A stretch of DNA of 60,000 nucleotides from Patulibacter minatonensis DSM 18081 (GTDB taxonomy: Bacteria; Actinomycetota; Thermoleophilia; Solirubrobacterales; Solirubrobacteraceae), in assembly GCF_000519325.1 (NCBI RefSeq), contig NZ_KI912613.1, positions 4,287,229 to 4,347,228 on the forward strand, written 5' to 3'. A program made the translations under genes and the position numbers. The notes beneath the pieces are model-generated. The model was not told where the DNA came from. It did not search any database and worked only from the letters and a program-made list of their open reading frames with translations. This document shows, piece by piece, positions 1 to 60,000 of this stretch; position 1 is the first letter of the stretch; the number at the start of each line of letters is the position of its first letter.

Positions 1-362
1 GGCGGGCCGGTGCCGGCTGGCGGCGGACCGGGGCCGGCTGACGGCGGACCGAGCCGGCTGGTAGTGGGCGGGCGTTCGGCGGGCGGCAGTTCGAGCCGGA
101 AGGCAGCGGGCGGTCGGCAGTCCGCGGTGGGGGTCAGCAGGCGGCGGGATGTCGCCGACAGGCCGGCGGGCGGACGGCGAACGGGGGGCGGGGGGCGGGG
201 AGCGACTGCGAGGTGCCGAGCCCTCAGGGTTCGCCGACCCGTGGCACATCGCGGTCGCTGGACGACCACGACGTGTCACGGTGCCGGCGAAATGCGACCC
301 GTGGCACCTCGTGGTCGTGCGGGGAGCCGACGAGCATCGGCCGCCGGGCGGTCCGGATCGGG
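1..362. other. gene-free GC-rich flank with short tandem repeats
   Basis: I see no convincing gene here. Bases 12-61 hold two and a half copies of a 20-21 bp direct repeat starting GCCGGCTG. Bases 183-200 hold three long G runs on the plus strand. The possible reading frames are dominated by G, R and A and match no family I know. The region may be intergenic DNA or the decayed end of a gene outside the window. Confidence 0.5.
233..320. repeat. three-copy inverted/direct motif
   Basis: The motif CCGTGGCACATCGCGGTCG occurs at about 239-257. A near copy lies in the same orientation about 60 bp further on (about 299-317), and a copy in the opposite orientation lies between them (about 263-281, CGACCACGACGTGTCACGG). 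Copies one and two can pair as a 19-bp hairpin with three mismatches. The arrangement looks like a REP-type palindromic repeat. No protein-binding role can be assigned from sequence alone. Confidence 0.55.
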
Positions 363-370
363 CGGCACGC
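363..370. repeat. target-site duplication, left
   Basis: CGGCACGC directly abuts the left end of the IS256-family element and is repeated exactly at 1935-1942 beyond its right end. Confidence 0.85.
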
Positions 371-502
371 GGTCAAGTAGATAGAAGTGGTGTAGCTCGG
401 TGAGGAGCGCGGTGGGCCGTCGAAGGCGGGCCACCGCGACGTTCGCATCGAGACCGTGGGTCTTCTTGGCGGAGGCCCCCACGACCCAGAAGGAACATCA
501 CG

Positions 503-1799
503 ATGGCCCAGAGCCAGGGTAAGACGACCACGCGCGACGCGGTCGAGAGAATGCTGTCCGAGCACGGCGATCTCGTCCGCGAGAGCGTCGCGTTCATGGT
601 CCGCGAGCTGATCGAGGCCGAGGTCTCCCAGCTCGTCGGTGCGGAGCTCGGCGAGCGATCCGAGGACCGCTCAACCCACCGAAATGGGTACCGCCACCGG
701 CGGTGGGACACGCGGGCGGGCACGATCGACGTGGCGGTGCCGAAGCTTCGCCAGGGCTCGTATCTGCCGTCGTTCCTTGAGCCCCGGAAGCGTTACGAGC
801 AGGCGTTGGTGGCCGTCGTGCAGGAGGCCTACGTCAACGGTGTCTCGACCCGGAAGGTCGATCGGTTGGTTGAGCAGATGGGCCTGCAGGGCCTGTCGAA
901 GGGGTCTGCTGCATCGGTAGGTGACATCTGACGTGTGGTGCCCTGGGGTGCCACCAGAGAGGATGTGCAGCGTGCCGAAGCCGTATCCGCGGGAGTTCAA
1001 GGAGGACGTGGTCCGGGTCGCGAGGGCTCGTGATGGGGCGACGACGATCAAGCAGATCGCGAAGGATTTCGGGATCAGTGAGTCGTGTCTGACGAACTGG
1101 ATCAAGCAGTCCGACGTCGAGGCGGGCGTGCGGCCGGGCGTGACCGCGGCCGGTGTCCGTGAGGTCATCGGTCTCGACGTCGGCGAGTCCGAGACCGAAG
1201 CGTTCTGGACCGAGTTCCTGCACTCGCTCCGGGCGCGTGGCCTGGCCGGCGTGCAGCTGGTGATGAGCGACGCGCACCAGGGTCTGAAGAACGCGATCGG
1301 TCGCGTCCTCTCCGCGCGGTGGCAGCGGTGCTGCGTGCACTTCGCTCGCGACATGACCGGCCACGTCGGCGCCGCGCAACGGCAGCTCGTCACCGCCGCG
1401 ATCCGGCAGATCTTCACCGCCGACTCCGGCCAGGCCGCCCGCATCAAGCTCGGCGAGGTCGTGCAGCAGCTCGAGGGCCCCGCACCGAAGGTCGCCCGGC
1501 TGCTGGAAGGTGCTGAGGACGACCTCCTCGGCTTCTACGACTTCCCCAGCGAGCACTGGCCGAAGCTCAGGTCGACCAACCCGCTGGAGCGCCTCAACCG
1601 CGAGATCGGCCGTCGCTCCGACGTGGTTGGGATCTACCCCAACGACCAGGCGCTGCTGCGGTTGGCCGGCATGGTGCTGTTGGAGCAAAACGACGAATGG
1701 CTCGTCGGTCGCCGGTACCTCTCGGAGACCTCGATGCGCCGCGTTCTCAACCGCACCGAAACCACCACTGAGGCGCTGCCGGTGCAGCTCGCCGCCTGA
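503..1799 (+). pseudogene. IS256-family (mutator-type) transposase, disrupted
   Basis: The first 134 or so residues (503-905) are a normal IS256-type N-terminus, with RNGYRHRRWDTRAGTI and the helix VNGVSTRKVDRLVEQMGLQG. The frame then stops at 931. The C-terminal half resumes near 1155 in another frame with REVIGLDVGESETEAFW and continues to the stop at 1799. It keeps the second catalytic Asp (VMSDAHQGLK) and the Glu (STNPLERLNREIGRR). The segment carrying the first catalytic Asp, usually within a LWLDA-like motif, is missing. In its place is a piece of an IS3-family orfA. An active DDE site cannot form, so this is a pseudogene. Its ends remain potential substrates for a related transposase. 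Confidence 0.88.
905..1155 (+). mobile_element. fragment of IS3-family orfA inside the IS256 transposase
   Basis: From the GTG at 972 the reading frame gives PKPYPREFKEDVVRVAR and then IAKDFGISESCLTNWIKQ, the N-terminal helix-turn-helix of an IS3-type OrfA. A possible ribosome site (agagagg) precedes a nearby ATG at 963. The upstream 60 or so bases probably include the left end of the IS3 element. After about 60 residues the sequence passes, still in frame, into the IS256 C-terminal half, giving a hybrid frame that ends at 1799. No IS3 right end is recognisable, which suggests insertion followed by deletion. Confidence 0.75.
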
Positions 1800-1810
1800 C
1801 CCAGACCACG

Positions 1811-1863
1811 CGCGTGGTGCCCGGACCGCTCGCCCTACGGGCTCCCGACCCGGGCACCACGCG
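1811..1863. terminator. 14-bp inverted repeat after the transposase
   Basis: CGCGTGGTGCCCGG (1811-1824) pairs perfectly with CCGGGCACCACGCG (1850-1863) across a 25-base loop, 11 bases after the transposase stop. It could be a terminator or a structural part of the IS end. There is no T-tract, so the role is uncertain. Confidence 0.5.
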
Positions 1864-1934
1864 ACCCACGACCTCCGACCCAGAGCCGCTCACGGATCAC
1901 GAAACCGAGCTACACCACAAAACGCGACTTGACT

Positions 1935-1942
1935 CGGCACGC
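1935..1942. repeat. target-site duplication, right
   Basis: Exact second copy of CGGCACGC, abutting the right end of the element. Confidence 0.85.
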
Positions 1943-1958
1943 ATCGTGGAGGTGTCAC

Positions 1959-2015
1959 CCCGGAGAACGTGACGATCCCCCGGTCCGACGGTCGGGGGTC
2001 GTCACGTTCTCCGGG
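1959..2015. repeat. long palindrome, 22-bp arms
   Basis: Arms 1959-1980 and 1994-2015 pair with a single mismatch around a 13-base loop. The arm core is GAACGTGACGA followed by a C run. The palindrome lies just outside the right target duplication of the IS element, between it and the 3' end of the minus-strand CobW gene. It resembles REP-type intergenic palindromes and could also act as a terminator. Confidence 0.7.
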
Positions 2016-2078
2016 CCGGGACGAGCATGACGTGACAACCCCCTCTGTCGCCCGTGGGGGCTCGTCACGTTGTCCCGG
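2014..2078. repeat. second palindrome of the same family
   Basis: ACGTGACAACCCCC (2030-2043) pairs with the G-run and TCGTCACGT stretch at 2056-2070, and an outer CCGGGAC/GTCCCGG pair extends the stem. It shares the ACGTGACRA-CCCC core with the palindrome at 1959-2015, so the two look like tandem members of one repeat family. Confidence 0.6.
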
Positions 2079-2154
2079 CCCGCGTCGCGTGCCCGAGCGG
2101 CGCGCCGCCCTGCCCGGACCGCCCGCGCATCGACCGCGTCGTCGAGCCCGTCCC

Positions 2155-3420
2155 CTACGCCGCCCGCGCGTCGACCGCGTCGTCGTGCCCGTGGTGGTGC
2201 ATCGCGTCGGTGCCCCAGCGGGGCCACGGGTCCGGGAGCGCGCGGCCCCACCGCGGGCCGCGGGCGAGCTCCGCGTCGGTCAGCAGCGCCGCGTCGAGCC
2301 GGGCGATCAGGGCGTCGCGGTCGAGCCCCTGGCCGATGAAGACCAGCTCCTGCCGGCGGTCGCCGTAGTCCGGGTGCCAGTCCTCGGCCAGGCGCTCGCG
2401 CATCTCGTCGGGCCACGCGGTCTCGGGCTGCGTCGCCCACCAGGTGCCCACGGCGCGGAGGTTCAGGATCGGCCCGGCGGTCGACCACTCGCCGACGAGC
2501 GCCGGCCGGCTGGCGAGCCAGAAGAAGCCCTTCGACCGCACGACGCCCGGCCACGCCTCGTGGACCGCGTCCCAGAGGCGCTGCGGGTGGAACGGGCGGC
2601 GCTGCCGGAAGACGAAGCTGCCGATCCCGTACTCCTCGGTCTCGGGCTCCTCCTGCCCGCGGAGGACCTGGAGCCAGCCGGGGTGCTCGGAGGCCTCGTC
2701 GAAGTCGAAGCGCCCGGTGTCCAGGAGCTCGCCGAGCGGCACCTCGCCGTGCTCGGCGCGGACGATCCGCGCGCCGCGGTTCAGCTGCCGGACGACGTGT
2801 TCGGTGCGCTGGAGCCGCTCCGCATCGACGAGGTCGCACTTGCTGAGCACGACGAGGTCCGCGAACTCGACCTGGTCGATCAGGAGATCGACCACCGTGC
2901 GCTCATCGTCCTCGCCGAGGCTCTCGCCCCGAGAGGCGATGTCGTCCGTGGAGCCGATGTCGTCGACGAACCGCGCGGCGTCGACGACGGTGACCATCGT
3001 GTCCAGGCGCGCGACGTCGCCCAGGCAGCGGCCGTCCTCGTCCTCGAAGGTGAACGTCTCGGCGACCGGCAGCGGCTCGCTGATCCCGGTCGACTCGATG
3101 ACCAGCGCGTCGAAGCGCCCCTGCTCGGCGAGCCGACCGACCTCGACGAGGAGGTCCTCCCGCAGCGTGCAGCAGATGCAGCCGTTGCTCATCTCCACGA
3201 GCTGCTCGTCGACCCGCGAGAGGGCGCTCTCCCCCGTGCCCGCGCGGTCCACGAGCTCGGCGTCGATGTTCACCTCGCTCATGTCGTTGACGATCACCGC
3301 CACGCGGCGACCCTCGCGGTTCTTCAGGAGCTGGTTCAGGAGGGTGGTCTTCCCGGCGCCGAGGAAGCCGGAGAGGACGGTGACGGGCAGCCGGCCGTCG
3401 TCGGTGAGGGGTGCGGTCAT
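2155..3420 (-). CDS. CobW/COG0523-type zinc metallochaperone GTPase
   Basis: This is a 421-residue G3E-family GTPase. Walker A is GFLGAGKTT at residues 18-26. The metal-binding GCICC motif follows (Cys81, 83, 84), then the NKxD-like SKCDLV. The C-terminal CobW domain ends in a His-rich tail ([10 protein letters not shown]). Family members of this kind hand zinc to client proteins when zinc is scarce. That assignment is supported by the Fur/Zur-type palindrome immediately upstream. The ATG at 3420 has a good ribosome site (GGAGGG). Cobalt or iron service cannot be excluded, but no cobalamin genes are near. Confidence 0.9.
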
Positions 3421-3431
3421 CCCTCCGTTCT

Positions 3432-3448
3432 ATGAGACTCAGTCTCAT
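3432..3448 (-). promoter_or_regulatory. Zur-like operator before the CobW gene
   Basis: ATGAGACTCAGTCTCAT is a perfect 8-1-8 palindrome, 11 bases upstream of the CobW start. The 7-1-7 spacing of TGAGACT/AGTCTCA is that of Fur-family (Zur) boxes. A further half-site, TGAGAAT, lies at 3461-3467, and TCTCATCTG/CAGATGAGA (3443-3451, 3457-3465) forms an overlapping 9-bp inverted repeat. A protein bound here would cover the promoter. Confidence 0.65.
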
Positions 3449-3518
3449 CTGACAACCAGATGAGAATCGCGGCCCGCGCTCCCCCGTCATCGGGGGAGCG
3501 CGACGCCGCGACCGGGAC

Positions 3519-4940
3519 TCAGAGAGCCTTGAGGATGTCCTCGACGCGGTCCTTCGCGTCGCCGAACAGCATCTGCGTGTTCTCGCGGAAGAACAGCGGA
3601 TTCTGCACGCCCGCGTAGCCCGAGGCCATCGAGCGCTTGAAGACGATCACGTTCTCGGACTCCCAGACGTGCAGGACGGGCATGCCGGCGATCGGGCTGC
3701 TCGGGTCGTCGGCGGCGGCCGGGTTGACCGTGTCGTTGGCGCCGATCACGAGGACCACCGACGTCTCCGCGAAGTCGTCGTTGATCTCGTCCATCTCGAG
3801 GACGATGTCGTACGGGACCTTCGCCTCGGCCAGGAGGACGTTCATGTGGCCCGGCAGGCGCCCGGCGACGGGGTGGATGCCGAAGCGGACCTCCACACCG
3901 GCGTCCCGCAGCTTGCGCGTCAGGTCGGCGACGCCGTGCTGCGCCTGGGCGACGGCCATGCCGTAGCCGGGCGTGATGATCACGGACTTCGCGCTCTTCA
4001 GGAGCTCGGCTGCACCCTCGGCGTCGACCTCGCGGTGCTCGCCGTAGTCGGTGTCGCCGTCGCCCGCGGGCGCCTCGATGCCGAAGCCACCGGCGATGAC
4101 GGAGATGAACGACCGGTTCATCGCCTGGCACATGATGTAGCTCAGGTACGCACCGGAGGAGCCCACGAGCGCGCCGGTGATGATGAGCGCGTCGTTCTCG
4201 AGCAGGAAGCCCGAGGCGGCGGCCGCCCAGCCGGAGTAGCTGTTCAGCATCGAGACGACGACCGGCATGTCGCCGCCGCCGATCGAGGCGACGAGGTGCC
4301 ATCCGAGCGCGAGCGCCAGGATCGTCGCGAGGATGAGCGGCACGATGCCGGGGCTGGCGCAGAACCACACGGTCAGCCCGGCGAAGACGACGAGCGACCC
4401 GACGTTGATCAGGTTCTTGCCCGGCAGCATCAGCGGCTTGGAGTCGATCTTCCCCGAGAGCTTCAGGTAGGCGACGATCGAGCCCGTGAACGTCACGGCG
4501 CCGATGAAGACGCCGATCATGACCTCGGCGTGGTGGATCCCGAGCGTCCCGAGGACGTCCAGGTGCAGCGCCTCCTCGCCGTTCTTGTCGTTCTCGACGA
4601 GCAGGAAGCCGTTCCAGCCGACGAGGACGGCGGCCATGCCGACGAAGCTGTGGAGCAGGGCGATGAGCTCGGGCATCCCGGTCATCTCGACGATGCGGGC
4701 GCGCCAGATCCCGATCGCCGCGCCGATGACGACGGCGACGAGGAGCAGGACGAGCCCGATGTCCTTGATGTCGGCGTCGATGGCGAGCCAGACGGTGGCG
4801 ATCAGGGCGACCGCCATGCCGGCCATGCCGTAGCGCAGACCGACCTTCGCGGTCTCGTGCTTGGAGAGTCCTGCCAGCGCGGCGATGAAGAGCAGCGCTG
4901 CGACGAGGTATGCGGCCTGGGCCGGAACGGTGACGGTCAT
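3519..4940 (-). CDS. pntB: NAD(P) transhydrogenase subunit beta
   Basis: This is a 473-residue subunit (E. coli PntB is 462). The N-terminal half holds about nine membrane helices that carry the proton channel. The C-terminal domain III binds NADP(H); the stretch around [13 protein letters not shown] and the [10 protein letters not shown] motif are diagnostic. With PntA it couples hydride transfer from NADH to NADP+ to proton influx and so supplies NADPH. The start codon is four bases after the pntA stop, so the two are surely co-transcribed. Confidence 0.96.
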
Positions 4941-4944
4941 TCCG

Positions 4945-6468
4945 CTAGCTCCTCGAGAACATGGCGAGCATGCGGCGGGTCACCGCGAAGCCACCGAAGA
5001 CGTTGATGCTCGCGAACAGGATCGCCACGAACGCGACGGCCGTGATCGTGTCGTTGCTGTGCCCGATCTGCAGCAGGCCGCCGACGACGATGATCCCGGA
5101 GATCGCGTTGGTCACCGACATGAGCGGCGTGTGCAGCGCGTGGTGCACGTGGCCGATCACGTAGTAGCCGATGACGATCGCCAGGGCGAAGACGGTGAGG
5201 CGCGGCACGAGCACCTCGGGCGAGATCGCCACCAGGCCGAAGAACAGCGCGGCCGCGGCGAGCACGAAGCCCAGGCGCGTGGTGTCCGACATCGGCTCCT
5301 TCGGCGGGGGCGGCGGGGCCACCTCCTTCGGCGGGGCCGTGGGCGCCGCCGACACCTGGACCTCGGGCGGCGGCCAGGCCAGCTCGCCGTCGTCGACGAC
5401 CGTGATGCCGCGCTGGACGACGTCCTCGGAGTCGAGGACCAGGACGCCGTCCTTCTCGGGCGTCATGAGCTTCATGAGGTTGACGAGGTTCGTGCCGTAG
5501 AGCTGCGACGCCTGCGCGGGCAGACGGCCCGCGAGGTCCGTGAAGCCGAGGATCGTCACGCCGCCTTCGGTGACGACGGCCTCGCCCTTGACCGTGCCCT
5601 CGACGTTGCCGCCGTTCTGGGCGGCCATGTCCACGATCACGGAGCCGGGCTTCATGCTGGCCACCATCTCGGCGGTGATCAGCGTGGGCGCGGGACGGCC
5701 CGGGATGAGCGCCGTCGTGATGATGATGTCGACGTCCGTCGCGAGCTCGGCGTAGAGCTTCGCCGCGCGGGTGTTGTAGTCGTCGGACATCTCCTTCGCG
5801 TAGCCCGTGGCGCTGACCTGCGCCTCCTCGGACTCGACCGAGAGGTACTCGCCGCCGAGCGACTTGACCTGGTCGGCGACCTCGGGCCGCGGGTCGGTCG
5901 CGTAGACGATCGCGCCCATGCTGCCGGCCGCGCCGATGGCGGCGAGCCCTGCGACGCCGACGCCGGCGACCAGGATCTTCGCCGGATTGACCTTGCCAGC
6001 GGCGGTGACCTGCCCGGTGAAGAAGCGCCCGTAGGTGTGGGCGGCCTCGACGACCGCGCGGTACCCGGCGATGTTCGCCATCGACGAGAGCACGTCGAGC
6101 GACTGCGCGCGGGAGATGCGCGGCACCGCGTCCATCGAGAGCGCCGTGATCGGGCGCCGGGCGAGGTCGTCGACCATCGCCTGGTCGAGCCGCGGCGAGA
6201 GCAGAGCGATCAGCGTCGCGCCCGGCTTCAGGCCGTCGAGCTGCGCCCTGGCGGGAGCGTTGACGCCGAAGACGACGTCCGCGGCGAGCGGGTCGCCGAT
6301 GGTCGCGCCGGCCTCCGTGTAGGCCTCGTCCGTGAAGCTCGAGGCCTCGCCGGCGCCCGTCTCCACGGTCACCTCGTAGCCGAGCTTGAGCAGCTGCTGG
6401 ACGGTCGCGGGGGTGGCCGCGACGCGGGTCTCCCCGGCCTGCGCCTCCCTCAGTACACCGATCACCAT
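4945..6468 (-). CDS. pntA: NAD(P) transhydrogenase subunit alpha
   Basis: This is a 507-residue protein with the fused E. coli-like layout. Domain I, the NAD(H)-binding fold with the start [17 protein letters not shown], is followed by a Pro-rich linker (about residues 375-400) and four C-terminal membrane helices. Many other bacteria split this into PntAA and PntAB. I start it at the ATG at 6468, where GGATT precedes the codon. The frame stays open upstream, but that part is Arg/Pro-rich and unlike the family. The 253 bases between this start and the next gene upstream hold nothing I recognise. Confidence 0.95.
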
Positions 6469-6721
6469 GGGCGAATCCTTTTCTGCATCTGGGCGTTCAT
6501 CCGATCCACCGGCGCCGACCGGCTGGTGGTTCCGGGTGTGGTTGTGTGCTCGAGAGCATCGCGGCGTGGTCCTGGCACCGCCACCGCGACGGCGGCGGCG
6601 GTCGGGCGTCGCGACAGAACGGTACTTGTGCGGCCCGTCGGGTGTCGTCGCCGCGGATCGCGGCGTTGGAGTCCCCCGATAGAAGGAGAATTCTGACCGG
6701 CGGTGTGAGTGCCCCCGCTCC

Positions 6722-6991
6722 CTACCGCCCGGTCGCCGAGCGGGCGGCGACCGGCGCGACGAGCGCAGCCCGCTGATGCGTGACGGACGACGGGGCCGTC
6801 GCCGACGCCGGCGCCGCCCCGCTCCCCCCGAGCAGCCCTGCCACGAGCAGCCCGACACCCACCAGCGACCGGCGCACGATCTTCTTCGTCCGCGGGCCCA
6901 TGAGCCAGGGGAAGCGGGCCTCGAGCCACATCCGCATGCCCGAGGCGCCCGCCACGGCCGTCATCGCGCCCGCCGCGCACTGGATGCACAT
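6722..6991 (-). CDS. small membrane protein with N-terminal Cys pair
   Basis: This is an 89-residue protein beginning MCIQCAAGAMTAVAGASGMR, with a CxxC pair at residues 2-5, and with one hydrophobic segment at about residues 42-60 (SLVGVGLLVAGLLGGSG). I recall similar short actinobacterial proteins with the same CxxC start, but no function is known to me. The Cys pair might bind metal or form a disulfide. It lies between pntA and an acyl-CoA dehydrogenase on the same strand. Codon use and the conserved-looking N-terminus make it likely to be real. Confidence 0.65.
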   Translation of the reverse strand: MCIQCAAGAMTAVAGASGMRMWLEARFPWLMGPRTKKIVRRSLVGVGLLVAGLLGGSGAAPASATAPSSVTHQRAALVAPVAARSATGR

Positions 6992-7073
6992 GACGTCGAT
7001 GCAACCAGGGCGGCGGACGGCGGGCCAGTAGATGAGAAGACGGGCGCCCCGCCGCTCGCGGGCACGCCGGGCC

Positions 7074-8285
7074 CTACTTCAGCTCGGCCGAGCTCTTCTT
7101 CAGCAGCTGGCGCGCGATGATCAGCAGCTGGATCTGCTGGGTGCCCTCGAAGATGTCGAGGATCTTCGCGTCGCGGGACCACTTCTCGAGCAGGTCGGCC
7201 TCGCTCAGGCCGATCGAGCCGCAGAGCTCGACGCAGCGCAGCGCGACGTCGGTGCCGGTCCGACCCGCCTTGGCCTTGGCGTACGAGGCGTGCAGCGAGT
7301 TCGGCAGCCGGTTGTCGGCCATCCACGCGGCGCGCATCGTCAACAGGCGCGCGGCCTCGACGTCCGACTCGAGCTCGAGGAACGTCTGCGCGGCACCGAC
7401 CTGCAGGGCCGCGGGGCGGTCGTAGTCGATCGTGACGCCGGCGTCCTCCAGCTGCTTCCGCGTGAAGTCGAGCGCCGCCTCGGCGACGCCGACGGCCATC
7501 GCGGCGACGAGCGGCCGGGTGTTGTCGAACGTCTGCATCGCGCCGGCGAACGACTTCTTCGCGTCGATCTCCGGCGTGCCGAGCAGGTTGGCGGCCGGGA
7601 CCCGGCAGTCGACGAGCTCGAACTGCGCGGTGTCGGACGCCCGGATCCCGAGCTTGTGCTCCAGGCGGATCAGCTGCATGTTCGGGTTGCTGCGCTCGAC
7701 GACGAACGACTTGATCGCGGCACGGCCCTTCGAGAGATCCAGCGACGCCCAGACGACGACGAGGTCGGCGCGCTCGCCGGACGTCACGTAGATCTTCGTG
7801 CCGTTGAGGACGTACTCGTCCGTCGCCTCGTCGTAGCGGGCGGTGGTGCGGATGTTGGCCGAGTCCGAGCCGACCGACGGCTCGGTGATCGCCATCGCCG
7901 CCCACTTGCCCTCGAAGCGCTCGAGCTGCTCGTCGGACGCCACGGAGGCGATCGCCGAGTTGCCGAGGCCCTGACGGGGCATCGTGAGCGTCAGGCCGAC
8001 GTCGCCCCAGCAGGTCTCCATGACCGACAGCGCGGTCGACATGTTCGTGCCGTTGCGGTTGCCCTCGCCCGTGTCCTTCGACGCGCGCACACCGGTGGCG
8101 CCGGCGCCGCCGGAGCCGGAGTCGTTGAGCCCGTCGATGAGCGCGGCCAGCATGTCGAGCTCCTTCGGGTACTCGTGCTCGGCGGCGTCGTACTTCCGGG
8201 AGTTCGGGCGCAGCACCTCGCGGGCGACCTGCTTGGCCTGCCCGATCAGGGGCGCGAACTTCTTGGGGGTCTCGAGATTGATCAT
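7074..8285 (-). CDS. acyl-CoA dehydrogenase
   Basis: This is a 403-residue FAD-dependent acyl-CoA dehydrogenase that starts beta-oxidation by forming the trans-2-enoyl-CoA. The middle domain shows AITEPSVGSD, and the C-terminal helical domain ends with the typical IFEGTQQIQLLIIARQLL. I chose the ATG at 8285, preceded by AAGGA at nine bases. The in-frame extension upstream runs into repeat DNA. It is followed upstream on the same strand by a second, distinct acyl-CoA dehydrogenase. Substrate chain length cannot be told. Confidence 0.92.
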   Translation of the reverse strand: MINLETPKKFAPLIGQAKQVAREVLRPNSRKYDAAEHEYPKELDMLAALIDGLNDSGSGGAGATGVRASKDTGEGNRNGTNMSTALSVMETCWGDVGLTLTMPRQGLGNSAIASVASDEQLERFEGKWAAMAITEPSVGSDSANIRTTARYDEATDEYVLNGTKIYVTSGERADLVVVWASLDLSKGRAAIKSFVVERSNPNMQLIRLEHKLGIRASDTAQFELVDCRVPAANLLGTPEIDAKKSFAGAMQTFDNTRPLVAAMAVGVAEAALDFTRKQLEDAGVTIDYDRPAALQVGAAQTFLELESDVEAARLLTMRAAWMADNRLPNSLHASYAKAKAGRTGTDVALRCVELCGSIGLSEADLLEKWSRDAKILDIFEGTQQIQLLIIARQLLKKSSAELK

Positions 8286-8350
8286 CGGATTTCGATCCTT
8301 GGTCTTCGGAAGGCTGTGGGCCGACGGCACGCCGTCGCCCCTGGTCGGAG

Positions 8351-8424
8351 AACCGGGTGTCACGTGTCCTTCACGGTCCGACGCGGTGCGGACCCGAGAG
8401 ACACGGGACGGGGCCCGGTCCCCT
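8351..8424 (-). repeat. stop-codon-adjacent GC-rich repeat, diverged copy
   Basis: Read on the minus strand, this begins just after the stop of the gene at 8426-9742 with GGGGACCGGGCCCCGTCCCG and contains CTCGGGTCCG, CGCGTCGGACC and CACCCGG. These match in order the units at 18639-18882, 37408-37633 and 45691-45780. It fills the space before the acyl-CoA dehydrogenase at 7074-8285 and may form a terminator-like structure. Confidence 0.6.
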
Positions 8425-8425
8425 G

Positions 8426-9742
8426 TCAGACGAGAAGGGCCCCTTCCATGACGCCGGCGGCCCGCAGGTCGCGGTACCAGCGCTCGACCGGGTGGTCCTT
8501 CACGTAGCCCGCGCCGCCGAGCATCTGGACGGCCTGCGAGCCGATCTCCATGCCCTTGTCGGCGGTGAGCTTCCGGGCCAGCGCGGCCTCGCGGGCGAAG
8601 CTCTTGCCCATGTCCGCGCGGCTCGCCGCGCGGTAGGTCGTCAGCCGGAGGCTCTCGAGGTCGATCGCCATGTTCGAGACGGTGAACGCGACGCCCTGGC
8701 GGTGCGAGACGGGCTCGCCGAACGCCTCGCGCTCGTTGACGTACGGGATGACGTGGTCGAGCGCCGCCTGCGCGGTGCCGGTGGCCAGCGCGGCCCAGGC
8801 GATGCGGCCCAGGCGGATCGCCTCGGCGTAGACGTCGGGGTCGCCGCCGCCCAGCAGCGCGGAGGCCGGGACGCGGACGTCCTTCAGCACCAGGCGCCCG
8901 GTGGCCGCGGCGCGCAGACCGATCGCGGGCTCGGGCTCGGTCAGGACGCCGGCGGTCTTCGACTCGACGAGGAACAGCGCCGGATGGTCCGCGAGGTCGG
9001 CGGCGACGACGAACAGCTCGCCGGTCCCGACGTGCGGCACGAGGGACTTCACGCCGGAGAGCACGTAGTCCTCGCCGTCGCGGGTCGCGGTCGTCCGCAG
9101 CGCGAACGGGTCGAACAGCGGCCGCGGCTCCTGGACGGCGAGCGCGGCGGTCGGGACGTCCTCGCCGACGAACTCGGGCAGGTAGGTCGCCTGCTGGTCG
9201 GCGTCGCCCCAGAGGCCCAGCGCGGTCGATACCGCGGCCGGCGCCAGGACGGCGTAGGCGAGGCCGAGGTCGCCGTGCGCGAGCGCCTCGGCGAGCAGCA
9301 CGGACGTGACGGCCGAGCGCTCCTCGACGGCGCCGCCGGCGGCCTCGGGCACGCCGAGCAGCGTGGTCCCGATCTCGGTGCTCTTCAGGAGCAGGCCCTC
9401 GGGCATCGCGCAGGCGGTGTCGGCGGCCTCGGCGGCGGGACGCAGCTCGGTCGCGGCGAAGTCTCGCGCGGCCGACTGGATCATCTCCTGCTCGTCGTCG
9501 GGCGTCAGGTCGAACAGCCCGTTGCCGGTGCGTGCGGGCTTCAGGCGCGACGCCGAGCCCCCGCCGGAGCGCTTGGCGAACGTGCGCCCCACGGTGCCCG
9601 CCGCCTGGAAGCCGCGGTGCGCACCGATGCGCACGACGCGCTCGCTGGCGCTCCGGGCTCCCAGGCGGTCGATCAGCTCGGAGCCCGCGAAGCGGTTCAG
9701 CGCGCGGAGGCCCAGGGCCATTCCTCGGTCGGTCAGGTTCAT
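8426..9742 (-). CDS. acyl-CoA dehydrogenase family protein
   Basis: This is a 438-residue second acyl-CoA dehydrogenase, only distantly like its neighbour. It has a longer N-terminal part (MNLTDRGMALGLRALNRFAG), a beta domain with an LVPHVGTGELFVVAADL stretch, and a C-terminal helical domain with SQAVQMLGGAGYVKDHPVER, the usual flavin-contact region. The adjacent pair suggests a fatty acid or aromatic acyl-CoA degradation set. The start at 9742 is the first ATG giving family-like sequence; the frame is open further upstream. An inverted repeat upstream (9810-9831) may be its operator. Confidence 0.88.
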   Translation of the reverse strand: MNLTDRGMALGLRALNRFAGSELIDRLGARSASERVVRIGAHRGFQAAGTVGRTFAKRSGGGSASRLKPARTGNGLFDLTPDDEQEMIQSAARDFAATELRPAAEAADTACAMPEGLLLKSTEIGTTLLGVPEAAGGAVEERSAVTSVLLAEALAHGDLGLAYAVLAPAAVSTALGLWGDADQQATYLPEFVGEDVPTAALAVQEPRPLFDPFALRTTATRDGEDYVLSGVKSLVPHVGTGELFVVAADLADHPALFLVESKTAGVLTEPEPAIGLRAAATGRLVLKDVRVPASALLGGGDPDVYAEAIRLGRIAWAALATGTAQAALDHVIPYVNEREAFGEPVSHRQGVAFTVSNMAIDLESLRLTTYRAASRADMGKSFAREAALARKLTADKGMEIGSQAVQMLGGAGYVKDHPVERWYRDLRAAGVMEGALLV

Positions 9743-9809
9743 CTCGTGGCGATCCGGGTCGATGGGACGACGGCGTCGCACGGTCTCGATACGACCGCGT
9801 ACACCTTTC

Positions 9810-9831
9810 CTACTCAGAGTAGCACCTGAGT
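9810..9831. promoter_or_regulatory. candidate TetR-type operator
   Basis: CTACTCAGAGTAG (9810-9822) is a 6-1-6 palindrome. It overlaps ACTCAG-N8-CTGAGT (9812-9817, 9826-9831). It lies in the 215-bp space between divergent genes: the acyl-CoA dehydrogenase ending its leader at 9742 and the VOC protein from 9958. Nested dyads of this size are typical of TetR-family sites controlling beta-oxidation genes. No regulator gene is adjacent. Confidence 0.4.
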
Positions 9832-9957
9832 GCACACCTGTACCGAAGATCCTCGCACCGATGAGTTCGCGGAGCCGGCGCGGTCCTCGTCCCGAACGAC
9901 CGCCCGCCGGCCCCGGATCCGCCTGCGCGGATCCGGCCGCCCGACCCGAGGACCACC

Positions 9958-10452
9958 GTGCCCGACGTCTCCGCCCCCACCATCACCCCGAACCTCTGGT
10001 TCGACACCCAGGCCCATGAAGCCGCCGAGTTCTACGTCTCGGTCTTCCCGGACGCCGAGATCCTCGACGTCCACCGCTACGGCCCGGAGGGCATGCGCGA
10101 CGAGGGCACGGTGATGCTCGTCGTCTTCCGGCTCGGTGCCACCCGCTTCTGCGCCATCAACGGCGGCCCGCAGTTCACGTTCGACGAGGCGGTGTCCTTC
10201 GAGATCGAGTGCCAGGACCAGGAGGAGGTCGACCGCTACTGGGAGGCCCTGATCGCCGGCGGCGGCGCGGAGAGCAGGTGCGGCTGGTGCAAGGACCGCT
10301 TCGGGCTCTCGTGGCAGGTCGTGCCGAAGGGGATGGGCGAGGTCCTCTCCGACCCCGACCGCGAGCGCGCTGGCCGGGCGATGAAGGCGATGCTCGGTAT
10401 GCGCAAGCTCGACCTCGCGGCGCTCCGGCGCGCGGCCGACGGGGAGGCCTGA
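9958..10452 (+). CDS. VOC-family (PhnB/3-demethylubiquinone-like) protein
   Basis: This is a 164-residue single-module vicinal-oxygen-chelate fold protein. The pattern ITPNLWFDTQAHEAAEFYVS, then FCAINGGPQFTFDEAVSFEI, then CGWCKDRFGLSWQVVP is that of the PhnB-like group often annotated as 3-demethylubiquinone methyltransferase-like. The group has no proven single reaction. The start is the GTG at 9958. It stands alone, 21 bases ahead of pepT on the same strand, and could be co-transcribed with it. Confidence 0.85.
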   Translation: MPDVSAPTITPNLWFDTQAHEAAEFYVSVFPDAEILDVHRYGPEGMRDEGTVMLVVFRLGATRFCAINGGPQFTFDEAVSFEIECQDQEEVDRYWEALIAGGGAESRCGWCKDRFGLSWQVVPKGMGEVLSDPDRERAGRAMKAMLGMRKLDLAALRRAADGEA

Positions 10453-10473
10453 CGCATCTGGCAGGCTTCCCCC

Positions 10474-11805
10474 ATGGCCTCCACCGTCCCGCGCGCGCCG
10501 TTCACGTCGTCCCTGGCGGAGGAGCTCGCGCCCGGGCTGCTCGAGCGGTTCGTGCGGTACGCGCGGGTCTCCACGCAGTCCGACCGCGAGGCGACGACGA
10601 GCCCGTCGACCGCCCGCCAGCTCGACCTCTCGCGCCTCCTCGTCGACGAACTCCGCGAGATCGGGCTGGACGACGTGGTCCTCGACGACGACGGCTACGT
10701 GTACGCCACGCTCCCGGCGACGACGGACGCCGCACCCGACGGGACGCCCTGGCCGGTCGTCGGCCTGATCAGCCACGTCGACACGAGCCCCGACGCGCCG
10801 GGCGAGGGCGTCGAGCCGCTCGTCCACCGCGCGTACGACGGCACGACGATCGCGCTGCCGAAGGACGGGACGGTCCTCGATCCCGAGCGGATGCCCGAGC
10901 TCTCCTCGCGCGTCGGCCACGACGTCGTGACGTCGAGCGGTGACACGCTGCTCGGTGCGGACGACAAGGCGGGCGTCGCGGAGATCGTCACCGCGCTGGC
11001 ACATCTGGCCGCGCGTCCCGAGCTGCCCCGCCCCACGCTGCGGGTCTGCTTCACGCCGGACGAGGAGATCGGCCGCGGCGCGCACCGCTTCGACGTCCCC
11101 GGCTTCGGCGCCGTCTGCGCCTACACGGTCGACGGCTCCGAGCCGGGCGAGCTGCAGGACGAGACGTTCACCGCGTCGGAGGCGGTCGTCACGATCGAGG
11201 GCCACGACGTCCACCCCGGCTTCGCGACCGGCAAGCTCGTCAACGCCACGCGCCTGGCCGCCCGGATCGTGGCGGCGCTGCCGCCGGAGCTCACCCCCGA
11301 GCAGACCTCCGGACGCGATGGCTTCATCCACGTCTACGAGACCACGGCCACCGCCGCCCGCGCCGAGATCCGCGCGATCGTCCGCGACTTCGACGACGAC
11401 CTGCTCGCGCAGCACGCCGACCTCCTGCGGTCGATCGTCGCGGAGGTCGCTGCCGACGAGCCGCGTGCGACGCTGTCGGTCGAGGTCACGCCGCAGTACC
11501 CGAACATGCGCGACCACATCGCGCGGTTCCCGGCCGTCGTGACCGCCGCGGAGCGCGCGATCGAGGCCGAGGGCCTCGCGCTGGTGCGCACCGCGATCCG
11601 CGGCGGCACCGACGGCTCGCAGCTGAGCGCCATGGGCCTCCCGACCCCGAACGTCTTCACCGGCGGGCACGAGTACCACTCGGTGCGCGAGTGGGCGTCG
11701 CTGCAGGAGATGGCCGCCGCGTCGGCGACGGTCGTGCGGATCGCCGAGGCGTGGACGGCACCGGACCTCGTGGCCGCCGCGGCCGCCGGGCACCTGCCGG
11801 CCTGA
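10474..11805 (+). CDS. pepT: peptidase T (tripeptide aminopeptidase)
   Basis: This is a 443-residue M20-family di-zinc aminopeptidase that removes the N-terminal residue from tripeptides in the cytoplasm. Motifs in order: GLISHVDTSPDAPG (zinc ligand His and catalytic Asp), LLGADDKAGVAEI (bridging Asp), FTPDEEIGRGA (catalytic and ligand Glu), YTVDGSEPGELQDE, and GGTDGSQLSAMGLPTPN, with the last zinc-binding His in GGHEYHSVREW. The length is slightly above the usual 408-410 residues, mostly from a longer N-terminus. Confidence 0.95.
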   Translation: MASTVPRAPFTSSLAEELAPGLLERFVRYARVSTQSDREATTSPSTARQLDLSRLLVDELREIGLDDVVLDDDGYVYATLPATTDAAPDGTPWPVVGLISHVDTSPDAPGEGVEPLVHRAYDGTTIALPKDGTVLDPERMPELSSRVGHDVVTSSGDTLLGADDKAGVAEIVTALAHLAARPELPRPTLRVCFTPDEEIGRGAHRFDVPGFGAVCAYTVDGSEPGELQDETFTASEAVVTIEGHDVHPGFATGKLVNATRLAARIVAALPPELTPEQTSGRDGFIHVYETTATAARAEIRAIVRDFDDDLLAQHADLLRSIVAEVAADEPRATLSVEVTPQYPNMRDHIARFPAVVTAAERAIEAEGLALVRTAIRGGTDGSQLSAMGLPTPNVFTGGHEYHSVREWASLQEMAAASATVVRIAEAWTAPDLVAAAAAGHLPA

Positions 11806-11807
11806 CG

Positions 11808-12095
11808 TCAGTCGGTCACGCCGGAGATCGCGACGGCGACGTACACCAGCCCGCCGGCGCCCAGCACGCGCCGGAACGCGTCGTCGCCGTGCGCGAGCTC
11901 GAGGTACGCCCAGATCGTCACACCGACCCGCGAGACCGCGGCGAGCAGGTCGGAGGCGTCCCCCGAGGCGGCCTTCGCGAAGAGCGACGCGCCGATCGCG
12001 ACGAGCAGCGGCGCGTTCGGGAACTGGACGACGGGGTAGGACGCCGGCCAGCCGCGCTGGGCGCGGCGCCACAGCGCGGCGAGGTCGGCGGGCAC
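11808..12095 (-). CDS. small hypothetical protein
   Basis: This is a 95-residue protein with two weakly hydrophobic stretches (about residues 25-40, APLLVAIGASLFAKAAS, and 78-93, VLGAGGLVYVAVAISG). It is convergent with pepT, with only two bases between the stops. The composition (LAALWRRAQRGWPASYPVVQFPN) looks like a real protein, and I recall similar unnamed actinobacterial proteins. No function can be given. Confidence 0.6.
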   Translation of the reverse strand: MPADLAALWRRAQRGWPASYPVVQFPNAPLLVAIGASLFAKAASGDASDLLAAVSRVGVTIWAYLELAHGDDAFRRVLGAGGLVYVAVAISGVTD

Positions 12096-12108
12096 CGGAC
12101 GAGCCTAC

Positions 12109-12135
12109 GGGTCCGGGGCGCGCCGCCCCGGACCC
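12109..12135 (-). terminator. GC hairpin between two minus-strand genes
   Basis: GGGTCCGGGGC (12109-12119) and GCCCCGGACCC (12125-12135) form a perfect 11-bp stem with a five-base loop, 17 bases beyond the stop of the subtilase gene (minus strand). There is no U-tract, as is common in very GC-rich actinobacteria. Confidence 0.65.
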
Positions 12136-12151
12136 GGACCTCCCGCCCCGC

Positions 12152-13858
12152 TCAGCGCCTCCCGAGCTGCACCGCCTGGAGGGCGTTGACCACGCCGTCC
12201 CCGTAGAACGAGTTGTGGCTCGTCGTCCCGGTGCACCGCGCGGTATAGAGCGCGGGGTCGAGTTCCGGGTCCGGGTACGTCTGGACGCCGCCCGCCGGGC
12301 ACGCCGTCGGGGTCGCCGTGCGGCTGAGGAGCCGCTCGGTCTGCTTCGGGTCCAGCGTCACGCCGCCGCCCCGACGGTCCCGCCTGCCCTCCGCCGCGAC
12401 GACGAGCGCCGCGACGCCCGCGGCGTGCGGGCTCGCCATCGAGGTGCCCTGGAGGTACTGGTAGTACGCGGGCTTCCCGGACGAGACGTCCTTCACCACG
12501 AACGGCGTCGTCGGCTCGCCGGCGGCGTCGACGTCCCCGACCGTGCGTGCGACCGCCTCGGGGTACGGCGCGAGGATCCCGTTCTCCGGCGACCGGTACT
12601 GCGCGGTGCCGAAGAAGTCGCGGGTGTCCCCGCCCGGGGCCGCGACCTGGGTCTCCTTCAGGCTCCAGTTCGAGTAGTACGCCTTCCGACCGCTGCGACC
12701 GGTCGACGAGACGCCGACGACGCCGTCGGTCTCGGTCGGGACGCTCAGGCAGCCGTTGTCGATCGTCCGCTCGTACGCGGCGTCCGGCGGGTAGTCGGGC
12801 GACACGCCGTCGACCTTCGGGTCGTCGATGTCGGTGTTCTCGTTGCCGAGCGCCGCGACCGGCAGGACGCCCTTCCGGCGGGCGTAGTCGACGGCGCGCT
12901 GCACGGCGACGATCGTCGTCCGCTGCTGTGCCTGCGCCGCCGGGGAGTCCGCCGCGTTGCTGCGGCAGTTGTAGAGCCACGGATCGACGTAGAAGCTCAT
13001 GTTCACGACGTCGATGCCGTGGTCGGCGGCGTAGGTGAGCGCGTCGACCGTGGGCTGGGCGAAGAAGTAGCCCGAGTCCTGCCCGGCGCGGAGGTTGACG
13101 ATCGAGGCCCTCGGCGCGACGCCGGCGATGCCCGCGCCGTTCAGCGGTGCCGCGATCGTGCCGGCGACGTGGGTGCCGTGGCCGTCCTCGTCGACGTCGG
13201 CCGGATCGGTGCACGAGCCGTCGGGGTCCTCGGAGCAGGGTCCGTCGATCAGCGGATCGTCGGTCGTGAAGTTCCGGGAGAGCGCGCGGTCGAAGTTCGG
13301 CGCGATGTCGGGGTGCGCGCCGTCGACGCCGGTGTCCATGATCCCGACGCGCACGCCCTCGCCCTGACCGAAGCGGTAGCTGCCCGACGAGCTCGCGCCG
13401 ATCGCGGCCATGTCCCACTGCAGCGGGGCCAGCGGCTCGACACCGGTGGCGGGCGGGTTCGGCGCCGGCGGGCGGCCGCGGAGGCTGTCGCGGAGCGGCT
13501 GGTCGCGCTCGAGCAGGCGCTGACGGGCGATCCGCTTCGCCGCCGCGGACCGGGGTGACGCCTGCGGCACGCTGCCGATCACGCGTCGCTCGGACGCCGC
13601 GGTGATGCTGCGCGTGGCGATCGCGCGGCGGGCGAAGCTGTCCGGGGCGGTCGCGCTGCCGACGGCGACGGCGCGGTTGTAGTCGGTCGTGCGACCGCCG
13701 GCCGACCGCACCGCGGCGCGGAAGGTCTTCTCGGTGGTGCCGTTCTTCGCGACGACCGTGTACTGCCGCGTGCTCGTGGGCGCGGCGGACGCTGGGACGG
13801 CCGAGGCCGCGCAGGCGGCCGTCAGCACGCCGAGCGCGAGTGCTCGGTGGAGCTGCAT
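12152..13858 (-). CDS. secreted subtilisin-like serine protease
   Basis: This is a 568-residue S8-family protease. It has a signal peptide (residues 1-26, ending PASAA) and a prodomain of roughly 110 residues. The catalytic triad is Asp175 (VGIMDTGVDG), His227 (DEDGHGTHVAG) and Ser473 (GTSMASPHAAGVAALV). Several Cys residues in the catalytic domain suggest disulfides. It should be exported and degrade extracellular protein. The start at 13858 is set by a strong ribosome site, AGGAGG, and by the signal peptide. A hairpin follows the stop. Confidence 0.93.
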   Translation of the reverse strand: MQLHRALALGVLTAACAASAVPASAAPTSTRQYTVVAKNGTTEKTFRAAVRSAGGRTTDYNRAVAVGSATAPDSFARRAIATRSITAASERRVIGSVPQASPRSAAAKRIARQRLLERDQPLRDSLRGRPPAPNPPATGVEPLAPLQWDMAAIGASSSGSYRFGQGEGVRVGIMDTGVDGAHPDIAPNFDRALSRNFTTDDPLIDGPCSEDPDGSCTDPADVDEDGHGTHVAGTIAAPLNGAGIAGVAPRASIVNLRAGQDSGYFFAQPTVDALTYAADHGIDVVNMSFYVDPWLYNCRSNAADSPAAQAQQRTTIVAVQRAVDYARRKGVLPVAALGNENTDIDDPKVDGVSPDYPPDAAYERTIDNGCLSVPTETDGVVGVSSTGRSGRKAYYSNWSLKETQVAAPGGDTRDFFGTAQYRSPENGILAPYPEAVARTVGDVDAAGEPTTPFVVKDVSSGKPAYYQYLQGTSMASPHAAGVAALVVAAEGRRDRRGGGVTLDPKQTERLLSRTATPTACPAGGVQTYPDPELDPALYTARCTGTTSHNSFYGDGVVNALQAVQLGRR

Positions 13859-14019
13859 GAGGGGGATCCTCCTGGTCACGTCCGGCGGGGGATCCGGACT
13901 GCGATCGACCCTCCCACACGATCCGGACATGGCGCAAGCACCCACGGGCCAACGTGCGGGCGCCAGGTCGCGCCGCGCGGAGCGCGTCGCCCCCGGCGCG
14001 GCGCACACCGCCCACGCCC

Positions 14020-14025
14020 TAGCAT
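14020..14025 (+). promoter_or_regulatory. -10 element, leaderless arrangement
   Basis: TAGCAT lies seven bases before the ATG at 14033. Transcription from it would begin at or next to the start codon, and there is no ribosome-binding site. Confidence 0.5.
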
Positions 14026-14032
14026 CCCGCCG

Positions 14033-15124
14033 ATGCCGAGTCTCCTCCGCTCACCAGCCCGGCGCGCACTCCTGGCGCTCGCGGCCGTCCTCGCGTGCCT
14101 CGCCGTCGTCCCGCACGCCCGTGCCGCGCAGCCCGCCATGGTCAAGGGTCTCCAGGACACCAAGCTGACGCTCTCGGACGATCCGCAGGACCGCGCGCGG
14201 TTCTGGACCCACGCGAAGCGCGCGAAGGTCGGCCGGGTGCGGCTCCTGGTCTCCTGGGACGGCGTCCAGCGGACGATCGCCCCCGACGTCGCGGCCCGCA
14301 TCCTCCGTGCGGCCGACGACGCGAAGGCGCACGACGCGAAGCTCATCGTCGGCATCTACGCCGCGATCAACCGCAAGCGCGCGGTGCCGCGGAGGATCAA
14401 CGCGACGCTGATCTCCCGCTTCTCGGACTTCACCGCCTCGATGGGCAAGGCGTTCCGCCCGATCCGCCTGGCCGGCTACCTCACCTGGAACGAGCCGAAC
14501 TTCAAGTCGATGTGGCCGCAGAACCAGCCGCGGACGTGGGTGACGATGTCGAACGCGGCGTACCGCTCGTTCAAGCGCACCGATCCCGGCGCCAAGGTCT
14601 ACGTCGGCGAGCCCGCTCCGAACGCCCGGACGACGAACGCGGTGAACCCGGGGTCGTTCTTCCGCAAGGCCCTCTGCCTGAACGCCAGCTACCGCTCGCT
14701 GAACCGCACGAAGTCGTGCCGGACGAAGCTCCTGGCGGACGGCTTCGCGATCCACACGCACGACTTCTTCCTCAGCCCGGTCGCGCGCCGCTACCCGTCC
14801 GACGCGTGGACGATGGGCAACCTCAAGGGCACGATGCGCCAGATCCGGGCGCTCGCCCGGGCCGGTCGCATCACCGCGAAGGCGTCGCGCAACGTCCACA
14901 TCACCGAGTTCGCGTACCGCACCCACGGGTCGGCGAGGACCCCGGACGCGCAGGCGGCGCGGTGGCTGCGCCTGGCGTGGAACTACGCCAAGCGCGAGCA
15001 CGTCCGGTCGTTCACCTGGTACCAGCTGCAGGATCCGGGCCCGGCGGAGGAGTGGCGCTCCGGCATGCTGACCGCCGGCGGCAAGGAGCTCCGCACCTGG
15101 AAGACCTTCCGCTCGCTCCGCTGA
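14033..15124 (+). CDS. secreted glycoside hydrolase-like (beta/alpha)8 protein
   Basis: This is a 363-residue protein with a signal peptide (1-32, ending ARAAQ). The fold pattern is that of clan A glycosidases. LLVSWDGVQ is followed by YLTWNEPNF with the probable acid/base Glu154 after strand 4, and by NVHITEFAY with the probable nucleophile Glu292 after strand 7. The nearest families are GH39/GH5-like, and the substrate is unknown. It is divergent from the subtilase gene. Both are exported, which suggests a shared role in scavenging polymers. Confidence 0.8.
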   Translation: MPSLLRSPARRALLALAAVLACLAVVPHARAAQPAMVKGLQDTKLTLSDDPQDRARFWTHAKRAKVGRVRLLVSWDGVQRTIAPDVAARILRAADDAKAHDAKLIVGIYAAINRKRAVPRRINATLISRFSDFTASMGKAFRPIRLAGYLTWNEPNFKSMWPQNQPRTWVTMSNAAYRSFKRTDPGAKVYVGEPAPNARTTNAVNPGSFFRKALCLNASYRSLNRTKSCRTKLLADGFAIHTHDFFLSPVARRYPSDAWTMGNLKGTMRQIRALARAGRITAKASRNVHITEFAYRTHGSARTPDAQAARWLRLAWNYAKREHVRSFTWYQLQDPGPAEEWRSGMLTAGGKELRTWKTFRSLR

Positions 15125-15135
15125 GGGCGCGCCGC

Positions 15136-15825
15136 TCAGGGCCCGACGAGCGCGGCCCCGTCCGACGGCCCCGTCGCACCGTCGAGGTCGAGCGGCCGGA
15201 GGCCCCCGACGAGCGCGGTCCGCAGGCGCTGCTGGAACGCCGGCTCGGGCACCTCGACGACGCCGAGGCGCGCGGTGTGGGGCGTGCGCTGCTGGACGTC
15301 CAGCACGGCGTAGCCCGCGTCGCGGATGCGGACCGCCGCGGAGAGCACCGCGGCCGTCCCGGCGTCGGGACCGCGGTGGAACATCGACTCGAGCGTGTGC
15401 GCGCGACCGATGGTCACCCCGAACGTGCCGCCCACCAGCTCGTCGCCGTCCCAGACCTCGAAGCTCCGCGCGTGCCCCCACCGGTGCAGGCGGGAGTACG
15501 CCTCCTCGAGCCGGGGCGTCAGCCAGACCTCCTGGCGTCGCAGTCCGGGACGCTCCGCGCACGCGGAGACCACGCGCTCGAACGCCGCGTTCACGGTGAG
15601 GGCGTAGCCGCGCCGCGGGAGCGTGCGGCGGAGGGTCCGGGGGATCCGGACGTGCTCGAGCGGGAGCACGGCCCGCGGGTCCGCCCGGTAGGCCGCGACG
15701 CGGAAGCACCCGTCGCCGTCGAGCGTGTCCATCGGGAACGCGCCCTGCTCGTAGACGAAGAGCATCCCGGGCGGATCGAGGATCCACCCACCGTCGTCCG
15801 CCTGCGCCCCGGGTTCGCCGTCCAC
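15136..15825 (-). CDS. aat: leucyl/phenylalanyl-tRNA-protein transferase
   Basis: This is a 229-residue L/F-transferase, which adds Leu or Phe from charged tRNA to proteins with N-terminal Arg or Lys and marks them for ClpS/ClpAP. Diagnostic stretches are YEQGAFPMD, DPRAVLPLEHVRI, YALTVNAAFERVVSACAE, AYSRLHRWGHARSFEVWDG and ELVGGTFGVTIG, ESMFHR. The usual FPW is FPM here. It converges with the glycosidase-like gene, with 11 bases between the stops. Confidence 0.9.
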   Translation of the reverse strand: MDGEPGAQADDGGWILDPPGMLFVYEQGAFPMDTLDGDGCFRVAAYRADPRAVLPLEHVRIPRTLRRTLPRRGYALTVNAAFERVVSACAERPGLRRQEVWLTPRLEEAYSRLHRWGHARSFEVWDGDELVGGTFGVTIGRAHTLESMFHRGPDAGTAAVLSAAVRIRDAGYAVLDVQQRTPHTARLGVVEVPEPAFQQRLRTALVGGLRPLDLDGATGPSDGAALVGP

Positions 15826-15861
15826 GTCGCCGGACCGTAGCGGACGACGACGCCCGCCCCG

Positions 15862-16683
15862 TCAGCGCCGCTCGACGTAGAGGGTCTGGGTGGCGGTCCC
15901 GAAGCGCCCGGCGGCGTCGTGCAGCTCGCTCGTGGTCAGCCCGGTGCCGGCGCGGTGCAGCTCGGTCCGCGCACGGACGCCGATCCATTCGCCGGCGGGG
16001 TCGCGGTGCAGCGCGACGTGGAGGTCGCAGTTGACGAAGAGGTAGTCCGCGAACGTGACGGGCGCCGAGAGGCCGTTGCCGAAGTCGGCGGCGGCGACCG
16101 TCCGCTGTGCCGGCGTGGGCGTCTCGTCCGCGACCACGGGGACGCGCAGGCGCAGCCACGCGGTCCTGCCGCCCGGTGCGGGCTCGGCGAGCGGGGCCCC
16201 GGCGACCCGGATCTCCATCGCGGTCGGGTGGAAGGCGGTCGCGTCCTCGGGGAGGAACCAGCTCCGCGTCGGCGCCAGGCCCTCGGGCGGCGGCAGCTCC
16301 GGCCACGGCATCCCGATCCCGGCGGGCAGCGGGACGTCGCCGCGGCGCAGGACGACGGCCTGGACCTCCATGGCCACGCGTCCCGCGGCGTGGAGCTCGG
16401 CGTGGACGACCTGCAGCCGGCTCCCGGGCTTCACGATCCGGGTACGGACCTCGACCTCGCCGATCGGGACGGGCCCCAGGAACGTGTAGGAGAGCGAGCT
16501 CGTGCGCTGTCCCTCCCCCGCCCGGCGCTCGACGGCGCGGGCCAGGAGCGCCGCGGGCGCACCGCCGTGGGCGCTGGCCTCGTCCCACGGCCCGCGCGCG
16601 GACGGGCCGACGACGTAGCGCGCCGGGGCGTCGGGGTCGGCGGGCTCGTCGACGATCGCGACGACCGGGTCGGCGGAGCTCAT
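15862..16683 (-). CDS. acyl-CoA thioesterase-like (double hotdog) protein
   Basis: This is a 273-residue protein with two tandem hotdog halves, TesB-like. The N-terminal half has HGGAPAALLARAVE and the C-terminal half FADYLFVNCDLHVALHRDP and GVRARTELHRAGTGL. It most likely cleaves acyl-CoA esters. Its ATG at 16683 overlaps the stop of the alpha/beta hydrolase gene upstream (ATGA), so the two are translationally coupled. The frame is open upstream inside the neighbour, but the sequence there is not family-like. Confidence 0.83.
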   Translation of the reverse strand: MSSADPVVAIVDEPADPDAPARYVVGPSARGPWDEASAHGGAPAALLARAVERRAGEGQRTSSLSYTFLGPVPIGEVEVRTRIVKPGSRLQVVHAELHAAGRVAMEVQAVVLRRGDVPLPAGIGMPWPELPPPEGLAPTRSWFLPEDATAFHPTAMEIRVAGAPLAEPAPGGRTAWLRLRVPVVADETPTPAQRTVAAADFGNGLSAPVTFADYLFVNCDLHVALHRDPAGEWIGVRARTELHRAGTGLTTSELHDAAGRFGTATQTLYVERR

Positions 16684-17477
16684 CCGACCGCGTCCGTCCG
16701 GGCGACGAGGTCCGCGATCACGCGGGAGAGCTGCCCACCCTGCCAGGCGATCGGCGACTTCCCCTCGTCCTCGACGACGAGCGCGCTGTCGGGCAGCGCC
16801 TCGGCGTAGCGCTCGGCCGTCGCGAGCGGGTGCCCCGGATCGGCCTCGTCGCGGTCGCCGACGACGACGGTCGGCACGCGGATCGCGGCGAGGTCGTCGA
16901 GGCTCGCGTACGGGGCGCTCCGCGGCACGGCACGGACGGCGGCGGCGACCGCGCCGGGGTGCTCGTGGACGGAGAGCCGCTGGTGCATGACCTTGCGGAC
17001 GGTGTCCTGCCACGCCTCCGGGATCCGGTCGAAGCGGTACGCGTCGACGAACCCGTCGGCACCGCCCTGCTCGAGGCCGTCCGCGAGCCGGTCCCACCCC
17101 GCGAGGGTGCGCTCGTCGGTCTCGTTCCCCGGCTCGTACGCGGGGGTCACGACGACGACGCCGGAGACGAGCTCTGGGCGGTGGAGCGCCACCCGCAGCG
17201 CCGTGTGCGCGCCCATCGACGCCCCGACGAGCACCGCACGGGGCATGTCGTGGGCGGCCAGCGTCGCGACGAGGTCCTCGGCGAGGTCCTCGTAGCGGTA
17301 GGCCGCCGGGTCGTCGGCGGGGTCGGACGCCCCGTGCCCCCGCGCGTCGTACGTGAGGACGCGGTGGCCCGCCCGCTCCAGGTGACGGCTGCCCATCACG
17401 ACGTAGCGGTGGCTGGCGGTCAGCCCGTGGAGGAGGACGACCGGGGGTCCGTCCCCTGCGACTTCGGCGTGGAGCAT
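16680..17477 (-). CDS. alpha/beta hydrolase
   Basis: This is a 265-residue hydrolase. Features are the oxyanion stretch VVLLHGLTASHRY, the nucleophile elbow LVGASMGAHTAL, YDARGHGAS after strand 4, and the acidic residue in VVVGDRDEADPG. Where a catalytic His would be expected (EDEG-H-SP) the sequence reads EDEGKSPIAWQGGQLS, so the usual triad His is not obvious. The substrate is unknown. It is coupled to the downstream thioesterase-like gene, which hints at ester or thioester metabolism. I start it at the ATG at 17477; the frame is open upstream but overlaps dinB. Confidence 0.85.
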   Translation of the reverse strand: MLHAEVAGDGPPVVLLHGLTASHRYVVMGSRHLERAGHRVLTYDARGHGASDPADDPAAYRYEDLAEDLVATLAAHDMPRAVLVGASMGAHTALRVALHRPELVSGVVVVTPAYEPGNETDERTLAGWDRLADGLEQGGADGFVDAYRFDRIPEAWQDTVRKVMHQRLSVHEHPGAVAAAVRAVPRSAPYASLDDLAAIRVPTVVVGDRDEADPGHPLATAERYAEALPDSALVVEDEGKSPIAWQGGQLSRVIADLVARTDAVG

Positions 17478-17526
17478 CTCCGGAAGGTCTACCAGCGGGC
17501 CCGCCGCGACCCCGACCGGCCGGTGG

Positions 17527-18606
17527 TCATCCGGTCGACAGCGGCAGCACGAGCTGCACCCCGGGCCCGTCCTCGAGCTCGAGCGACGCCATCCGGACCC
17601 CGAGCAGCCGCACGGGGAGCGCCGGGGCGTACTCGCGGAGCATCCCGATCGCGGCGTCCGCGAGGACCTCCTCGTCGACGACGGGGACGGGGAACGTCCG
17701 GGAGCGCGTGACCGTCGTGAAGTCGCGCAGCCGGACCTTGATGCCGACCGTGCGCCCACGGCGGCCCTGCTTCTCCAGCGCCTCGAAGAGCTTGATCGAC
17801 AGACGCCGGAGCTCGGCCTCCTGCTCCTCCGCGTCGGAGAGGTCGACGGAGAACGTGGTCTCGCGGCTCTCCGAGACGGGCTCGCGGACGGGCTCGACGG
17901 GCGCGTCGTCGTCGAAGCGGCAGCGCCGCCACAGCCACGGTCCGGTGCGGGGGCCGTACCAGTCCGAGAGCGTCGCCTCGTCGACCTTCGAGAGGGCGCG
18001 GATCGTCGCCACGCCGCGGCGGGCGAGGTCGTCGGTCGTCTTCGGTCCGATGCCGCCGAGGATGCCGGGCGAGGCGTCAGCCCAGCGGAGCCAGGCGTCC
18101 TTCCGGGAGAGCACGCAGAAGCCACGGGGCTTCTCGGCGTCGGAGGCGAGCTTCGCCACGAGCTTGTTCGGCCCGATGCCGAGCGAGACGTGCAGCTCGG
18201 TCTCCCGCAGAATCCGCGCCTGCAGCCGGCGCATCGCGCTCTTGGGCATCGCCATGGCGCTCAGGTCCATGTAGGCCTCGTCGACGCTGACCTGCTCGAC
18301 GATCTCGACCTCGTCGCGGACGATGCCCATGACGCCGGCCGAGGCCTCGCGGTACGCGTCGAGGTCGGGCGGGACGATGATCGCCTGCGGGCAGCGGTTC
18401 TTGGCCGTCGCGAGCGGCATCGCGGACCCCACGCCGAACTTCCGCGCCTCGTAGGTCGCCGTCGTGACGACCGAGCGCGGGCCGTCGTGGGCGACGATCA
18501 CGGCCTTGCCGCGGAGCTCGGGGCGCCGCAGCAGCTCGACGGAGGCGAAGAACGCGTCGCAGTCCAGGTGCCCGATGCAGCGAACGGGTGTTCCCTCCGA
18601 CCCCAC
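17527..18606 (-). CDS. dinB: DNA polymerase IV (Y-family)
   Basis: This is a 359-residue error-prone translesion polymerase. The palm has HLDCDAFFASVE (Asp15) and SVDEAYMDL (Asp109, Glu110). A helix-hairpin-helix thumb follows (GIGPKTTDDLARRGVATI), then a little-finger domain. The C-terminus VQLVLPLSTG resembles a sliding-clamp-binding peptide (QLxLPL). It starts with GTG at 18606; TAGTCT six bases upstream suggests a leaderless mRNA. No LexA box is evident. Confidence 0.95.
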   Translation of the reverse strand: MGSEGTPVRCIGHLDCDAFFASVELLRRPELRGKAVIVAHDGPRSVVTTATYEARKFGVGSAMPLATAKNRCPQAIIVPPDLDAYREASAGVMGIVRDEVEIVEQVSVDEAYMDLSAMAMPKSAMRRLQARILRETELHVSLGIGPNKLVAKLASDAEKPRGFCVLSRKDAWLRWADASPGILGGIGPKTTDDLARRGVATIRALSKVDEATLSDWYGPRTGPWLWRRCRFDDDAPVEPVREPVSESRETTFSVDLSDAEEQEAELRRLSIKLFEALEKQGRRGRTVGIKVRLRDFTTVTRSRTFPVPVVDEEVLADAAIGMLREYAPALPVRLLGVRMASLELEDGPGVQLVLPLSTG

Positions 18607-18612
18607 CGCACC

Positions 18613-18618
18613 AGACTA
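18613..18618 (-). promoter_or_regulatory. -10 element of dinB, leaderless arrangement
   Basis: On the minus strand TAGTCT is followed by six bases and then the GTG start of dinB, with no ribosome-binding site between. Confidence 0.5.
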
Positions 18619-18638
18619 CGCCGACGGACGGCGGGATC

Positions 18639-18882
18639 GTCCGGGGCGGGGCCCGGTCCCTTCCGGGTGCCCCGGACCCTGCCGCAGTCCTGCACGGCGG
18701 TCCCCGGGACGTCCGGGGCGGGGCCCGGTCCCTTCCGGGTGCCCCGGACCCTGCCGCAGTCCTCCGCGGCGGTCCCCGGACGTCCGGGGCGGGGCCCGGT
18801 CCCTTCCGGGTGCCCCGGACCCTGCCGCAGTCCTGCACGGCGGTCCCCGGGACGTCCGGGGCGGGGCCCGGTCCCCTTCCCT
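18639..18882 (-). repeat. 3.4 tandem copies of a 71-72 bp GC-rich unit
   Basis: Units begin at 18639, 18711, 18782 and 18854 (the last partial) and are almost identical. The array runs from the stop of the RlpA-type gene (18881) to just before dinB. Each unit, read on the minus strand, contains CCCCGGACGTCCGGGG (a perfect palindrome), GGACTGCGGC, and TCCGGGGCACCCGGA (a 6-bp stem with a three-base loop). The same series of elements occurs after three other stop codons in this window. Confidence 0.9.
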
Positions 18883-19645
18883 ATCGGTCGACCATCACGT
18901 TGCCCGTCGAGCCGAAGCCCAGGCGCGACTTCGTGGCCGACGTGAGGTCGAACTCGCGACCGGCGACGTACGGGCCGCGGTCGACGACGCGGGCCTCGAC
19001 CTGGCGGTCGCCCAGGCGGAGCGTCAGGCGGGTGCCGCAGGGCAGCGACTTGTGGGCGACGCCGACGGTACCGGGGCTCAGGTGGCCGCCGCAGGCGAGC
19101 GCGCTGCCGTAGAGGCCGGGCCCGAAGTAGGACGCGTACGCGCGGCGGAAGCCGTGGACGGGCTCGACGCGCTCGATGTCGCCCTTGCCGCGCGAGTTGG
19201 ACACGATGCGCAGGCGGACGGACCGGTCGCCCATCGACGAGATCTTCGTGCTGACGCGGAAGCGCCCGTCGCGACCGACGGCGTCACGGGTGATGGCGCG
19301 CCACTTCGAGCCGCGGTGCTCCTCGAGCCGGACGTGCTGTCCGGCCGAGTGGTGCCGGACGCGGCCGGCGTAGACGGCGGTCCGTCCGACGAGGCCGGAG
19401 CCCCGCTCGGTGGTCGCGCGGATCGCGGGCGTCCGGCGCTTCGCCGGAACGGCGGCGGGGGTGGCCACGGCTGCGGTCACGGGGGTCTCGCGGGCGGCCG
19501 TCGTCTGCGACGGTGCGGCCCCGGAGCTCGGGGTCGGGGTCCCGCCCGGCGCGGAGGCCATGGCTGGGACGGCTGCGGTCAGGGCCAGCGCCGCACCGGC
19601 CGCGAGTGCGGCACGGGTCGGCGTGACGACGGCGTCACGGGTCAC
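18881..19645 (-). CDS. RlpA-type double-psi beta-barrel cell-wall protein
   Basis: This is a 254-residue secreted protein. It has a signal peptide (about 1-31), a low-complexity Ala/Thr/Pro linker, and a beta-rich middle domain (about 80-150). The C-terminal double-psi beta-barrel (about 165-254) has YFGPGLYGSALACGGHLSP, AHKSLPCGTRLTL, VVDRGPYVAGREFDLT, and the RlpA-like Asp and His. Proteins of this type bind or cleave peptidoglycan. The GTG start at 19645 has AGGAG upstream and sits below a c-di-AMP riboswitch, which fits a role in wall remodelling. Confidence 0.85.
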   Translation of the reverse strand: MTRDAVVTPTRAALAAGAALALTAAVPAMASAPGGTPTPSSGAAPSQTTAARETPVTAAVATPAAVPAKRRTPAIRATTERGSGLVGRTAVYAGRVRHHSAGQHVRLEEHRGSKWRAITRDAVGRDGRFRVSTKISSMGDRSVRLRIVSNSRGKGDIERVEPVHGFRRAYASYFGPGLYGSALACGGHLSPGTVGVAHKSLPCGTRLTLRLGDRQVEARVVDRGPYVAGREFDLTSATKSRLGFGSTGNVMVDR

Positions 19646-19654
19646 GTTGGGTTC

Positions 19655-19850
19655 TCCTCTTCGAGAAGACGCCTACGGAGTTAGCTGACGGGCTCGCGAG
19701 CTCCGGACGGACCGCACATGGGTGCGGGACGGCCGGAGGGCGCTACGGACGACTCGGCGTCCGATTCGCCCCGTGCCGCGACGCTCGAGGGAGAGCGGTG
19801 CGGCGGTGGGTCCCCCGTTCGGAGCGTGCGGGCACGCCCCGACTCGGCAT
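19655..19850 (-). ncRNA. c-di-AMP riboswitch (ydaO/yuaA type)
   Basis: The leader of the RlpA-type gene carries the conserved ydaO blocks in the right order on the minus strand: CGGGGGACCCACC (about 19817-19805), GGGGCGAATCGG (19772-19761), and the hallmark GAGCCCGTCAGCTAAC followed by TCCGTAGGCGTC (about 19695-19668). Class members usually switch off expression when c-di-AMP is bound and often control wall hydrolases in actinobacteria. The exact ends are approximate. The region 19851-19958 upstream probably holds the promoter. Confidence 0.85.
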
Positions 19851-19958
19851 CGGTGAAGGTGTCGTGAACCTTAAGGGGCGGATCCGGGTCTCACCCGTGC
19901 GATGCCGCACACCCGCCAGGCGAGCGTCGGGGCGCCACGACCTGCGAAGAATCCCTGC

Positions 19959-20525
19959 TCAGAGCAGGGACGAGATCATCGTCATGACCGTCGCGGCGGC
20001 GAGCTCGGAGCCCTCGAGCTCCGCCCGCATCCGCGCCAGCCCGAGCCGGAGGCGGCCCTTGACCGTGCCGAGCGGCAGCCCGGAGCGGTCGGCGATCTGG
20101 TTGGCCGTGAGGTCGCCCCAGCAGGCGAGCGCGATGGCCTCCCGCTGCGGGACGGGGAGCGCGGACATGGCGCGCATCAGCGCGGCGCGAGCCTCGTTGC
20201 GCTCGGCCTCGCTCACGACGACGTCGGACGGCAGCGGCGGCGGCGCGGCCGCGAGGCGCTCGGCGGCCCTGCCGGCGGCCTGCCCGGAGCGCAGGATGTC
20301 CAGCGCGCGGGACCGGGCGACCATCCGCACGTACGCGCCGAGCGGGCCGCGTGTCGGATCGAAGAGCCGGGGGTCCCGCCAGAGCCGAACGAAGACGTCG
20401 TGGACGACGTCCTCGACGTCCGAGCGGCGCCCGACCGGCGCCAGGACGGCCGCCGCGGCACCCGCTGCAGCGGGTGCGTGCTCGGCGTAGGCGCGCGCGA
20501 AGTCGTCGGGGTCTCGGAGGTCCAT
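19959..20525 (-). CDS. ECF-type RNA polymerase sigma factor
   Basis: This is a 188-residue sigma factor with regions 2 and 4 only. Region 2 has DVEDVVHDVFVRLWRDP and YVRMVARSRALDILRS. Region 4 has LPVPQREAIALACWGD and ANQIADRSGLPLGTVKGRLR, the SigK/RpoE-like helix-turn-helix. No anti-sigma gene follows in the same direction, which is unusual for this group. An in-frame GTG five codons upstream (VHPAP) is a possible alternative start. A 15-bp palindrome lies just ahead. Confidence 0.92.
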   Translation of the reverse strand: MDLRDPDDFARAYAEHAPAAAGAAAAVLAPVGRRSDVEDVVHDVFVRLWRDPRLFDPTRGPLGAYVRMVARSRALDILRSGQAAGRAAERLAAAPPPLPSDVVVSEAERNEARAALMRAMSALPVPQREAIALACWGDLTANQIADRSGLPLGTVKGRLRLGLARMRAELEGSELAAATVMTMISSLL

Positions 20526-20533
20526 GGGAGCCG

Positions 20534-20548
20534 GGTGCACGGTGCACC
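20534..20548. promoter_or_regulatory. 15-bp palindrome before the ECF sigma gene
   Basis: GGTGCACGGTGCACC is a perfect 7-1-7 dyad, 8 to 23 bases upstream of the ATG at 20525. A TACTCT -10-like box is just beyond it (minus strand). It could be an operator or a hairpin covering the translation start. Confidence 0.4.
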
Positions 20549-20608
20549 GCTCCCTAGAGTACCGACACGCCAGACGAACGTTGAGGCGCCAGTGCCATCC
20601 CGGAGGGG

Positions 20609-21010
20609 TCAGGCCGCCGGACGGACGGCGATGACCATGCGGGTGATGGCGCAGACGCGGCCCTGGTCGTCGGTCATCCGCACGTCCCACACCCAGGTCG
20701 TCCGCCCCTTGTGGAGGCGCTCCGCGCGCGCGTGCACCGTCCCCTCGAAGCACGGTCGCAGGAAGTTGGTGGTGTTCGACAGGCCCTGGGCGACGAACCC
20801 CTGGGGCACCACCGCCCGGGCGGTCGCGATCGACGTCAGCGACTCGGCGATCGCGGCGTACACCCCGCCGTGCACCAGCCCCATCGGCTGGCGCACCTTG
20901 TCGGCGACCGGGACCGAGGCCTCCGCCCAGTCCTCGCCGTGGTCACCCACCTGCAGCCCGATCAGGCCGTCGAGGGTCTTCTCCGGGGACACCACGGTCT
21001 CGAACTCCAT
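20609..21010 (-). CDS. PaaI-family hotdog thioesterase
   Basis: This is a 133-residue single hotdog-fold protein. The helix motif MGLVHGGVYAAIAESLTS holds the HGG that activates the thioester carbonyl, and the strands TTNFLRPCFEG and GRTTWVWDVRMTDDQGR follow the family pattern. Relatives hydrolyse phenylacetyl-CoA, hydroxybenzoyl-CoA or similar acyl-CoAs. It lies between the ECF sigma gene and a divergent plus-strand gene. Confidence 0.88.
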   Translation of the reverse strand: MEFETVVSPEKTLDGLIGLQVGDHGEDWAEASVPVADKVRQPMGLVHGGVYAAIAESLTSIATARAVVPQGFVAQGLSNTTNFLRPCFEGTVHARAERLHKGRTTWVWDVRMTDDQGRVCAITRMVIAVRPAA

Positions 21011-21071
21011 CGGCGGGGATCCTACGCGCGGGACGGCGGAACCTCTTACCTCACCGTAACCCGGGCCCCTA

Positions 21072-21077
21072 TAGGCT
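21072..21077 (+). promoter_or_regulatory. -10 element, near-leaderless
   Basis: TAGGCT (within TATAGGCT) lies eight bases before the ATG at 21086. No ribosome-binding site is present. Confidence 0.45.
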
Positions 21078-21085
21078 CACCGCCG

Positions 21086-22246
21086 ATGTCCCGTTTGCAG
21101 GCGCTCCATCCGGACCAGCAGGCCGCCCTGCAGCTCGTGCTGCGGCGGCGGATGCCGTACGGGGACCTCGCCGGGTTGCTCGGCCTGACCCCGGAGGGCG
21201 TCCGTGAACGGGCCCTCGACGCCGTCGACGGCCTCGCGCCCGACGACGTCCCAGGTCTGCAGCTCGAGGACCGCGACCGCATCGCCGACCACCTGCTGGG
21301 CCAGGACGGCGGTGCCGCACGCGAGTCGACCGCCGCGCTCCTGCGAGACCACCCGCCGGCGCTGCTGTGGGCGACCACGGTGGCGACGGAGCTCGAGCCC
21401 CTCGGCGGACCGGTGCCGGAGCTGCCCGGGGCGGCGTCCGGGACGCCGGAGCCCGCCGCGGCCGCGGTCGAGCCCGTCGCGACCCCGATCGCCGACGACG
21501 CGCCGGAGCCGGCCCCCGTCGCCGAGGCCCCCGCCGTCGCGCCGACGGTCGCGGCCTCCGCCGGTCCCGCTGCGGGGAACGACGCCGGCTCGGCGTTCGC
21601 GGCGATCGGCACCAAGGGCGGCGCCGGACGGGCGAGCAACCCCTTCGGCTCGCGGTCCCCACGTGTGCTCGCCGGGTCCGCGGCCGCGGTCGTCGTCCTC
21701 GTCCTGCTCGTGGTCTGGATCGCGGGCGGGTTCTCCGGGGGCGACGACAAGGGCGACTCCTCGGCTTCCGCGCCGGGCACCACGACGGCCGCCGCGGACG
21801 GCACGGCGTCCGATCAGCAGGCGGCCGCCGAGGCGAACGCCGCGCGCTTCGCCTCCGCCCTCCCGCAGTCGATCACGCTGCGGCCGCCGTCCTCGGCCAC
21901 CGGCGCGGCCGCGAAGGCCCTCGGCCGTGCGCAGCCGACCGTGAGCCAGCAGGACGCGTCGATCCCCGTCCTCGCGGTCGCGATGCAGGGCCTGCCGGCC
22001 GTGACGTCGAAGCGGCGGTACTTCGCGTGGGCGGACAAGAACGGCGCCGACCCGATCTTCCTCGCCTCGCTGCCCTCCGCCGAGGGCGCGGAGATCCCGT
22101 TCGTCGGGATCGACGTGAAGACGCGGCAGTCCACGAGCGTCGACCCGTCCGTCTACACGACGGTCCGCATCACGCGCGAGACCGCCCAGGCCCCGACGAA
22201 GCCGGGCCCGACCGTCCTCGTCGGCCGGATCAGCCCGCGGAGCTGA
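21086..22246 (+). CDS. membrane protein with sigma-region-4-like N-terminus
   Basis: This is a 386-residue protein of unknown function. Residues 1-50 (LHPDQQAALQLVLRRR, YGDLAGLLGLTPEGVRERAL) look like the helix-turn-helix of sigma region 4. A helical part and an Ala/Pro/Glu-rich linker follow. One membrane helix lies at about 197-213 (VLAGSAAAVVVLVLLVVWIA), and there is a C-terminal extracytoplasmic domain of about 170 residues. The layout mimics membrane-bound anti-sigma or signalling proteins. I recall similar unnamed proteins in Solirubrobacterales. It is 75 bases from the divergent PaaI gene, with the ECF sigma gene one further on. Confidence 0.75.
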   Translation: MSRLQALHPDQQAALQLVLRRRMPYGDLAGLLGLTPEGVRERALDAVDGLAPDDVPGLQLEDRDRIADHLLGQDGGAARESTAALLRDHPPALLWATTVATELEPLGGPVPELPGAASGTPEPAAAAVEPVATPIADDAPEPAPVAEAPAVAPTVAASAGPAAGNDAGSAFAAIGTKGGAGRASNPFGSRSPRVLAGSAAAVVVLVLLVVWIAGGFSGGDDKGDSSASAPGTTTAAADGTASDQQAAAEANAARFASALPQSITLRPPSSATGAAAKALGRAQPTVSQQDASIPVLAVAMQGLPAVTSKRRYFAWADKNGADPIFLASLPSAEGAEIPFVGIDVKTRQSTSVDPSVYTTVRITRETAQAPTKPGPTVLVGRISPRS

Positions 22247-22682
22247 TCACCCGGAGCAGGCCGTCGAGCGCGAGCCCGGCCTGCTCCTTCGACGCCTTCC
22301 GGCCCATCCGGGCGGCGAGCATCCCCTTCTGGATCAGCTCGCGCTCGACGGTGACCGTGATGCGGGTGCCGTCGCCGGACGGCTCGAGCCGGATCTCGAC
22401 GACGCTCGTCTTCAGCGCCTTCTCGAACGGCGTGTTGACGATCTGCTGCTCCCAGCGCTGGACCTCCGGCCGCTTGGAGGTCGTCGTCGTCCAGTCGGTC
22501 CGGACGGGGACCCCGCGGCTCGAGCGCAGCACCAGCGTGAAGAGTCCGCCCTGGACGTCCTCGGCGCGCTCCGCCTTCGGCCACCAGGCCGGCAGGCGGG
22601 TCGCGTTGCTGATGTGGTGCCAGACGTCCTCGGGCGCCGCGTCCGTCGTCTTGCTGGCCGATCCTTCGGCGATGGCGCCCAT
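22230..22682 (-). CDS. SRPBCC-family (START-like) protein
   Basis: This is a 150-residue polyketide cyclase/dehydrase-like helix-grip protein: DAAPEDVWHHISNATRLPAW near the start, GTRITVTVERELIQKG in the later strands, and an amphipathic C-terminal helix. Such proteins bind hydrophobic ligands, and no ligand can be named. It starts two bases after the apt stop and so ends the pgsA/rsiG/garA/merR/apt run. Its 3' end overlaps the plus-strand gene by 17 bases. Confidence 0.8.
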   Translation of the reverse strand: MGAIAEGSASKTTDAAPEDVWHHISNATRLPAWWPKAERAEDVQGGLFTLVLRSSRGVPVRTDWTTTTSKRPEVQRWEQQIVNTPFEKALKTSVVEIRLEPSGDGTRITVTVERELIQKGMLAARMGRKASKEQAGLALDGLLRVISSAG

Positions 22683-22684
22683 GG

Positions 22685-23227
22685 TCAGTCCTCGTAGGAG
22701 ATGAGGGAGAACACGTCGTGCGGCGCGAGGGCCGCGCGACCACCCAGGAACGCGAGCTCGGCCAGGAACGAGCAGCCGACGACCTCGCCTCCCAGGCGCT
22801 CCACCAGCGCGCACAGGGCGCGGGCCGTCCCGCCAGTCGCCAGCAGGTCGTCGTGCACGAGCACCCTGGTCCCCGACGGCAGCAGGTCGGCGTGGACCTG
22901 GAGCTCGTCGGTGCCGTACTCGAGCTCGTAGGTGACGCCGATCGTCGCGCGGGGCAGCTTGTCGGGCTTGCGGGCGAGGATGAAGCCGGCCCCGAGCTCC
23001 CGGGCGACGGCGGGCCCGAGGAGGAACCCCCGGGCCTCGGCACCGATCACGCGCTGCACGCCGAGGTCGCGGGCGGCTTCGGTCAGGCGGTCGACGGCGG
23101 CCGCCAGCGCCTCGGGGTGCGCGAGCACCGGCGAGATGTCGCGGAACGTCACCCCGGGCGTCGGGTGGTCCGGGATGTCGACGACGTGGTCCTTCAGGTC
23201 GACGCCGGCGGTCTCTTCACGACTCAC
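22685..23227 (-). CDS. apt: adenine phosphoribosyltransferase
   Basis: This is a 180-residue purine-salvage enzyme that makes AMP from adenine and PRPP. PTPGVTFRDISPVLAHPEAL near the N-terminus, ARGFLLGPAVARELGAGF, and the PRPP-binding RVLVHDDLLATGGTARAL are all typical. The GTG start at 23227 overlaps the MerR stop (GTGA), so translation is coupled. Final residues (DVFSLISYED) match the family end. Confidence 0.95.
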   Translation of the reverse strand: MSREETAGVDLKDHVVDIPDHPTPGVTFRDISPVLAHPEALAAAVDRLTEAARDLGVQRVIGAEARGFLLGPAVARELGAGFILARKPDKLPRATIGVTYELEYGTDELQVHADLLPSGTRVLVHDDLLATGGTARALCALVERLGGEVVGCSFLAELAFLGGRAALAPHDVFSLISYED

Positions 23228-24039
23228 GGGACCAAGCGTCGCAGGTCGCGCACGAGCAGCAGGTGCTTGAGCCGCATCGTCGTGGCGGCGAGCGTCTCGA
23301 GGGCGTCGACGGCCTCCGAGCGGCGCTCGGCGCTGCGCGACCGCAGGGACGGGCCGAGCAGTTGCTCGAGGAGCGCCCCCTCGCGGTCGGCGGAGCTCCG
23401 CAGGACGCGAAGGTGGCGTCCGCCCACGCCGTAGTGGGAGAGCTCGACCGCCGCGCGGACGATCTCGCGCTCGTCGTCGTCGAAGACGATCGCCCCGTCG
23501 CGCGTGGTGCCCTGCACGACGCCGAAGTCGCGGAGCTCCTTCACGAGCGCCGCGCTGGCGCGGGTGTCGTCGCAGAGCTGCTCGAGCGTGTGGAGGGCGG
23601 TGCCCCCGCCCCGCAGGGCGATCGGACCGGTGCGTGGCGCGCCGGGATCCCCGGGGTCCTCGTCGGGCTCGCCCGGCCCCGAGACGCGGGGGGCGTCCTG
23701 GCCCCTCCCGGCGGCGAGCTCCTGGCGGATGACGCGCAGCGGCAGGAACTCGTCGCGCTGCAGGCGGAGGATGGTCCGCAGGCGGTCGACGTCGTCGGTG
23801 CTGAAGAGCCGGTACCCGCCGGACGTGCGGCGTGGTTGGAGGAGCTTCTGCTCCTCGAGGTACCGGATCTTCGAGATCGAGATGTCCGGGAACTCGCCGA
23901 CGAGGAGCTTGCAGACCTGCCCGATGGTCAGCGGCCGACCGGAGCGGACCGCCGGTGCGGGCCGCTGCGCGGCGGCGTCCGGTGAAGCGACCTGCCCGGG
24001 GACGCCGGCTCCGCCTTCCGCTCCGGACAGTGCGAACAC
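23224..24039 (-). CDS. MerR-family regulator (FtsR-like)
   Basis: This is a protein of about 271 residues. The N-terminal winged helix reads LTIGQVCKLL, then ISKIRYLEEQKLLQPRRTS and GGYRLFSTDDVDRLRTI. It is followed by a Pro/Gly-rich link and a C-terminal domain (LVKELRDFGVV, HYGVGGRHLRVLRSSADRE). It sits directly after the GarA-like gene, as Rv1828 follows garA in mycobacteria and FtsR follows odhI in corynebacteria. Those are linked to ftsZ control, but the target here is not known. The start is uncertain. I use the GTG at 24039, eight bases past the upstream stop; an ATG at 24114 would overlap. Confidence 0.82.
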   Translation of the reverse strand: MFALSGAEGGAGVPGQVASPDAAAQRPAPAVRSGRPLTIGQVCKLLVGEFPDISISKIRYLEEQKLLQPRRTSGGYRLFSTDDVDRLRTILRLQRDEFLPLRVIRQELAAGRGQDAPRVSGPGEPDEDPGDPGAPRTGPIALRGGGTALHTLEQLCDDTRASAALVKELRDFGVVQGTTRDGAIVFDDDEREIVRAAVELSHYGVGGRHLRVLRSSADREGALLEQLLGPSLRSRSAERRSEAVDALETLAATTMRLKHLLLVRDLRRLVP

Positions 24040-24046
24040 GGGGCGC

Positions 24047-24517
24047 TCAGCGACCGAGGAACGTGAGCTTGAACTTGCCGACCTGGACCTCGTCGCCGTC
24101 GTGCAGGAGCGCACTGTCGATCCGGCCGCGGTTGACGTAGGTGCCGTTCAGCGACCCGAGGTCGTCGATGTGCCAGCCGTCGGCGCGGGCCACGACGAGG
24201 GCGTGGTCGCGCGAGACCGTCACGTCGTCGAGGAACATGTCGCTCTCCGGCCGTCGGCCGATCGTGACGCGGTCGCGTTGCAGCGGGACGCTCTCGCCCT
24301 CGCGGCCGCCGCCTGCCCGGACCACCAGGGCGGCGCCGCCCTGCTCCTGCAGCGCGCCGACGTCGAGCGCGGCGATCTCGCCGGACTCCTGCAGGTGGTA
24401 GGTGGCGGTGGTGGGCTCGTTCGGCGACCCCACGTCGGCCAGGTACGCCCCGCACTTGGGGCAGAAGTTCGCGGCCGTGCCGGCCACGAACCCGCACTCG
24501 GGGCAGTGGACCGCCAT
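24047..24517 (-). CDS. garA: FHA-domain protein, GarA/OdhI-like
   Basis: This is a 156-residue protein. An N-terminal zinc ribbon (Cys5, 8, 19, 22) is followed by an EPTTATY segment with adjacent threonines (36-37), the place where GarA/OdhI carry the PknB/PknG phosphorylation site. The C-terminal FHA domain keeps Gly88-Arg89, Ser102, His105, Asn124 and Gly125 for phosphothreonine binding. Relatives bind and inhibit 2-oxoglutarate dehydrogenase and glutamate enzymes until phosphorylated. The zinc ribbon is an addition to the short mycobacterial form. Start and rsiG stop share a base (TGATG). Confidence 0.85.
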   Translation of the reverse strand: MAVHCPECGFVAGTAANFCPKCGAYLADVGSPNEPTTATYHLQESGEIAALDVGALQEQGGAALVVRAGGGREGESVPLQRDRVTIGRRPESDMFLDDVTVSRDHALVVARADGWHIDDLGSLNGTYVNRGRIDSALLHDGDEVQVGKFKLTFLGR

Positions 24518-24825
24518 CAGTCCTTCGCGTCCTCGCCCTCGTCACGCTCGACCGTCGGCTCCTCGTCGGGCACGGGACGCAGTCCGCCGACGCGCCCGGA
24601 GAGGATCTCCGTCAGCCGGTCGACGTCGGAGCCGTGGATGACGGTGCCGCCCTCGTCGTGCCGGAGGCGGAGGCGACTCACGAGCTCGGCGCGCAGGATG
24701 TCGATCTGGCCGTGCAGGATGCGGCGGCGATAGCTGACCTCCGTCTCCTCGGTCGTGAGGCGGTCGATGATCGCCTTGAGCTCCTCGTCCGGGAGGCTGC
24801 CGAGGTCGGGAAAGGTGTCGTCCAT
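24517..24825 (-). CDS. RsiG-like (c-di-GMP-binding) anti-sigma protein
   Basis: This is a 102-residue, mainly helical protein. SYRRRILHGQIDILRAEL matches the signature helix of RsiG, the anti-sigma factor that sequesters sigma WhiG when bound to c-di-GMP. The family motif E-x3-S-x2-R-x3-Q-x3-D is met at Glu27, Ser31, Arg34 and Asp42, with His38 in place of Gln. There is one motif copy, as in the homodimeric single-motif forms known from early-branching actinobacteria, against two in Streptomyces-type layouts. It is translationally coupled to garA. No whiG gene is in the window. Confidence 0.65.
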   Translation of the reverse strand: MDDTFPDLGSLPDEELKAIIDRLTTEETEVSYRRRILHGQIDILRAELVSRLRLRHDEGGTVIHGSDVDRLTEILSGRVGGLRPVPDEEPTVERDEGEDAKD

Positions 24826-24914
24826 GGTGTGGGGGTGCTCCGATGGTGAGGGGCGCCGCCGCGAGCATACCAGCGGTCCCGGCGAAGATCTGAACCTCCG
24901 GTTGAGGGTCCAGC

Positions 24915-25778
24915 TCAGCCGGCCGGACCGGCGTGCGCATCCGTGGCCGCCGTGGCCTCGGCCGCGGCGCGCTCGCGGAGCTGCCGCCGCCCGTCGCGCT
25001 CGTAGCGGATGGTCGCCATGATCGCCATCGCCACCCCGATCACGACGGCGACCTTCGCGGGCCACCCGACGCCGACGAGTGCGGCGAACAGCCCGGACAT
25101 CAGCGGCCAGACGGCGAGGCGCCCCCACCAGTTGACCCCGAGACGGACGTCCTTCTTCAGCGCACGGCGGGCCGCGTCGGTCGTGTAGGCCTCGCGGACC
25201 ACGAGGATCGCGAGCGCCTCGCGCGGCAGCAGGTCGAAGTGCCAGCACACGACGCCGCCCGCGACGATCAGTGCACGATCGGTCAGCGGGTCCAGCAGGG
25301 TGCCGAAGCGGCTGTACTGCCCGGTCAGGCGGGCGAGGAAGCCGTCGAGGTAGTCGGACGCGGCGATCGCGAAGAAGACGAGCGCCGGCACGAGGTCGGT
25401 GCCTTCGTCCGTCCGCAGCGCGAGCACGAGGAAGACGGGGATGAACGCCAGCCGGATCAGGCCGACGACGTTCGGGATCGTCCAGACCCGCAGCGGCTGT
25501 CCCGCCAGGGTCTCGATCGGCGGCGGTCCGGACCGGTCGATGCCGAACAGGCGGTAGACGGTCATCCGCGCGGGCTCGGTCAGCTCGCGCGTGCGCTCGC
25601 GGACGTGCTCGGTGCGCTCCATCGCGCGGTCGCGGACCTCCTCGGTGCGCTCGCGGACCTGCTCCGTGCGCTCCCGGGTGCGCTCGCGGACGAGCTCCGT
25701 CCGCTCCTTCGTGCGCTCGCGGACCTGGTCGCGGCGCTCGCGGCCCTTCGCCCGGGCACGCCGCGCCCGACGACGCAT
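24915..25778 (-). CDS. CDP-alcohol phosphatidyltransferase (PgsA-like)
   Basis: This is a protein of about 287 residues. The membrane part has about six helices and the full family motif DG..AR........G...D...D (from DGFLARLTG to DPLTDR), which binds CDP-diacylglycerol and metal. The product is probably phosphatidylglycerol phosphate or a related phospholipid. The N-terminal 75 or so residues are highly charged RERT-type repeats, odd for the family. The start is uncertain: I use the ATG at 25778, while the frame is open upstream to 26105 with GTG options near 25938. It is 89 bases ahead of rsiG. Confidence 0.8.
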   Translation of the reverse strand: MRRRARRARAKGRERRDQVRERTKERTELVRERTRERTEQVRERTEEVRDRAMERTEHVRERTRELTEPARMTVYRLFGIDRSGPPPIETLAGQPLRVWTIPNVVGLIRLAFIPVFLVLALRTDEGTDLVPALVFFAIAASDYLDGFLARLTGQYSRFGTLLDPLTDRALIVAGGVVCWHFDLLPREALAILVVREAYTTDAARRALKKDVRLGVNWWGRLAVWPLMSGLFAALVGVGWPAKVAVVIGVAMAIMATIRYERDGRRQLRERAAAEATAATDAHAGPAG

Positions 25779-26146
25779 CGGCGACGCGTCGCCCGACCCG
25801 TCCGGGGCCCCGTCGGCGGCGGGCGGGCGGGAGCCGGCGCCGGGCTCCTCGTCCGGCCGGTCGCCGGTCGAGGGGCTCAGGGCAGCCGCCCCGCGGTCTC
25901 GGTGCCGTCGGCCGGCGACGACGCGCACGCGCACCGGCTCCCACCGGAGCGCGCGGGCGCGACGGGGATATGTGACGGCGACGTCATCGACCACGGAATC
26001 TACGCGACCCGCCCGCCCCGGGCGTCCGGAGTCGCGAGGGACCGCGCGGCGGGGCGGCCCCGGCCCGGCGCGCCTGTAGGTTTGACCCGAGCGGGTCCGC
26101 CGCACGCCGGTGCCCGCCTCCGTTCCCGACGCTCCAGAGGAGCCCC

Positions 26147-26746
26147 ATGGCGTTCTCCGTTCCCTCGCTGCCCTTCGCGTTCGACGCGCTCGAGCCCCAC
26201 ATCGACGCGAAGACGATGGAGATCCATCACGACAAGCACCACCAGGCGTACGTCGACAAGGCCAACGCCGCGCTGGAGGGCACCGAGTTCGCCGACAAGC
26301 CGATCGAGGAGATCGTCGCGAACCTCGGCGCGCTGCCGGCCGACAAGCAGGGCCCCGTCCGCAACAACGGCGGCGGCCACTACAACCACTCCCTCTTCTG
26401 GGAGGCCCTGCAGGGCGACGGCGTCCAGACCCCCGAGGGCGACCTCGCCGCCGCGATCGATTCCGCGTTCGGCTCGTTCGACGCGTTCAAGACGCAGTTC
26501 CAGGACGCCGGCGTCGCCAGGTTCGGGTCCGGCTGGGTGTGGCTCGTGAAGGGCGATTCCGGCCTGGAGGTCATCTCGACCCCCAACCAGGACACCCCGC
26601 TGGCGGAGGGCAAGACCCCGCTCCTGGGCAACGACGTGTGGGAGCACGCCTACTACCTGACCTACCAGAACAAGCGCCCCGCGTACCTCGAGGCCTTCTG
26701 GAACGTCGTCGACTGGAACAAGGTCGCCGAGCGCTTCAGCGCCTGA
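26147..26746 (+). CDS. sodA: superoxide dismutase (Fe/Mn type)
   Basis: This is a 199-residue enzyme. Metal ligands are in [12 protein letters not shown] (first His), [11 protein letters not shown] (second His), and [16 protein letters not shown] (Asp and last His). NNGGGHYNH and the Gln in NQDTPL point to manganese rather than iron, but cambialistic use is possible. The ATG is preceded by AGAGGAG. TAGGTT near 26078 may be the -10 box. It detoxifies superoxide in the cytoplasm and is flanked by minus-strand genes on both sides. Confidence 0.96.
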
Positions 26747-26762
26747 GGACCTCGGTCGCCGC

Positions 26763-28052
26763 TCAGCCCGAGCGGCTGAAGCGGCGGCCGGCCGTCGGCG
26801 ACGACGTCTCGTCCGCGAAGGCCTTCGCGGCCTCGACGGGCGTCGTGCCCTCGGCCGCGAGGCGCTCCTGCTCCTCGCGCTGCTTGTCCTTCTCCATCTG
26901 GGCCAGGCGCTCCGGCGTCATCGCCGACAGGTCCTCGTTCTCCGACAGCCACTGCGTGGCCTCGGCGGCCTCGCGCTCGTCGCGGACGACCTGCTTGCCC
27001 GACGCGTAGTAGCGGTCGATCTCCTTGAAGAGCTCGTCGACGAGGTCGGCGGTCTTCACCTTCTTCAGGGGCTCGCCCTTGCTGAAGATCATCCCGGCGT
27101 CCTTGGCCCCGGTGATGCCGAAGTCCGCGTGGCGGGCCTCGCCGATCCCGTTGACGGCGCAGCCGAGGACGGAGACCTCGATCGGGTCCTCGTAGGCCTG
27201 CAGGCGGTGCTCGACCTCCTGCACCACGGAATCCATGTCGAACTGCAGGCGGCCGCAGGTCGGGCAGGCGATCAGGACCGGGCCCTTCTCGCGGAGCTTC
27301 AGGGCCTTCAGGATCTCCCAGGCGACCTTGACCTCCTCCTCGGCGTGGAACGTCGAGAGCGAGATCCGGACGGTGTCGCCGATGTCGTCGGCCAGGAGGG
27401 TGCCCAGGCCGACGGCGCTCTTCAGCGAGCCGGTCCACTTCGTGCCGGCCTCGGTCACGCCGAGGTGCAGCGGGTACGGGATCCGCTGGGCGAGCAGGCG
27501 GTTGGACGCGATGGTGTTCGGCACCGACGTCGACTTCATCGAGACCTTGAACTCCTGGAAGTCGAGCGACTCCATGAGCGCCACGGTCTCCTCCGCCGCC
27601 GCGACGAGCGCGCCGACCGGGTCGGTGAACTCCATCTCGCGCAGGTGCTTGGGCAACGAGCCGGAGTTCACGCCCACGCGGATCGGGACGTCGTACTCCT
27701 TCGCCGTCGCCACGACCTCGGCGACCTTCTCGGGACCACCGATGTTGCCGGGGTTCAGGCGGATGCAGTGCGCACCGGCCTCGATCGCCTTAATCGCCAG
27801 CGTGTGGTTGAAGTGGATGTCGGCGATGATCGGGATCGGCGACTCCTTCACGATCGTCCGGAGCGCCTCGACGTCCTCGTTGCGCGGCACCGCCACGCGG
27901 ACGAGGTCGGCCCCCGCCTCGGCGACGCGATGGATCTGGGCCATCGTCTCCGGCAGGTTGGCCGTCTCCGTCTTCGTCATCGTCTGCACGGCGACGGGGG
28001 CCCCGCCCCCGATGAGGACGTCGCCGACGCGGATCTGGCGCTTGGAGGACAC
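26763..28052 (-). CDS. ispG: 4-hydroxy-3-methylbut-2-enyl diphosphate synthase
   Basis: This is a 429-residue enzyme of the MEP isoprenoid pathway that reduces MEcPP to HMBPP with a 4Fe-4S cluster. The N-terminal TIM barrel contains RLNPGNIGG and VGVNSGSLPKHL. Cluster cysteines are in ACPTCGRLQFD and SVLGCAVNGIGEA. A charged C-terminal tail of about 50 residues extends past the usual end. The start is the GTG at 28052; the TACAAT box six bases upstream implies a leaderless mRNA. It works in the same pathway as dxr (36181-37350). Confidence 0.96.
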   Translation of the reverse strand: MSSKRQIRVGDVLIGGGAPVAVQTMTKTETANLPETMAQIHRVAEAGADLVRVAVPRNEDVEALRTIVKESPIPIIADIHFNHTLAIKAIEAGAHCIRLNPGNIGGPEKVAEVVATAKEYDVPIRVGVNSGSLPKHLREMEFTDPVGALVAAAEETVALMESLDFQEFKVSMKSTSVPNTIASNRLLAQRIPYPLHLGVTEAGTKWTGSLKSAVGLGTLLADDIGDTVRISLSTFHAEEEVKVAWEILKALKLREKGPVLIACPTCGRLQFDMDSVVQEVEHRLQAYEDPIEVSVLGCAVNGIGEARHADFGITGAKDAGMIFSKGEPLKKVKTADLVDELFKEIDRYYASGKQVVRDEREAAEATQWLSENEDLSAMTPERLAQMEKDKQREEQERLAAEGTTPVEAAKAFADETSSPTAGRRFSRSG

Positions 28053-28058
28053 GCTCCG

Positions 28059-28064
28059 ATTGTA
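28059..28064 (-). promoter_or_regulatory. -10 element of ispG, leaderless arrangement
   Basis: TACAAT on the minus strand is followed by six bases and the GTG start of ispG, so transcription should begin at the start codon. Confidence 0.6.
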
Positions 28065-28117
28065 CGCGGGACGGCTGAACGGCCGGTGAACCCGCCGTTT
28101 CCCCGTGCCCGCGGGGC

Positions 28118-29221
28118 TCAGCGGCGCAGGCGCAAGGGGACCCGGACCGTCGCCGCCGCCTGTCCCCCACCGGTGCAGGTCGCGACGAGCGTGGCGTCCA
28201 CGCGACGGGCACGACGCAGCTTCGAGCGGTACCGGGATGCGGCGCGGACGCTCGCGGACGCGGCCTTCCCCGCCGTGAGCGCGACGCTGCCGCCGGTGCC
28301 GAGCGTCAGCGCCTTCGACCCGAGCCGGGTCCGGCGGGCCTCGCCGCGCGTGACCACCAGGCGCACCCGCGCGGAGCACGTGCGCTGCGCCGTGAGCCGC
28401 AGCGACACGGGCGAGCCGCCGGCCAGGCGTCCCAGGCGCGGCGCCGTGACCGTGCCGCCCTTCAGGACGGCGCCGGGCACGACGGGCGGCCTCGGGCCGG
28501 GCGGGTCCGGCGTCGGCGCCTTGCCGCGATCCTCGCCCTCGCACCCCGACGTGACGTCGCCCGCGTCGAGCGTCGTGCTGTCGGCGCCCTGGCCGCAGTC
28601 GACCTGGTCGACCTCGCCGTCCCGGGCGTCGATGACGTCCGCACCGCCCGCGTAGACCGTCGCGCCGTCACCGCGGAGCACGTCCCGCCCGGTGCCCCCG
28701 GTGATCCGGTCCGACCCGTCCCAGCCGTCGACGACGTCGTTGCCGGCGCCGCCGTCGAGCGTGTCGTCCCCGCGGCCGGCGTTCAGGTCGTCGTCGCCGT
28801 CTCCCCCGCGCAGCACGTCGGCGCCGTACCCCGTCTCGATCACGTCGTTCCCCGCGCCGCCGTCGATCTCGATCGACTGGTCGATGATCCACTTGAACCG
28901 GTCGTCGCCACCCCCGAGGTTCGCGACGACCCGGACCTGGGGACCGAGCGCCCCGCAGTCGACGGACGTCGCCGAAAGCTGCGCGCACCCCGCCCCCGCG
29001 ACGATCGGGTTCGCGCTGCGCTCGTTCAGGACGCTCCGGCCGAGGTAGCCCTCGTACGACTCCTCGATCAGGCTCGGCGCGTCGTCGCCGGTGATGGTCA
29101 CGACGTCCGCGGCGAGGCTCACCGTCGTCGTCGCGGCGGCACCTGCCGGGACCGCGAGCGCCACGAGGAGCACCACCCCCGTCGTCGTGGCGAGCCGGGC
29201 AGGGGTCCAGGGGGCTGGCAT
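28118..29221 (-). CDS. secreted RTX-type calcium-binding repeat protein
   Basis: This is a 367-residue exported protein. It has a signal peptide (about 1-29, AGAAA) and a short beta domain with two Cys pairs. RTX nonapeptide repeats (about 115-205, GGAGNDVIETG, GGDGDDDLNAG, GRGDDTLDG, GGAGNDVVDG) form a Ca2+-binding beta-roll. A Pro-rich linker and a C-terminal beta-sandwich-like domain (about 250-367) follow. It lacks a recognisable enzymatic domain and is probably structural or adhesive. Similar proteins are common in Thermoleophilia. Confidence 0.85.
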   Translation of the reverse strand: MPAPWTPARLATTTGVVLLVALAVPAGAAATTTVSLAADVVTITGDDAPSLIEESYEGYLGRSVLNERSANPIVAGAGCAQLSATSVDCGALGPQVRVVANLGGGDDRFKWIIDQSIEIDGGAGNDVIETGYGADVLRGGDGDDDLNAGRGDDTLDGGAGNDVVDGWDGSDRITGGTGRDVLRGDGATVYAGGADVIDARDGEVDQVDCGQGADSTTLDAGDVTSGCEGEDRGKAPTPDPPGPRPPVVPGAVLKGGTVTAPRLGRLAGGSPVSLRLTAQRTCSARVRLVVTRGEARRTRLGSKALTLGTGGSVALTAGKAASASVRAASRYRSKLRRARRVDATLVATCTGGGQAAATVRVPLRLRR

Positions 29222-29296
29222 CCGGCGAACGTCGACGCGCCACGTCGGTCCCGCATCGGTGATTCCACCGGTCGGGTCCGCGAGACCGCGGACGGC

Positions 29297-29302
29297 TAGC
29301 CT
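29297..29302 (+). promoter_or_regulatory. -10 element, near-leaderless
   Basis: TAGCCT lies eight bases before the GTG at 29311, and no ribosome-binding site is visible. Confidence 0.45.
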
Positions 29303-29310
29303 CCCCTGCC

Positions 29311-29928
29311 GTGCCGAGCACCGACGTCTACGCGACCGCCCGGGGCCCCGTCGCCCGCCTCGCGGGCCCGGTGGCCGCGCGCCTGCGGGCCCGGCGCCAC
29401 GCGCAGTTCGCCGGGCTGACCGGGGTGCGCCCCGGCGACCGGGTGCTCGACGTCGGCTGCGGGACGCTCGGCCTGCGCGCGCAGCAGACCGACCTCGACA
29501 TCACGGGCACCGACCTCGTGGACCGCCCGACCTACCCCGGGCCGTTCGTGCGGGCGGACGCCACGGTGCACCTGCCGTTCGACGACGACCAGTTCGACCT
29601 CGTGCACGCCAGCTCGGTGATCGAGCACATCCCGCCGCTCGCGCGCATGGCGTTCGCCCGGGAGCTCGCCCGCGTCGGTCGGGGGCTGTACGTGCAGACG
29701 CCCGCGTGGTCGTTCCCGATCGAGCCCCACGCGCTGCTCCCCGTCGCGCACTGGCTCCCGCCGGCGCTCCGGCGTCCCTACTGGCGTCTCGGTGCCCAGG
29801 GGCACTGGGAGGACGTCCGGCTGCTCCGCAGCGGCGAGCTCCGCGCCCTGTTCCCGGGGGCGGCGGTCCACGCCGAGCGCCTCGGCCCGCTGACGAAGAG
29901 CTGGATGGCCGTCCGCCGGGTGCGCTGA
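29311..29928 (+). CDS. class I SAM-dependent methyltransferase
   Basis: This is a 205-residue methyltransferase with RVLDVGCGTLGLR (motif I, SAM binding), then ITGTDLVDRP and FDLVHASSVIEHIPPLARM. It belongs to the Methyltransf_11 group. C-terminal PTPAWSFPIEPH-like residues resemble small-molecule or glycan methyltransferases. The substrate is unknown. It begins with GTG and is 39 bases before another plus-strand gene, but that gene has its own promoter. Confidence 0.82.
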   Translation: MPSTDVYATARGPVARLAGPVAARLRARRHAQFAGLTGVRPGDRVLDVGCGTLGLRAQQTDLDITGTDLVDRPTYPGPFVRADATVHLPFDDDQFDLVHASSVIEHIPPLARMAFARELARVGRGLYVQTPAWSFPIEPHALLPVAHWLPPALRRPYWRLGAQGHWEDVRLLRSGELRALFPGAAVHAERLGPLTKSWMAVRRVR

Positions 29929-29955
29929 CGGCGCTTGGACGACCAACACACGCAG

Positions 29956-29961
29956 TAGGGT
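29956..29961 (+). promoter_or_regulatory. -10 element, leaderless arrangement
   Basis: TAGGGT is followed by GCTCGC and the GTG at 29968. TTGGAC at 29935-29940 may serve as a -35 box with a short 15-base spacer. Confidence 0.5.
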
Positions 29962-29967
29962 GCTCGC

Positions 29968-31362
29968 GTGCGTGGAATCCCAGGACTGGTCAATCGGCGA
30001 CGCGTGACGACGGCGGTGGTCGTCGTCGCGACGGGCAGCGTCGCCACGGTCGCGGTGGCGGCGGGGCCGGTGATCTACTCCGAGTACACCACCGGCGGCG
30101 ACCGCGAGGCCCGCGTCGTCCAGGACGACGGGTCCGACGCGCCGCTGCCGATCGACGTGGCCGGGGCCGCGGTGTCCCCGGACGGCAGGCGGATCGCGCA
30201 GACGACGATCCGGACCTCCCCGAAGTCGGACGACCGGTTCGAGTCGTCGCTCCGCGTGACCGCCGGCGACGGGACCGCGCCGGTCACCCTCGTCCAGCAC
30301 TCGACGTCGAGCGGCGGCGGGCGACTGAAGATCGTGGCGGGGACCCCGGTGTGGTCCCCGGACAGCACGAAGGTCCTCGTCTACCGCACGGAGATCGGGG
30401 GCCGGGGAGCCGCCCGGACCGTCCGCGTGGTCTGCGCCGTCGACGCCGGGACGTGCGCCGACGCCGGGACGATCACCGCCGGGCTCGGCTCCGGTGCCGA
30501 GACGGCCACGCTCCGGACGCTCGGTGACGCCGACGGCTCGCCGTTCGGGGGCGACGTCGTGGCGTGGCAGCAGACCGACGGACCGATCGTCCGCGATGCG
30601 CTCCGCGACCGGACCGCCCTGACCCGCGTCCGGTGCGGGACCACCCCGGGGTCCGCCAAGGCCCCCACGATCCGTCTCCGCGGGCTGGACGGCTCCGCCT
30701 TCGGCGCCCCGGTCGCGTTGCGGGGGCTGCGTTCCGGCGACGCGCTCGACCCGTCGACCGCCGGGGCGCTCGCCGTCCCGGGCGGGACCCTCCTCGTGGA
30801 CCTGCCGGGCGCGTCGGTCCGCACGGGTCGGCTCCGGTGCTCGGGCAGGTCCGCGACCGCGACCCGGCGCAGCACGATCGGGACCGCACGCGTCCGCCTG
30901 CACGCGGGTGGCCGGACGGTGTCGCTGCCGACGCCCCCCGGGCTCCGCAAGGGCGACGGGCTCCGTCTCGTCGGCACGGACGACGGTGGCGCGGTCCTGA
31001 TCAGCGCCACGGTCGAGGCCGGTGAGGAGCGGCTCTACTGCGACGAGTTCGGTCGTCGCACCGGGAAGGTCCGCGACTGCGGCGACGCGTACACGGACTC
31101 GTACGGGTTCGACCGCGGCGACGATCGCCCGCTCCGCGTCTGGCGCTACGTCGCCGGGCCTGCACCGCGCTTCGAGCGCGTCACGACCGCCCGGCGCAGC
31201 GCCCTGCGCACGCTGCAGGAGGCCACCGAGTTCACCGTCGCCTCGGGGGACGCGGTCCTCGCGGTCACCGACGGGGCGATCGAGCGCGTGCCGCTGGACG
31301 GCGGGGCGCCGACGACCGTCGCCCGCGGCCGCGGCATCTCGCTCGACCTCGGGTCCTGGTGA
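29968..31362 (+). CDS. exported TolB/PD40-like beta-propeller protein
   Basis: This is a 464-residue protein. An N-terminal signal anchor (about 13-33, VTTAVVVVATGSVATVAVAA) is followed by repeats of the PD40 kind (VSPDGRRIAQTT, PVWSPDSTKVLVYR), typical of TolB-like propellers. Later parts are Gly/Thr-rich and beta-structured, with a Cys pair in CDEFGRRTGKVRDC. No enzymatic motif is seen. It probably sits outside the membrane. A strong hairpin follows the stop. Confidence 0.7.
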   Translation: MRGIPGLVNRRRVTTAVVVVATGSVATVAVAAGPVIYSEYTTGGDREARVVQDDGSDAPLPIDVAGAAVSPDGRRIAQTTIRTSPKSDDRFESSLRVTAGDGTAPVTLVQHSTSSGGGRLKIVAGTPVWSPDSTKVLVYRTEIGGRGAARTVRVVCAVDAGTCADAGTITAGLGSGAETATLRTLGDADGSPFGGDVVAWQQTDGPIVRDALRDRTALTRVRCGTTPGSAKAPTIRLRGLDGSAFGAPVALRGLRSGDALDPSTAGALAVPGGTLLVDLPGASVRTGRLRCSGRSATATRRSTIGTARVRLHAGGRTVSLPTPPGLRKGDGLRLVGTDDGGAVLISATVEAGEERLYCDEFGRRTGKVRDCGDAYTDSYGFDRGDDRPLRVWRYVAGPAPRFERVTTARRSALRTLQEATEFTVASGDAVLAVTDGAIERVPLDGGAPTTVARGRGISLDLGSW

Positions 31363-31368
31363 GCCGGG

Positions 31369-31395
31369 GCGGGCCGGGCGTCCTGCCCGGCCCGC
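31369..31395. terminator. bidirectional GC hairpin between convergent genes
   Basis: GCGGGCCGGGC (31369-31379) and GCCCGGCCCGC (31385-31395) form a perfect 11-bp stem with the loop GTCCT. It lies between the stops at 31362 (plus) and 31403 (minus), so it can serve both genes. Confidence 0.7.
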
Positions 31396-31402
31396 CTGCG
31401 CC

Positions 31403-32857
31403 TCAGGTCGTGCCGCCGGGGCGCCGGTCGTCCGGCGCGTCCCTGTCAGGATGCTCGATCGCCTCGATCATCCCGGTGTCGAACGTGGCGTCCTGGTTCC
31501 GCGTCGCCACGTAGTTCGCGAGCCAGAAGATCAGTCCGAGCCCCATCAGGAGCAGTGCCCGGGTGATCTGGTCGGTGTCGTTCGCCACCCGGTGGATCAG
31601 CAGACCGAGCGCGGCGACCGCACCGATCGCGGGCATGATCGTCGGGGCGACGAAGTGCGTGTGGGACACCGGGTTGCGGCGCAGCACGAGCACGCTGATG
31701 TTCACCGTGATGAAGACCACGAGGAGCAGCGTCGTCGTCGTCGAGGCGAGGTCGGAGACGTCGCCCGTGGCGGTCAGGATGATGGCCAGGCCGCTCGTGA
31801 ACAGGATCGCGCGCAGCGGCGTCTGACGCCCCTTGTGGACCTTCCCGAAGAACGCCGGGATGATTCGCTGGCGCGACATGCCGTAGGTCAGCCGCGACGC
31901 CATGATCATGTTGATCAGCGCGCCGTTGATCAGCGCGAGGATGCCGATCGCCGCGAAGATCTTCACGTGCACGTGCAGGGGTCCCGTCTGCGCGATCTCG
32001 AGCAGCGGCGTGGTGTCCTCGTCGACGAGCGTCGTGTATGGGAGCACGGCCGGGGCGATGATCCCGATCACCACGTACAGCGTGCCGGCGATCGCGAGCC
32101 CGCCGAACAGGGCCCGCGGGAAGTCGCGGCCCGGGTCCTTGGCCTCCTCGGCGACGTTGACCGAGTCCTCGAACCCGATCAGCGCGTAGAACGCGAGCGC
32201 GGTGCCCGCCAGGGCGGCGGGGACGAGGCTGACGTCGTTGCCGGCCTCCTTGGCGTCCGACGTCGAGAACGCGTTGCCGATGTCGCCCACGCCGTCGATC
32301 AGGGCGCCGAGGCCGATCACGACGATGAGGATCAGGCCGCCGAACTCGATCAGCGTCAGGACGACGTTGATCTTCACCGACTCGCTGATGCCGCGGAAGT
32401 TCACGGCGGCGACGATGAGGAGGAAGCCGAGCGCGATCAGGACCGTCTGGGTCTCGTTCAGCGTCCAGTCGAAGAGCTTGGGCAGGTACGTCTCGGCGAC
32501 ACCGCGGGAGAGCGTCGAGGCCGACGCGATGCCGGAGCACATGACCGCGAACGCGATCATGAACGTGAAGAACGGCTTCTTGAACGCCTTGTTGACGTAG
32601 AGCGCGGCGCCGGCGGCCTGCGGGAACTTCGTGACGAGCTCGGCGTAGGCCGTGGCGGTGAGGACCGCGAGCACGAGCGCCAGGGCGAACGGGAGCCAGA
32701 CGAGGCCTCCGACCTCCTGCCCGATCGTGCCGACGAGCGTGTAGATACCGCCGCCGACGACGTCGCCGATGACGAACAGCAGGAGCATGTTGCGCGAGAT
32801 CGCGCGCTTGAGTGGTGGGTCGGCCGCCGCCGGGGGCGGCGTCGCAGTGGTGGCCAT
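31403..32857 (-). CDS. APC-superfamily amino acid permease
   Basis: This is a 484-residue transporter with about 12 membrane helices. The first helix region (LFVIGDVVGGGIYTLVG) carries the Gly-rich broken helix typical of APC carriers, and YALIGFEDSVNVAEEAKDPG is the conserved loop after helix 6. It should import amino acids or polyamines with protons. The substrate is not identifiable. It stands alone between convergent and terminator-bounded neighbours. Confidence 0.88.
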   Translation of the reverse strand: MATTATPPPAAADPPLKRAISRNMLLLFVIGDVVGGGIYTLVGTIGQEVGGLVWLPFALALVLAVLTATAYAELVTKFPQAAGAALYVNKAFKKPFFTFMIAFAVMCSGIASASTLSRGVAETYLPKLFDWTLNETQTVLIALGFLLIVAAVNFRGISESVKINVVLTLIEFGGLILIVVIGLGALIDGVGDIGNAFSTSDAKEAGNDVSLVPAALAGTALAFYALIGFEDSVNVAEEAKDPGRDFPRALFGGLAIAGTLYVVIGIIAPAVLPYTTLVDEDTTPLLEIAQTGPLHVHVKIFAAIGILALINGALINMIMASRLTYGMSRQRIIPAFFGKVHKGRQTPLRAILFTSGLAIILTATGDVSDLASTTTTLLLVVFITVNISVLVLRRNPVSHTHFVAPTIMPAIGAVAALGLLIHRVANDTDQITRALLLMGLGLIFWLANYVATRNQDATFDTGMIEAIEHPDRDAPDDRRPGGTT

Positions 32858-33007
32858 CGTGGGGGACTCCGGGGGGATCGGCGGCGGGCCCCGGCCTGGG
32901 GCACCGCGCGCTTCGGTGTGGCGTCACGCTCTCATACGCGCCGGATGGGCGCCAGTGCGCCAGGTCCCTGTCGCGACGCCACGGTTCATCCGGTCGGACA
33001 ACCGGCC

Positions 33008-33036
33008 ACGGACGGCGCCGCGCGGGCGCCGTCCGT
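33008..33036 (-). terminator. GC hairpin after the acyl-CoA ligase gene
   Basis: ACGGACGGCGCC (33008-33019) pairs perfectly with GGCGCCGTCCGT (33025-33036) around a five-base loop, 12 bases past the ligase stop on the minus strand. Confidence 0.7.
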
Positions 33037-33047
33037 CGGGGACGCCG

Positions 33048-34838
33048 TCAGGCGTAGAGGCCCTCGATCGCCTCGGCGTACTTCTCGCCGATGGGCTTGC
33101 GCTTGAGCTTCATCGTGGGCGTCAGCTCGTCGCCGCCCGGCACCCAGTCGCCTTCGACGATCGTGAAGCGCTTGACCTGCTCGACCCGCGAGAGCGTCGC
33201 GTTGGCGGCGTCGACCCCGCGCTGGACCTCGGCGAGGACGTCGGGGTGCACCGCCAGGGCGGCGAGGTCGGTGTCCTCGATGCCCTGCTGCGCGGCCCAC
33301 GCCGGGGCGAGGTCGGCGTCGAGGACGATCAGCGCGGTGTTGTACGGCCGGGCGTCGCCGATCGCGCAGACCTGCCCGATCAGCGGATGGGCGCTCTTGA
33401 CGGCCGCCTCGATGTTCGCGGGCGACATGTTCTTGCCGCCGGCGCTGATGATCAGCTCCTTCTTGCGGTCGACGATCCACAGGTAGCCGTCGTCGTCGAC
33501 CCGGCCGACGTCCCCGGTGCGGTACCACCCGTCGCCCTCGAGGACCTCGGCGGTCTTCTCCGGCAGGTTGCGGTAGCCGCGCATCACGGGCGCCCCGCGG
33601 AGGAGGACCTCCCCGTCGTCGTCGAGCCGGAGCTCCATCCCCGGGACGACGGGCCCGACGCTGCCGATCTTGATCCGCTCGACCGGGTTCAGGGTGCCGC
33701 ACGCGCAGGTCTCCGACATCCCCCAGATCTCCGCGACGGGGACCCCGAGGGCGTGGAAGAACTCGATCACCGGGGCCGGGGTCGGGGCCGCGCCGACGTT
33801 CACCGACTCGGCGGCGTCGAGCCCCAGGCGCACGCGGAGCGGCGCGAAGATCCGCTCGTCGGCCTGCGCGACCGCGGCCTCCAGCTCGTCGGGAACGGGC
33901 TCCCCCGCCTGCTGCAGCCGCACGCGCCGCGTGGCGGCCTCGATGGCGCCGAGCACCGCGGTGCGCTGCTCCTCGGGCTGCGCCCCGATCATCGCCTCCA
34001 GGCCCGACTTCAGCTTCTCCCAGATCCGCGGCACCGCGAAGAACCAGGTCGGCCGGACCTCGGCCAGGTACGCCGCGATCTGCTTCGGGTCCGGGCAGAC
34101 CGTGACCTCGAGGCCGTACATCAGCGGCGCGTAGAGGTGCGCGCCGCGTTCGGCGATGTGGGCGGCCGGCAGCCACGAGATGACCCGGCCGCCGCCCTCG
34201 AGGTGCGCGACCTCGCCGATCCCCCACATGGCGGCGAGCTCGTTGCGGTGCGTCAGCTCGACGCCCTTGGGCGGACCGGTCGTCCCCGACGTGTAGATCA
34301 GCGTCAGGAGGTCGTCGGGCCGCACCGCCGCGGCCTCCGCCGCCGCGTCGAATCCTGCGGGTGCCGCCGCCTCGGCGTCGGCGAGCGTCAGCACGCCCTC
34401 CGCGTCCCCCGCGTCGTCGACGACGACCACGTGCCGCAGACCGGGGAGCTCGTCCCGGACCGCGAGGACGCCGGGCAGGTACATCGCCTCGGTGACGATG
34501 ACCCCGAGCTCCGCGTCGCCCGCGATGTAGGCGATCTGCTCCGGCGACGACGTCTGGTAGAGGGACACCGGGACGCCGCCCGCGGTCAGTGCCGCGAGGT
34601 CGCAGATCAGGAATTCGGGCCGGTTGTTCAGGAGCAGCCCGACGGTGTCGCCGCGCTCCACGCCGAGCCCGCGGAGCCCGCCCGCCAGGCGCCCGATCCG
34701 TTCGGCGGCCTCGGTCCACGTCCAGGAGACCGCGTCGTCCTTCGTGCGGACCAGCACCTGGTCGGGCCACCTGCGGAGCCCCTCGCGGAAGACCTCCAGC
34801 ATCGTGCCGACCGCGGTCGTGGCGTCCGTCGTCCCCAT
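33048..34838 (-). CDS. long-chain fatty acid-CoA ligase, AMP-forming
   Basis: This is a 596-residue ANL-superfamily enzyme that activates fatty acids with ATP and CoA. Key motifs are LIYTSGTTGPPKGVELTHRN (P-loop), EIWGMSETCACG, WYRTGDVGRVDDDGYLWIVD and RKKELIISAGGKNMSP. It is of the membrane-associated FadD15 type. The ATG at 34838 is preceded by GAGGGA; an upstream in-frame ATG at 34868 is less likely. Together with the two acyl-CoA dehydrogenases it would feed beta-oxidation. Confidence 0.94.
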   Translation of the reverse strand: MGTTDATTAVGTMLEVFREGLRRWPDQVLVRTKDDAVSWTWTEAAERIGRLAGGLRGLGVERGDTVGLLLNNRPEFLICDLAALTAGGVPVSLYQTSSPEQIAYIAGDAELGVIVTEAMYLPGVLAVRDELPGLRHVVVVDDAGDAEGVLTLADAEAAAPAGFDAAAEAAAVRPDDLLTLIYTSGTTGPPKGVELTHRNELAAMWGIGEVAHLEGGGRVISWLPAAHIAERGAHLYAPLMYGLEVTVCPDPKQIAAYLAEVRPTWFFAVPRIWEKLKSGLEAMIGAQPEEQRTAVLGAIEAATRRVRLQQAGEPVPDELEAAVAQADERIFAPLRVRLGLDAAESVNVGAAPTPAPVIEFFHALGVPVAEIWGMSETCACGTLNPVERIKIGSVGPVVPGMELRLDDDGEVLLRGAPVMRGYRNLPEKTAEVLEGDGWYRTGDVGRVDDDGYLWIVDRKKELIISAGGKNMSPANIEAAVKSAHPLIGQVCAIGDARPYNTALIVLDADLAPAWAAQQGIEDTDLAALAVHPDVLAEVQRGVDAANATLSRVEQVKRFTIVEGDWVPGGDELTPTMKLKRKPIGEKYAEAIEGLYA

Positions 34839-34923
34839 GTCGCTCCCTCGTTGGCCTCGGGCGCTCACCGACGAGCGGCCCGAGTCATTCCTACCACCGG
34901 GAGCTTCTGCGCGCCAGGTCTGG

Positions 34924-34966
34924 CTGGTCGGCCAACCAGCGTCGGGGCCCGCCCGCTTACGGGCCC
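34924..34966 (-). terminator. paired dyads between rseP and the acyl-CoA ligase gene
   Basis: GGGCCCG/CGGGCCC (34945-34951, 34960-34966) form a 7-bp stem overlapping the rseP stop. Next to it, CTGGTCGGCCAACCAG (34924-34939) is a 16-bp dyad with two mismatched positions. The first looks like a terminator. The second could be part of it or an operator for the ligase gene, 86 bases from its start. Confidence 0.45.
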
Positions 34967-36114
34967 TGGACCTGTCGCGCGGCCGTCCCGTCGGCGAACC
35001 GCCCGATGTCGTTGTAGAGCCCGAGCCCGAAGAGCATGATCACGAGCACGAAGCCCACGACGCTCGCGCGCTCCATCCAGCTGAACGGGATCGGTTTGCG
35101 CCGCAGCTTCTCCGCGATCGCCCAGAAGATGTGTCCGCCGTCGAGCGGCAGGAAGGGCGCCATGTTGATGATCGCCAGCGACAGGCTGACGACGGCCAGC
35201 AGGATCATCGCCCTGGTCGTGCTGAACTCGATGGTCCGGCGGGTGGCGTCGTACGCGCCGGCGACCGACCCGACCTCCCGCCGGGCCTCGGCCGAGTAGA
35301 AGATCCGCGTGATCGCCTTCGCCGTCTCCGACGTGACGAACCAGATGTAGTTCGGGGTCTCCTTGGCGGCCGTGCCGACGCCCGCGGGCAGGAAGTCGAG
35401 CCCGCCGAACGAGACCCCGATGAGGGCGCGCTTCTCGGTCTTGCCCGTGTCGGGGTCCTTCAGCTCGGTGAGCCGGGGCTTGATGAGGACCGTCTGCCGC
35501 TTCCCGTCCCGCTCGATGGTGACCCGGGCGGGCGTCGCGGCGACGCAGCCGACCTTCGTGCTGCCGTCCGCGCACCCGTGGGCGGCGATCGCCTTGGTCA
35601 GCGCGGCCCGGCGCTCGGCGCTGTTGCGGTAGGTCAGTCCGCCGTCGTATCCGACGACCCCGTCGACGCTGACGATGCGGTCGTCGGGCTTCAGGACCTG
35701 CGCGGCGGCGCCGTCCTTCGCCACGCTGTTGACGACGGGGGCGTCGTTGGTCGGGACGCCGGCCGTCGCGTAGACGCCGAAGATGATCACGAAGGCGATC
35801 ACGACGTTGACCAGGGGCCCGGCCGCGATCACGACGATCCGCTTCCAGACCGGCTGCTTGTAGTAGGCGCGCGCGACCACGTCCTCCGGGATCTCCTCCC
35901 GGGGGTCCATGCCGCTGATCTTCACGAAGCCGCCGGCGGGGATCCATCCGATGCCGTACTCCGTCTCGCCGCGCCTGATGCTCCACAGCGGCTTGCCGAA
36001 GAAGAGGTAGAACTTCTCGACCCGCATGCCGACCGCCTTGGCGGCGGCGAAGTGCCCGGCCTCGTGCAGGATGATGAGGACGGCGAAGCCGACGAACGCG
36101 AGGACCCATGACAC
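34957..36114 (-). CDS. rseP: site-2 membrane protease, RseP/MraY-block type
   Basis: This is a 385-residue M50 zinc metalloprotease that cuts transmembrane substrates such as anti-sigma factors. The first helix carries LHEAGHFAAAKAVG (zinc ligands and catalytic Glu). A PDZ domain lies in the middle (VLKPDDRIVSVDGV), and the third ligand is in MAPFLPLDGGHIFWAI near residue 325. It has four or so membrane helices. Position after dxr is conserved across bacteria. In this phylum ispG usually follows, but here it is 7 kb away. Confidence 0.95.
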   Translation of the reverse strand: MSWVLAFVGFAVLIILHEAGHFAAAKAVGMRVEKFYLFFGKPLWSIRRGETEYGIGWIPAGGFVKISGMDPREEIPEDVVARAYYKQPVWKRIVVIAAGPLVNVVIAFVIIFGVYATAGVPTNDAPVVNSVAKDGAAAQVLKPDDRIVSVDGVVGYDGGLTYRNSAERRAALTKAIAAHGCADGSTKVGCVAATPARVTIERDGKRQTVLIKPRLTELKDPDTGKTEKRALIGVSFGGLDFLPAGVGTAAKETPNYIWFVTSETAKAITRIFYSAEARREVGSVAGAYDATRRTIEFSTTRAMILLAVVSLSLAIINMAPFLPLDGGHIFWAIAEKLRRKPIPFSWMERASVVGFVLVIMLFGLGLYNDIGRFADGTAARQVQGP

Positions 36115-36180
36115 GCCGGACAGGGTCCCACAAGGACCTCACGGGCGCGTAACGCGTGAACGGCGGGAGCCGCGGGCCGC

Positions 36181-37350
36181 TCAGCCGGCGACGAGGGCCG
36201 CCGCCGCCTCGCGGGCGGCGCGGTCGGCGTCGTAGAGCATCTCGAAGGCGTGGACGGACCGGGGGGCGACCTCGTCGAGCGTCGCCTCGACGATCTCCGC
36301 GATCCGCAGGAACCCGATGCGGCCGTTCAGGAACGCGTGGACCGCGATCTCGTTGGCCGCGTTCAGGATGCACGGTGCGGTCCCGCCCTCGCGCCCGGCC
36401 TCACGGGCGAGCGGCAGGCACCGGAACGTCTCCTCGTCGGCGGGCTCGAACGTCAGCTGCCCGACCTCCGCGAGGTTCAGCGGGCGCATCGGGATCGGCC
36501 GACGCTCCGGGTGGTTCAGGGCGAACGCGATCGGCGCCTTCATGTCCGGGTGCCCGAGGTGCGCGAGCGCGACCCCGTCGCAGAGCGTCACGTACGAGTG
36601 GATGATCGACTGCGGGTGGACGACGACGTCGATGCGGTCGTACGGCGTGCCGAACAGGTGGTGCGCCTCGATCACCTCGAGGCCCTTGTTCATCAGCGTC
36701 GCCGAGTCGATGGTGATCTTGCCGCCCATCGCCCACGTGGGGTGGTCCAGCGCCTGTTCGACGCCGACGTCGCCCAGATCGGCCCGCGTCCGTCCGCGGA
36801 ACGGACCGCCGGAGGCCGTGAGCACGAGCGTGTCGATCGTCCCGGCCTCGAGGGACCCGCCGCGGGACTCGGCCTCGACGAGCTGCCAGAGGGCGGAGTG
36901 CTCGCTGTCGACCGGCAGGACCCGGGCACCCGTGGCCTCGGCCAGCTGCATCACGAGCTCGCCGCCGACGACGAGCGACTCCTTGTTCGCGAGTGCGAGG
37001 TCGATGCCCTCCCCGAGGGTCGCGACCGTCGGCCCGAGGCCGGCGGCGCCGACCAGCGCGTTGAGGACGAGGTCCGCCCCGGACTCCAGGACGAGGTGGA
37101 CGAGGCCCTCCGGTCCGTGCAGGACGCGTCCGCCGTCCCAGGCGGCGGAGGCGCGGGACGCGGTCTCCTCGTCGCCCAGGGCGATCAGGTCGACGCCGAA
37201 CTCCCGGGCCTGCGCGACCAGGGGCTCCCACTGGCGCCCGGCGGCGAGCCCGACGATCTCGAACGTCCCCTCGGGGGCGGCGCGGACGACGTCGAGCGCC
37301 TGGGTCCCGATCGAACCGGTGGACCCGAGGATGAGGAGGCGGCGCGGCAT
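36181..37350 (-). CDS. dxr: 1-deoxy-D-xylulose 5-phosphate reductoisomerase
   Basis: This is a 389-residue second enzyme of the MEP pathway, NADPH-dependent. It shows the N-terminal LILGSTGSIGTQALDVV (nucleotide-binding), LANKESLVVGGELV, PVDSEHSALWQ (metal site and flexible loop) and VVHPQSIIHSYV. The start at 37350 has AAAGGG upstream. Three 73-bp repeats (37408-37633) separate it from cdsA, so the two may not share one uninterrupted mRNA. Confidence 0.96.
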   Translation of the reverse strand: MPRRLLILGSTGSIGTQALDVVRAAPEGTFEIVGLAAGRQWEPLVAQAREFGVDLIALGDEETASRASAAWDGGRVLHGPEGLVHLVLESGADLVLNALVGAAGLGPTVATLGEGIDLALANKESLVVGGELVMQLAEATGARVLPVDSEHSALWQLVEAESRGGSLEAGTIDTLVLTASGGPFRGRTRADLGDVGVEQALDHPTWAMGGKITIDSATLMNKGLEVIEAHHLFGTPYDRIDVVVHPQSIIHSYVTLCDGVALAHLGHPDMKAPIAFALNHPERRPIPMRPLNLAEVGQLTFEPADEETFRCLPLAREAGREGGTAPCILNAANEIAVHAFLNGRIGFLRIAEIVEATLDEVAPRSVHAFEMLYDADRAAREAAAALVAG

Positions 37351-37407
37351 GACGCCGACACCCTTTCAGGTGCGGCCGTCCGCGGGTGCCCCGAGGCCGG
37401 TCGCCCG

Positions 37408-37633
37408 ACCCTTCCGGGTGCTCCGAGCCCCGCCGCGGTCCGACGCGCCCGCGACCCGAGACGCTCGGGGCGGGACCCGGACCCATCCGGGTGCTCCGGG
37501 CCCGGCCGCAGTCCGACGCGCCCGCGACCCGAGACGCTCGGGGCGGGACCCGGACCCATCCGGGTGCTCCGGGCCCGGCCGCAGTCCGACGCGCCCTTGC
37601 CCGAGAAGCCCGGAGTGGGACCCGGCCCCTCCC
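37408..37633 (-). repeat. three 73-bp tandem GC-rich repeats after cdsA
   Basis: Units begin at 37408, 37481 and 37554. The first two spacings are exactly 73 bp, and the third unit is diverged toward cdsA. On the minus strand each shows CCCGAGCGTCTCGGG (a stem), CGCGTCGGACTGCGGC and GAGCACCCGGATGGG. This is the same order of elements as at 18639-18882 and 45691-45780. The array starts next to the cdsA stop codon. Confidence 0.9.
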
Positions 37634-38935
37634 TCAGGCCATGCCCATGGCCAGCCACACGTAGTAGCCGGCCACGATGCCGAACATCGCGGCGTCGAGG
37701 CGGTCGAGGACGCCGCCGTGGACGCCGAAGAGACCGCCGGCGTCCTTCGTCCCGGCGTCGCGCTTGAGGAAGCTCTCGAAGAGGTCGCCCAGCGGCGCGA
37801 CGACGGCGACGGCGAGCCCGATCAGGAGGGCGTCGGTGCCGCTCAGCCAGTCCTGGTAGAGCCCGGCGAACCAGACGGCCGCGACGGCGACGACGATGCC
37901 GATCAGGAGGCCCTCGATCGTCTTGTTCGGCGAGACGCGCGGCCAGAGCTTGCGGTTGCCGAACAGGCGTCCGCCGAGGTAGGCGCCGGTGTCGCCGAGG
38001 AACACGCCGATCAGGACGTCGACGACGATCCCCGCCCCGTGCTCGCTCTCGCGGAGCAGGATGGCGTGTCCGAGCGCGAGGCCGATCCATCCGATGCCGA
38101 GCATCGTCACCGCGACCCCGGGCATGCTGCCCTTCGGGTGCGACAGGGCCACGGAGAGGAAGACGATCGGGACCATCGCCACGAACGCGGTGAGCATCGG
38201 TTCGCGCGAGCCGTCGCCGAGGGCGGCGGCGACGATGATCGCGGTGATGCCGAGACCGGTGGCGAAGAGCGACGGGCGCGTCTTCGCGAACATGCGGGTG
38301 AGCTCCCACGCGCCGACGAGACCGAACGCGGCGATGCCGACGGCGAAGACGGGACCGCCGGCCGCGACGAGCAGCACGGCGACGACGGCGGCCGGGACCG
38401 CGACGAGGACGCGGGCGCCGAGGTCGCTGCCGCCGCCGCGGTTCGACGGCGAGCGGACGGTCTCGATGGCGTCCTCGAACCGCTCGAGAGCCTCGATCTC
38501 CCCCGCGACGTCGTCGCGGGACGCGCGGGCGGGACGCTCCTCGACCTCCGAGACGCGTCGGCGTGCGCGGCGGTCGCGGTCCTCGATCCGGACGTCGTAG
38601 GTGCCCGAGTCGTCGGGCAGCGGCTCGCCGGCGCGCGGGCGCCGGCGGCGCGGGAGCGGCTCGACCGGGTCGTACGTGCCGCTGATCGTGCCGCGCATCC
38701 GGCCACCGTCCCGGGTGCCGGTGCGGTCGTCGCGTGACCCCGTCCGGTCGTCGCGCGAGTCGGTCCGGTCGTCGCGGGAGCCGGTGCCGCGGTCCGACGG
38801 CTCGAACGTGCCGAAGTCCAGCTCGAAGCGCGCCTCGCGGCGTCGGCCGCGGGGCGGGACCCTCCTGGGGGCGCGCTCGCGTTCGTCGTCCAGGTCGTCG
38901 AAGTCGTCGTCGGCGGGCCGCCGCGGGATCGGCAT
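37634..38935 (-). CDS. cdsA: phosphatidate cytidylyltransferase
   Basis: This is a 433-residue enzyme that makes CDP-diacylglycerol for phospholipids. The C-terminal 270 residues are the multi-helix membrane enzyme, ending in the signature SPNKTIEGLLIG and KRDAGTKDAGGLFGVHGGVLDRLD. The first 155 or so residues are a hydrophilic, Arg/Asp-rich disordered extension with three or four SRDDRTG-type heptad repeats, encoded by 21-bp DNA repeats at about 38721-38790. That extension is not part of the family. Start and uppS stop share a base (TGATG). Confidence 0.93.
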   Translation of the reverse strand: MPIPRRPADDDFDDLDDERERAPRRVPPRGRRREARFELDFGTFEPSDRGTGSRDDRTDSRDDRTGSRDDRTGTRDGGRMRGTISGTYDPVEPLPRRRRPRAGEPLPDDSGTYDVRIEDRDRRARRRVSEVEERPARASRDDVAGEIEALERFEDAIETVRSPSNRGGGSDLGARVLVAVPAAVVAVLLVAAGGPVFAVGIAAFGLVGAWELTRMFAKTRPSLFATGLGITAIIVAAALGDGSREPMLTAFVAMVPIVFLSVALSHPKGSMPGVAVTMLGIGWIGLALGHAILLRESEHGAGIVVDVLIGVFLGDTGAYLGGRLFGNRKLWPRVSPNKTIEGLLIGIVVAVAAVWFAGLYQDWLSGTDALLIGLAVAVVAPLGDLFESFLKRDAGTKDAGGLFGVHGGVLDRLDAAMFGIVAGYYVWLAMGMA

Positions 38936-39660
38936 CAGGAGACCCTGCCGCCGAAGCGTCGCTCGCGCGTGCCGTAGGCGTCCAGGCAGCGCTCGAAGGC
39001 GGCCCGGTCGAAGTCGGGCCAGAGCTCGGGGGCGAAGACGATCTCGCTGTAGGCGCACTGCCACAGCAGGTAGTTGCTGACCCGCTGCTCGCCGGAGGTG
39101 CGGATCAGGAGGTCCGGGTCGCGGAGGTCGGGGCCGTAGAGCAGGGAGCGGAACGCGTCCTCTCCCCCGCCGTCGTACTTCGCCGCGGCGTCGAGGATCT
39201 CGGCCCGGCCGCCGTAGTTGAACGCCACGACGAGCGTGATGTTCTCGCCGCCCGCGGTCTGCTGCTCCGCCCAGTCCATCTTCTCGACGAGCTCCGGGTC
39301 GACGCCCTCGCGCCGGCCGATGAAGCGCATCCGCGCGCCCTCCTCGATCAGCTCGGGGGTCTCGCGGTCGATGCGGTCGGCGAACATCGCCATCAGCGCC
39401 TGGACCTCGGCCGCCGGCCGGCTCCAGTTCTCGGTCGAGAACGAGAACACGGTGAGCTCCTCGACGCCGAGCTCGGCGGCGTCGCGCAGGCGGGCGCGGA
39501 CGACGTCCGCGCCGGCGCGGTGCCCTTCGGCGACCGAGACGCCGCGGCGCTGGGCCCAGCGGCCGTTGCCGTCGGTGATGATCGCGACGGCCCGTGGACG
39601 CTCGGCGGCGTCGACCGGGGACGCGACGTCGGTCGCGTCGGCGCTGGGAGGCGCAGGCAC
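38935..39660 (-). CDS. uppS: isoprenyl transferase (undecaprenyl diphosphate synthase)
   Basis: This is a 241-residue cis-prenyltransferase that builds the lipid carrier for peptidoglycan. It shows AIITDGNGRWAQRRG (usually IIMDGNGRWA; the catalytic Asp is kept), FSFSTENWSRP, and LLIRTSGEQRVSNYLLWQCAYSE. It uses IPP from the MEP pathway encoded partly by neighbours dxr and ispG. Its start is four bases after the frr stop. Confidence 0.95.
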   Translation of the reverse strand: MPAPPSADATDVASPVDAAERPRAVAIITDGNGRWAQRRGVSVAEGHRAGADVVRARLRDAAELGVEELTVFSFSTENWSRPAAEVQALMAMFADRIDRETPELIEEGARMRFIGRREGVDPELVEKMDWAEQQTAGGENITLVVAFNYGGRAEILDAAAKYDGGGEDAFRSLLYGPDLRDPDLLIRTSGEQRVSNYLLWQCAYSEIVFAPELWPDFDRAAFERCLDAYGTRERRFGGRVS

Positions 39661-39664
39661 CGGG

Positions 39665-40237
39665 TCAGACCTCGAGGACGTCGGCTTCCTTGGCCTTCAG
39701 CGACGCGTCGAGCCCGGCGATCGCGTCGTCCGTGACCTTCTGCAGCTCGGCCTCGGCGCGGTGCTCCTCGTCGGCACCGATGTCGCCGTCGGTCTTGAAG
39801 GTGCGGAGGTCGCCGAGGACGTCGCGGCGGACGTTGCGGACGCGGATGCGCCCCTCCTCGCCGATCTTGCGGGCGGTCTTCACCATCTCCTTGCGGCGCT
39901 CCTCCGTCATCTCGGGGATGCCGAGGCGGATGGTCTTGCCGTCGTTGGAGGGCGTGACGCCGAGGTCGCCGTCGGAGATCGCCTTCTCGATCTGCTTGAT
40001 CGAGGACGGGTCGTACGGCTGCACCGTCAGCAGGCGGGCCTCGGGAGCACCGATCTGCGCGAGCTGCCGCAGCGCGGTCGGCACGCCGTGGTAGTCGACG
40101 ACGACGCGGTCCAGCAGGTTCGGGCTGGCGCGGCCGGTGCGGACGGTCGCGAGCTCCCCGTTCGTCTGCTCGACGGCCTTCTTCATGCGCTCCGCGGCGT
40201 CGGCGAGCAGCTCGTCGATGATGGAGTCGTCGGGCAT
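39665..40237 (-). CDS. frr: ribosome recycling factor
   Basis: This is a 190-residue protein that splits post-termination ribosomes with EF-G. VRTGRASPNLLDRVVVDYHG, LLTVQPYDPSSIKQIEKAI and VRNVRRDVLGDL are family hallmarks, and the length is near the usual 185. It lies within the rpsB-tsf-pyrH-frr-uppS-cdsA run. Confidence 0.97.
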   Translation of the reverse strand: MPDDSIIDELLADAAERMKKAVEQTNGELATVRTGRASPNLLDRVVVDYHGVPTALRQLAQIGAPEARLLTVQPYDPSSIKQIEKAISDGDLGVTPSNDGKTIRLGIPEMTEERRKEMVKTARKIGEEGRIRVRNVRRDVLGDLRTFKTDGDIGADEEHRAEAELQKVTDDAIAGLDASLKAKEADVLEV

Positions 40238-40298
40238 CAGGGGACCTCTTCGGTGGTGACCTATGGGTGGGTGACTGCGGACCGGCGCGGGGCCGGGG

Positions 40299-41063
<765 letters not shown>

Positions 41064-41939
41064 CTACGCCCCGACCTGGAAGCGGGCGAAGCGAGCGACG
41101 GTGGCGTCGTCGGACAGCGCCCCCCGGAGCTGGTCGATCGTCTTGCCGTCGTGCTTGTCCGGGTTGATGTGCTCCTGCGGCAGGAGGGCGATCTCCTTGA
41201 ACCACTTGTTGAGCTTGCCCTGGGCGATCTTGTCGCGGATCTGCTCGGGCTTGCCCTCGGCCTCGGCCTGCTGGGCGTAGACGCGCAGCTCGGCGTCCTT
41301 CTCGTCCTGCGGGACGTCGTCGGAGGAGACGTACTTCGTGGCGGGGGTGGCGGCCACGTGGAGCGCGACCTCCTTCGCCAGCGCGGCGGCCTCGTCGCCG
41401 GAGACGCCGCCGACCTCGACCACGACGCCGACCTTGCCGGTGGCGTGGATGTAGGACGACAGGGCGCCCTCGCCGGACACGACGAAGCGGTCGGCGCGGC
41501 TGATGACGACGTTCTCGCCGGTGGTGGCGGAGACGTCGGCGCGGGCGGCCTCGATCGTCTGACCGGAGGCGATCTCCTCGGTCAGCAGTGCGGCGACGTC
41601 GACCGGGCCGGTCGCGTCGGACGCGCCGGCGACGTGCTCGGCGATCTTCTTCGCGAACGCGATGAAGTCGTCGTTGCGGGCGACGAAGTCGGTGTTGCAG
41701 TCGACCTCGACGAGGACGCCGCGCTTGCCGTCGGCGGCGATGAACGCCTGGACGGTGCCCTCGGTCGTCTCGCGGTCGGCGAGCTTGCCGACCTTGTTGC
41801 CGAGCTTGACGCGCAGCAGCTCGACGGCCTTCTCGATGTCGCCGTCGGCCTCCTGCAGCGTCTTCTTGCAGTCCATCATGCCGGCGCCGGTGCGCTGACG
41901 GAGGGCCTTGACGTCGGCCGCGGTGATCGTGGTGCTCAT
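41064..41939 (-). CDS. tsf: translation elongation factor Ts
   Basis: This is a 291-residue nucleotide exchange factor for EF-Tu. The N-terminal UBA-like part has LRQRTGAGMMDCKKTLQEAD, and TDFVARNDDFIAFAK marks the EF-Tu contact region. It is 12 bases after the rpsB stop and co-transcribed with it. Confidence 0.97.
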   Translation of the reverse strand: MSTTITAADVKALRQRTGAGMMDCKKTLQEADGDIEKAVELLRVKLGNKVGKLADRETTEGTVQAFIAADGKRGVLVEVDCNTDFVARNDDFIAFAKKIAEHVAGASDATGPVDVAALLTEEIASGQTIEAARADVSATTGENVVISRADRFVVSGEGALSSYIHATGKVGVVVEVGGVSGDEAAALAKEVALHVAATPATKYVSSDDVPQDEKDAELRVYAQQAEAEGKPEQIRDKIAQGKLNKWFKEIALLPQEHINPDKHDGKTIDQLRGALSDDATVARFARFQVGA

Positions 41940-41951
41940 GCGGTCTCCTCG

Positions 41952-42896
41952 TTACTCGGCGGCGGGCGCCGGGGCGTCGGTGGTCGGTGCGGCGGCCTCG
42001 GTCGGCGCGGCGGGCTGCTCGGCGGCGGCGGCCGCGGCGGCGGTCTCGTCGGCGGCGTTCTGCGCGGCCTCCTGGCTGGCGGCGGCGGCGGCGCTCTGCT
42101 CCTCGGCCTCGAGGCGGCGGGCGTCCTCGGCCTCGCGGTTGGCGGCCTCCTCGGCCTGGCGCTGCTCCTTCTCGGCGGCCTCGCGCGAGCGGCGGGCCTC
42201 CTCGGCCTCCCACCAGGCGGCGGCGCCACCGGCGGCGGCGTCGCCGATCGCGTGGGCGATCGCGGCGCAGGCGCGGATGGAGTCGTCGTTGCCCGGGACC
42301 GGGAAGTCGACGCCGTCGGGGTTCACGTTCGTGTCGACGAGCGCGATGACGGGGATCCGGAGCTTCGAGGCCTCCTCGACCGCGATCTTCTCGGAGTTCA
42401 CGTCGACGACGAAGACGGCGTCGGGCGCGCGGCGGAGGTCCTTCACGCCGCCGAGGTTGATCTGGAGCTTCGCGAGCTCCTTGCGGCGCGTGATGCGCTC
42501 CTGCGACGGGAGCAGCTCGAGCTGGCCCTCGGCCTCGAGGCGCTCGAGGTCGTTCAGCGTCTTGATGCGCTTGCTCGACGTCTGGAAGTTCGTGAGCAGA
42601 CCCGGCGACCAGCGCTGGTTGACGTACGGCATGCGGGCGGCCTCGGCCGACTCGCGCACGGCGTCCTGGGCCTGGCGCTTGGTGCCGACGAAGAGGACGG
42701 TGCCACCGCGCTGGGCGATGTCGGACACGAACGCCTGCGCCTGGGCGAGGAGGTCGACCGTCTGCAGCAGGTCGATGACGTGGATGCCGGAGTGCTCGCC
42801 GTGGATGAAGCGCGCCATGCGCGGGTTCCAACGGCGGGTCTGGTGTCCGAAGTGGACGCCAGCCTCGAGCAGATCCTTGATGCCGATCTCGGACAT
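41952..42896 (-). CDS. rpsB: 30S ribosomal protein S2
   Basis: This is a 314-residue protein. Residues 1-230 are normal S2 (LLEAGVHFGHQTRRWNP, GTKRQAQDAVRESAE, VDTNVNPDGVDFPVPGNDD). The last 85 or so residues are a low-complexity Ala/Glu extension (AEEARRSREAAEKEQRQ followed by Ala/Pro/Thr), likely disordered or helical and beyond the usual length. A 198-base leader with hairpins precedes it. Confidence 0.97.
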   Translation of the reverse strand: MSEIGIKDLLEAGVHFGHQTRRWNPRMARFIHGEHSGIHVIDLLQTVDLLAQAQAFVSDIAQRGGTVLFVGTKRQAQDAVRESAEAARMPYVNQRWSPGLLTNFQTSSKRIKTLNDLERLEAEGQLELLPSQERITRRKELAKLQINLGGVKDLRRAPDAVFVVDVNSEKIAVEEASKLRIPVIALVDTNVNPDGVDFPVPGNDDSIRACAAIAHAIGDAAAGGAAAWWEAEEARRSREAAEKEQRQAEEAANREAEDARRLEAEEQSAAAAASQEAAQNAADETAAAAAAAEQPAAPTEAAAPTTDAPAPAAE

Positions 42897-43013
42897 GGGT
42901 ACTTCCCTTGGTGCTCTGAGAAACAGGATCCCGCTGGACCGGAGCGCGTTCCCGACGGGTCGGGCAGGGACGTTCCGGGGGTACCCGGCGGGGTAGGAAT
43001 GGACGGTGCTGCT

Positions 43014-43033
43014 GTGCGTCCGGACGGACGCAC
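43014..43033. promoter_or_regulatory. dyad in the rpsB leader
   Basis: GTGCGTCC and GGACGCAC form a perfect 8-bp stem with a GGAC centre, about 120 bases upstream of rpsB. It could be part of an RNA leader or an operator. TTGAAT just before it (minus strand, 43049-43044) may be a -35 box. Confidence 0.35.
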
Positions 43034-43055
43034 GGACGACGAATTCAACCAGGAA

Positions 43056-43080
43056 CCGGCGTCCGGCGCTGTGACGCCGG
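43056..43080 (-). terminator. hairpin after rluD
   Basis: CCGGCGTC (43056-43063) and GACGCCGG (43073-43080) form an 8-bp stem with a nine-base loop, 15 bases past the rluD stop on the minus strand. It separates the lspA/rluD group from rpsB. Confidence 0.55.
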
Positions 43081-43094
43081 GCCGGACGGCCGCG

Positions 43095-44045
43095 TCAGGC
43101 GCGCGCGAGCTCGAGGGCGCGGGCCAGGTCCTCGGGGAGCGGCGAGGCGACGTCGACCGGCTCGCCCGTGATCGGGTGCGCGAACGACAGCCGGGCGGCG
43201 TGCAGGAACTGCCGGTCCAGCCCGAGGGGGTGCTCGCCGACCGGCCCCGCCGCCCCACCACCCGAGCGCCCGTACTCCGGGTCGCCGGCGACGGGCAGCC
43301 CGATGGCCTTCAGGTGCACGCGGATCTGGTGCGTCCGACCGGTCTCGAGGGTCACCCGCAGGAGCGACGTCCGGGTCAGGGCCTCCTCGAGGACGAAGTG
43401 CGTGACGGCGCGCCGCGGTGTGTCGGTGTCCAGCGAGTGCTTCGTCCGGACGTGGCGGTCGCGGCCGATCGGCGCGTCGATCGTGCCCGTCCGGGCGTCG
43501 GGGCGGCCGTCGACGAGGGCCAGGTACTCGCGGGTCACGGTCCGCTCGCGGATGGCCTCCTGCAGCAGCCGGTGCGCCTCGTCGGTGCGGGCGACGACCA
43601 GCAGCCCCGAGGTGTCGCGGTCCAGGCGGTGCACGATGCCGGGGCGCTCGGCGTCGCCGCCGGGCGGGAGCGCCGAGGTGATGCGGCTCGCGACGGCGTC
43701 CACCAGGGTCGGGCCGTAGGAGCCGGCACCCGGGTGGACGACGAGCCCGGCGGGCTTGTCGACGACCATCAGGTGCTCGTCCTCCCACAGGACGTCGACG
43801 TCGGGCGCGTCCTCCCGGACCGGCCCGATCGACGTGACGAGGGTGCCGAGATCGACCTCGAGCTCCTGGCCGGCGCGGACCGCGTGGCGCTTCTGCGCCG
43901 GATCGGCGGGCGTGCCGTCGATCCGGACGCCGCCCTCCGCGATCGCCCGCTGGGCGCGGGCGCGGGATCCGCACGCCTCGGCGAGGACGACGTCCAGCCG
44001 GGCGCCGTCCTGCTCGGGCGGCACCGTCAGCCGGGTGCCGGTCAT
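43095..44045 (-). CDS. large-subunit rRNA pseudouridine synthase, RluD-type
   Basis: This is a 316-residue protein: an N-terminal S4 domain (DGARLDVVLAEACGSRARAQ) and a RluA-family catalytic domain. The catalytic Asp lies in GIVHRLDRDTSGLLVVA, and RTHQIRVHLKAIGLPVAGD follows. It probably modifies helix 69 of 23S rRNA. The ATG at 44045 overlaps the lspA stop (ATGA); the pair lspA-rluD is conserved in many bacteria. Confidence 0.93.
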   Translation of the reverse strand: MTGTRLTVPPEQDGARLDVVLAEACGSRARAQRAIAEGGVRIDGTPADPAQKRHAVRAGQELEVDLGTLVTSIGPVREDAPDVDVLWEDEHLMVVDKPAGLVVHPGAGSYGPTLVDAVASRITSALPPGGDAERPGIVHRLDRDTSGLLVVARTDEAHRLLQEAIRERTVTREYLALVDGRPDARTGTIDAPIGRDRHVRTKHSLDTDTPRRAVTHFVLEEALTRTSLLRVTLETGRTHQIRVHLKAIGLPVAGDPEYGRSGGGAAGPVGEHPLGLDRQFLHAARLSFAHPITGEPVDVASPLPEDLARALELARA

Positions 44046-44581
44046 CCGCGCTGGGGGCGGGTCTCCCGCCGGCCCTTCGTGTTCGTCTTGCGCCGGTTCT
44101 CGAGCTCGACGACGACCACGAGCAGGATCATGCCGCCGACGATCGCCACGTCGGCCAGGTTGAAGGCGGGCCAGTTCGGCGGCTTGAGGAAGTCGATGAC
44201 GGCGCCCTCGACGACGCGGTCCAGCACGTTGCCGATGGCGCCGCCGGCGAGCATCCCGGCGGCGAGCCACGCCAGCCGGACCGTGCGGTTGCGGAGGAAC
44301 CAGAACGTCAGTGCGGTCAGCGCCCCGACGACGAGCAGCCCGACGATCCACGGCTGGTCGCTGAAGCTCGAGAACGCGACGCCGTCGTTGCGGACATAGG
44401 TGAGGTCGAGGAACGGCAGGACCTCCTCGCGGGTCCCGCGGTCGATCGCCTGCACGACGAGGCGCTTCGTCAGCTGGTCGAGGACCAGGACGAGCACCGC
44501 GACGGCGAGGACGCGGCGGACCGCGAGCGACCCCGCACGGGCCTCTTCGCGGGAGACGACGCGGGGCTCACCCCTGGACAA
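44042..44581 (-). CDS. lspA: lipoprotein signal peptidase
   Basis: This is a 179-residue aspartic membrane peptidase that removes signal peptides from diacylated prolipoproteins. It has four hydrophobic segments. Catalytic aspartates are in GGAIGNVLDRVVEGAVIDFL and the AFNLADVAI stretch, and YVRNDGVAFS matches the NxGxAF motif. It overlaps yggT upstream by 14 bases. Confidence 0.94.
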   Translation of the reverse strand: MSRGEPRVVSREEARAGSLAVRRVLAVAVLVLVLDQLTKRLVVQAIDRGTREEVLPFLDLTYVRNDGVAFSSFSDQPWIVGLLVVGALTALTFWFLRNRTVRLAWLAAGMLAGGAIGNVLDRVVEGAVIDFLKPPNWPAFNLADVAIVGGMILLVVVVELENRRKTNTKGRRETRPQRG

Positions 44582-44888
44582 GGCGCACCACCAGTCCGCC
44601 CACGATGCGCAGGACGAGGATCGCCACGATCGGCGAGAGGTCGAACGGCCCGAGCGGCGGGATGAAGCGCCGGAAGAACGCGAGGAAGGGCTCCGCGGCG
44701 TCGTGCAGGAACTTGATCACCGCGGCCGTGACCGTGTTGTACGGGATCCGCATGCCGGCGCTCTGGACGATCGACACCAGGATGTGGGCGATGATCACCA
44801 GGGTGTAGACGGTGATCAGCGCGCTGATGAACGAGCCGACCTCGTACCGGGTGTCGGCGAGGGGCGTCAGGGTGCTCACGAGGGTCAC
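44568..44888 (-). CDS. yggT: YggT/YlmG-family membrane protein
   Basis: This is a 106-residue protein with two membrane helices. YTLVIIAHILVSIV and FLHDAAEPFLAFFRRFIPP, then FDLSPIVAILVLRIV, are diagnostic. Relatives affect cell division or membrane protein organisation. Its GTG/ATG start overlaps the proC stop (44885) by four bases. The order sepF-proC-yggT is typical of actinobacterial division regions. Confidence 0.9.
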   Translation of the reverse strand: MTLVSTLTPLADTRYEVGSFISALITVYTLVIIAHILVSIVQSAGMRIPYNTVTAAVIKFLHDAAEPFLAFFRRFIPPLGPFDLSPIVAILVLRIVGGLVVRLVQG

Positions 44889-45658
44889 GAGACGGCCACC
44901 GCGGCGTCGAAGGCGTCCTGGACGGCCTCGCGGAGCCCGCCGCGGTCGAGGGCGCGGAGGCCGCGGGCGGTCGATCCGCCGGGCGACGTCACGCCCCGCC
45001 GGACGGCGAGGGTGTCGTGGTCCTGCGCGCGCAGGAGGGCGGCGGAGCCCTCGATGCCGGCGGCGACCATGCGGCCTGCGGCGTCGGGCGTCATCCCGTG
45101 GCGGATCGCGGCGTCGACCGTCGCCTCGGCGAACAGGCTGACGTAGGCCGGCAGCACGCCGAACGCGGCGGTGGCGGCGGCCATCTGCGACTCGGGGAGC
45201 TCGACGACCGTCGCGCAGCGCGCGAGCAGGCCGAGGAGCTCGGCGCGGAGCTCGTCCTCCCCGGCGGGGGCGGCGACGCCGGGCTCGCGGGCCTCGATCG
45301 CCACGGCCACGACGCCCTTGCCGACGCCCGCGGGGGTGTTCGGCATCAGGCGGACCACGGGGCGGTCCGGGTAGGCGGCGCGCAGGTCGGCGATCGGGAC
45401 GCCGCCGAGGATCGAGACGACCGCCCGGGCACCCGACGCGTCGCGCGCGGCGTCCAGGAGCTGCCCGGGCTTGTGCCCGAGCACGACGGCGTCGGCGCGC
45501 TCGGCGAGCGCGGCGGCGTCGGCGACGGCCTCGCCGCCGAGCTCGGTGGCCAGCGCGCTCGCCCGGTCACCGACCGGGTCGAAGCAGAGCGCGGGCTCGC
45601 CGATGCCCCGCGCGAGCGCGGAGGCCATGTTGCCCGATCCGAGGAATCCCAAGCGCAT
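44885..45658 (-). CDS. proC: pyrroline-5-carboxylate reductase
   Basis: This is a 257-residue enzyme that reduces P5C to proline with NAD(P)H. MRLGFLGSGNMASALARG is the Rossmann start. RLMPNTPAGVGKGVVAV and VTSPGGSTARGLRALDRGGL are conserved family stretches. The ATG at 45658 is used because the open frame beyond it enters the repeat DNA at 45691. Confidence 0.94.
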   Translation of the reverse strand: MRLGFLGSGNMASALARGIGEPALCFDPVGDRASALATELGGEAVADAAALAERADAVVLGHKPGQLLDAARDASGARAVVSILGGVPIADLRAAYPDRPVVRLMPNTPAGVGKGVVAVAIEAREPGVAAPAGEDELRAELLGLLARCATVVELPESQMAAATAAFGVLPAYVSLFAEATVDAAIRHGMTPDAAGRMVAAGIEGSAALLRAQDHDTLAVRRGVTSPGGSTARGLRALDRGGLREAVQDAFDAAVAVS

Positions 45659-45690
45659 GAACGACCCCGAACGGTACCGGTCCGCCGCCG

Positions 45691-45780
45691 CGGGGCCCCC
45701 GCCCCTCCGGGTGGCCCGTGCCACGCCGCAGTCCGACACCGTTCGGACGCGAGACGCACGGGTCGGGGCCCGGCCCACTC
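45691..45780 (-). repeat. GC-rich repeat unit directly after sepF
   Basis: On the minus strand this starts right after the sepF stop: GGGCCGGGCCCCGACCCGTG, then CGTCTCGCGTCC, GTGTCGGACTGCGGC and CCACCCGGAGGGG. It is a single unit of the family found as arrays at 18639-18882 and 37408-37633. Confidence 0.8.
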
Positions 45781-45781
45781 C

Positions 45782-46354
45782 CTAGGACTGGTTGAAGAAG
45801 CCCTTCTCGATCAGCTGCGCGCGTTCCTCCGCGGAGATCGAGACGTTGGCGGGCGTGAGCATGAAGACCTTGTCGGCGATGCGCTGCATCCCGCCGTCCA
45901 TGGCGTAGGTCAGGCCGCTGGCGAAGTCGATCAGCCGCTTGGAGAGGTCCGAGTCGGACGTCTGCAGGTTGATGACGACGGGGATGCCGTCCTTGAAGCG
46001 GTCGGCGATCTGCTGGGCGTCGTTGAACGACTTCGGCAGGACGAGGTGGACCCGGACGTCGCCGCCGGGGCCCGCGGCGCTGCGGGACGACGAGCCGCCG
46101 ACCGGGCGCAGGTGGGCGCCGCCGACGCGGGAGGATCCGCCGTCGTCGTCGGAGAAGATGTCGTCGAACTCCTCGCGCCGGCGTCGGGCGCGGTCGATCC
46201 TGCGCACGGGTGTGGGCTCCCTCACGGGTTCACGAGCACGTTCACGACGGTCGTCGTACTCCGGTTCATCGTCGTAGGTGTCGTCGTACGGATCGCGCTC
46301 CTCTGCGAGAGCGAAGTACACGAGCACCTTGTGCCAAGCGTCGCGGAAGGCCAT
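45782..46354 (-). CDS. sepF: cell division protein SepF
   Basis: This is a 190-residue FtsZ-anchoring protein. It has an N-terminal amphipathic membrane-binding helix (AFRDAWHKVLVYFALAEE), a charged linker rich in Arg/Glu, and a C-terminal SepF core (VHLVLPKSFNDAQQIADRF, PVVINLQTSDSDLSKRLIDF, GMQRIADKVFMLTP). It recruits FtsZ to the membrane in bacteria lacking FtsA. No ftsZ gene is in the window. Confidence 0.94.
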   Translation of the reverse strand: MAFRDAWHKVLVYFALAEERDPYDDTYDDEPEYDDRRERAREPVREPTPVRRIDRARRRREEFDDIFSDDDGGSSRVGGAHLRPVGGSSSRSAAGPGGDVRVHLVLPKSFNDAQQIADRFKDGIPVVINLQTSDSDLSKRLIDFASGLTYAMDGGMQRIADKVFMLTPANVSISAEERAQLIEKGFFNQS

Positions 46355-46424
46355 GACTGGCGGTTGATTCTCCCACGGCGACCCGGTTCCTCCCCGGTTC
46401 CCCGAATGTTTCCGCGAAGTGACG

Positions 46425-47099
46425 TCAGCGGACGAGGACGCTGCCGAGCCGGACGACGGTCGCGCCCTCCTCGACGGCGACCTCGAAGTCCTGCGTGGTG
46501 CCCATGGAGAGCGCGGAGAGGCCGTGCTCGCCGGCGAGCTCGCGCAGGGCGGCGAACCACCGGCGGCTGTCCTCGGGGCGCTCCGCGTGGGGCGGCATCG
46601 TCATCAGGCCGGCGACCGGGACGGGGCAGCGCTCCAGGACGCCCGCGAGCTCGGCGGGCGCGATCCCGCTCTTCGCGTCCTCGCCGCTGACGTTGACCTC
46701 GATCAGGACGTCGAGCCCGGGACGGGCCAGATCGGCGTGGCGCTCGAGGCGCCCCAGCACGCTGTCGCTCGAGACCGAGTGGATGCGGTCGACGTGCGGG
46801 AGGACGTCGGCGACCTTGCGGGACTGCAGGTGCCCGATGAACTCCCAGCGCAGCCCGTCCGCCCCGGGCTGTCCGACCTTCTCGACGAGCGACTGGGCGC
46901 GGTTCTCGCCGGCGAGCGTCAGGCCGGCCTCGGCGAGGCGCCCGGTCTGGTCGGCGGCGACGTACTTCGTCGCGACGAGGACGTCGACGCCGTCGGGGTC
47001 GCGGCCCGCGCGGTCGCAGGCCGCGGCGATGCGCTCGCGGACCTCCCCCAGCCGTCGCCGGACGTCCTCGACGTCCACGTCCTGGATCACGTCGACCAC
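46425..47099 (-). CDS. yggS: YggS-type pyridoxal-phosphate homeostasis protein
   Basis: This is a 224-residue PLP-binding TIM-barrel protein. The PLP Lys is in DVLVATKYV. GENRAQSLVEKV, WEFIGHLQSRKV and LSMGTTQDFEVAVEEGATVVRLGS are diagnostic. It regulates free PLP rather than catalysing a reaction. It starts with GTG at 47099 and overlaps pgeF by 13 bases. Confidence 0.94.
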   Translation of the reverse strand: MVDVIQDVDVEDVRRRLGEVRERIAAACDRAGRDPDGVDVLVATKYVAADQTGRLAEAGLTLAGENRAQSLVEKVGQPGADGLRWEFIGHLQSRKVADVLPHVDRIHSVSSDSVLGRLERHADLARPGLDVLIEVNVSGEDAKSGIAPAELAGVLERCPVPVAGLMTMPPHAERPEDSRRWFAALRELAGEHGLSALSMGTTQDFEVAVEEGATVVRLGSVLVR

Positions 47100-47845
47100 G
47101 TCATGCCCGCCTGTCGTCCGGTGTCGCCGGCGTCGCGCCGGTGGGAGAAGAAGCGCCCGGGGGCGCAGATGGTGCAGATCCCCGCGACCACAACGCGGTC
47201 GGTCCCCGCCGCGAGGAGCCGGATGCGTGCGGCCTCGGCGAGGTCGGCGTTCCGGCCCGCGCGGACGGTGGGGCCGAGCGGCGCGAGCGCGGCGTGGACC
47301 TCGTCACCGACCTCGTAGCAACAGGGTCCGGCCCCCGGCCCGACGACGGCCGTGACCGCCCCGCGGCCACCGGCGGCGCGGAGCGCGCGCAGGCCCTCCT
47401 CGAGAACCCCGGCGACGAGGCCGCGCCAGCCTGCGTGGACGGTCGCCACCGCCCCGTCGGCGACGAGCGCGACGGGCAGGCAGTCGGCGCACAGCACCAC
47501 GCACGGGGTCCGGTGCAGCGCGGTGGCGACGCCGTCGGCCTCGCGCACGGACCCGAGGTCGGCACCGGGCAGGTCGACGTCGCCCGCGACGACGAGGACG
47601 TCGGTCCCGTGCACCTGGCGGGGCTGCGCGAGCCGGTCGCGGCTCACGCCCGCGAGCGCGGCGAGGCGGTCGCGGTTCGCGCGCACGGCCGCGGGGTCGT
47701 CCGGGGTCCAGCTCCCGAGGTTCAGGGAGGCGTAGGCGCCGGTCGACTCGCCGCCGAGGCGTCCCGTGAAGCGCACCTCCGCGCCGGGGAGCGTGCACGC
47801 GAGGCCGCCGTCGGGCGTCGGGCGCAGCTCGGGTCCGGCGCTCAC
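47087..47845 (-). CDS. pgeF: peptidoglycan editing factor, YfiH/laccase-domain family
   Basis: This is a 252-residue DUF152 protein. ASLNLGSWTPDDPAAVRANR, QVHGTDVLVV, CADCLPVALVA, ATVHAGWRGLVAGV and GPCCYEVGDEV supply the His and Cys metal ligands. E. coli PgeF removes wrongly incorporated L-Ser from peptidoglycan precursors. The order pgeF-yggS-sepF is the classic division-cluster order. The GTG start at 47845 overlaps the cca stop. Confidence 0.92.
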   Translation of the reverse strand: MSAGPELRPTPDGGLACTLPGAEVRFTGRLGGESTGAYASLNLGSWTPDDPAAVRANRDRLAALAGVSRDRLAQPRQVHGTDVLVVAGDVDLPGADLGSVREADGVATALHRTPCVVLCADCLPVALVADGAVATVHAGWRGLVAGVLEEGLRALRAAGGRGAVTAVVGPGAGPCCYEVGDEVHAALAPLGPTVRAGRNADLAEAARIRLLAAGTDRVVVAGICTICAPGRFFSHRRDAGDTGRQAGMTWST

Positions 47846-49077
47846 CGGTCGGTCTCCTGCCCGGCGACCGCGCCGGCGTCCGCGTGCGGGAGCCCCGCCG
47901 CGGCCAGCTCGGCGTCGCGCTCGGGGAGCGCCGGGTCGAGCCGGCCGTCGAGCTTCGCGACCAGCGCACGTCGCAGGCCCTCGCCGACCGCGGGGCCCGC
48001 GGGGACGCCGGCCGCGAGGAGGTCGTGCCCGCCGATCGTCAGGCGTACGTGCCGGAGCTCGTCGAACCAGCGCCGGGCGTTGTCCCCGCCCGCGAGCGCG
48101 ACGACCTCGACCGGCACGCCGGACGCGGCCCGGTGGATCTCCGACGGGGTGGTGGCGCGCGCGAGGGGCCCGGCGGTGCTCGCCCGCGACCCCGCGCCGA
48201 TCACGTCGGCCTCGGCGGTGCTCCAGCCGGTGTCGGCCACCCACGGCAGCAGGTGGCGGAGGTCGACGCCCGCCGTGGACGCCGCCATGCGCAGGAGATC
48301 GGGGCGGCCTTCGGGCGGGAGCAGCTCCAGGGCGGCCGGCAGGGCGGCCGGCTCCGGGTCGAAGCCGGGCGGCAGGAAGCGCGGGTTCAATGCGAGGAGG
48401 GTCCGGAAGACCGCGGCCGGATCGGGCTCGCCGAGCGCCAGCCGCAGCTCGCCGCCGTGCCGGGCGCCGGAGATCGCGAACGGGTCGGCCTCGGCGGCCA
48501 GCGCCGCCGTCGCGGGGTCCACGGCGAAGCCCAGCCGGGCGGCGTACCGGGCGGTGCGCCAGACCCGCGTGGGGTCGTCGACGAACGAGCGGTCGTGGAG
48601 CACCCGCAGCACGCCGGCGGCGAGGTCCTCCCGTGCGCCGGGGATCTCGGCGGACCGGCCGTCGGAGAGCCGGAGCGCGATCGCGTTGACGGTGAGGTCG
48701 CGGCGGACGAGGTCCTCGTCGACGGTGGCCGCGGGGACGACGTCCGGCAGGGCGCCCGGGCGGGCGTACGTCTCGGTGCGTGCGCGGGCGAGGTCGTGCA
48801 GGACCCCGGTCGCCGTCCGCACGGTCGCCGTGCCGAAGCGCTCGTGGCGCGCGACGGTCTCCCCCAGGCGCTCCGCGAGCGGCTCGACCGGTCCGACGAC
48901 CACGACGTCGAGCTCCTGCGGCTCGCGGCCGAGCAGCAGGTCGCGGACCGCGCCGCCCACGAGCCAGGCGTCGTCCTCGGGCCGGACGGCCGCCAGGAGG
49001 GGCGCGGCGGCGGGCAGCGCCCGGAGCGCCTCGTAGGCCGCGGCGAGGGTCGTCGGTGGAGGGGTGGGGACGGCCAC
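47842..49077 (-). CDS. class II tRNA nucleotidyltransferase-like protein
   Basis: This is a 411-residue protein of the CCA-adding/poly(A) polymerase family. The head has AWLVGGAVRDLLLGREPQ and ELDVVVVG, then VRRDLTVNAIALRL, PTRVWRTARYAARLGF. The usual DxD metal pair reads ExD (Glu-Leu-Asp) here, so activity needs checking. The C-terminal HD-like part is poorly conserved. The start is probably the GTG at 49077, with TACGGT eight bases upstream. It couples to pgeF (GTGA overlap). Confidence 0.82.
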   Translation of the reverse strand: MAVPTPPPTTLAAAYEALRALPAAAPLLAAVRPEDDAWLVGGAVRDLLLGREPQELDVVVVGPVEPLAERLGETVARHERFGTATVRTATGVLHDLARARTETYARPGALPDVVPAATVDEDLVRRDLTVNAIALRLSDGRSAEIPGAREDLAAGVLRVLHDRSFVDDPTRVWRTARYAARLGFAVDPATAALAAEADPFAISGARHGGELRLALGEPDPAAVFRTLLALNPRFLPPGFDPEPAALPAALELLPPEGRPDLLRMAASTAGVDLRHLLPWVADTGWSTAEADVIGAGSRASTAGPLARATTPSEIHRAASGVPVEVVALAGGDNARRWFDELRHVRLTIGGHDLLAAGVPAGPAVGEGLRRALVAKLDGRLDPALPERDAELAAAGLPHADAGAVAGQETDR

Positions 49078-49096
49078 GTCGAAGGACCGTACCCTG

Positions 49097-50449
49097 ATGG
49101 CCGGTTCGCCCTCCGACCCGCGCCGCCGCCGGTCGCGCACGGGCGGGGCCGTGGTCCTCGTACTCGTGGTGCTCGGCGGGGGCGGCGCCCTGCTGGTGCT
49201 GGAGACGCGGGGCCCGGACGACGTCTCGAACCCGGGCGTGGAGTTCTCCGGCGACGACGGCTCGACCACGAAGCAGCGGGCGCCGAAGAACGCGGAGGAC
49301 CGCTACGACGACGGCGCCGACTGGCCGATGTACGGCGGGAACGCGCAGCGCACCCGGTACGTCGCGTTCGCGGGCCCGGAGCCGATCCGGCCGCCGTTCG
49401 TCGAGCGGTGGGGCGTGACGGGCCGCGTCCTCCTCGAGTTCCCGCCCGTCCTCTGCGGCCGCCGGATCTACTCGATGCGCAACGACGGGCTGCTGCGCGC
49501 CGTCGAGCGCCGTACCGGGAAGGTCGCGTGGACGACGCGCGTCGGCAGCCTCGCGGCCTCCGCGCCCGCCTGCGGCGACGGACGCGTCTACGCCACGGTC
49601 CTGCGCCGCAACCGGTTCGTCAAGGGCGGCGAGGTCGTCGCGCTGCGCAGCCGCAACGGGCACCGCGTGTGGCAGGTCCGCCTGGCGAGCCGCACGGAGT
49701 CCTCGCCCCTGCTGACGGACGACCGCGTGATCTTCGGCACCGAGTCCGGCGACGTGCTCGCGCTGCAACGGCGGACGGGGCGGGTCGTCTGGCGCTACCG
49801 GGCCGGTGCCGCGGTGAAGGCGGCGGTCGCGCGGGACGGCGATGCGCTCTACGTCGGCGATTACGCCGGGAAGATGCACTCGATCTGGCTGCGCAGCGGG
49901 CGGAAGCGGTGGGTCCGGCCGCTCGGAGGCCGGCTCTACTCGACCCCCGCGGTGGCGTACGGCCGCGTGTTCGTCGGCAACGTCGACGGCTCCGTCGCGG
50001 CGATCGGCGAGCGGACCGGCCGGCTGGCGTGGCAGCGGAGGACCAAGGGCTTCGTCTACTCGGCTCCCGCCGTGGCGCCGGTGGCCGGGCGCGGGCCGAC
50101 GGTGTTCATCGGCTCCTACGGCGGCACGCTCTACGCCTACGACGCCCGGACCGGCCGGCAGCGGTGGACCAAGAGCCTGGGCGGCAAGGTCTCGGGCGGC
50201 ATCACCGTCGTCGGCGACATGGTCATGTACGCGAACCTCGGCAAGAAGTCGCTCGGCATCCGTCGCGCGAAGGACGGCGCGCTCCTCTACGCCCACCGCA
50301 GCGGCGCGTTCGACCCGGGCATCTCCGACGGCCGGCGCCTGTACCTCGACACGTACACGAGCATCTACCACCTGGTGCCGAAGCGGCAGGTGGCGCGGGA
50401 CGTCGATTCGTTCCGCGCGGCGGCGAAGCGCCGGTCCGGAAAGCGCTGA
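49097..50449 (+). CDS. membrane-anchored PQQ-like beta-propeller protein
   Basis: This is a 450-residue protein. A signal anchor at about 16-36 (GGAVVLVLVVLGGGGALLVL) is followed by an extracytoplasmic domain with DWPMYGGNAQRTRYV and seven or so PQQ-type blades (VEFSTGKVAW-like: RRTGKVAWTTRVG, RRTGRVVWRYRAG, ERTGRLAWQRRTK, ARTGRQRWTKSLGG). It resembles BamB/quinoprotein propellers without obvious catalytic residues. The start is taken at 49097 with AAGGA ten bases upstream; it is divergent from cca, with 19 bases between the starts. Confidence 0.82.
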   Translation: MAGSPSDPRRRRSRTGGAVVLVLVVLGGGGALLVLETRGPDDVSNPGVEFSGDDGSTTKQRAPKNAEDRYDDGADWPMYGGNAQRTRYVAFAGPEPIRPPFVERWGVTGRVLLEFPPVLCGRRIYSMRNDGLLRAVERRTGKVAWTTRVGSLAASAPACGDGRVYATVLRRNRFVKGGEVVALRSRNGHRVWQVRLASRTESSPLLTDDRVIFGTESGDVLALQRRTGRVVWRYRAGAAVKAAVARDGDALYVGDYAGKMHSIWLRSGRKRWVRPLGGRLYSTPAVAYGRVFVGNVDGSVAAIGERTGRLAWQRRTKGFVYSAPAVAPVAGRGPTVFIGSYGGTLYAYDARTGRQRWTKSLGGKVSGGITVVGDMVMYANLGKKSLGIRRAKDGALLYAHRSGAFDPGISDGRRLYLDTYTSIYHLVPKRQVARDVDSFRAAAKRRSGKR

Positions 50450-50455
50450 GGACGC

Positions 50456-51289
50456 CTACAGCGTGGTCGGCCGCACCGGCCGCACCGCGATCCCGGCGTC
50501 GGCGATCCGCGCCTTCGCCTCGGCGATGGAGTACGTCGAGAAGTGGAAGATCGACGCGGCCAGCGCGGCGTCGGCGCCGCACTCCAACGCCTCGACGAGG
50601 TGGTCGAGCGTGCCCGCGCCGCCGGACGCGATGACCGGCACCGGGACGGCCTCCGCGATCGCGCGGGTCAGGGGCAGGTCGTACCCCGAGGTGGTGCCGT
50701 CGCCGTCCATGGAGGTCAGGAGGATCTCGCCCGCCCCGCGCTCGACGCCCTCGCGCGCCCACGCGACGGCCCCGCGCCCGGTCGGCCTGCGGCCGCCCGC
50801 GACGAAGACCTCCCACGGGTCGCCCTCGACGAGGTCCGCCTCGCGCAGATCGGCCGGTGCCCAGTCCGCCCCGCGGGTCGTCCCGGGGACGCCCTTGGCG
50901 TCGATCGCGAGGACGACGCACTGCGTGCCGAAGCGGTCGGCGAGCTCGGTGAGCAGCTCGGGACGGGCGACGGCCGCGGAGTTCACGGCGACCTTGTCGG
51001 CCCCGGCGTCGAGCACGGCCTGCGCGTCGTCGACGGACCGGATCCCGCCGCCGATCGTGAACGGCACGAAGACCTCGTCGGCGGCACGGCGGGCGAGCTC
51101 GACGATCGTGTCGCGCTGGTCGCTCGTCGCGGTGATGTCGAGGAAGACGAGCTCGTCGGCGCCCTCCGCGTCGTAGCGCGCCGCGAGCTCGACGGGATCG
51201 CCGGCGTCGCGGAGGCCGACGAAGTTCGTCCCCTTCACGACGCGTCCGGCGTCGACGTCGAGGCAGGGGATGACGCGCTTGAGGTGCAC
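50456..51289 (-). CDS. hisF: imidazole glycerol phosphate synthase, cyclase subunit
   Basis: This is a 277-residue TIM barrel that with HisH forms IGP and [24 protein letters not shown] (catalytic Asp11), [24 protein letters not shown] (second Asp) and [18 protein letters not shown] are present. A loop of about 20 residues ([17 protein letters not shown]) is longer than usual. It is the last gene of the his operon seen here. Confidence 0.96.
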
Positions 51290-51295
51290 GCGGGT

Positions 51296-52033
51296 CTAGC
51301 GGTCCTGCAGGGCCGCGTGGCCCTCGGCGATCGTGAAGCGCTTCTCGTAGAGCGCCTTGCCGGTGATGATCCCGCCGAGGTTCACGAGGCGCGCGTTCGC
51401 GAGCTCGCGCAGGTGCTCGACGGTGCCGATGCCGCCGGAGAAGATCCACGACCCGCGGACGGCCTGGGAGATCCGGCGGACCTCGTCCATGTCCGGGCCG
51501 GTCTCGAGCCCGTCGCGGTCGGCGTTCGTGTAGACGAACCGCCGCACGCCGCGCTGCTGCAGGCGCTTGATCGCCTCGGCGCCGTCGATCTCGGTGGTCT
51601 CGAGCCAGCCCTTCGTGGCGACCTTGCCGCCGCGGGTGTCGATCGACACCATCACGCGGTCGCGGTGGCTGCCGAGGACCGAGTCGAGGAAGTCGGGATC
51701 GGTGATCGCGGCGGTGCCGAGGATCACGCGCTCCGCACCGGCGGCCAGGGCGGCCTTCACGGACTCGATGTCGCGCAGACCGCCGCCCCACTGGACGGGG
51801 ACGTCGAGCTCCTCGGTGATCGCGGCGAGCTGGTCGAGGTGCGCGGGCTTGCCGGACTTGGCCCCGTCGAGGTCGACGAGGTGGAGGAAGCGCGCGCCGG
51901 CCTCGACCCAGGAGCGCGCGGCCTCCAGGGGGCTGTCGCGGTAGACGGTCGACTCGTCGAAGTCCCCGCGCACCAGGCGCACCGCCTGGCCGTCGAGGAT
52001 GTCGATGGCGGGGTACAGGATCACGTGGGGCAC
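51296..52033 (-). CDS. hisA: ProFAR isomerase
   Basis: This is a 245-residue TIM barrel, the Amadori isomerase of histidine synthesis. LYPAIDILDGQAVRLVRGDF (catalytic Asp8), VQWGGGLRDIESVKAALAAG, and RRFVYTNADRDGLETGPD (second Asp) match HisA. The Streptomyces-type bifunctional PriA is a possible alternative, because no trpF is in view. The start overlaps hisH by 13 bases, and six bases separate its stop from hisF. Confidence 0.95.
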   Translation of the reverse strand: MPHVILYPAIDILDGQAVRLVRGDFDESTVYRDSPLEAARSWVEAGARFLHLVDLDGAKSGKPAHLDQLAAITEELDVPVQWGGGLRDIESVKAALAAGAERVILGTAAITDPDFLDSVLGSHRDRVMVSIDTRGGKVATKGWLETTEIDGAEAIKRLQQRGVRRFVYTNADRDGLETGPDMDEVRRISQAVRGSWIFSGGIGTVEHLRELANARLVNLGGIITGKALYEKRFTIAEGHAALQDR

Positions 52034-52743
52034 CTCAGACAGGTCTCGGCGAACCCGCGCAGCACGCGCAGGCCGTCCGTGGACGACTTCTCGGGATGGA
52101 ACTGCGCGCCGTGCACGCGGCCGCGGCTGACCGCGGTCACGAACGGCGAGCCGTAGTCGCCGCGCGCGACGACGTCGGCGGGGTCCTCCGGCCGGGCGAC
52201 GAAGGAGTGCACGTGGTAGAACGCCGTGCCGTCGGGCAGCCCGGCGCGCAGCGGCGACGTCGTGCCCTCCGACCAGGTGACGGAGTTCCAGCCGATGTGC
52301 GGGAGCTTCAGGCCGAGAGCGGGCTCGAGCTGCCGGACGGGGCCCGGCAGCAGGCCGAGGCCCTCGGCCCCGCCACGCTCGTCGGAGCGGTCGAAGAGGA
52401 GCTGCATGCCGAGGCAGACGCCGAGCAGCGGCGTCCCGTCGGCGACCCGGTCGCGGACGACCGCGTCGAGGCCGGTCTCGCGCAGTCGGCGTGCGCCCTC
52501 GGGGAACGCGCCGACGCCGCAGAGCACCAGGCCGTCCGCGGCGCGGATGGTCTCGAGATCCGCGGTGACCGTCGCGTCGGCCCCGGCGCGCTCCAGCGCC
52601 TTCTCGACGCTGCGGCGGTTGCCGACGCCGTAGTCGACGACGACGATGCGGACGCGGTCGCCGTCTGGGCGTGCGAGCGCCGCGTCGCGGTCGTCCGCGT
52701 CGCCGGAGGCGGAGGGGCCCGCCCCGACCTCGGCGGCGCTCAT
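52021..52743 (-). CDS. hisH: imidazole glycerol phosphate synthase, glutaminase subunit
   Basis: This is a 240-residue class I glutamine amidotransferase. It shows the nucleophile Cys in LLGVCLGMQLLFDRS, and the His-Glu pair in HGAQFHPEKSS. It supplies ammonia to HisF. A non-conserved N-terminal stretch of about 30 residues (MSAAEVGAGPSASGDADDR) precedes VDYGVGNRRSVEKALERAG. The ATG overlaps the hisB stop (ATGA). Confidence 0.93.
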   Translation of the reverse strand: MSAAEVGAGPSASGDADDRDAALARPDGDRVRIVVVDYGVGNRRSVEKALERAGADATVTADLETIRAADGLVLCGVGAFPEGARRLRETGLDAVVRDRVADGTPLLGVCLGMQLLFDRSDERGGAEGLGLLPGPVRQLEPALGLKLPHIGWNSVTWSEGTTSPLRAGLPDGTAFYHVHSFVARPEDPADVVARGDYGSPFVTAVSRGRVHGAQFHPEKSSTDGLRVLRGFAETCLRCPT

Positions 52744-53339
52744 CCGGTGAGCGTCCCCTTCGTCGACGGCACGCCGTGCTCGTCGGGGTCGATCGACACC
52801 GCGACGCGCAGCGCGCGGGCGAGCGCCTTGATGCCGGCCTCGATCATGTGGTGGGCGCCGCGGCCCACCTCGATCTCGAGGTGGATCGTGGACCGCGACG
52901 TGGCGGCGACGGCGCGCACGAACTCCTCGAGCAGCTCGTGCTCGAAGCCGCCCGTGACGCCGTGCGGCAGCAGGCCGTGGTCCTCGAAGACGACGAACGG
53001 CCGGCCGGAGAGGTCGACGTGGCACGTCGCGCGCGCCTCGTCCATCGGCACCGTCGCGGAGCCGTACCGGCGGATGCCGACGCGGTCGCCGAGCGCCTCG
53101 GTGATCGCCTGGCCCAGGACGAGACCCGTGTCCTCGACGGTGTGGTGGCTGCCGGTCTGGAGGTCGCCCTCCGCGGTGACCTGCAGGTCGACCTTCGCGT
53201 GGCGCGTGAGGAGCTCGAGCAGGTGGTCGAAGAAGCCGACGCCGGTGGTCCGGGTGCCGGTCCCGGTGCCGTCGAGATCGAGCGTGAGCTCGATGCGGGT
53301 CTCGCCGGTCGAGCGCTGGATGGTCGCGGTGCGGGTCAT
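52740..53339 (-). CDS. hisB: imidazoleglycerol-phosphate dehydratase
   Basis: This is a 199-residue monofunctional dehydratase with manganese-binding motifs: TGVGFFDHLLELLTRHA, GSHHTVEDTGLVLGQA, and GAHHMIEAGIKALARALR. It lacks the phosphatase domain found in enterobacteria. The ATG at 53339 overlaps the hisD stop (ATGA). Confidence 0.96.
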   Translation of the reverse strand: MTRTATIQRSTGETRIELTLDLDGTGTGTRTTGVGFFDHLLELLTRHAKVDLQVTAEGDLQTGSHHTVEDTGLVLGQAITEALGDRVGIRRYGSATVPMDEARATCHVDLSGRPFVVFEDHGLLPHGVTGGFEHELLEEFVRAVAATSRSTIHLEIEVGRGAHHMIEAGIKALARALRVAVSIDPDEHGVPSTKGTLTG

Positions 53340-54616
53340 CGGGTCGCACCATTCTGCCGGGCGCGCATCGACGCCGCGTGCACCACGAAGCCCTCGGCGT
53401 CCGCGATGCGGATCCCGGCGTCCGCCAGGGGCCCGGTCGCGCCGTCGAGGTGGACCTCGTTCATCGTGCGTCGGAACGTCCGCGCCGACAACGTCGACGC
53501 GTAGCGGGCGGCGCCGTCGGTCGGCAGCGTGTGGTTGCTTCCCGCGACGTAGTCCCCGAAGGCCGTGGCGCCGGAGGCCCCGACGAACACGCAGCCGGCG
53601 CTGCGGACGCGGCCGGCGAGCGGCTCGACGGTCGGGCCGACGATCTCGAGGTGCTCGGCCGCGAACGCGTCGGCGACGGCCAGCCCGGTCTCCGGGTCGG
53701 GCACGAGCACGCTCGCGTACGCGGCGGGCGAGCCCTCCAGCGGCAGGCTGCCGCCGATGCCCGGCGCGAGGAGCTCCCAGACCGCGGTCTGCAGCGCCTC
53801 GTCGTCGGTGACGAGGACCACGAGCGAGCCGTCGCCGTGCTCGGCCTGCGCGGCGAGGTCGAGGGCGACGAGCCTCGGGTCGGCCGCGGCGTCGGCGAGC
53901 ACGAGCAGGTCGCTCGGACCCGCGAAGCCGTCGATGCCGACCGACCCGGAGAGCTGGGCCTTGGCCTCCTGCACCCACAGGTTCCCGGGGCCGACGACGA
54001 CGTCGACGCGCGGGACGGTCTCGGTGCCGAGCGCGAGCGCGGCGACGCCGTGGGCACCACCGAAGCGGTACACGCGGGCGGCGCCGGCCAGCCGGCAGGC
54101 GGCGCGGAGCACCGGGTCGTCGGACGGACTGGCGACGACGACCTCGTCGACCCCGGCGGCCCGGGCGGCGACAACGCCCATGATCGCCGTGGACGGGTAC
54201 GGCGCGCGACCACCCGGGACGTAGACGGCCGCCCGCCGGACGGGCACCTCGCGGACCAGGACGCGCTGACCCTGCGGCAGCTGCACGTCCCGGTCCTCGT
54301 GGACGGTCGCGGCGGCGACGATCCCGACGTTCTCGATCGCGAGCTCGAGCGCGGCGCGCAGCTCGGGCTCCAAGGCGGCGACGGCTGCGTCGAGCTCGTC
54401 GTCGGGGACGACCAGGGGCTCGAGCGGGGCGCCGCCGACGCGGTCGAAGCGCCCGGCGTGCTCGAGGAGCGCGACGTCGCCGCGGGCACGGACGTCGGCG
54501 ATCAGCGTCGCGACGCCCTCGGCGACGTGCCCGCCGCCGGGGACGAGCGCCCGGATCCGCGCGGCCGCCGCGTCGGCGCCGGCGGCGTCGTCGACGGTCA
54601 GCCGCTCAACCGGCAA
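53336..54616 (-). CDS. hisD: histidinol dehydrogenase
   Basis: This is a 426-residue zinc enzyme that oxidises histidinol to histidine in two steps. VRRAAVYVPGGRAPYPSTA, VVVGPGNLWVQEAKAQLSGSVGID, DLAAQAEHGDGSLVV and AGSNHTLPTDGAARYAS are conserved. The frame starts with a TTG at 54616, overlapping hisG by 11 bases, which implies coupled translation and perhaps weak initiation. Confidence 0.95.
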   Translation of the reverse strand: MPVERLTVDDAAGADAAAARIRALVPGGGHVAEGVATLIADVRARGDVALLEHAGRFDRVGGAPLEPLVVPDDELDAAVAALEPELRAALELAIENVGIVAAATVHEDRDVQLPQGQRVLVREVPVRRAAVYVPGGRAPYPSTAIMGVVAARAAGVDEVVVASPSDDPVLRAACRLAGAARVYRFGGAHGVAALALGTETVPRVDVVVGPGNLWVQEAKAQLSGSVGIDGFAGPSDLLVLADAAADPRLVALDLAAQAEHGDGSLVVLVTDDEALQTAVWELLAPGIGGSLPLEGSPAAYASVLVPDPETGLAVADAFAAEHLEIVGPTVEPLAGRVRSAGCVFVGASGATAFGDYVAGSNHTLPTDGAARYASTLSARTFRRTMNEVHLDGATGPLADAGIRIADAEGFVVHAASMRARQNGATR

Positions 54617-55241
54617 CCAGGGCCTCCCGCAGCCGGTCGACGGCGTCGGCCTTCAGCCGGTGCGTCGCGGGGTTCGCGATCAGGCGGGCGGTGGACGTCG
54701 CGATCTCCTCGCGGATCACGAGACCGTTCTCGCGCAGCGTGGTGCCGGTGGCGGTGAGGTCGACGATCGCGTCGACCATCCCGGTCAGCGGCGCGAGCTC
54801 GACGGACCCGTTGACCTTGACGATCTCGGCCTGCCGGCCGGTCGACTCGAGGTAGTGGGTCGCGATCGTCACGTACTTCGTGGCGACCCGCATGACGCCG
54901 AGGCGCCGCAGGGCCTCCTCGGCGGGGTCCGGGTCCCCGGCGATCGACGCGAGCACCATGCGGCACGGGCCGTACCCGAGGTCGGCGAGCTCGACGACGT
55001 CGCGGGTCCGCTGCTCCATCAGGACGTCCTTGCCGGTGACGCCGACGTCGGCGGCGCCGCTCTCGACGTAGGTCGGGACGTCGGACGGCCGCATCGTGAC
55101 GATCCCCGGCTCCTCGAACAGGAGCTTGCGGTCGTTGTCGCGGACCTCGCTCGTGTCGACGCCGACGCGATCCAGCGCGTCGAGGGTCGAGCCCATCATC
55201 ACGCCGCGCGGCACGGCGATCCGGAGTCCGAAGGGGTTCAC
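54606..55241 (-). CDS. hisG: ATP phosphoribosyltransferase, short form catalytic subunit
   Basis: This is a 211-residue short-form HisG that catalyses the first step of histidine synthesis. IAVPRGVMMGSTLDAL, MRPSDVPTYVESGAADVGVT, and the PRPP loop AIVDLTATGTTLRENGL are seen. It lacks the C-terminal regulatory domain, so it needs HisZ, whose gene precedes it with a GTGA overlap. The GTG at 55241 is the start. Confidence 0.95.
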   Translation of the reverse strand: MNPFGLRIAVPRGVMMGSTLDALDRVGVDTSEVRDNDRKLLFEEPGIVTMRPSDVPTYVESGAADVGVTGKDVLMEQRTRDVVELADLGYGPCRMVLASIAGDPDPAEEALRRLGVMRVATKYVTIATHYLESTGRQAEIVKVNGSVELAPLTGMVDAIVDLTATGTTLRENGLVIREEIATSTARLIANPATHRLKADAVDRLREALVAG

Positions 55242-56377
55242 GACGACACCTCGGTCGAGCTCGGGCCGGACCCCTTCGAGCCCCCGGCGATCGGCGCGTG
55301 GACGGTGGGTCCGCCGCCGGGGATCGGCGCGTGGCCGCCCGTCGGCGCGGCCACGGGCTCCGGGGACGGGATCGCCGTCGGTGTCGTCCAGCCGACGCGC
55401 CAGGACCCGCGCGACTTGCCGACGAGCGCGGTGTGCAGCGCGTCGACGTCGAGCGCGAAGCCGACCGCGGGCAGGTCCCGGCCGAACTTGCCGAGCAGGT
55501 CGTCGTACCGGCCACCGCCGCCGATGGCGTGGCCTTGGCCGGGCGCGTAGACCTCGAACACCGCGCCGGTGTAGTACCCGAGCTTCAGCGTCAGCCCGAG
55601 GTCCAGGATCAGGTGCGAGCGGACGTCCTCGTCGAGCTGCTCGACGACGCTGCGGACGCCGGCGGTCGCCGCGACGGCACGCGGGTCGGTCAGCGCGTCG
55701 ACGACCTCGAGCCCGCCCCGGCGGGACGCGACGTCGAGGAGCATCGCGGCGGTCGCGTCGTCGCAGGCGGCCCGGACCTCGCGCTCGAGCCCGACGAGGT
55801 CCCGGGTCGCGAGCTCGTGCAGGATGGCGGCCCGCCGATCGTCCTCGACGCCCGCGCCGGCCAGGAGCGTGGGGAAGATGGACGCATCGCCGACGGCGAC
55901 GCGCGCGTCCTCGAGACCGACGGCCTTCAGTGCGCCGACGAGCACCGTCAGGGCCTCCGCCGTGCCCTCCGGCGCCCCGGCGCCGACGAGCTCGATCCCG
56001 GCTTGCAGGACCTCGCGCGACTGCCCGCGCCCCGGCACGATCCCGCGGTAGAGGTGCGCCTGGTAGCTCAGGCGGATCGGCAGCTCGGCGTCCGCGAAGC
56101 GGGAGCTGACGAGCCGGGCGATCGGCACGGTCATGTCGGAGCGCAGCACGAGCGTCTCGCCGTGCTCGTCGACGGAGCGGAACCGCGGATCGGCGGCGCC
56201 GGCCGAGGCGGCCACGCCGGCGCGGTCGAGCACGGACGCGTACTCCACCGCCGGGGTGGAGACCTCGCCGTAGCCGTGGGAGGTGAACACGTCGCGGAGC
56301 GCGGCGACAACGCCGTGGCGCTCGCGCATCTCGTCTGGCAGCACGTCCCGCGTGCCGCTGGGGATCGGCAGCGTCAT
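55238..56377 (-). CDS. hisZ: ATP phosphoribosyltransferase regulatory subunit
   Basis: This is a 379-residue histidyl-tRNA synthetase paralogue. PSGTRDVLPDEMRER, VLRSDMTVPIARLVSSRF, RLSYQAHLYRG and GQSREVLQAGIELVG show the class II core. GYYTGAVFEVYAPGQG and GGGGRYDDLLGKFG mark HisZ. There is no anticodon-binding domain. A Pro/Gly-rich tail of about 50 residues follows the core. It opens the his operon (hisZ-G-D-B-H-A-F). Confidence 0.93.
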   Translation of the reverse strand: MTLPIPSGTRDVLPDEMRERHGVVAALRDVFTSHGYGEVSTPAVEYASVLDRAGVAASAGAADPRFRSVDEHGETLVLRSDMTVPIARLVSSRFADAELPIRLSYQAHLYRGIVPGRGQSREVLQAGIELVGAGAPEGTAEALTVLVGALKAVGLEDARVAVGDASIFPTLLAGAGVEDDRRAAILHELATRDLVGLEREVRAACDDATAAMLLDVASRRGGLEVVDALTDPRAVAATAGVRSVVEQLDEDVRSHLILDLGLTLKLGYYTGAVFEVYAPGQGHAIGGGGRYDDLLGKFGRDLPAVGFALDVDALHTALVGKSRGSWRVGWTTPTAIPSPEPVAAPTGGHAPIPGGGPTVHAPIAGGSKGSGPSSTEVSS

Positions 56378-56479
56378 CTCCTTGGATCATCCCGGGTCGC
56401 GGACGCGCGCGACGTGCGCCCCGTCCGCGGCCCCCGGGGAGCGGGGTTCGTGCCCGTCGGCGGGTGCCACGTGCCCCGC

Positions 56480-56608
56480 CGACGTCCGGCGCGACCCACC
56501 CGGGGCAGCACGGGGACGGGCCCGCGCGCACGGCGGGGTGCCCGCGCCCCGTCGACGACGGACGAGGCCCTGCCCGAGAGGCCCGGGCGGGGCACCGGCG
56601 TCGTCCTC
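56480..56608 (-). repeat. possible diverged stop-adjacent repeat after murA
   Basis: On the minus strand, starting a few bases after the murA stop, GCCCGGGCCTCTCGGGC forms a stem and a CGTCCGTCGTCGACGGGGC stretch follows with GGGCACCCCG. Order and spacing resemble the repeat family, but identity is low. It may instead be an ordinary terminator region. Confidence 0.35.
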
Positions 56609-56610
56609 CG

Positions 56611-57921
56611 TCAGCCGACGGCGACCTCGGCGTCCTCGGGCACGCGCTCGATCTGCGCGCCGAGGGAGCGCAGGCGCTCGTCGATGGCCTCGTAGCCGCG
56701 ATCGATCTGGTCGATGTTGTGGATCGTGCTGCGCCCGTCGGCGCAGAGCGCGGCGATCAGGAGCGCCATGCCGGCGCGGATGTCCGGCGACGTCATGCGC
56801 TCGCCGTGCAGCTCGCAGGGCCCGGAGACGATCGCGCGGTGCGGGTCGCAGAGCGTGATGTCCGCGCCCATGCCGACGAGCTTGTCCGTGAAGACCAGGC
56901 GGTTCTCGAACATCCACTCGTGGATGAGCACGGAGCCGGTCGCCTGGGTGGCGAGCGCGACGGCGATCGACGTGAGGTCGGCCGGGAAGGCCGGCCAGGG
57001 ACCGTCCTGCACCTTCATCTTGTGCTCGCCCACGTCGCGGGCGGTCCGGAGGTCCTGGCCGCCGGGGACGAGCACCGTGGTGCCCTCGAGCTCCGACTGC
57101 AGGCCGAGCTTGCCGAAGACGAGGCGGATCATCCGCAGGTCGTCGGGGGCGACGTCCGTGATCCGGACCTCGCCGCCGGTCACGCCGGCCAGCGCCATGA
57201 AGGAGCCGATCTCGATGTGATCCGGACCGACGGTGTGGTCGCAGCCCTGGAGCTCGGCCTGCCCCTGGACGCGCAGGACGTTCGAGCCGATCCCGTCGAT
57301 CGTCGCGCCCATGCTCACGAGCATCCGCGCGAGGTCCTGGACGTGGGGCTCGCAGGCGGCGTTGCCGATGACGGTGGAGCCCGGGGTCAGCGCCGCGGCG
57401 AGCAGGGCGTTCTCGGTCGCCATCACGGACGGCTCGTCCATGAAGATCTCGCCGGCGACGAGCCCGCCCTTCGGCGCGACCATCTCGATGTCGCGTCCGA
57501 GCTCGAGCTCGGCGCCGAGCGCCCGGAAGGCGTCGAGGTGCGGATCGAGACGCCGGCGCCCGATGACGTCGCCACCCGGCGGCGGCATGGTGCAGCGTCC
57601 GAACCGGGCGAGCAGCGGGCCGGCGAGCAGGAACGAGGCGCGAATCCGCTCCGCGTCCTCGCGACGGAGCCCGTCCTCCGCGCGGAGCGCCCCGGCGTTC
57701 AGGCGGACGGCGTGCTCGTCGAGCCAGTCGACGGTCACGCCCAGGCCCTCGAGCAGGTTGATCATGGACGCCACGTCGCGGATGCGCGGGACGTTGCGGA
57801 CGACGACGTCCTCGCTGGTCAGGACCGACGCGGCGAGGATCGGCAGGGCGCCGTTCTTGTTTCCTGCGGGGCGGACGGTGCCCGAGAGGGGCCGACCGCC
57901 GTCGATGACGAACTTCTCCAT
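56611..57921 (-). CDS. murA: UDP-N-acetylglucosamine 1-carboxyvinyltransferase
   Basis: This is a 436-residue enzyme for the first committed step of peptidoglycan synthesis, adding enolpyruvate to UDP-GlcNAc. PAGNKNGALPILAASVLTSE holds the N-terminal Lys and Asn of the site. The catalytic Cys is kept in GRCTMPPPGGDVIGRRRLDP. The C-terminal half has NIDQIDRGYEAIDERLRSLG. Because Cys is present the enzyme should be fosfomycin-sensitive (inference from the family). Confidence 0.95.
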   Translation of the reverse strand: MEKFVIDGGRPLSGTVRPAGNKNGALPILAASVLTSEDVVVRNVPRIRDVASMINLLEGLGVTVDWLDEHAVRLNAGALRAEDGLRREDAERIRASFLLAGPLLARFGRCTMPPPGGDVIGRRRLDPHLDAFRALGAELELGRDIEMVAPKGGLVAGEIFMDEPSVMATENALLAAALTPGSTVIGNAACEPHVQDLARMLVSMGATIDGIGSNVLRVQGQAELQGCDHTVGPDHIEIGSFMALAGVTGGEVRITDVAPDDLRMIRLVFGKLGLQSELEGTTVLVPGGQDLRTARDVGEHKMKVQDGPWPAFPADLTSIAVALATQATGSVLIHEWMFENRLVFTDKLVGMGADITLCDPHRAIVSGPCELHGERMTSPDIRAGMALLIAALCADGRSTIHNIDQIDRGYEAIDERLRSLGAQIERVPEDAEVAVG

Positions 57922-58131
57922 GGGGATGGTGGTCCGGTGTCGAGGCGCAAGCGGGGGCCGAGCGCCCGCGATCGTCCGCCCACGGACCAGCCGGAGAGGG
58001 TAGCAGCGCGGTGGCGGTCCACCCGGACTTGGCGCGCCCCCTCCGGCCCGCCTCCGGGCCGAATGTGATCAGGAGGTTTCCGCCACCCGTCGGACCGGCA
58101 TGCGGCGGGACGGTCGATACCCTCGGAGGAC

Positions 58132-59238
58132 ATGACCGACACGCTCACGATCACCATCCTCGAAGGCGACGAGACCGGTCAGGAGCTGCTCGACCAGTCG
58201 GTGCGGGTCTTCGACCCCGAGGTGCTCGGATTCGAGGTGGTGTTGGACCGCTACGACCTGTCGCTCGCCAAGCGGCGGGAGACGGGCAACCAGATCGTCC
58301 ACGACGCCGCCAGGGCCATGCGCGAGAGCGGCCTCGGCGTCAAGGCGGCGACGGTCACGCCGGAGGGCAAGGACGACGTCGGCTCGCCCAACCGCATCCT
58401 CCGCGAGGAGGTCGACGGCAAGGTCATCATCCGCACCGGTCGTCGCATCCCGGGCGTGACGCCCGCCGCCGGCATCCACTTCCCGATCTCGGTCGTCCGG
58501 ATGGCCGTGGACGACGCGTACGGCGCGAAGCAGTGGCGCGAGGGCGAGGAGGGCGGCACGGACGAGATCGCGTACCGCACCGAGAAGATCAACCGCGGCA
58601 CCTGCCGGGCCGTCGCCGAGTACGCCTTCCGCACCGCCACGAAGATGCGCGGCAGGGTCTATGGCGGCCCCAAGTGGACGGTCTCCCCCGTCTACGAGGG
58701 CATGCTCAAGGAGGAGCTCGACCGCGCAGCGGCCGACAACCCCGACGTCCGCTACCAGCCGGTCCTCATCGACGCGACCTACGCCGGCCTCGTCTCCGGG
58801 GACGCGGACGGCCCGCTGGTCATCCCGGCGCTGAACCGGGACGGCGACTGCCTCTCGGACCTCGTCCTCCCCCTCTTCGGGTCGATCGCGGGCGCCGAGT
58901 CGACGCTCCTCTCGTTCAACGAGGACTACACGCCCCGGGTCGCGATGGCCGAGGCACCGCACGGCACGGCGCCGTCCCTGCTCGGCAAGGACGTCGCCAA
59001 CCCGATGGCGATGATCCTGGCGAACGCCGCGGTCCTGCACTACGGCGCGGCGATCCACGGGGTCGAGGCGGCCGATCGCGCGTCGCGTGCGATCTACGAG
59101 TCGGTGCTCGAGGGCGCCTCCGCGGGCATCAAGACCCCGGACCTCGGCGGAGCGTCGTCGACCACGGAGGTCACCGACGACGTCATCAACCGCGTTCGCA
59201 CGAAGATCGACGTGTGGGCCTCCCTCGGGTCCCACTGA
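58132..59238 (+). CDS. isocitrate/isopropylmalate dehydrogenase family protein
   Basis: This is a 368-residue beta-decarboxylating dehydrogenase. The start ILEGDETGQELLDQSVRV replaces the usual GDGIGPE. SPNRILREEVDGKVIIRTGR, EKINRGTCRAVAEYAFRTA, the conserved Tyr/Lys region, SLLSFNEDYTPRV, and MAEAPHGTAPSLLGKDVANP (adenine site) follow. Whether it uses isocitrate, isopropylmalate or another substrate is open. No leu genes are near. GGAGG precedes the ATG by three bases. It is convergent with the rRNA operon; 199 bases without a gene follow, holding the rRNA terminator. Confidence 0.85.
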   Translation: MTDTLTITILEGDETGQELLDQSVRVFDPEVLGFEVVLDRYDLSLAKRRETGNQIVHDAARAMRESGLGVKAATVTPEGKDDVGSPNRILREEVDGKVIIRTGRRIPGVTPAAGIHFPISVVRMAVDDAYGAKQWREGEEGGTDEIAYRTEKINRGTCRAVAEYAFRTATKMRGRVYGGPKWTVSPVYEGMLKEELDRAAADNPDVRYQPVLIDATYAGLVSGDADGPLVIPALNRDGDCLSDLVLPLFGSIAGAESTLLSFNEDYTPRVAMAEAPHGTAPSLLGKDVANPMAMILANAAVLHYGAAIHGVEAADRASRAIYESVLEGASAGIKTPDLGGASSTTEVTDDVINRVRTKIDVWASLGSH

Positions 59239-59397
59239 CCGGAGCGTGGTGGCCCGTCGCCGGCGCACGGCGATGGGCAGCGACGCTGGGCGACGCCGCG
59301 GCCGCTCCGGCGACAGCCGTGGAGCGGATCGGCAGGCTACATCTACGAGGCCAGCGCCGCGTGCGGTCCGGCGTCAGTGCACGGGCCCCGGAACGAC

Positions 59398-59429
59398 GAA
59401 GCGCCCCGCACGTTCGTGCGGGGCGCTTC
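59398..59429 (-). terminator. rRNA operon terminator hairpin
   Basis: GAAGCGCCCCGCAC (59398-59411) pairs perfectly with GTGCGGGGCGCTTC (59416-59429) across a four-base loop. It lies about 10 bases beyond the 3' end of 5S rRNA on the minus strand and just after an AT-rich bit (acctaatt). Confidence 0.88.
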
Positions 59430-59438
59430 AACCTAATT

Positions 59439-59552
59439 TCGGCGGCGACCTACTCTCCCAGGCCCTTGCGAGCCAAGTACCATCGGCGCTGAGGGGCTTA
59501 ACTACTCTGTTCGGAAAGGGAAGAGGTGTATCCCCCTCGCCATAACCACCGA
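59439..59552 (-). rRNA. rrf: 5S ribosomal RNA
   Basis: On the minus strand the segment begins TCGGTGGTTATGGCGAGGGG and ends GGTCGCCGCCGA, with the typical GGGATACACCTCTTCCC, CCGAACAGAGTAGTTAAGCC and TGGGAGAGTAGG blocks. The ends pair as helix I. The limits are accurate to a few bases. Confidence 0.93.
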
Positions 59553-59612
59553 AAAGCCTCGAAAAACCGGCTCCCGGGGGCCCTTGAAAACTACACAGCG
59601 GGTATCACAAAA

Positions 59613-60000
<388 letters not shown>

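What the first reader, a model, noticed from the sequence alone, without database searches (positions are those of the whole stretch)
18639..18882. Tandem 72-bp intergenic repeat hugging a stop codon
There are 3.4 near-identical units with a GGACTGCGGC core and two stems, CCCCGGACGTCCGGGG and TCCGGG-GCA-CCCGGA. Across the window the family sits only between co-directional minus-strand genes, starting 0-10 bases after the upstream stop, and always in the same orientation to transcription. That points to an RNA-level role such as termination, 3'-end protection or attenuation, or to a stop-codon-targeting mobile repeat. I know of no described family with this form.
Basis: partly seen in the sequence, partly recalled or inferred. 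Interest (0 to 1): 0.7.

Follow-up and report, generated by a model that had tools for sequence, protein, structure and literature searches.

The report
REP-like hairpin repeat after stop codons
A group of Patulibacter bacteria carries a 72-base mobile hairpin repeat that sits, almost always in one direction, a few bases after the end of genes, where it probably serves as the hairpin that closes the messenger RNA; it resembles known REP repeats but has an unusual build and no known mobilising enzyme.

Summary
The repeat is real. The window array (18632-18880, minus strand) is one of 58 sites (72 units) in this 5.5-Mb Patulibacter genome; five sites lie in the window. In this genome 56 of 58 sites begin 1-22 nt (median 9) after a same-strand stop codon, with co-directional or convergent neighbours. 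About 100 aligned units support one long hairpin with strong compensatory changes (117 double changes against 35 in shuffles), repeated in a second alignment. The family occurs only in a sub-clade of Patulibacter. It is mobile: single units interrupt kdpA and thiE in frame (+75 and +72 nt) where six orthologues each lack them. No RAYT/Y1 transposase exists in eight genomes. Element-free gene ends carry equally stable hairpins in the same place, so the element most likely takes the slot of the ordinary 3'-end hairpin (terminator-like without a T tract, or 3' protector). Best filed as a new, unusual REP-like family: placement and in-frame insertions match described REPs; unit size, head-to-tail arrays, missing GTAG tag and missing RAYT do not. 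RNA-level function is inferred, not shown.

The parts
18656..18878 (-). Three 72-nt units of the array in the finding: 18799-18878, 18728-18806, 18656-18735 (model coordinates, adjoining units overlap by the modelled flanks)
18632..18660 (-). Partial fourth copy: the 5' arm (A) only, closing the array
18881..19645 (-). Upstream gene whose stop precedes the array; RlpA-like (DPBB_1 domain)
17527..18606 (-). Downstream gene, DNA polymerase IV (DinB)-like; identification from its sequence, orthologues found in 7 relatives
8346..8425 (-). Single unit directly after the stop of an acyl-CoA dehydrogenase gene (8426-9742)
37407..37632 (-). Array of three units after the stop of a CTP_transf_1 (CdsA-like) gene (37634-38935)
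45700..45780 (-). Single unit after the stop of a sepF gene (45782-46354); the orthologous site has three units in G001
56453..56604 (-). Two diverged units after the stop of an EPSP-synthase-family gene (56611-57921); one unit at the same site in G007

Best explanation
It is a dispersed, non-autonomous mobile palindromic repeat of about 72 nt, REP-like in behaviour, restricted to a sub-clade of Patulibacter. SHOWN: each unit can fold into one asymmetric hairpin: outer helix of 5 bp (S-CGGG with CCCG-S), a conserved internal loop (CCCCR opposite CA), inner helix of 8 bp (CCCCGAGC with GCTCGGGG), and an apical part of about 40 nt. Units are inserted singly (net +72 or +75 nt), and arrays differ in head-to-tail copy number between species. 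In the window's genome nearly all sit 1-22 nt behind a stop codon, in one orientation. INFERRED: at that place the transcribed hairpin replaces the ordinary GC-rich 3'-end hairpin of the gene, helping RNA polymerase to stop without a T tract and/or protecting the mRNA 3' end, so that insertions there are tolerated or favoured while others are mostly removed. UNKNOWN: the enzyme that moves it, and whether placement comes from targeting or from selection.
For: 58 sites in G000, 56 stop-adjacent, 33 of 34 tandem-gene copies in the sense of transcription. Covariation 117 against 34.9 double-changed cells, score 0.202 against 0.062, and repeated in a second alignment. In-frame insertions of one unit in kdpA and thiE against six orthologues each without it. 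Unit number at the dinB site: 3, 4, 2, solo hairpin, none, none in six congeners. Element-free gene ends fold as stably right after the stop (-30.1 and -30.3 kcal/mol) as element ends (-31.6), operon-internal stops do not (-22.1; p = 2e-12). An array directly behind tRNA-Leu fits 'end of a gene' rather than 'stop codon'. Clade restriction.
Against: No transcript data. No T tract behind the hairpin. G-U pairs are rare among the alternative pairs (about 10 of some 127 cells), which would also fit DNA-level upkeep of the palindrome. P. americanus has 15 of 43 copies elsewhere. MFE of single units is not always beyond shuffles (z from -3.1 to +0.8).
Confidence: 0.6

Rival explanations
1. Purely selfish mobile DNA: an unidentified enzyme, perhaps acting on folded single strands, inserts the element next to existing 3'-end hairpins or transcription-related DNA structure. 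This gives the orientation and distance bias, and the element has no host function.
For: Insertions inside kdpA and thiE and between divergent genes; few G-U pairs; off-site copies are frequent in P. americanus, whose copies are more alike (nearest-neighbour identity 0.85 against 0.78 in G000).
Against: Near-strict orientation and distance in G000 and G007 without a known targeting enzyme; no Y1 transposase; G007 copies are also fairly young (0.84) yet strictly placed, which in turn argues for targeting rather than selection.
Confidence: 0.25
2. Translation-level control: a hairpin within 15 nt of the stop codon stalls the ribosome at termination, as reported for E. coli REPs, lowering expression of the upstream gene.
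For: 54 of the 55 measured G000 sites have the outer stem 1-15 nt behind the stop; REPs within 15 nt of stops are reported to stall ribosomes (cited in PMC12306157).
Against: An array directly behind a tRNA gene; stable hairpins are general at gene ends in this genome whether or not the element is present, so nothing specific to this element is needed.
Confidence: 0.1
3. Ordinary terminators that look alike by convergence in a 73% GC genome, not a repeat family.
For: GC-rich hairpins behind stops are general in this genome.
Against: Conserved unpaired positions (for example CCCC opposite CA, 92-100%), a 72-nt unit, tandem arrays, absence from all but five of 121 family genomes, and clean insertions in coding sequence.
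Confidence: 0.03

Closest known systems
REP elements / BIMEs, GTAG super-family (Di Nocera et al. 2013, PMC3733652)
   Same: Dispersed palindromic repeats lying mostly between co-directional and convergent genes close to the 3' end of the upstream gene; clusters; some in-frame copies inside genes.
   Different: Unit about 72 nt with a 5/2 internal loop instead of 20-40 bp; no terminal GTAG; no RAYT/Y1 transposase; arrays head-to-tail in one orientation, whereas head-tail dimers are rare in described REPs; no opposed dimers seen.
CGTC-tagged REPs and Rickettsia palindromic elements (PMC3733652)
   Same: No dedicated transposase; insertions in frame in coding genes; 3'-end placement; the unit holds a conserved CGTC (columns 25-28 of A2).
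   Different: The CGTC is internal to the inserted unit, not a terminal tag; stem and loop sizes differ; arranged head-to-tail, not as head-head dimers.
Intrinsic terminators of high-GC bacteria
   Same: Stable GC-rich hairpin right behind the stop codon, same slot and stability as element-free gene ends.
   Different: Repeat family with conserved unpaired bases, tandem arrays and mobility; no T tract.
MITEs (ERIC, RUP, NEMIS and others)
   Same: Short non-autonomous dispersed elements that fold and lie near genes.
   Different: No terminal inverted repeats of an identified insertion sequence, no clear target duplication at the two junctions examined, shorter than most.
Integron attC sites
   Same: Folded-strand palindromes located right after the stop of a gene (own knowledge).
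   Different: No GTT/AAC core boxes in the consensus; dispersed over the chromosome, also between convergent genes.

Membership tests
REP (GTAG super-family) | 20-40 bp palindrome | tested here: not met
   Unit and net insertion are 72-75 nt
REP (GTAG super-family) | Terminal GTAG tag | tested here: not met
   No conserved GTAG in the consensus of 101 units
REP (GTAG super-family) | RAYT (Y1_Tnp) gene in the genome | tested here: not met
   PF01797 in 0 of 8 genus genomes; controls ring in E. coli and others
REP (GTAG super-family) | Extragenic, near 3' ends of genes, between tandem or convergent genes | tested here: met
   56/58, 32/35 and 28/43 sites in three genomes
CGTC-tagged REP / RPE | Terminal unpaired CGTC with an 8-9 bp stem and 4-5 nt loop | tested here: not met
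   CGTC is conserved but internal; apical part is about 40 nt
CGTC-tagged REP / RPE | In-frame insertion in coding genes | tested here: met
   kdpA in G007 and thiE in G004, each against six orthologues without it
MITE | Terminal inverted repeats matching an insertion sequence, with target duplication | tested here: inconclusive
   No clear target duplication at two junctions; no search for a parent insertion sequence was made
Canonical Rho-independent terminator | GC-rich hairpin followed by a T tract | tested here: not met
   Longest T run behind element stops averages 1.5; no terminator-like site in 17000-20000
Transcription terminator (functional sense) | Transcripts end at the element | not testable with these tools
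   No transcript data available
Integron attC | GTTRRRY / RYYYAAC core boxes | tested here: not met
   Absent from the per-column consensus

The most novel reading that the evidence does not exclude
A mobile terminator: a transposable 72-nt hairpin, without any Y1 transposase in its host, that is placed by an unknown mechanism sensing the end of a transcription unit, in one orientation behind genes, where it becomes the gene's working 3'-end hairpin and multiplies in tandem.
Probability: 0.2. Interest if true: 0.75.

Novelty: new variant of a known kind. Interest (0 to 1): 0.42.

Why it matters
It adds a REP-like family with strong covariation, clade restriction and demonstrated insertions in Actinomycetota, a phylum for which the main survey of tagged REPs (PMC3733652) lists no tagged families. 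It is well suited to ask whether such repeats reach gene ends by targeting or by selection, since related species range from almost strict placement (56/58) to loose placement (28/43). It offers natural present/absent pairs (dinB, sepF, an acyl-CoA dehydrogenase gene) for testing what a 3' hairpin does to a transcript. What moves REP-like repeats in genomes without RAYTs is an open question, and a cultured species, P. americanus, would let one address it.

Tried and rejected
Rfam: no RNA family at the array. RAYT/Y1 transposase: none in eight genomes. Carriage on plasmids or viruses: no match in PLSDB or IMG/VR contigs. Canonical terminator: no T tract. attC: core boxes absent. A stop-codon-only rule: contradicted by the tRNA-Leu site. 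A partial 5' arm behind the last unit as a special feature of convergent pairs: seen at 9 of 22 convergent and 12 of 34 co-directional sites in G000, so not specific. Literature search for a Patulibacter palindromic repeat: nothing.

Full report
Observation. The array is real and at the stated place: 18632-18880, period 72, 3.4 copies, 95% matches. On the minus strand it starts directly behind the TAG of an RlpA-like gene at 18881-19645 and ends before a DinB-like gene. A covariance model built from 30 units finds four more sites in the window: 8346-8425, 37407-37632 (three units), 45700-45780 and 56453-56604 (two units), all on the minus strand and behind minus-strand stops.

Host. The window lies in a single-contig genome of 5,521,807 bases, 73% GC. 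A relative of the same genus, G004, has contigs whose lengths equal those of Patulibacter americanus DSM 16676, and G007 has contig lengths equal to those of a Patulibacter MAG.

Distribution. There are 72 units at 58 sites in this genome. Five genus members (G000, G001, G002, G004, G007) carry the family; G003, G005 and G006 have no strong match. Among 121 genomes of the family only these five match. An exact pattern scan of about 85,000 prokaryotic species hits three genomes, two named Patulibacter and one MAG labelled only Actinomycetota. There are no hits in viral contigs or plasmids.

Placement. I called genes with a codon-usage model trained on the window and tabulated every site. In G000, 55 sites follow a called same-strand stop, with the outer stem starting 1-22 nt behind it (median 9; 54 of 55 within 15 nt), and one more (L091) has a long uncalled ORF ending there: 56 of 58. 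The next gene is co-directional at 33 called sites and convergent at 22. In tandem gene pairs 33 of 34 copies point the same way as the genes (p about 4e-9). G007 gives 32 of 35. P. americanus gives 28 of 43; its 15 exceptions include reversed copies, copies between divergent genes, a copy inside thiE, a copy that overlaps the end of a DegV-like gene, an array directly behind tRNA-Leu, and two sites at contig ends where the upstream gene cannot be seen.

Structure. The supported fold is one asymmetric hairpin per unit: outer helix 8-12/76-80 and inner helix 18-25/66-73 of alignment A2. Of 1510 cells 94.0% pair; 117 cells have both sides changed against 34.9 in shuffles; the covariation score is 0.202 against 0.062, and slid controls lie at 0.013-0.041. 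A second alignment, mainly from P. americanus, repeats this (68 against 21.8; 0.210 against 0.059). Both alignments were fitted to the model, which favours its structure, but swaps such as 8-80 (GC 48, CG 43) and 23-68 (AU 52, UA 24, GC 11) are hard to produce by that bias. Several unpaired positions are near-invariant (CCCC opposite CA; GTC and CGGG after the inner helix), so something beyond pairing constrains the unit, or copies are young. G-U pairs are few (about 10 of some 127 alternative standard pairs), so DNA-level upkeep of the palindrome, by folding of single strands or template switching between arms, remains possible; covariation alone does not prove an RNA role.

Mobility. In G007 a unit lies inside kdpA: six orthologues lack it and the reading frame stays open (net +75 nt). 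In P. americanus a unit lies antisense inside thiE: six orthologues lack it (net +72 nt). At the dinB site there are 3 units in G000, 4 in G002 and 2 in G004, a solo hairpin in G007 and nothing similar in G001 and G003. The sepF site has one unit in G000, three in G001 and a remnant-like stretch in G007; the acyl-CoA dehydrogenase site is filled in G000 and G004 and empty in G007 and G001. The repeat is therefore gained and lost, and tandem number changes. No Y1_Tnp domain, the hallmark of RAYT enzymes, occurs in any of the eight genomes, while control genomes ring.

What it does there. In G000, gene ends without an element but with a real downstream gap, or facing a convergent gene, fold as stably in the first 60 nt after the stop (-30.1 and -30.3 kcal/mol) as those with an element (-31.6), whereas operon-internal stops do not (-22.1; p = 2e-12 for elements, 1.5e-7 for element-free ends). 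Neither kind is followed by a T tract. The simplest reading is that the element occupies the slot of the ordinary 3'-end hairpin and takes over its job. The array behind tRNA-Leu argues that the rule is 'end of a gene' rather than 'stop codon'. Whether the job is termination or 3' protection cannot be decided from sequence.

Comparison. Di Nocera et al. (PMC3733652) describe REPs as lying mostly between co-directional and convergent genes, near the 3' end of the upstream gene or of both convergent genes, with in-frame intragenic copies, and describe CGTC REPs, to which some Rickettsia palindromic elements belong, as lacking a transposase. REPs within 15 nt of stops are reported to stall ribosomes in E. 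coli (cited in PMC12306157). The present family works like these. It fails defining tests of GTAG REPs (size, tag, RAYT) and of CGTC REPs (terminal tag, stem and loop form). I therefore call it a new variant of a known kind, not a member of either super-family.

Limits. Searches score only the best candidates, so copy numbers are lower bounds and site sharing between species is underestimated. The gene caller is home-made. The comparison of nearest-neighbour identity (0.78 in G000, 0.85 in G004, 0.84 in G007) fits recent spread with later clearing of badly placed copies, but G007 has similar identity with strict placement, so it is only a hint.

Noticed in passing
L204 (G004:C1:497658-497737) and L250 (G007:C168:25128-25208): Elements inside coding sequence: antisense in thiE and sense in kdpA, both in frame and absent from orthologues, adding about 24-25 residues to each protein.
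   Followed up: yes
L190 (G007 dinB locus): A solo hairpin CGGGCCCCCCGAGCGTCTCGGGGTGGCCCG stands where relatives have two to four full units, as if an array had collapsed to a short palindrome.
   Followed up: partly
L209 (G004:C12:36850-37024): A two-unit array starts directly behind a tRNA-Leu gene, in the sense of its transcription.
   Followed up: yes
L213 (G004:C2:3456-3535): A unit overlaps the end of a DegV-like gene, so that the reading frame ends at a TAG within the element's apical loop.
   Followed up: partly
L218, L224, L228 (P. americanus contigs C2 end, C4 start, C5 start): Contig ends of the P. americanus draft assembly coincide with element arrays, so the repeat probably breaks assemblies.
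   Followed up: no
window 1800-2154: Behind the gene at 2155-3420 lies another set of strong inverted repeats (around GACAACGTGACGAGCCCCC and GAACGTGACGACCCCC) unrelated in sequence to this family.
   Followed up: no
G004 (P. americanus), several loci: A second sub-family with CCCCGGCCCGTGC opposite CACGGTCCACCCG; it includes many of the copies that are not at gene ends.
   Followed up: partly
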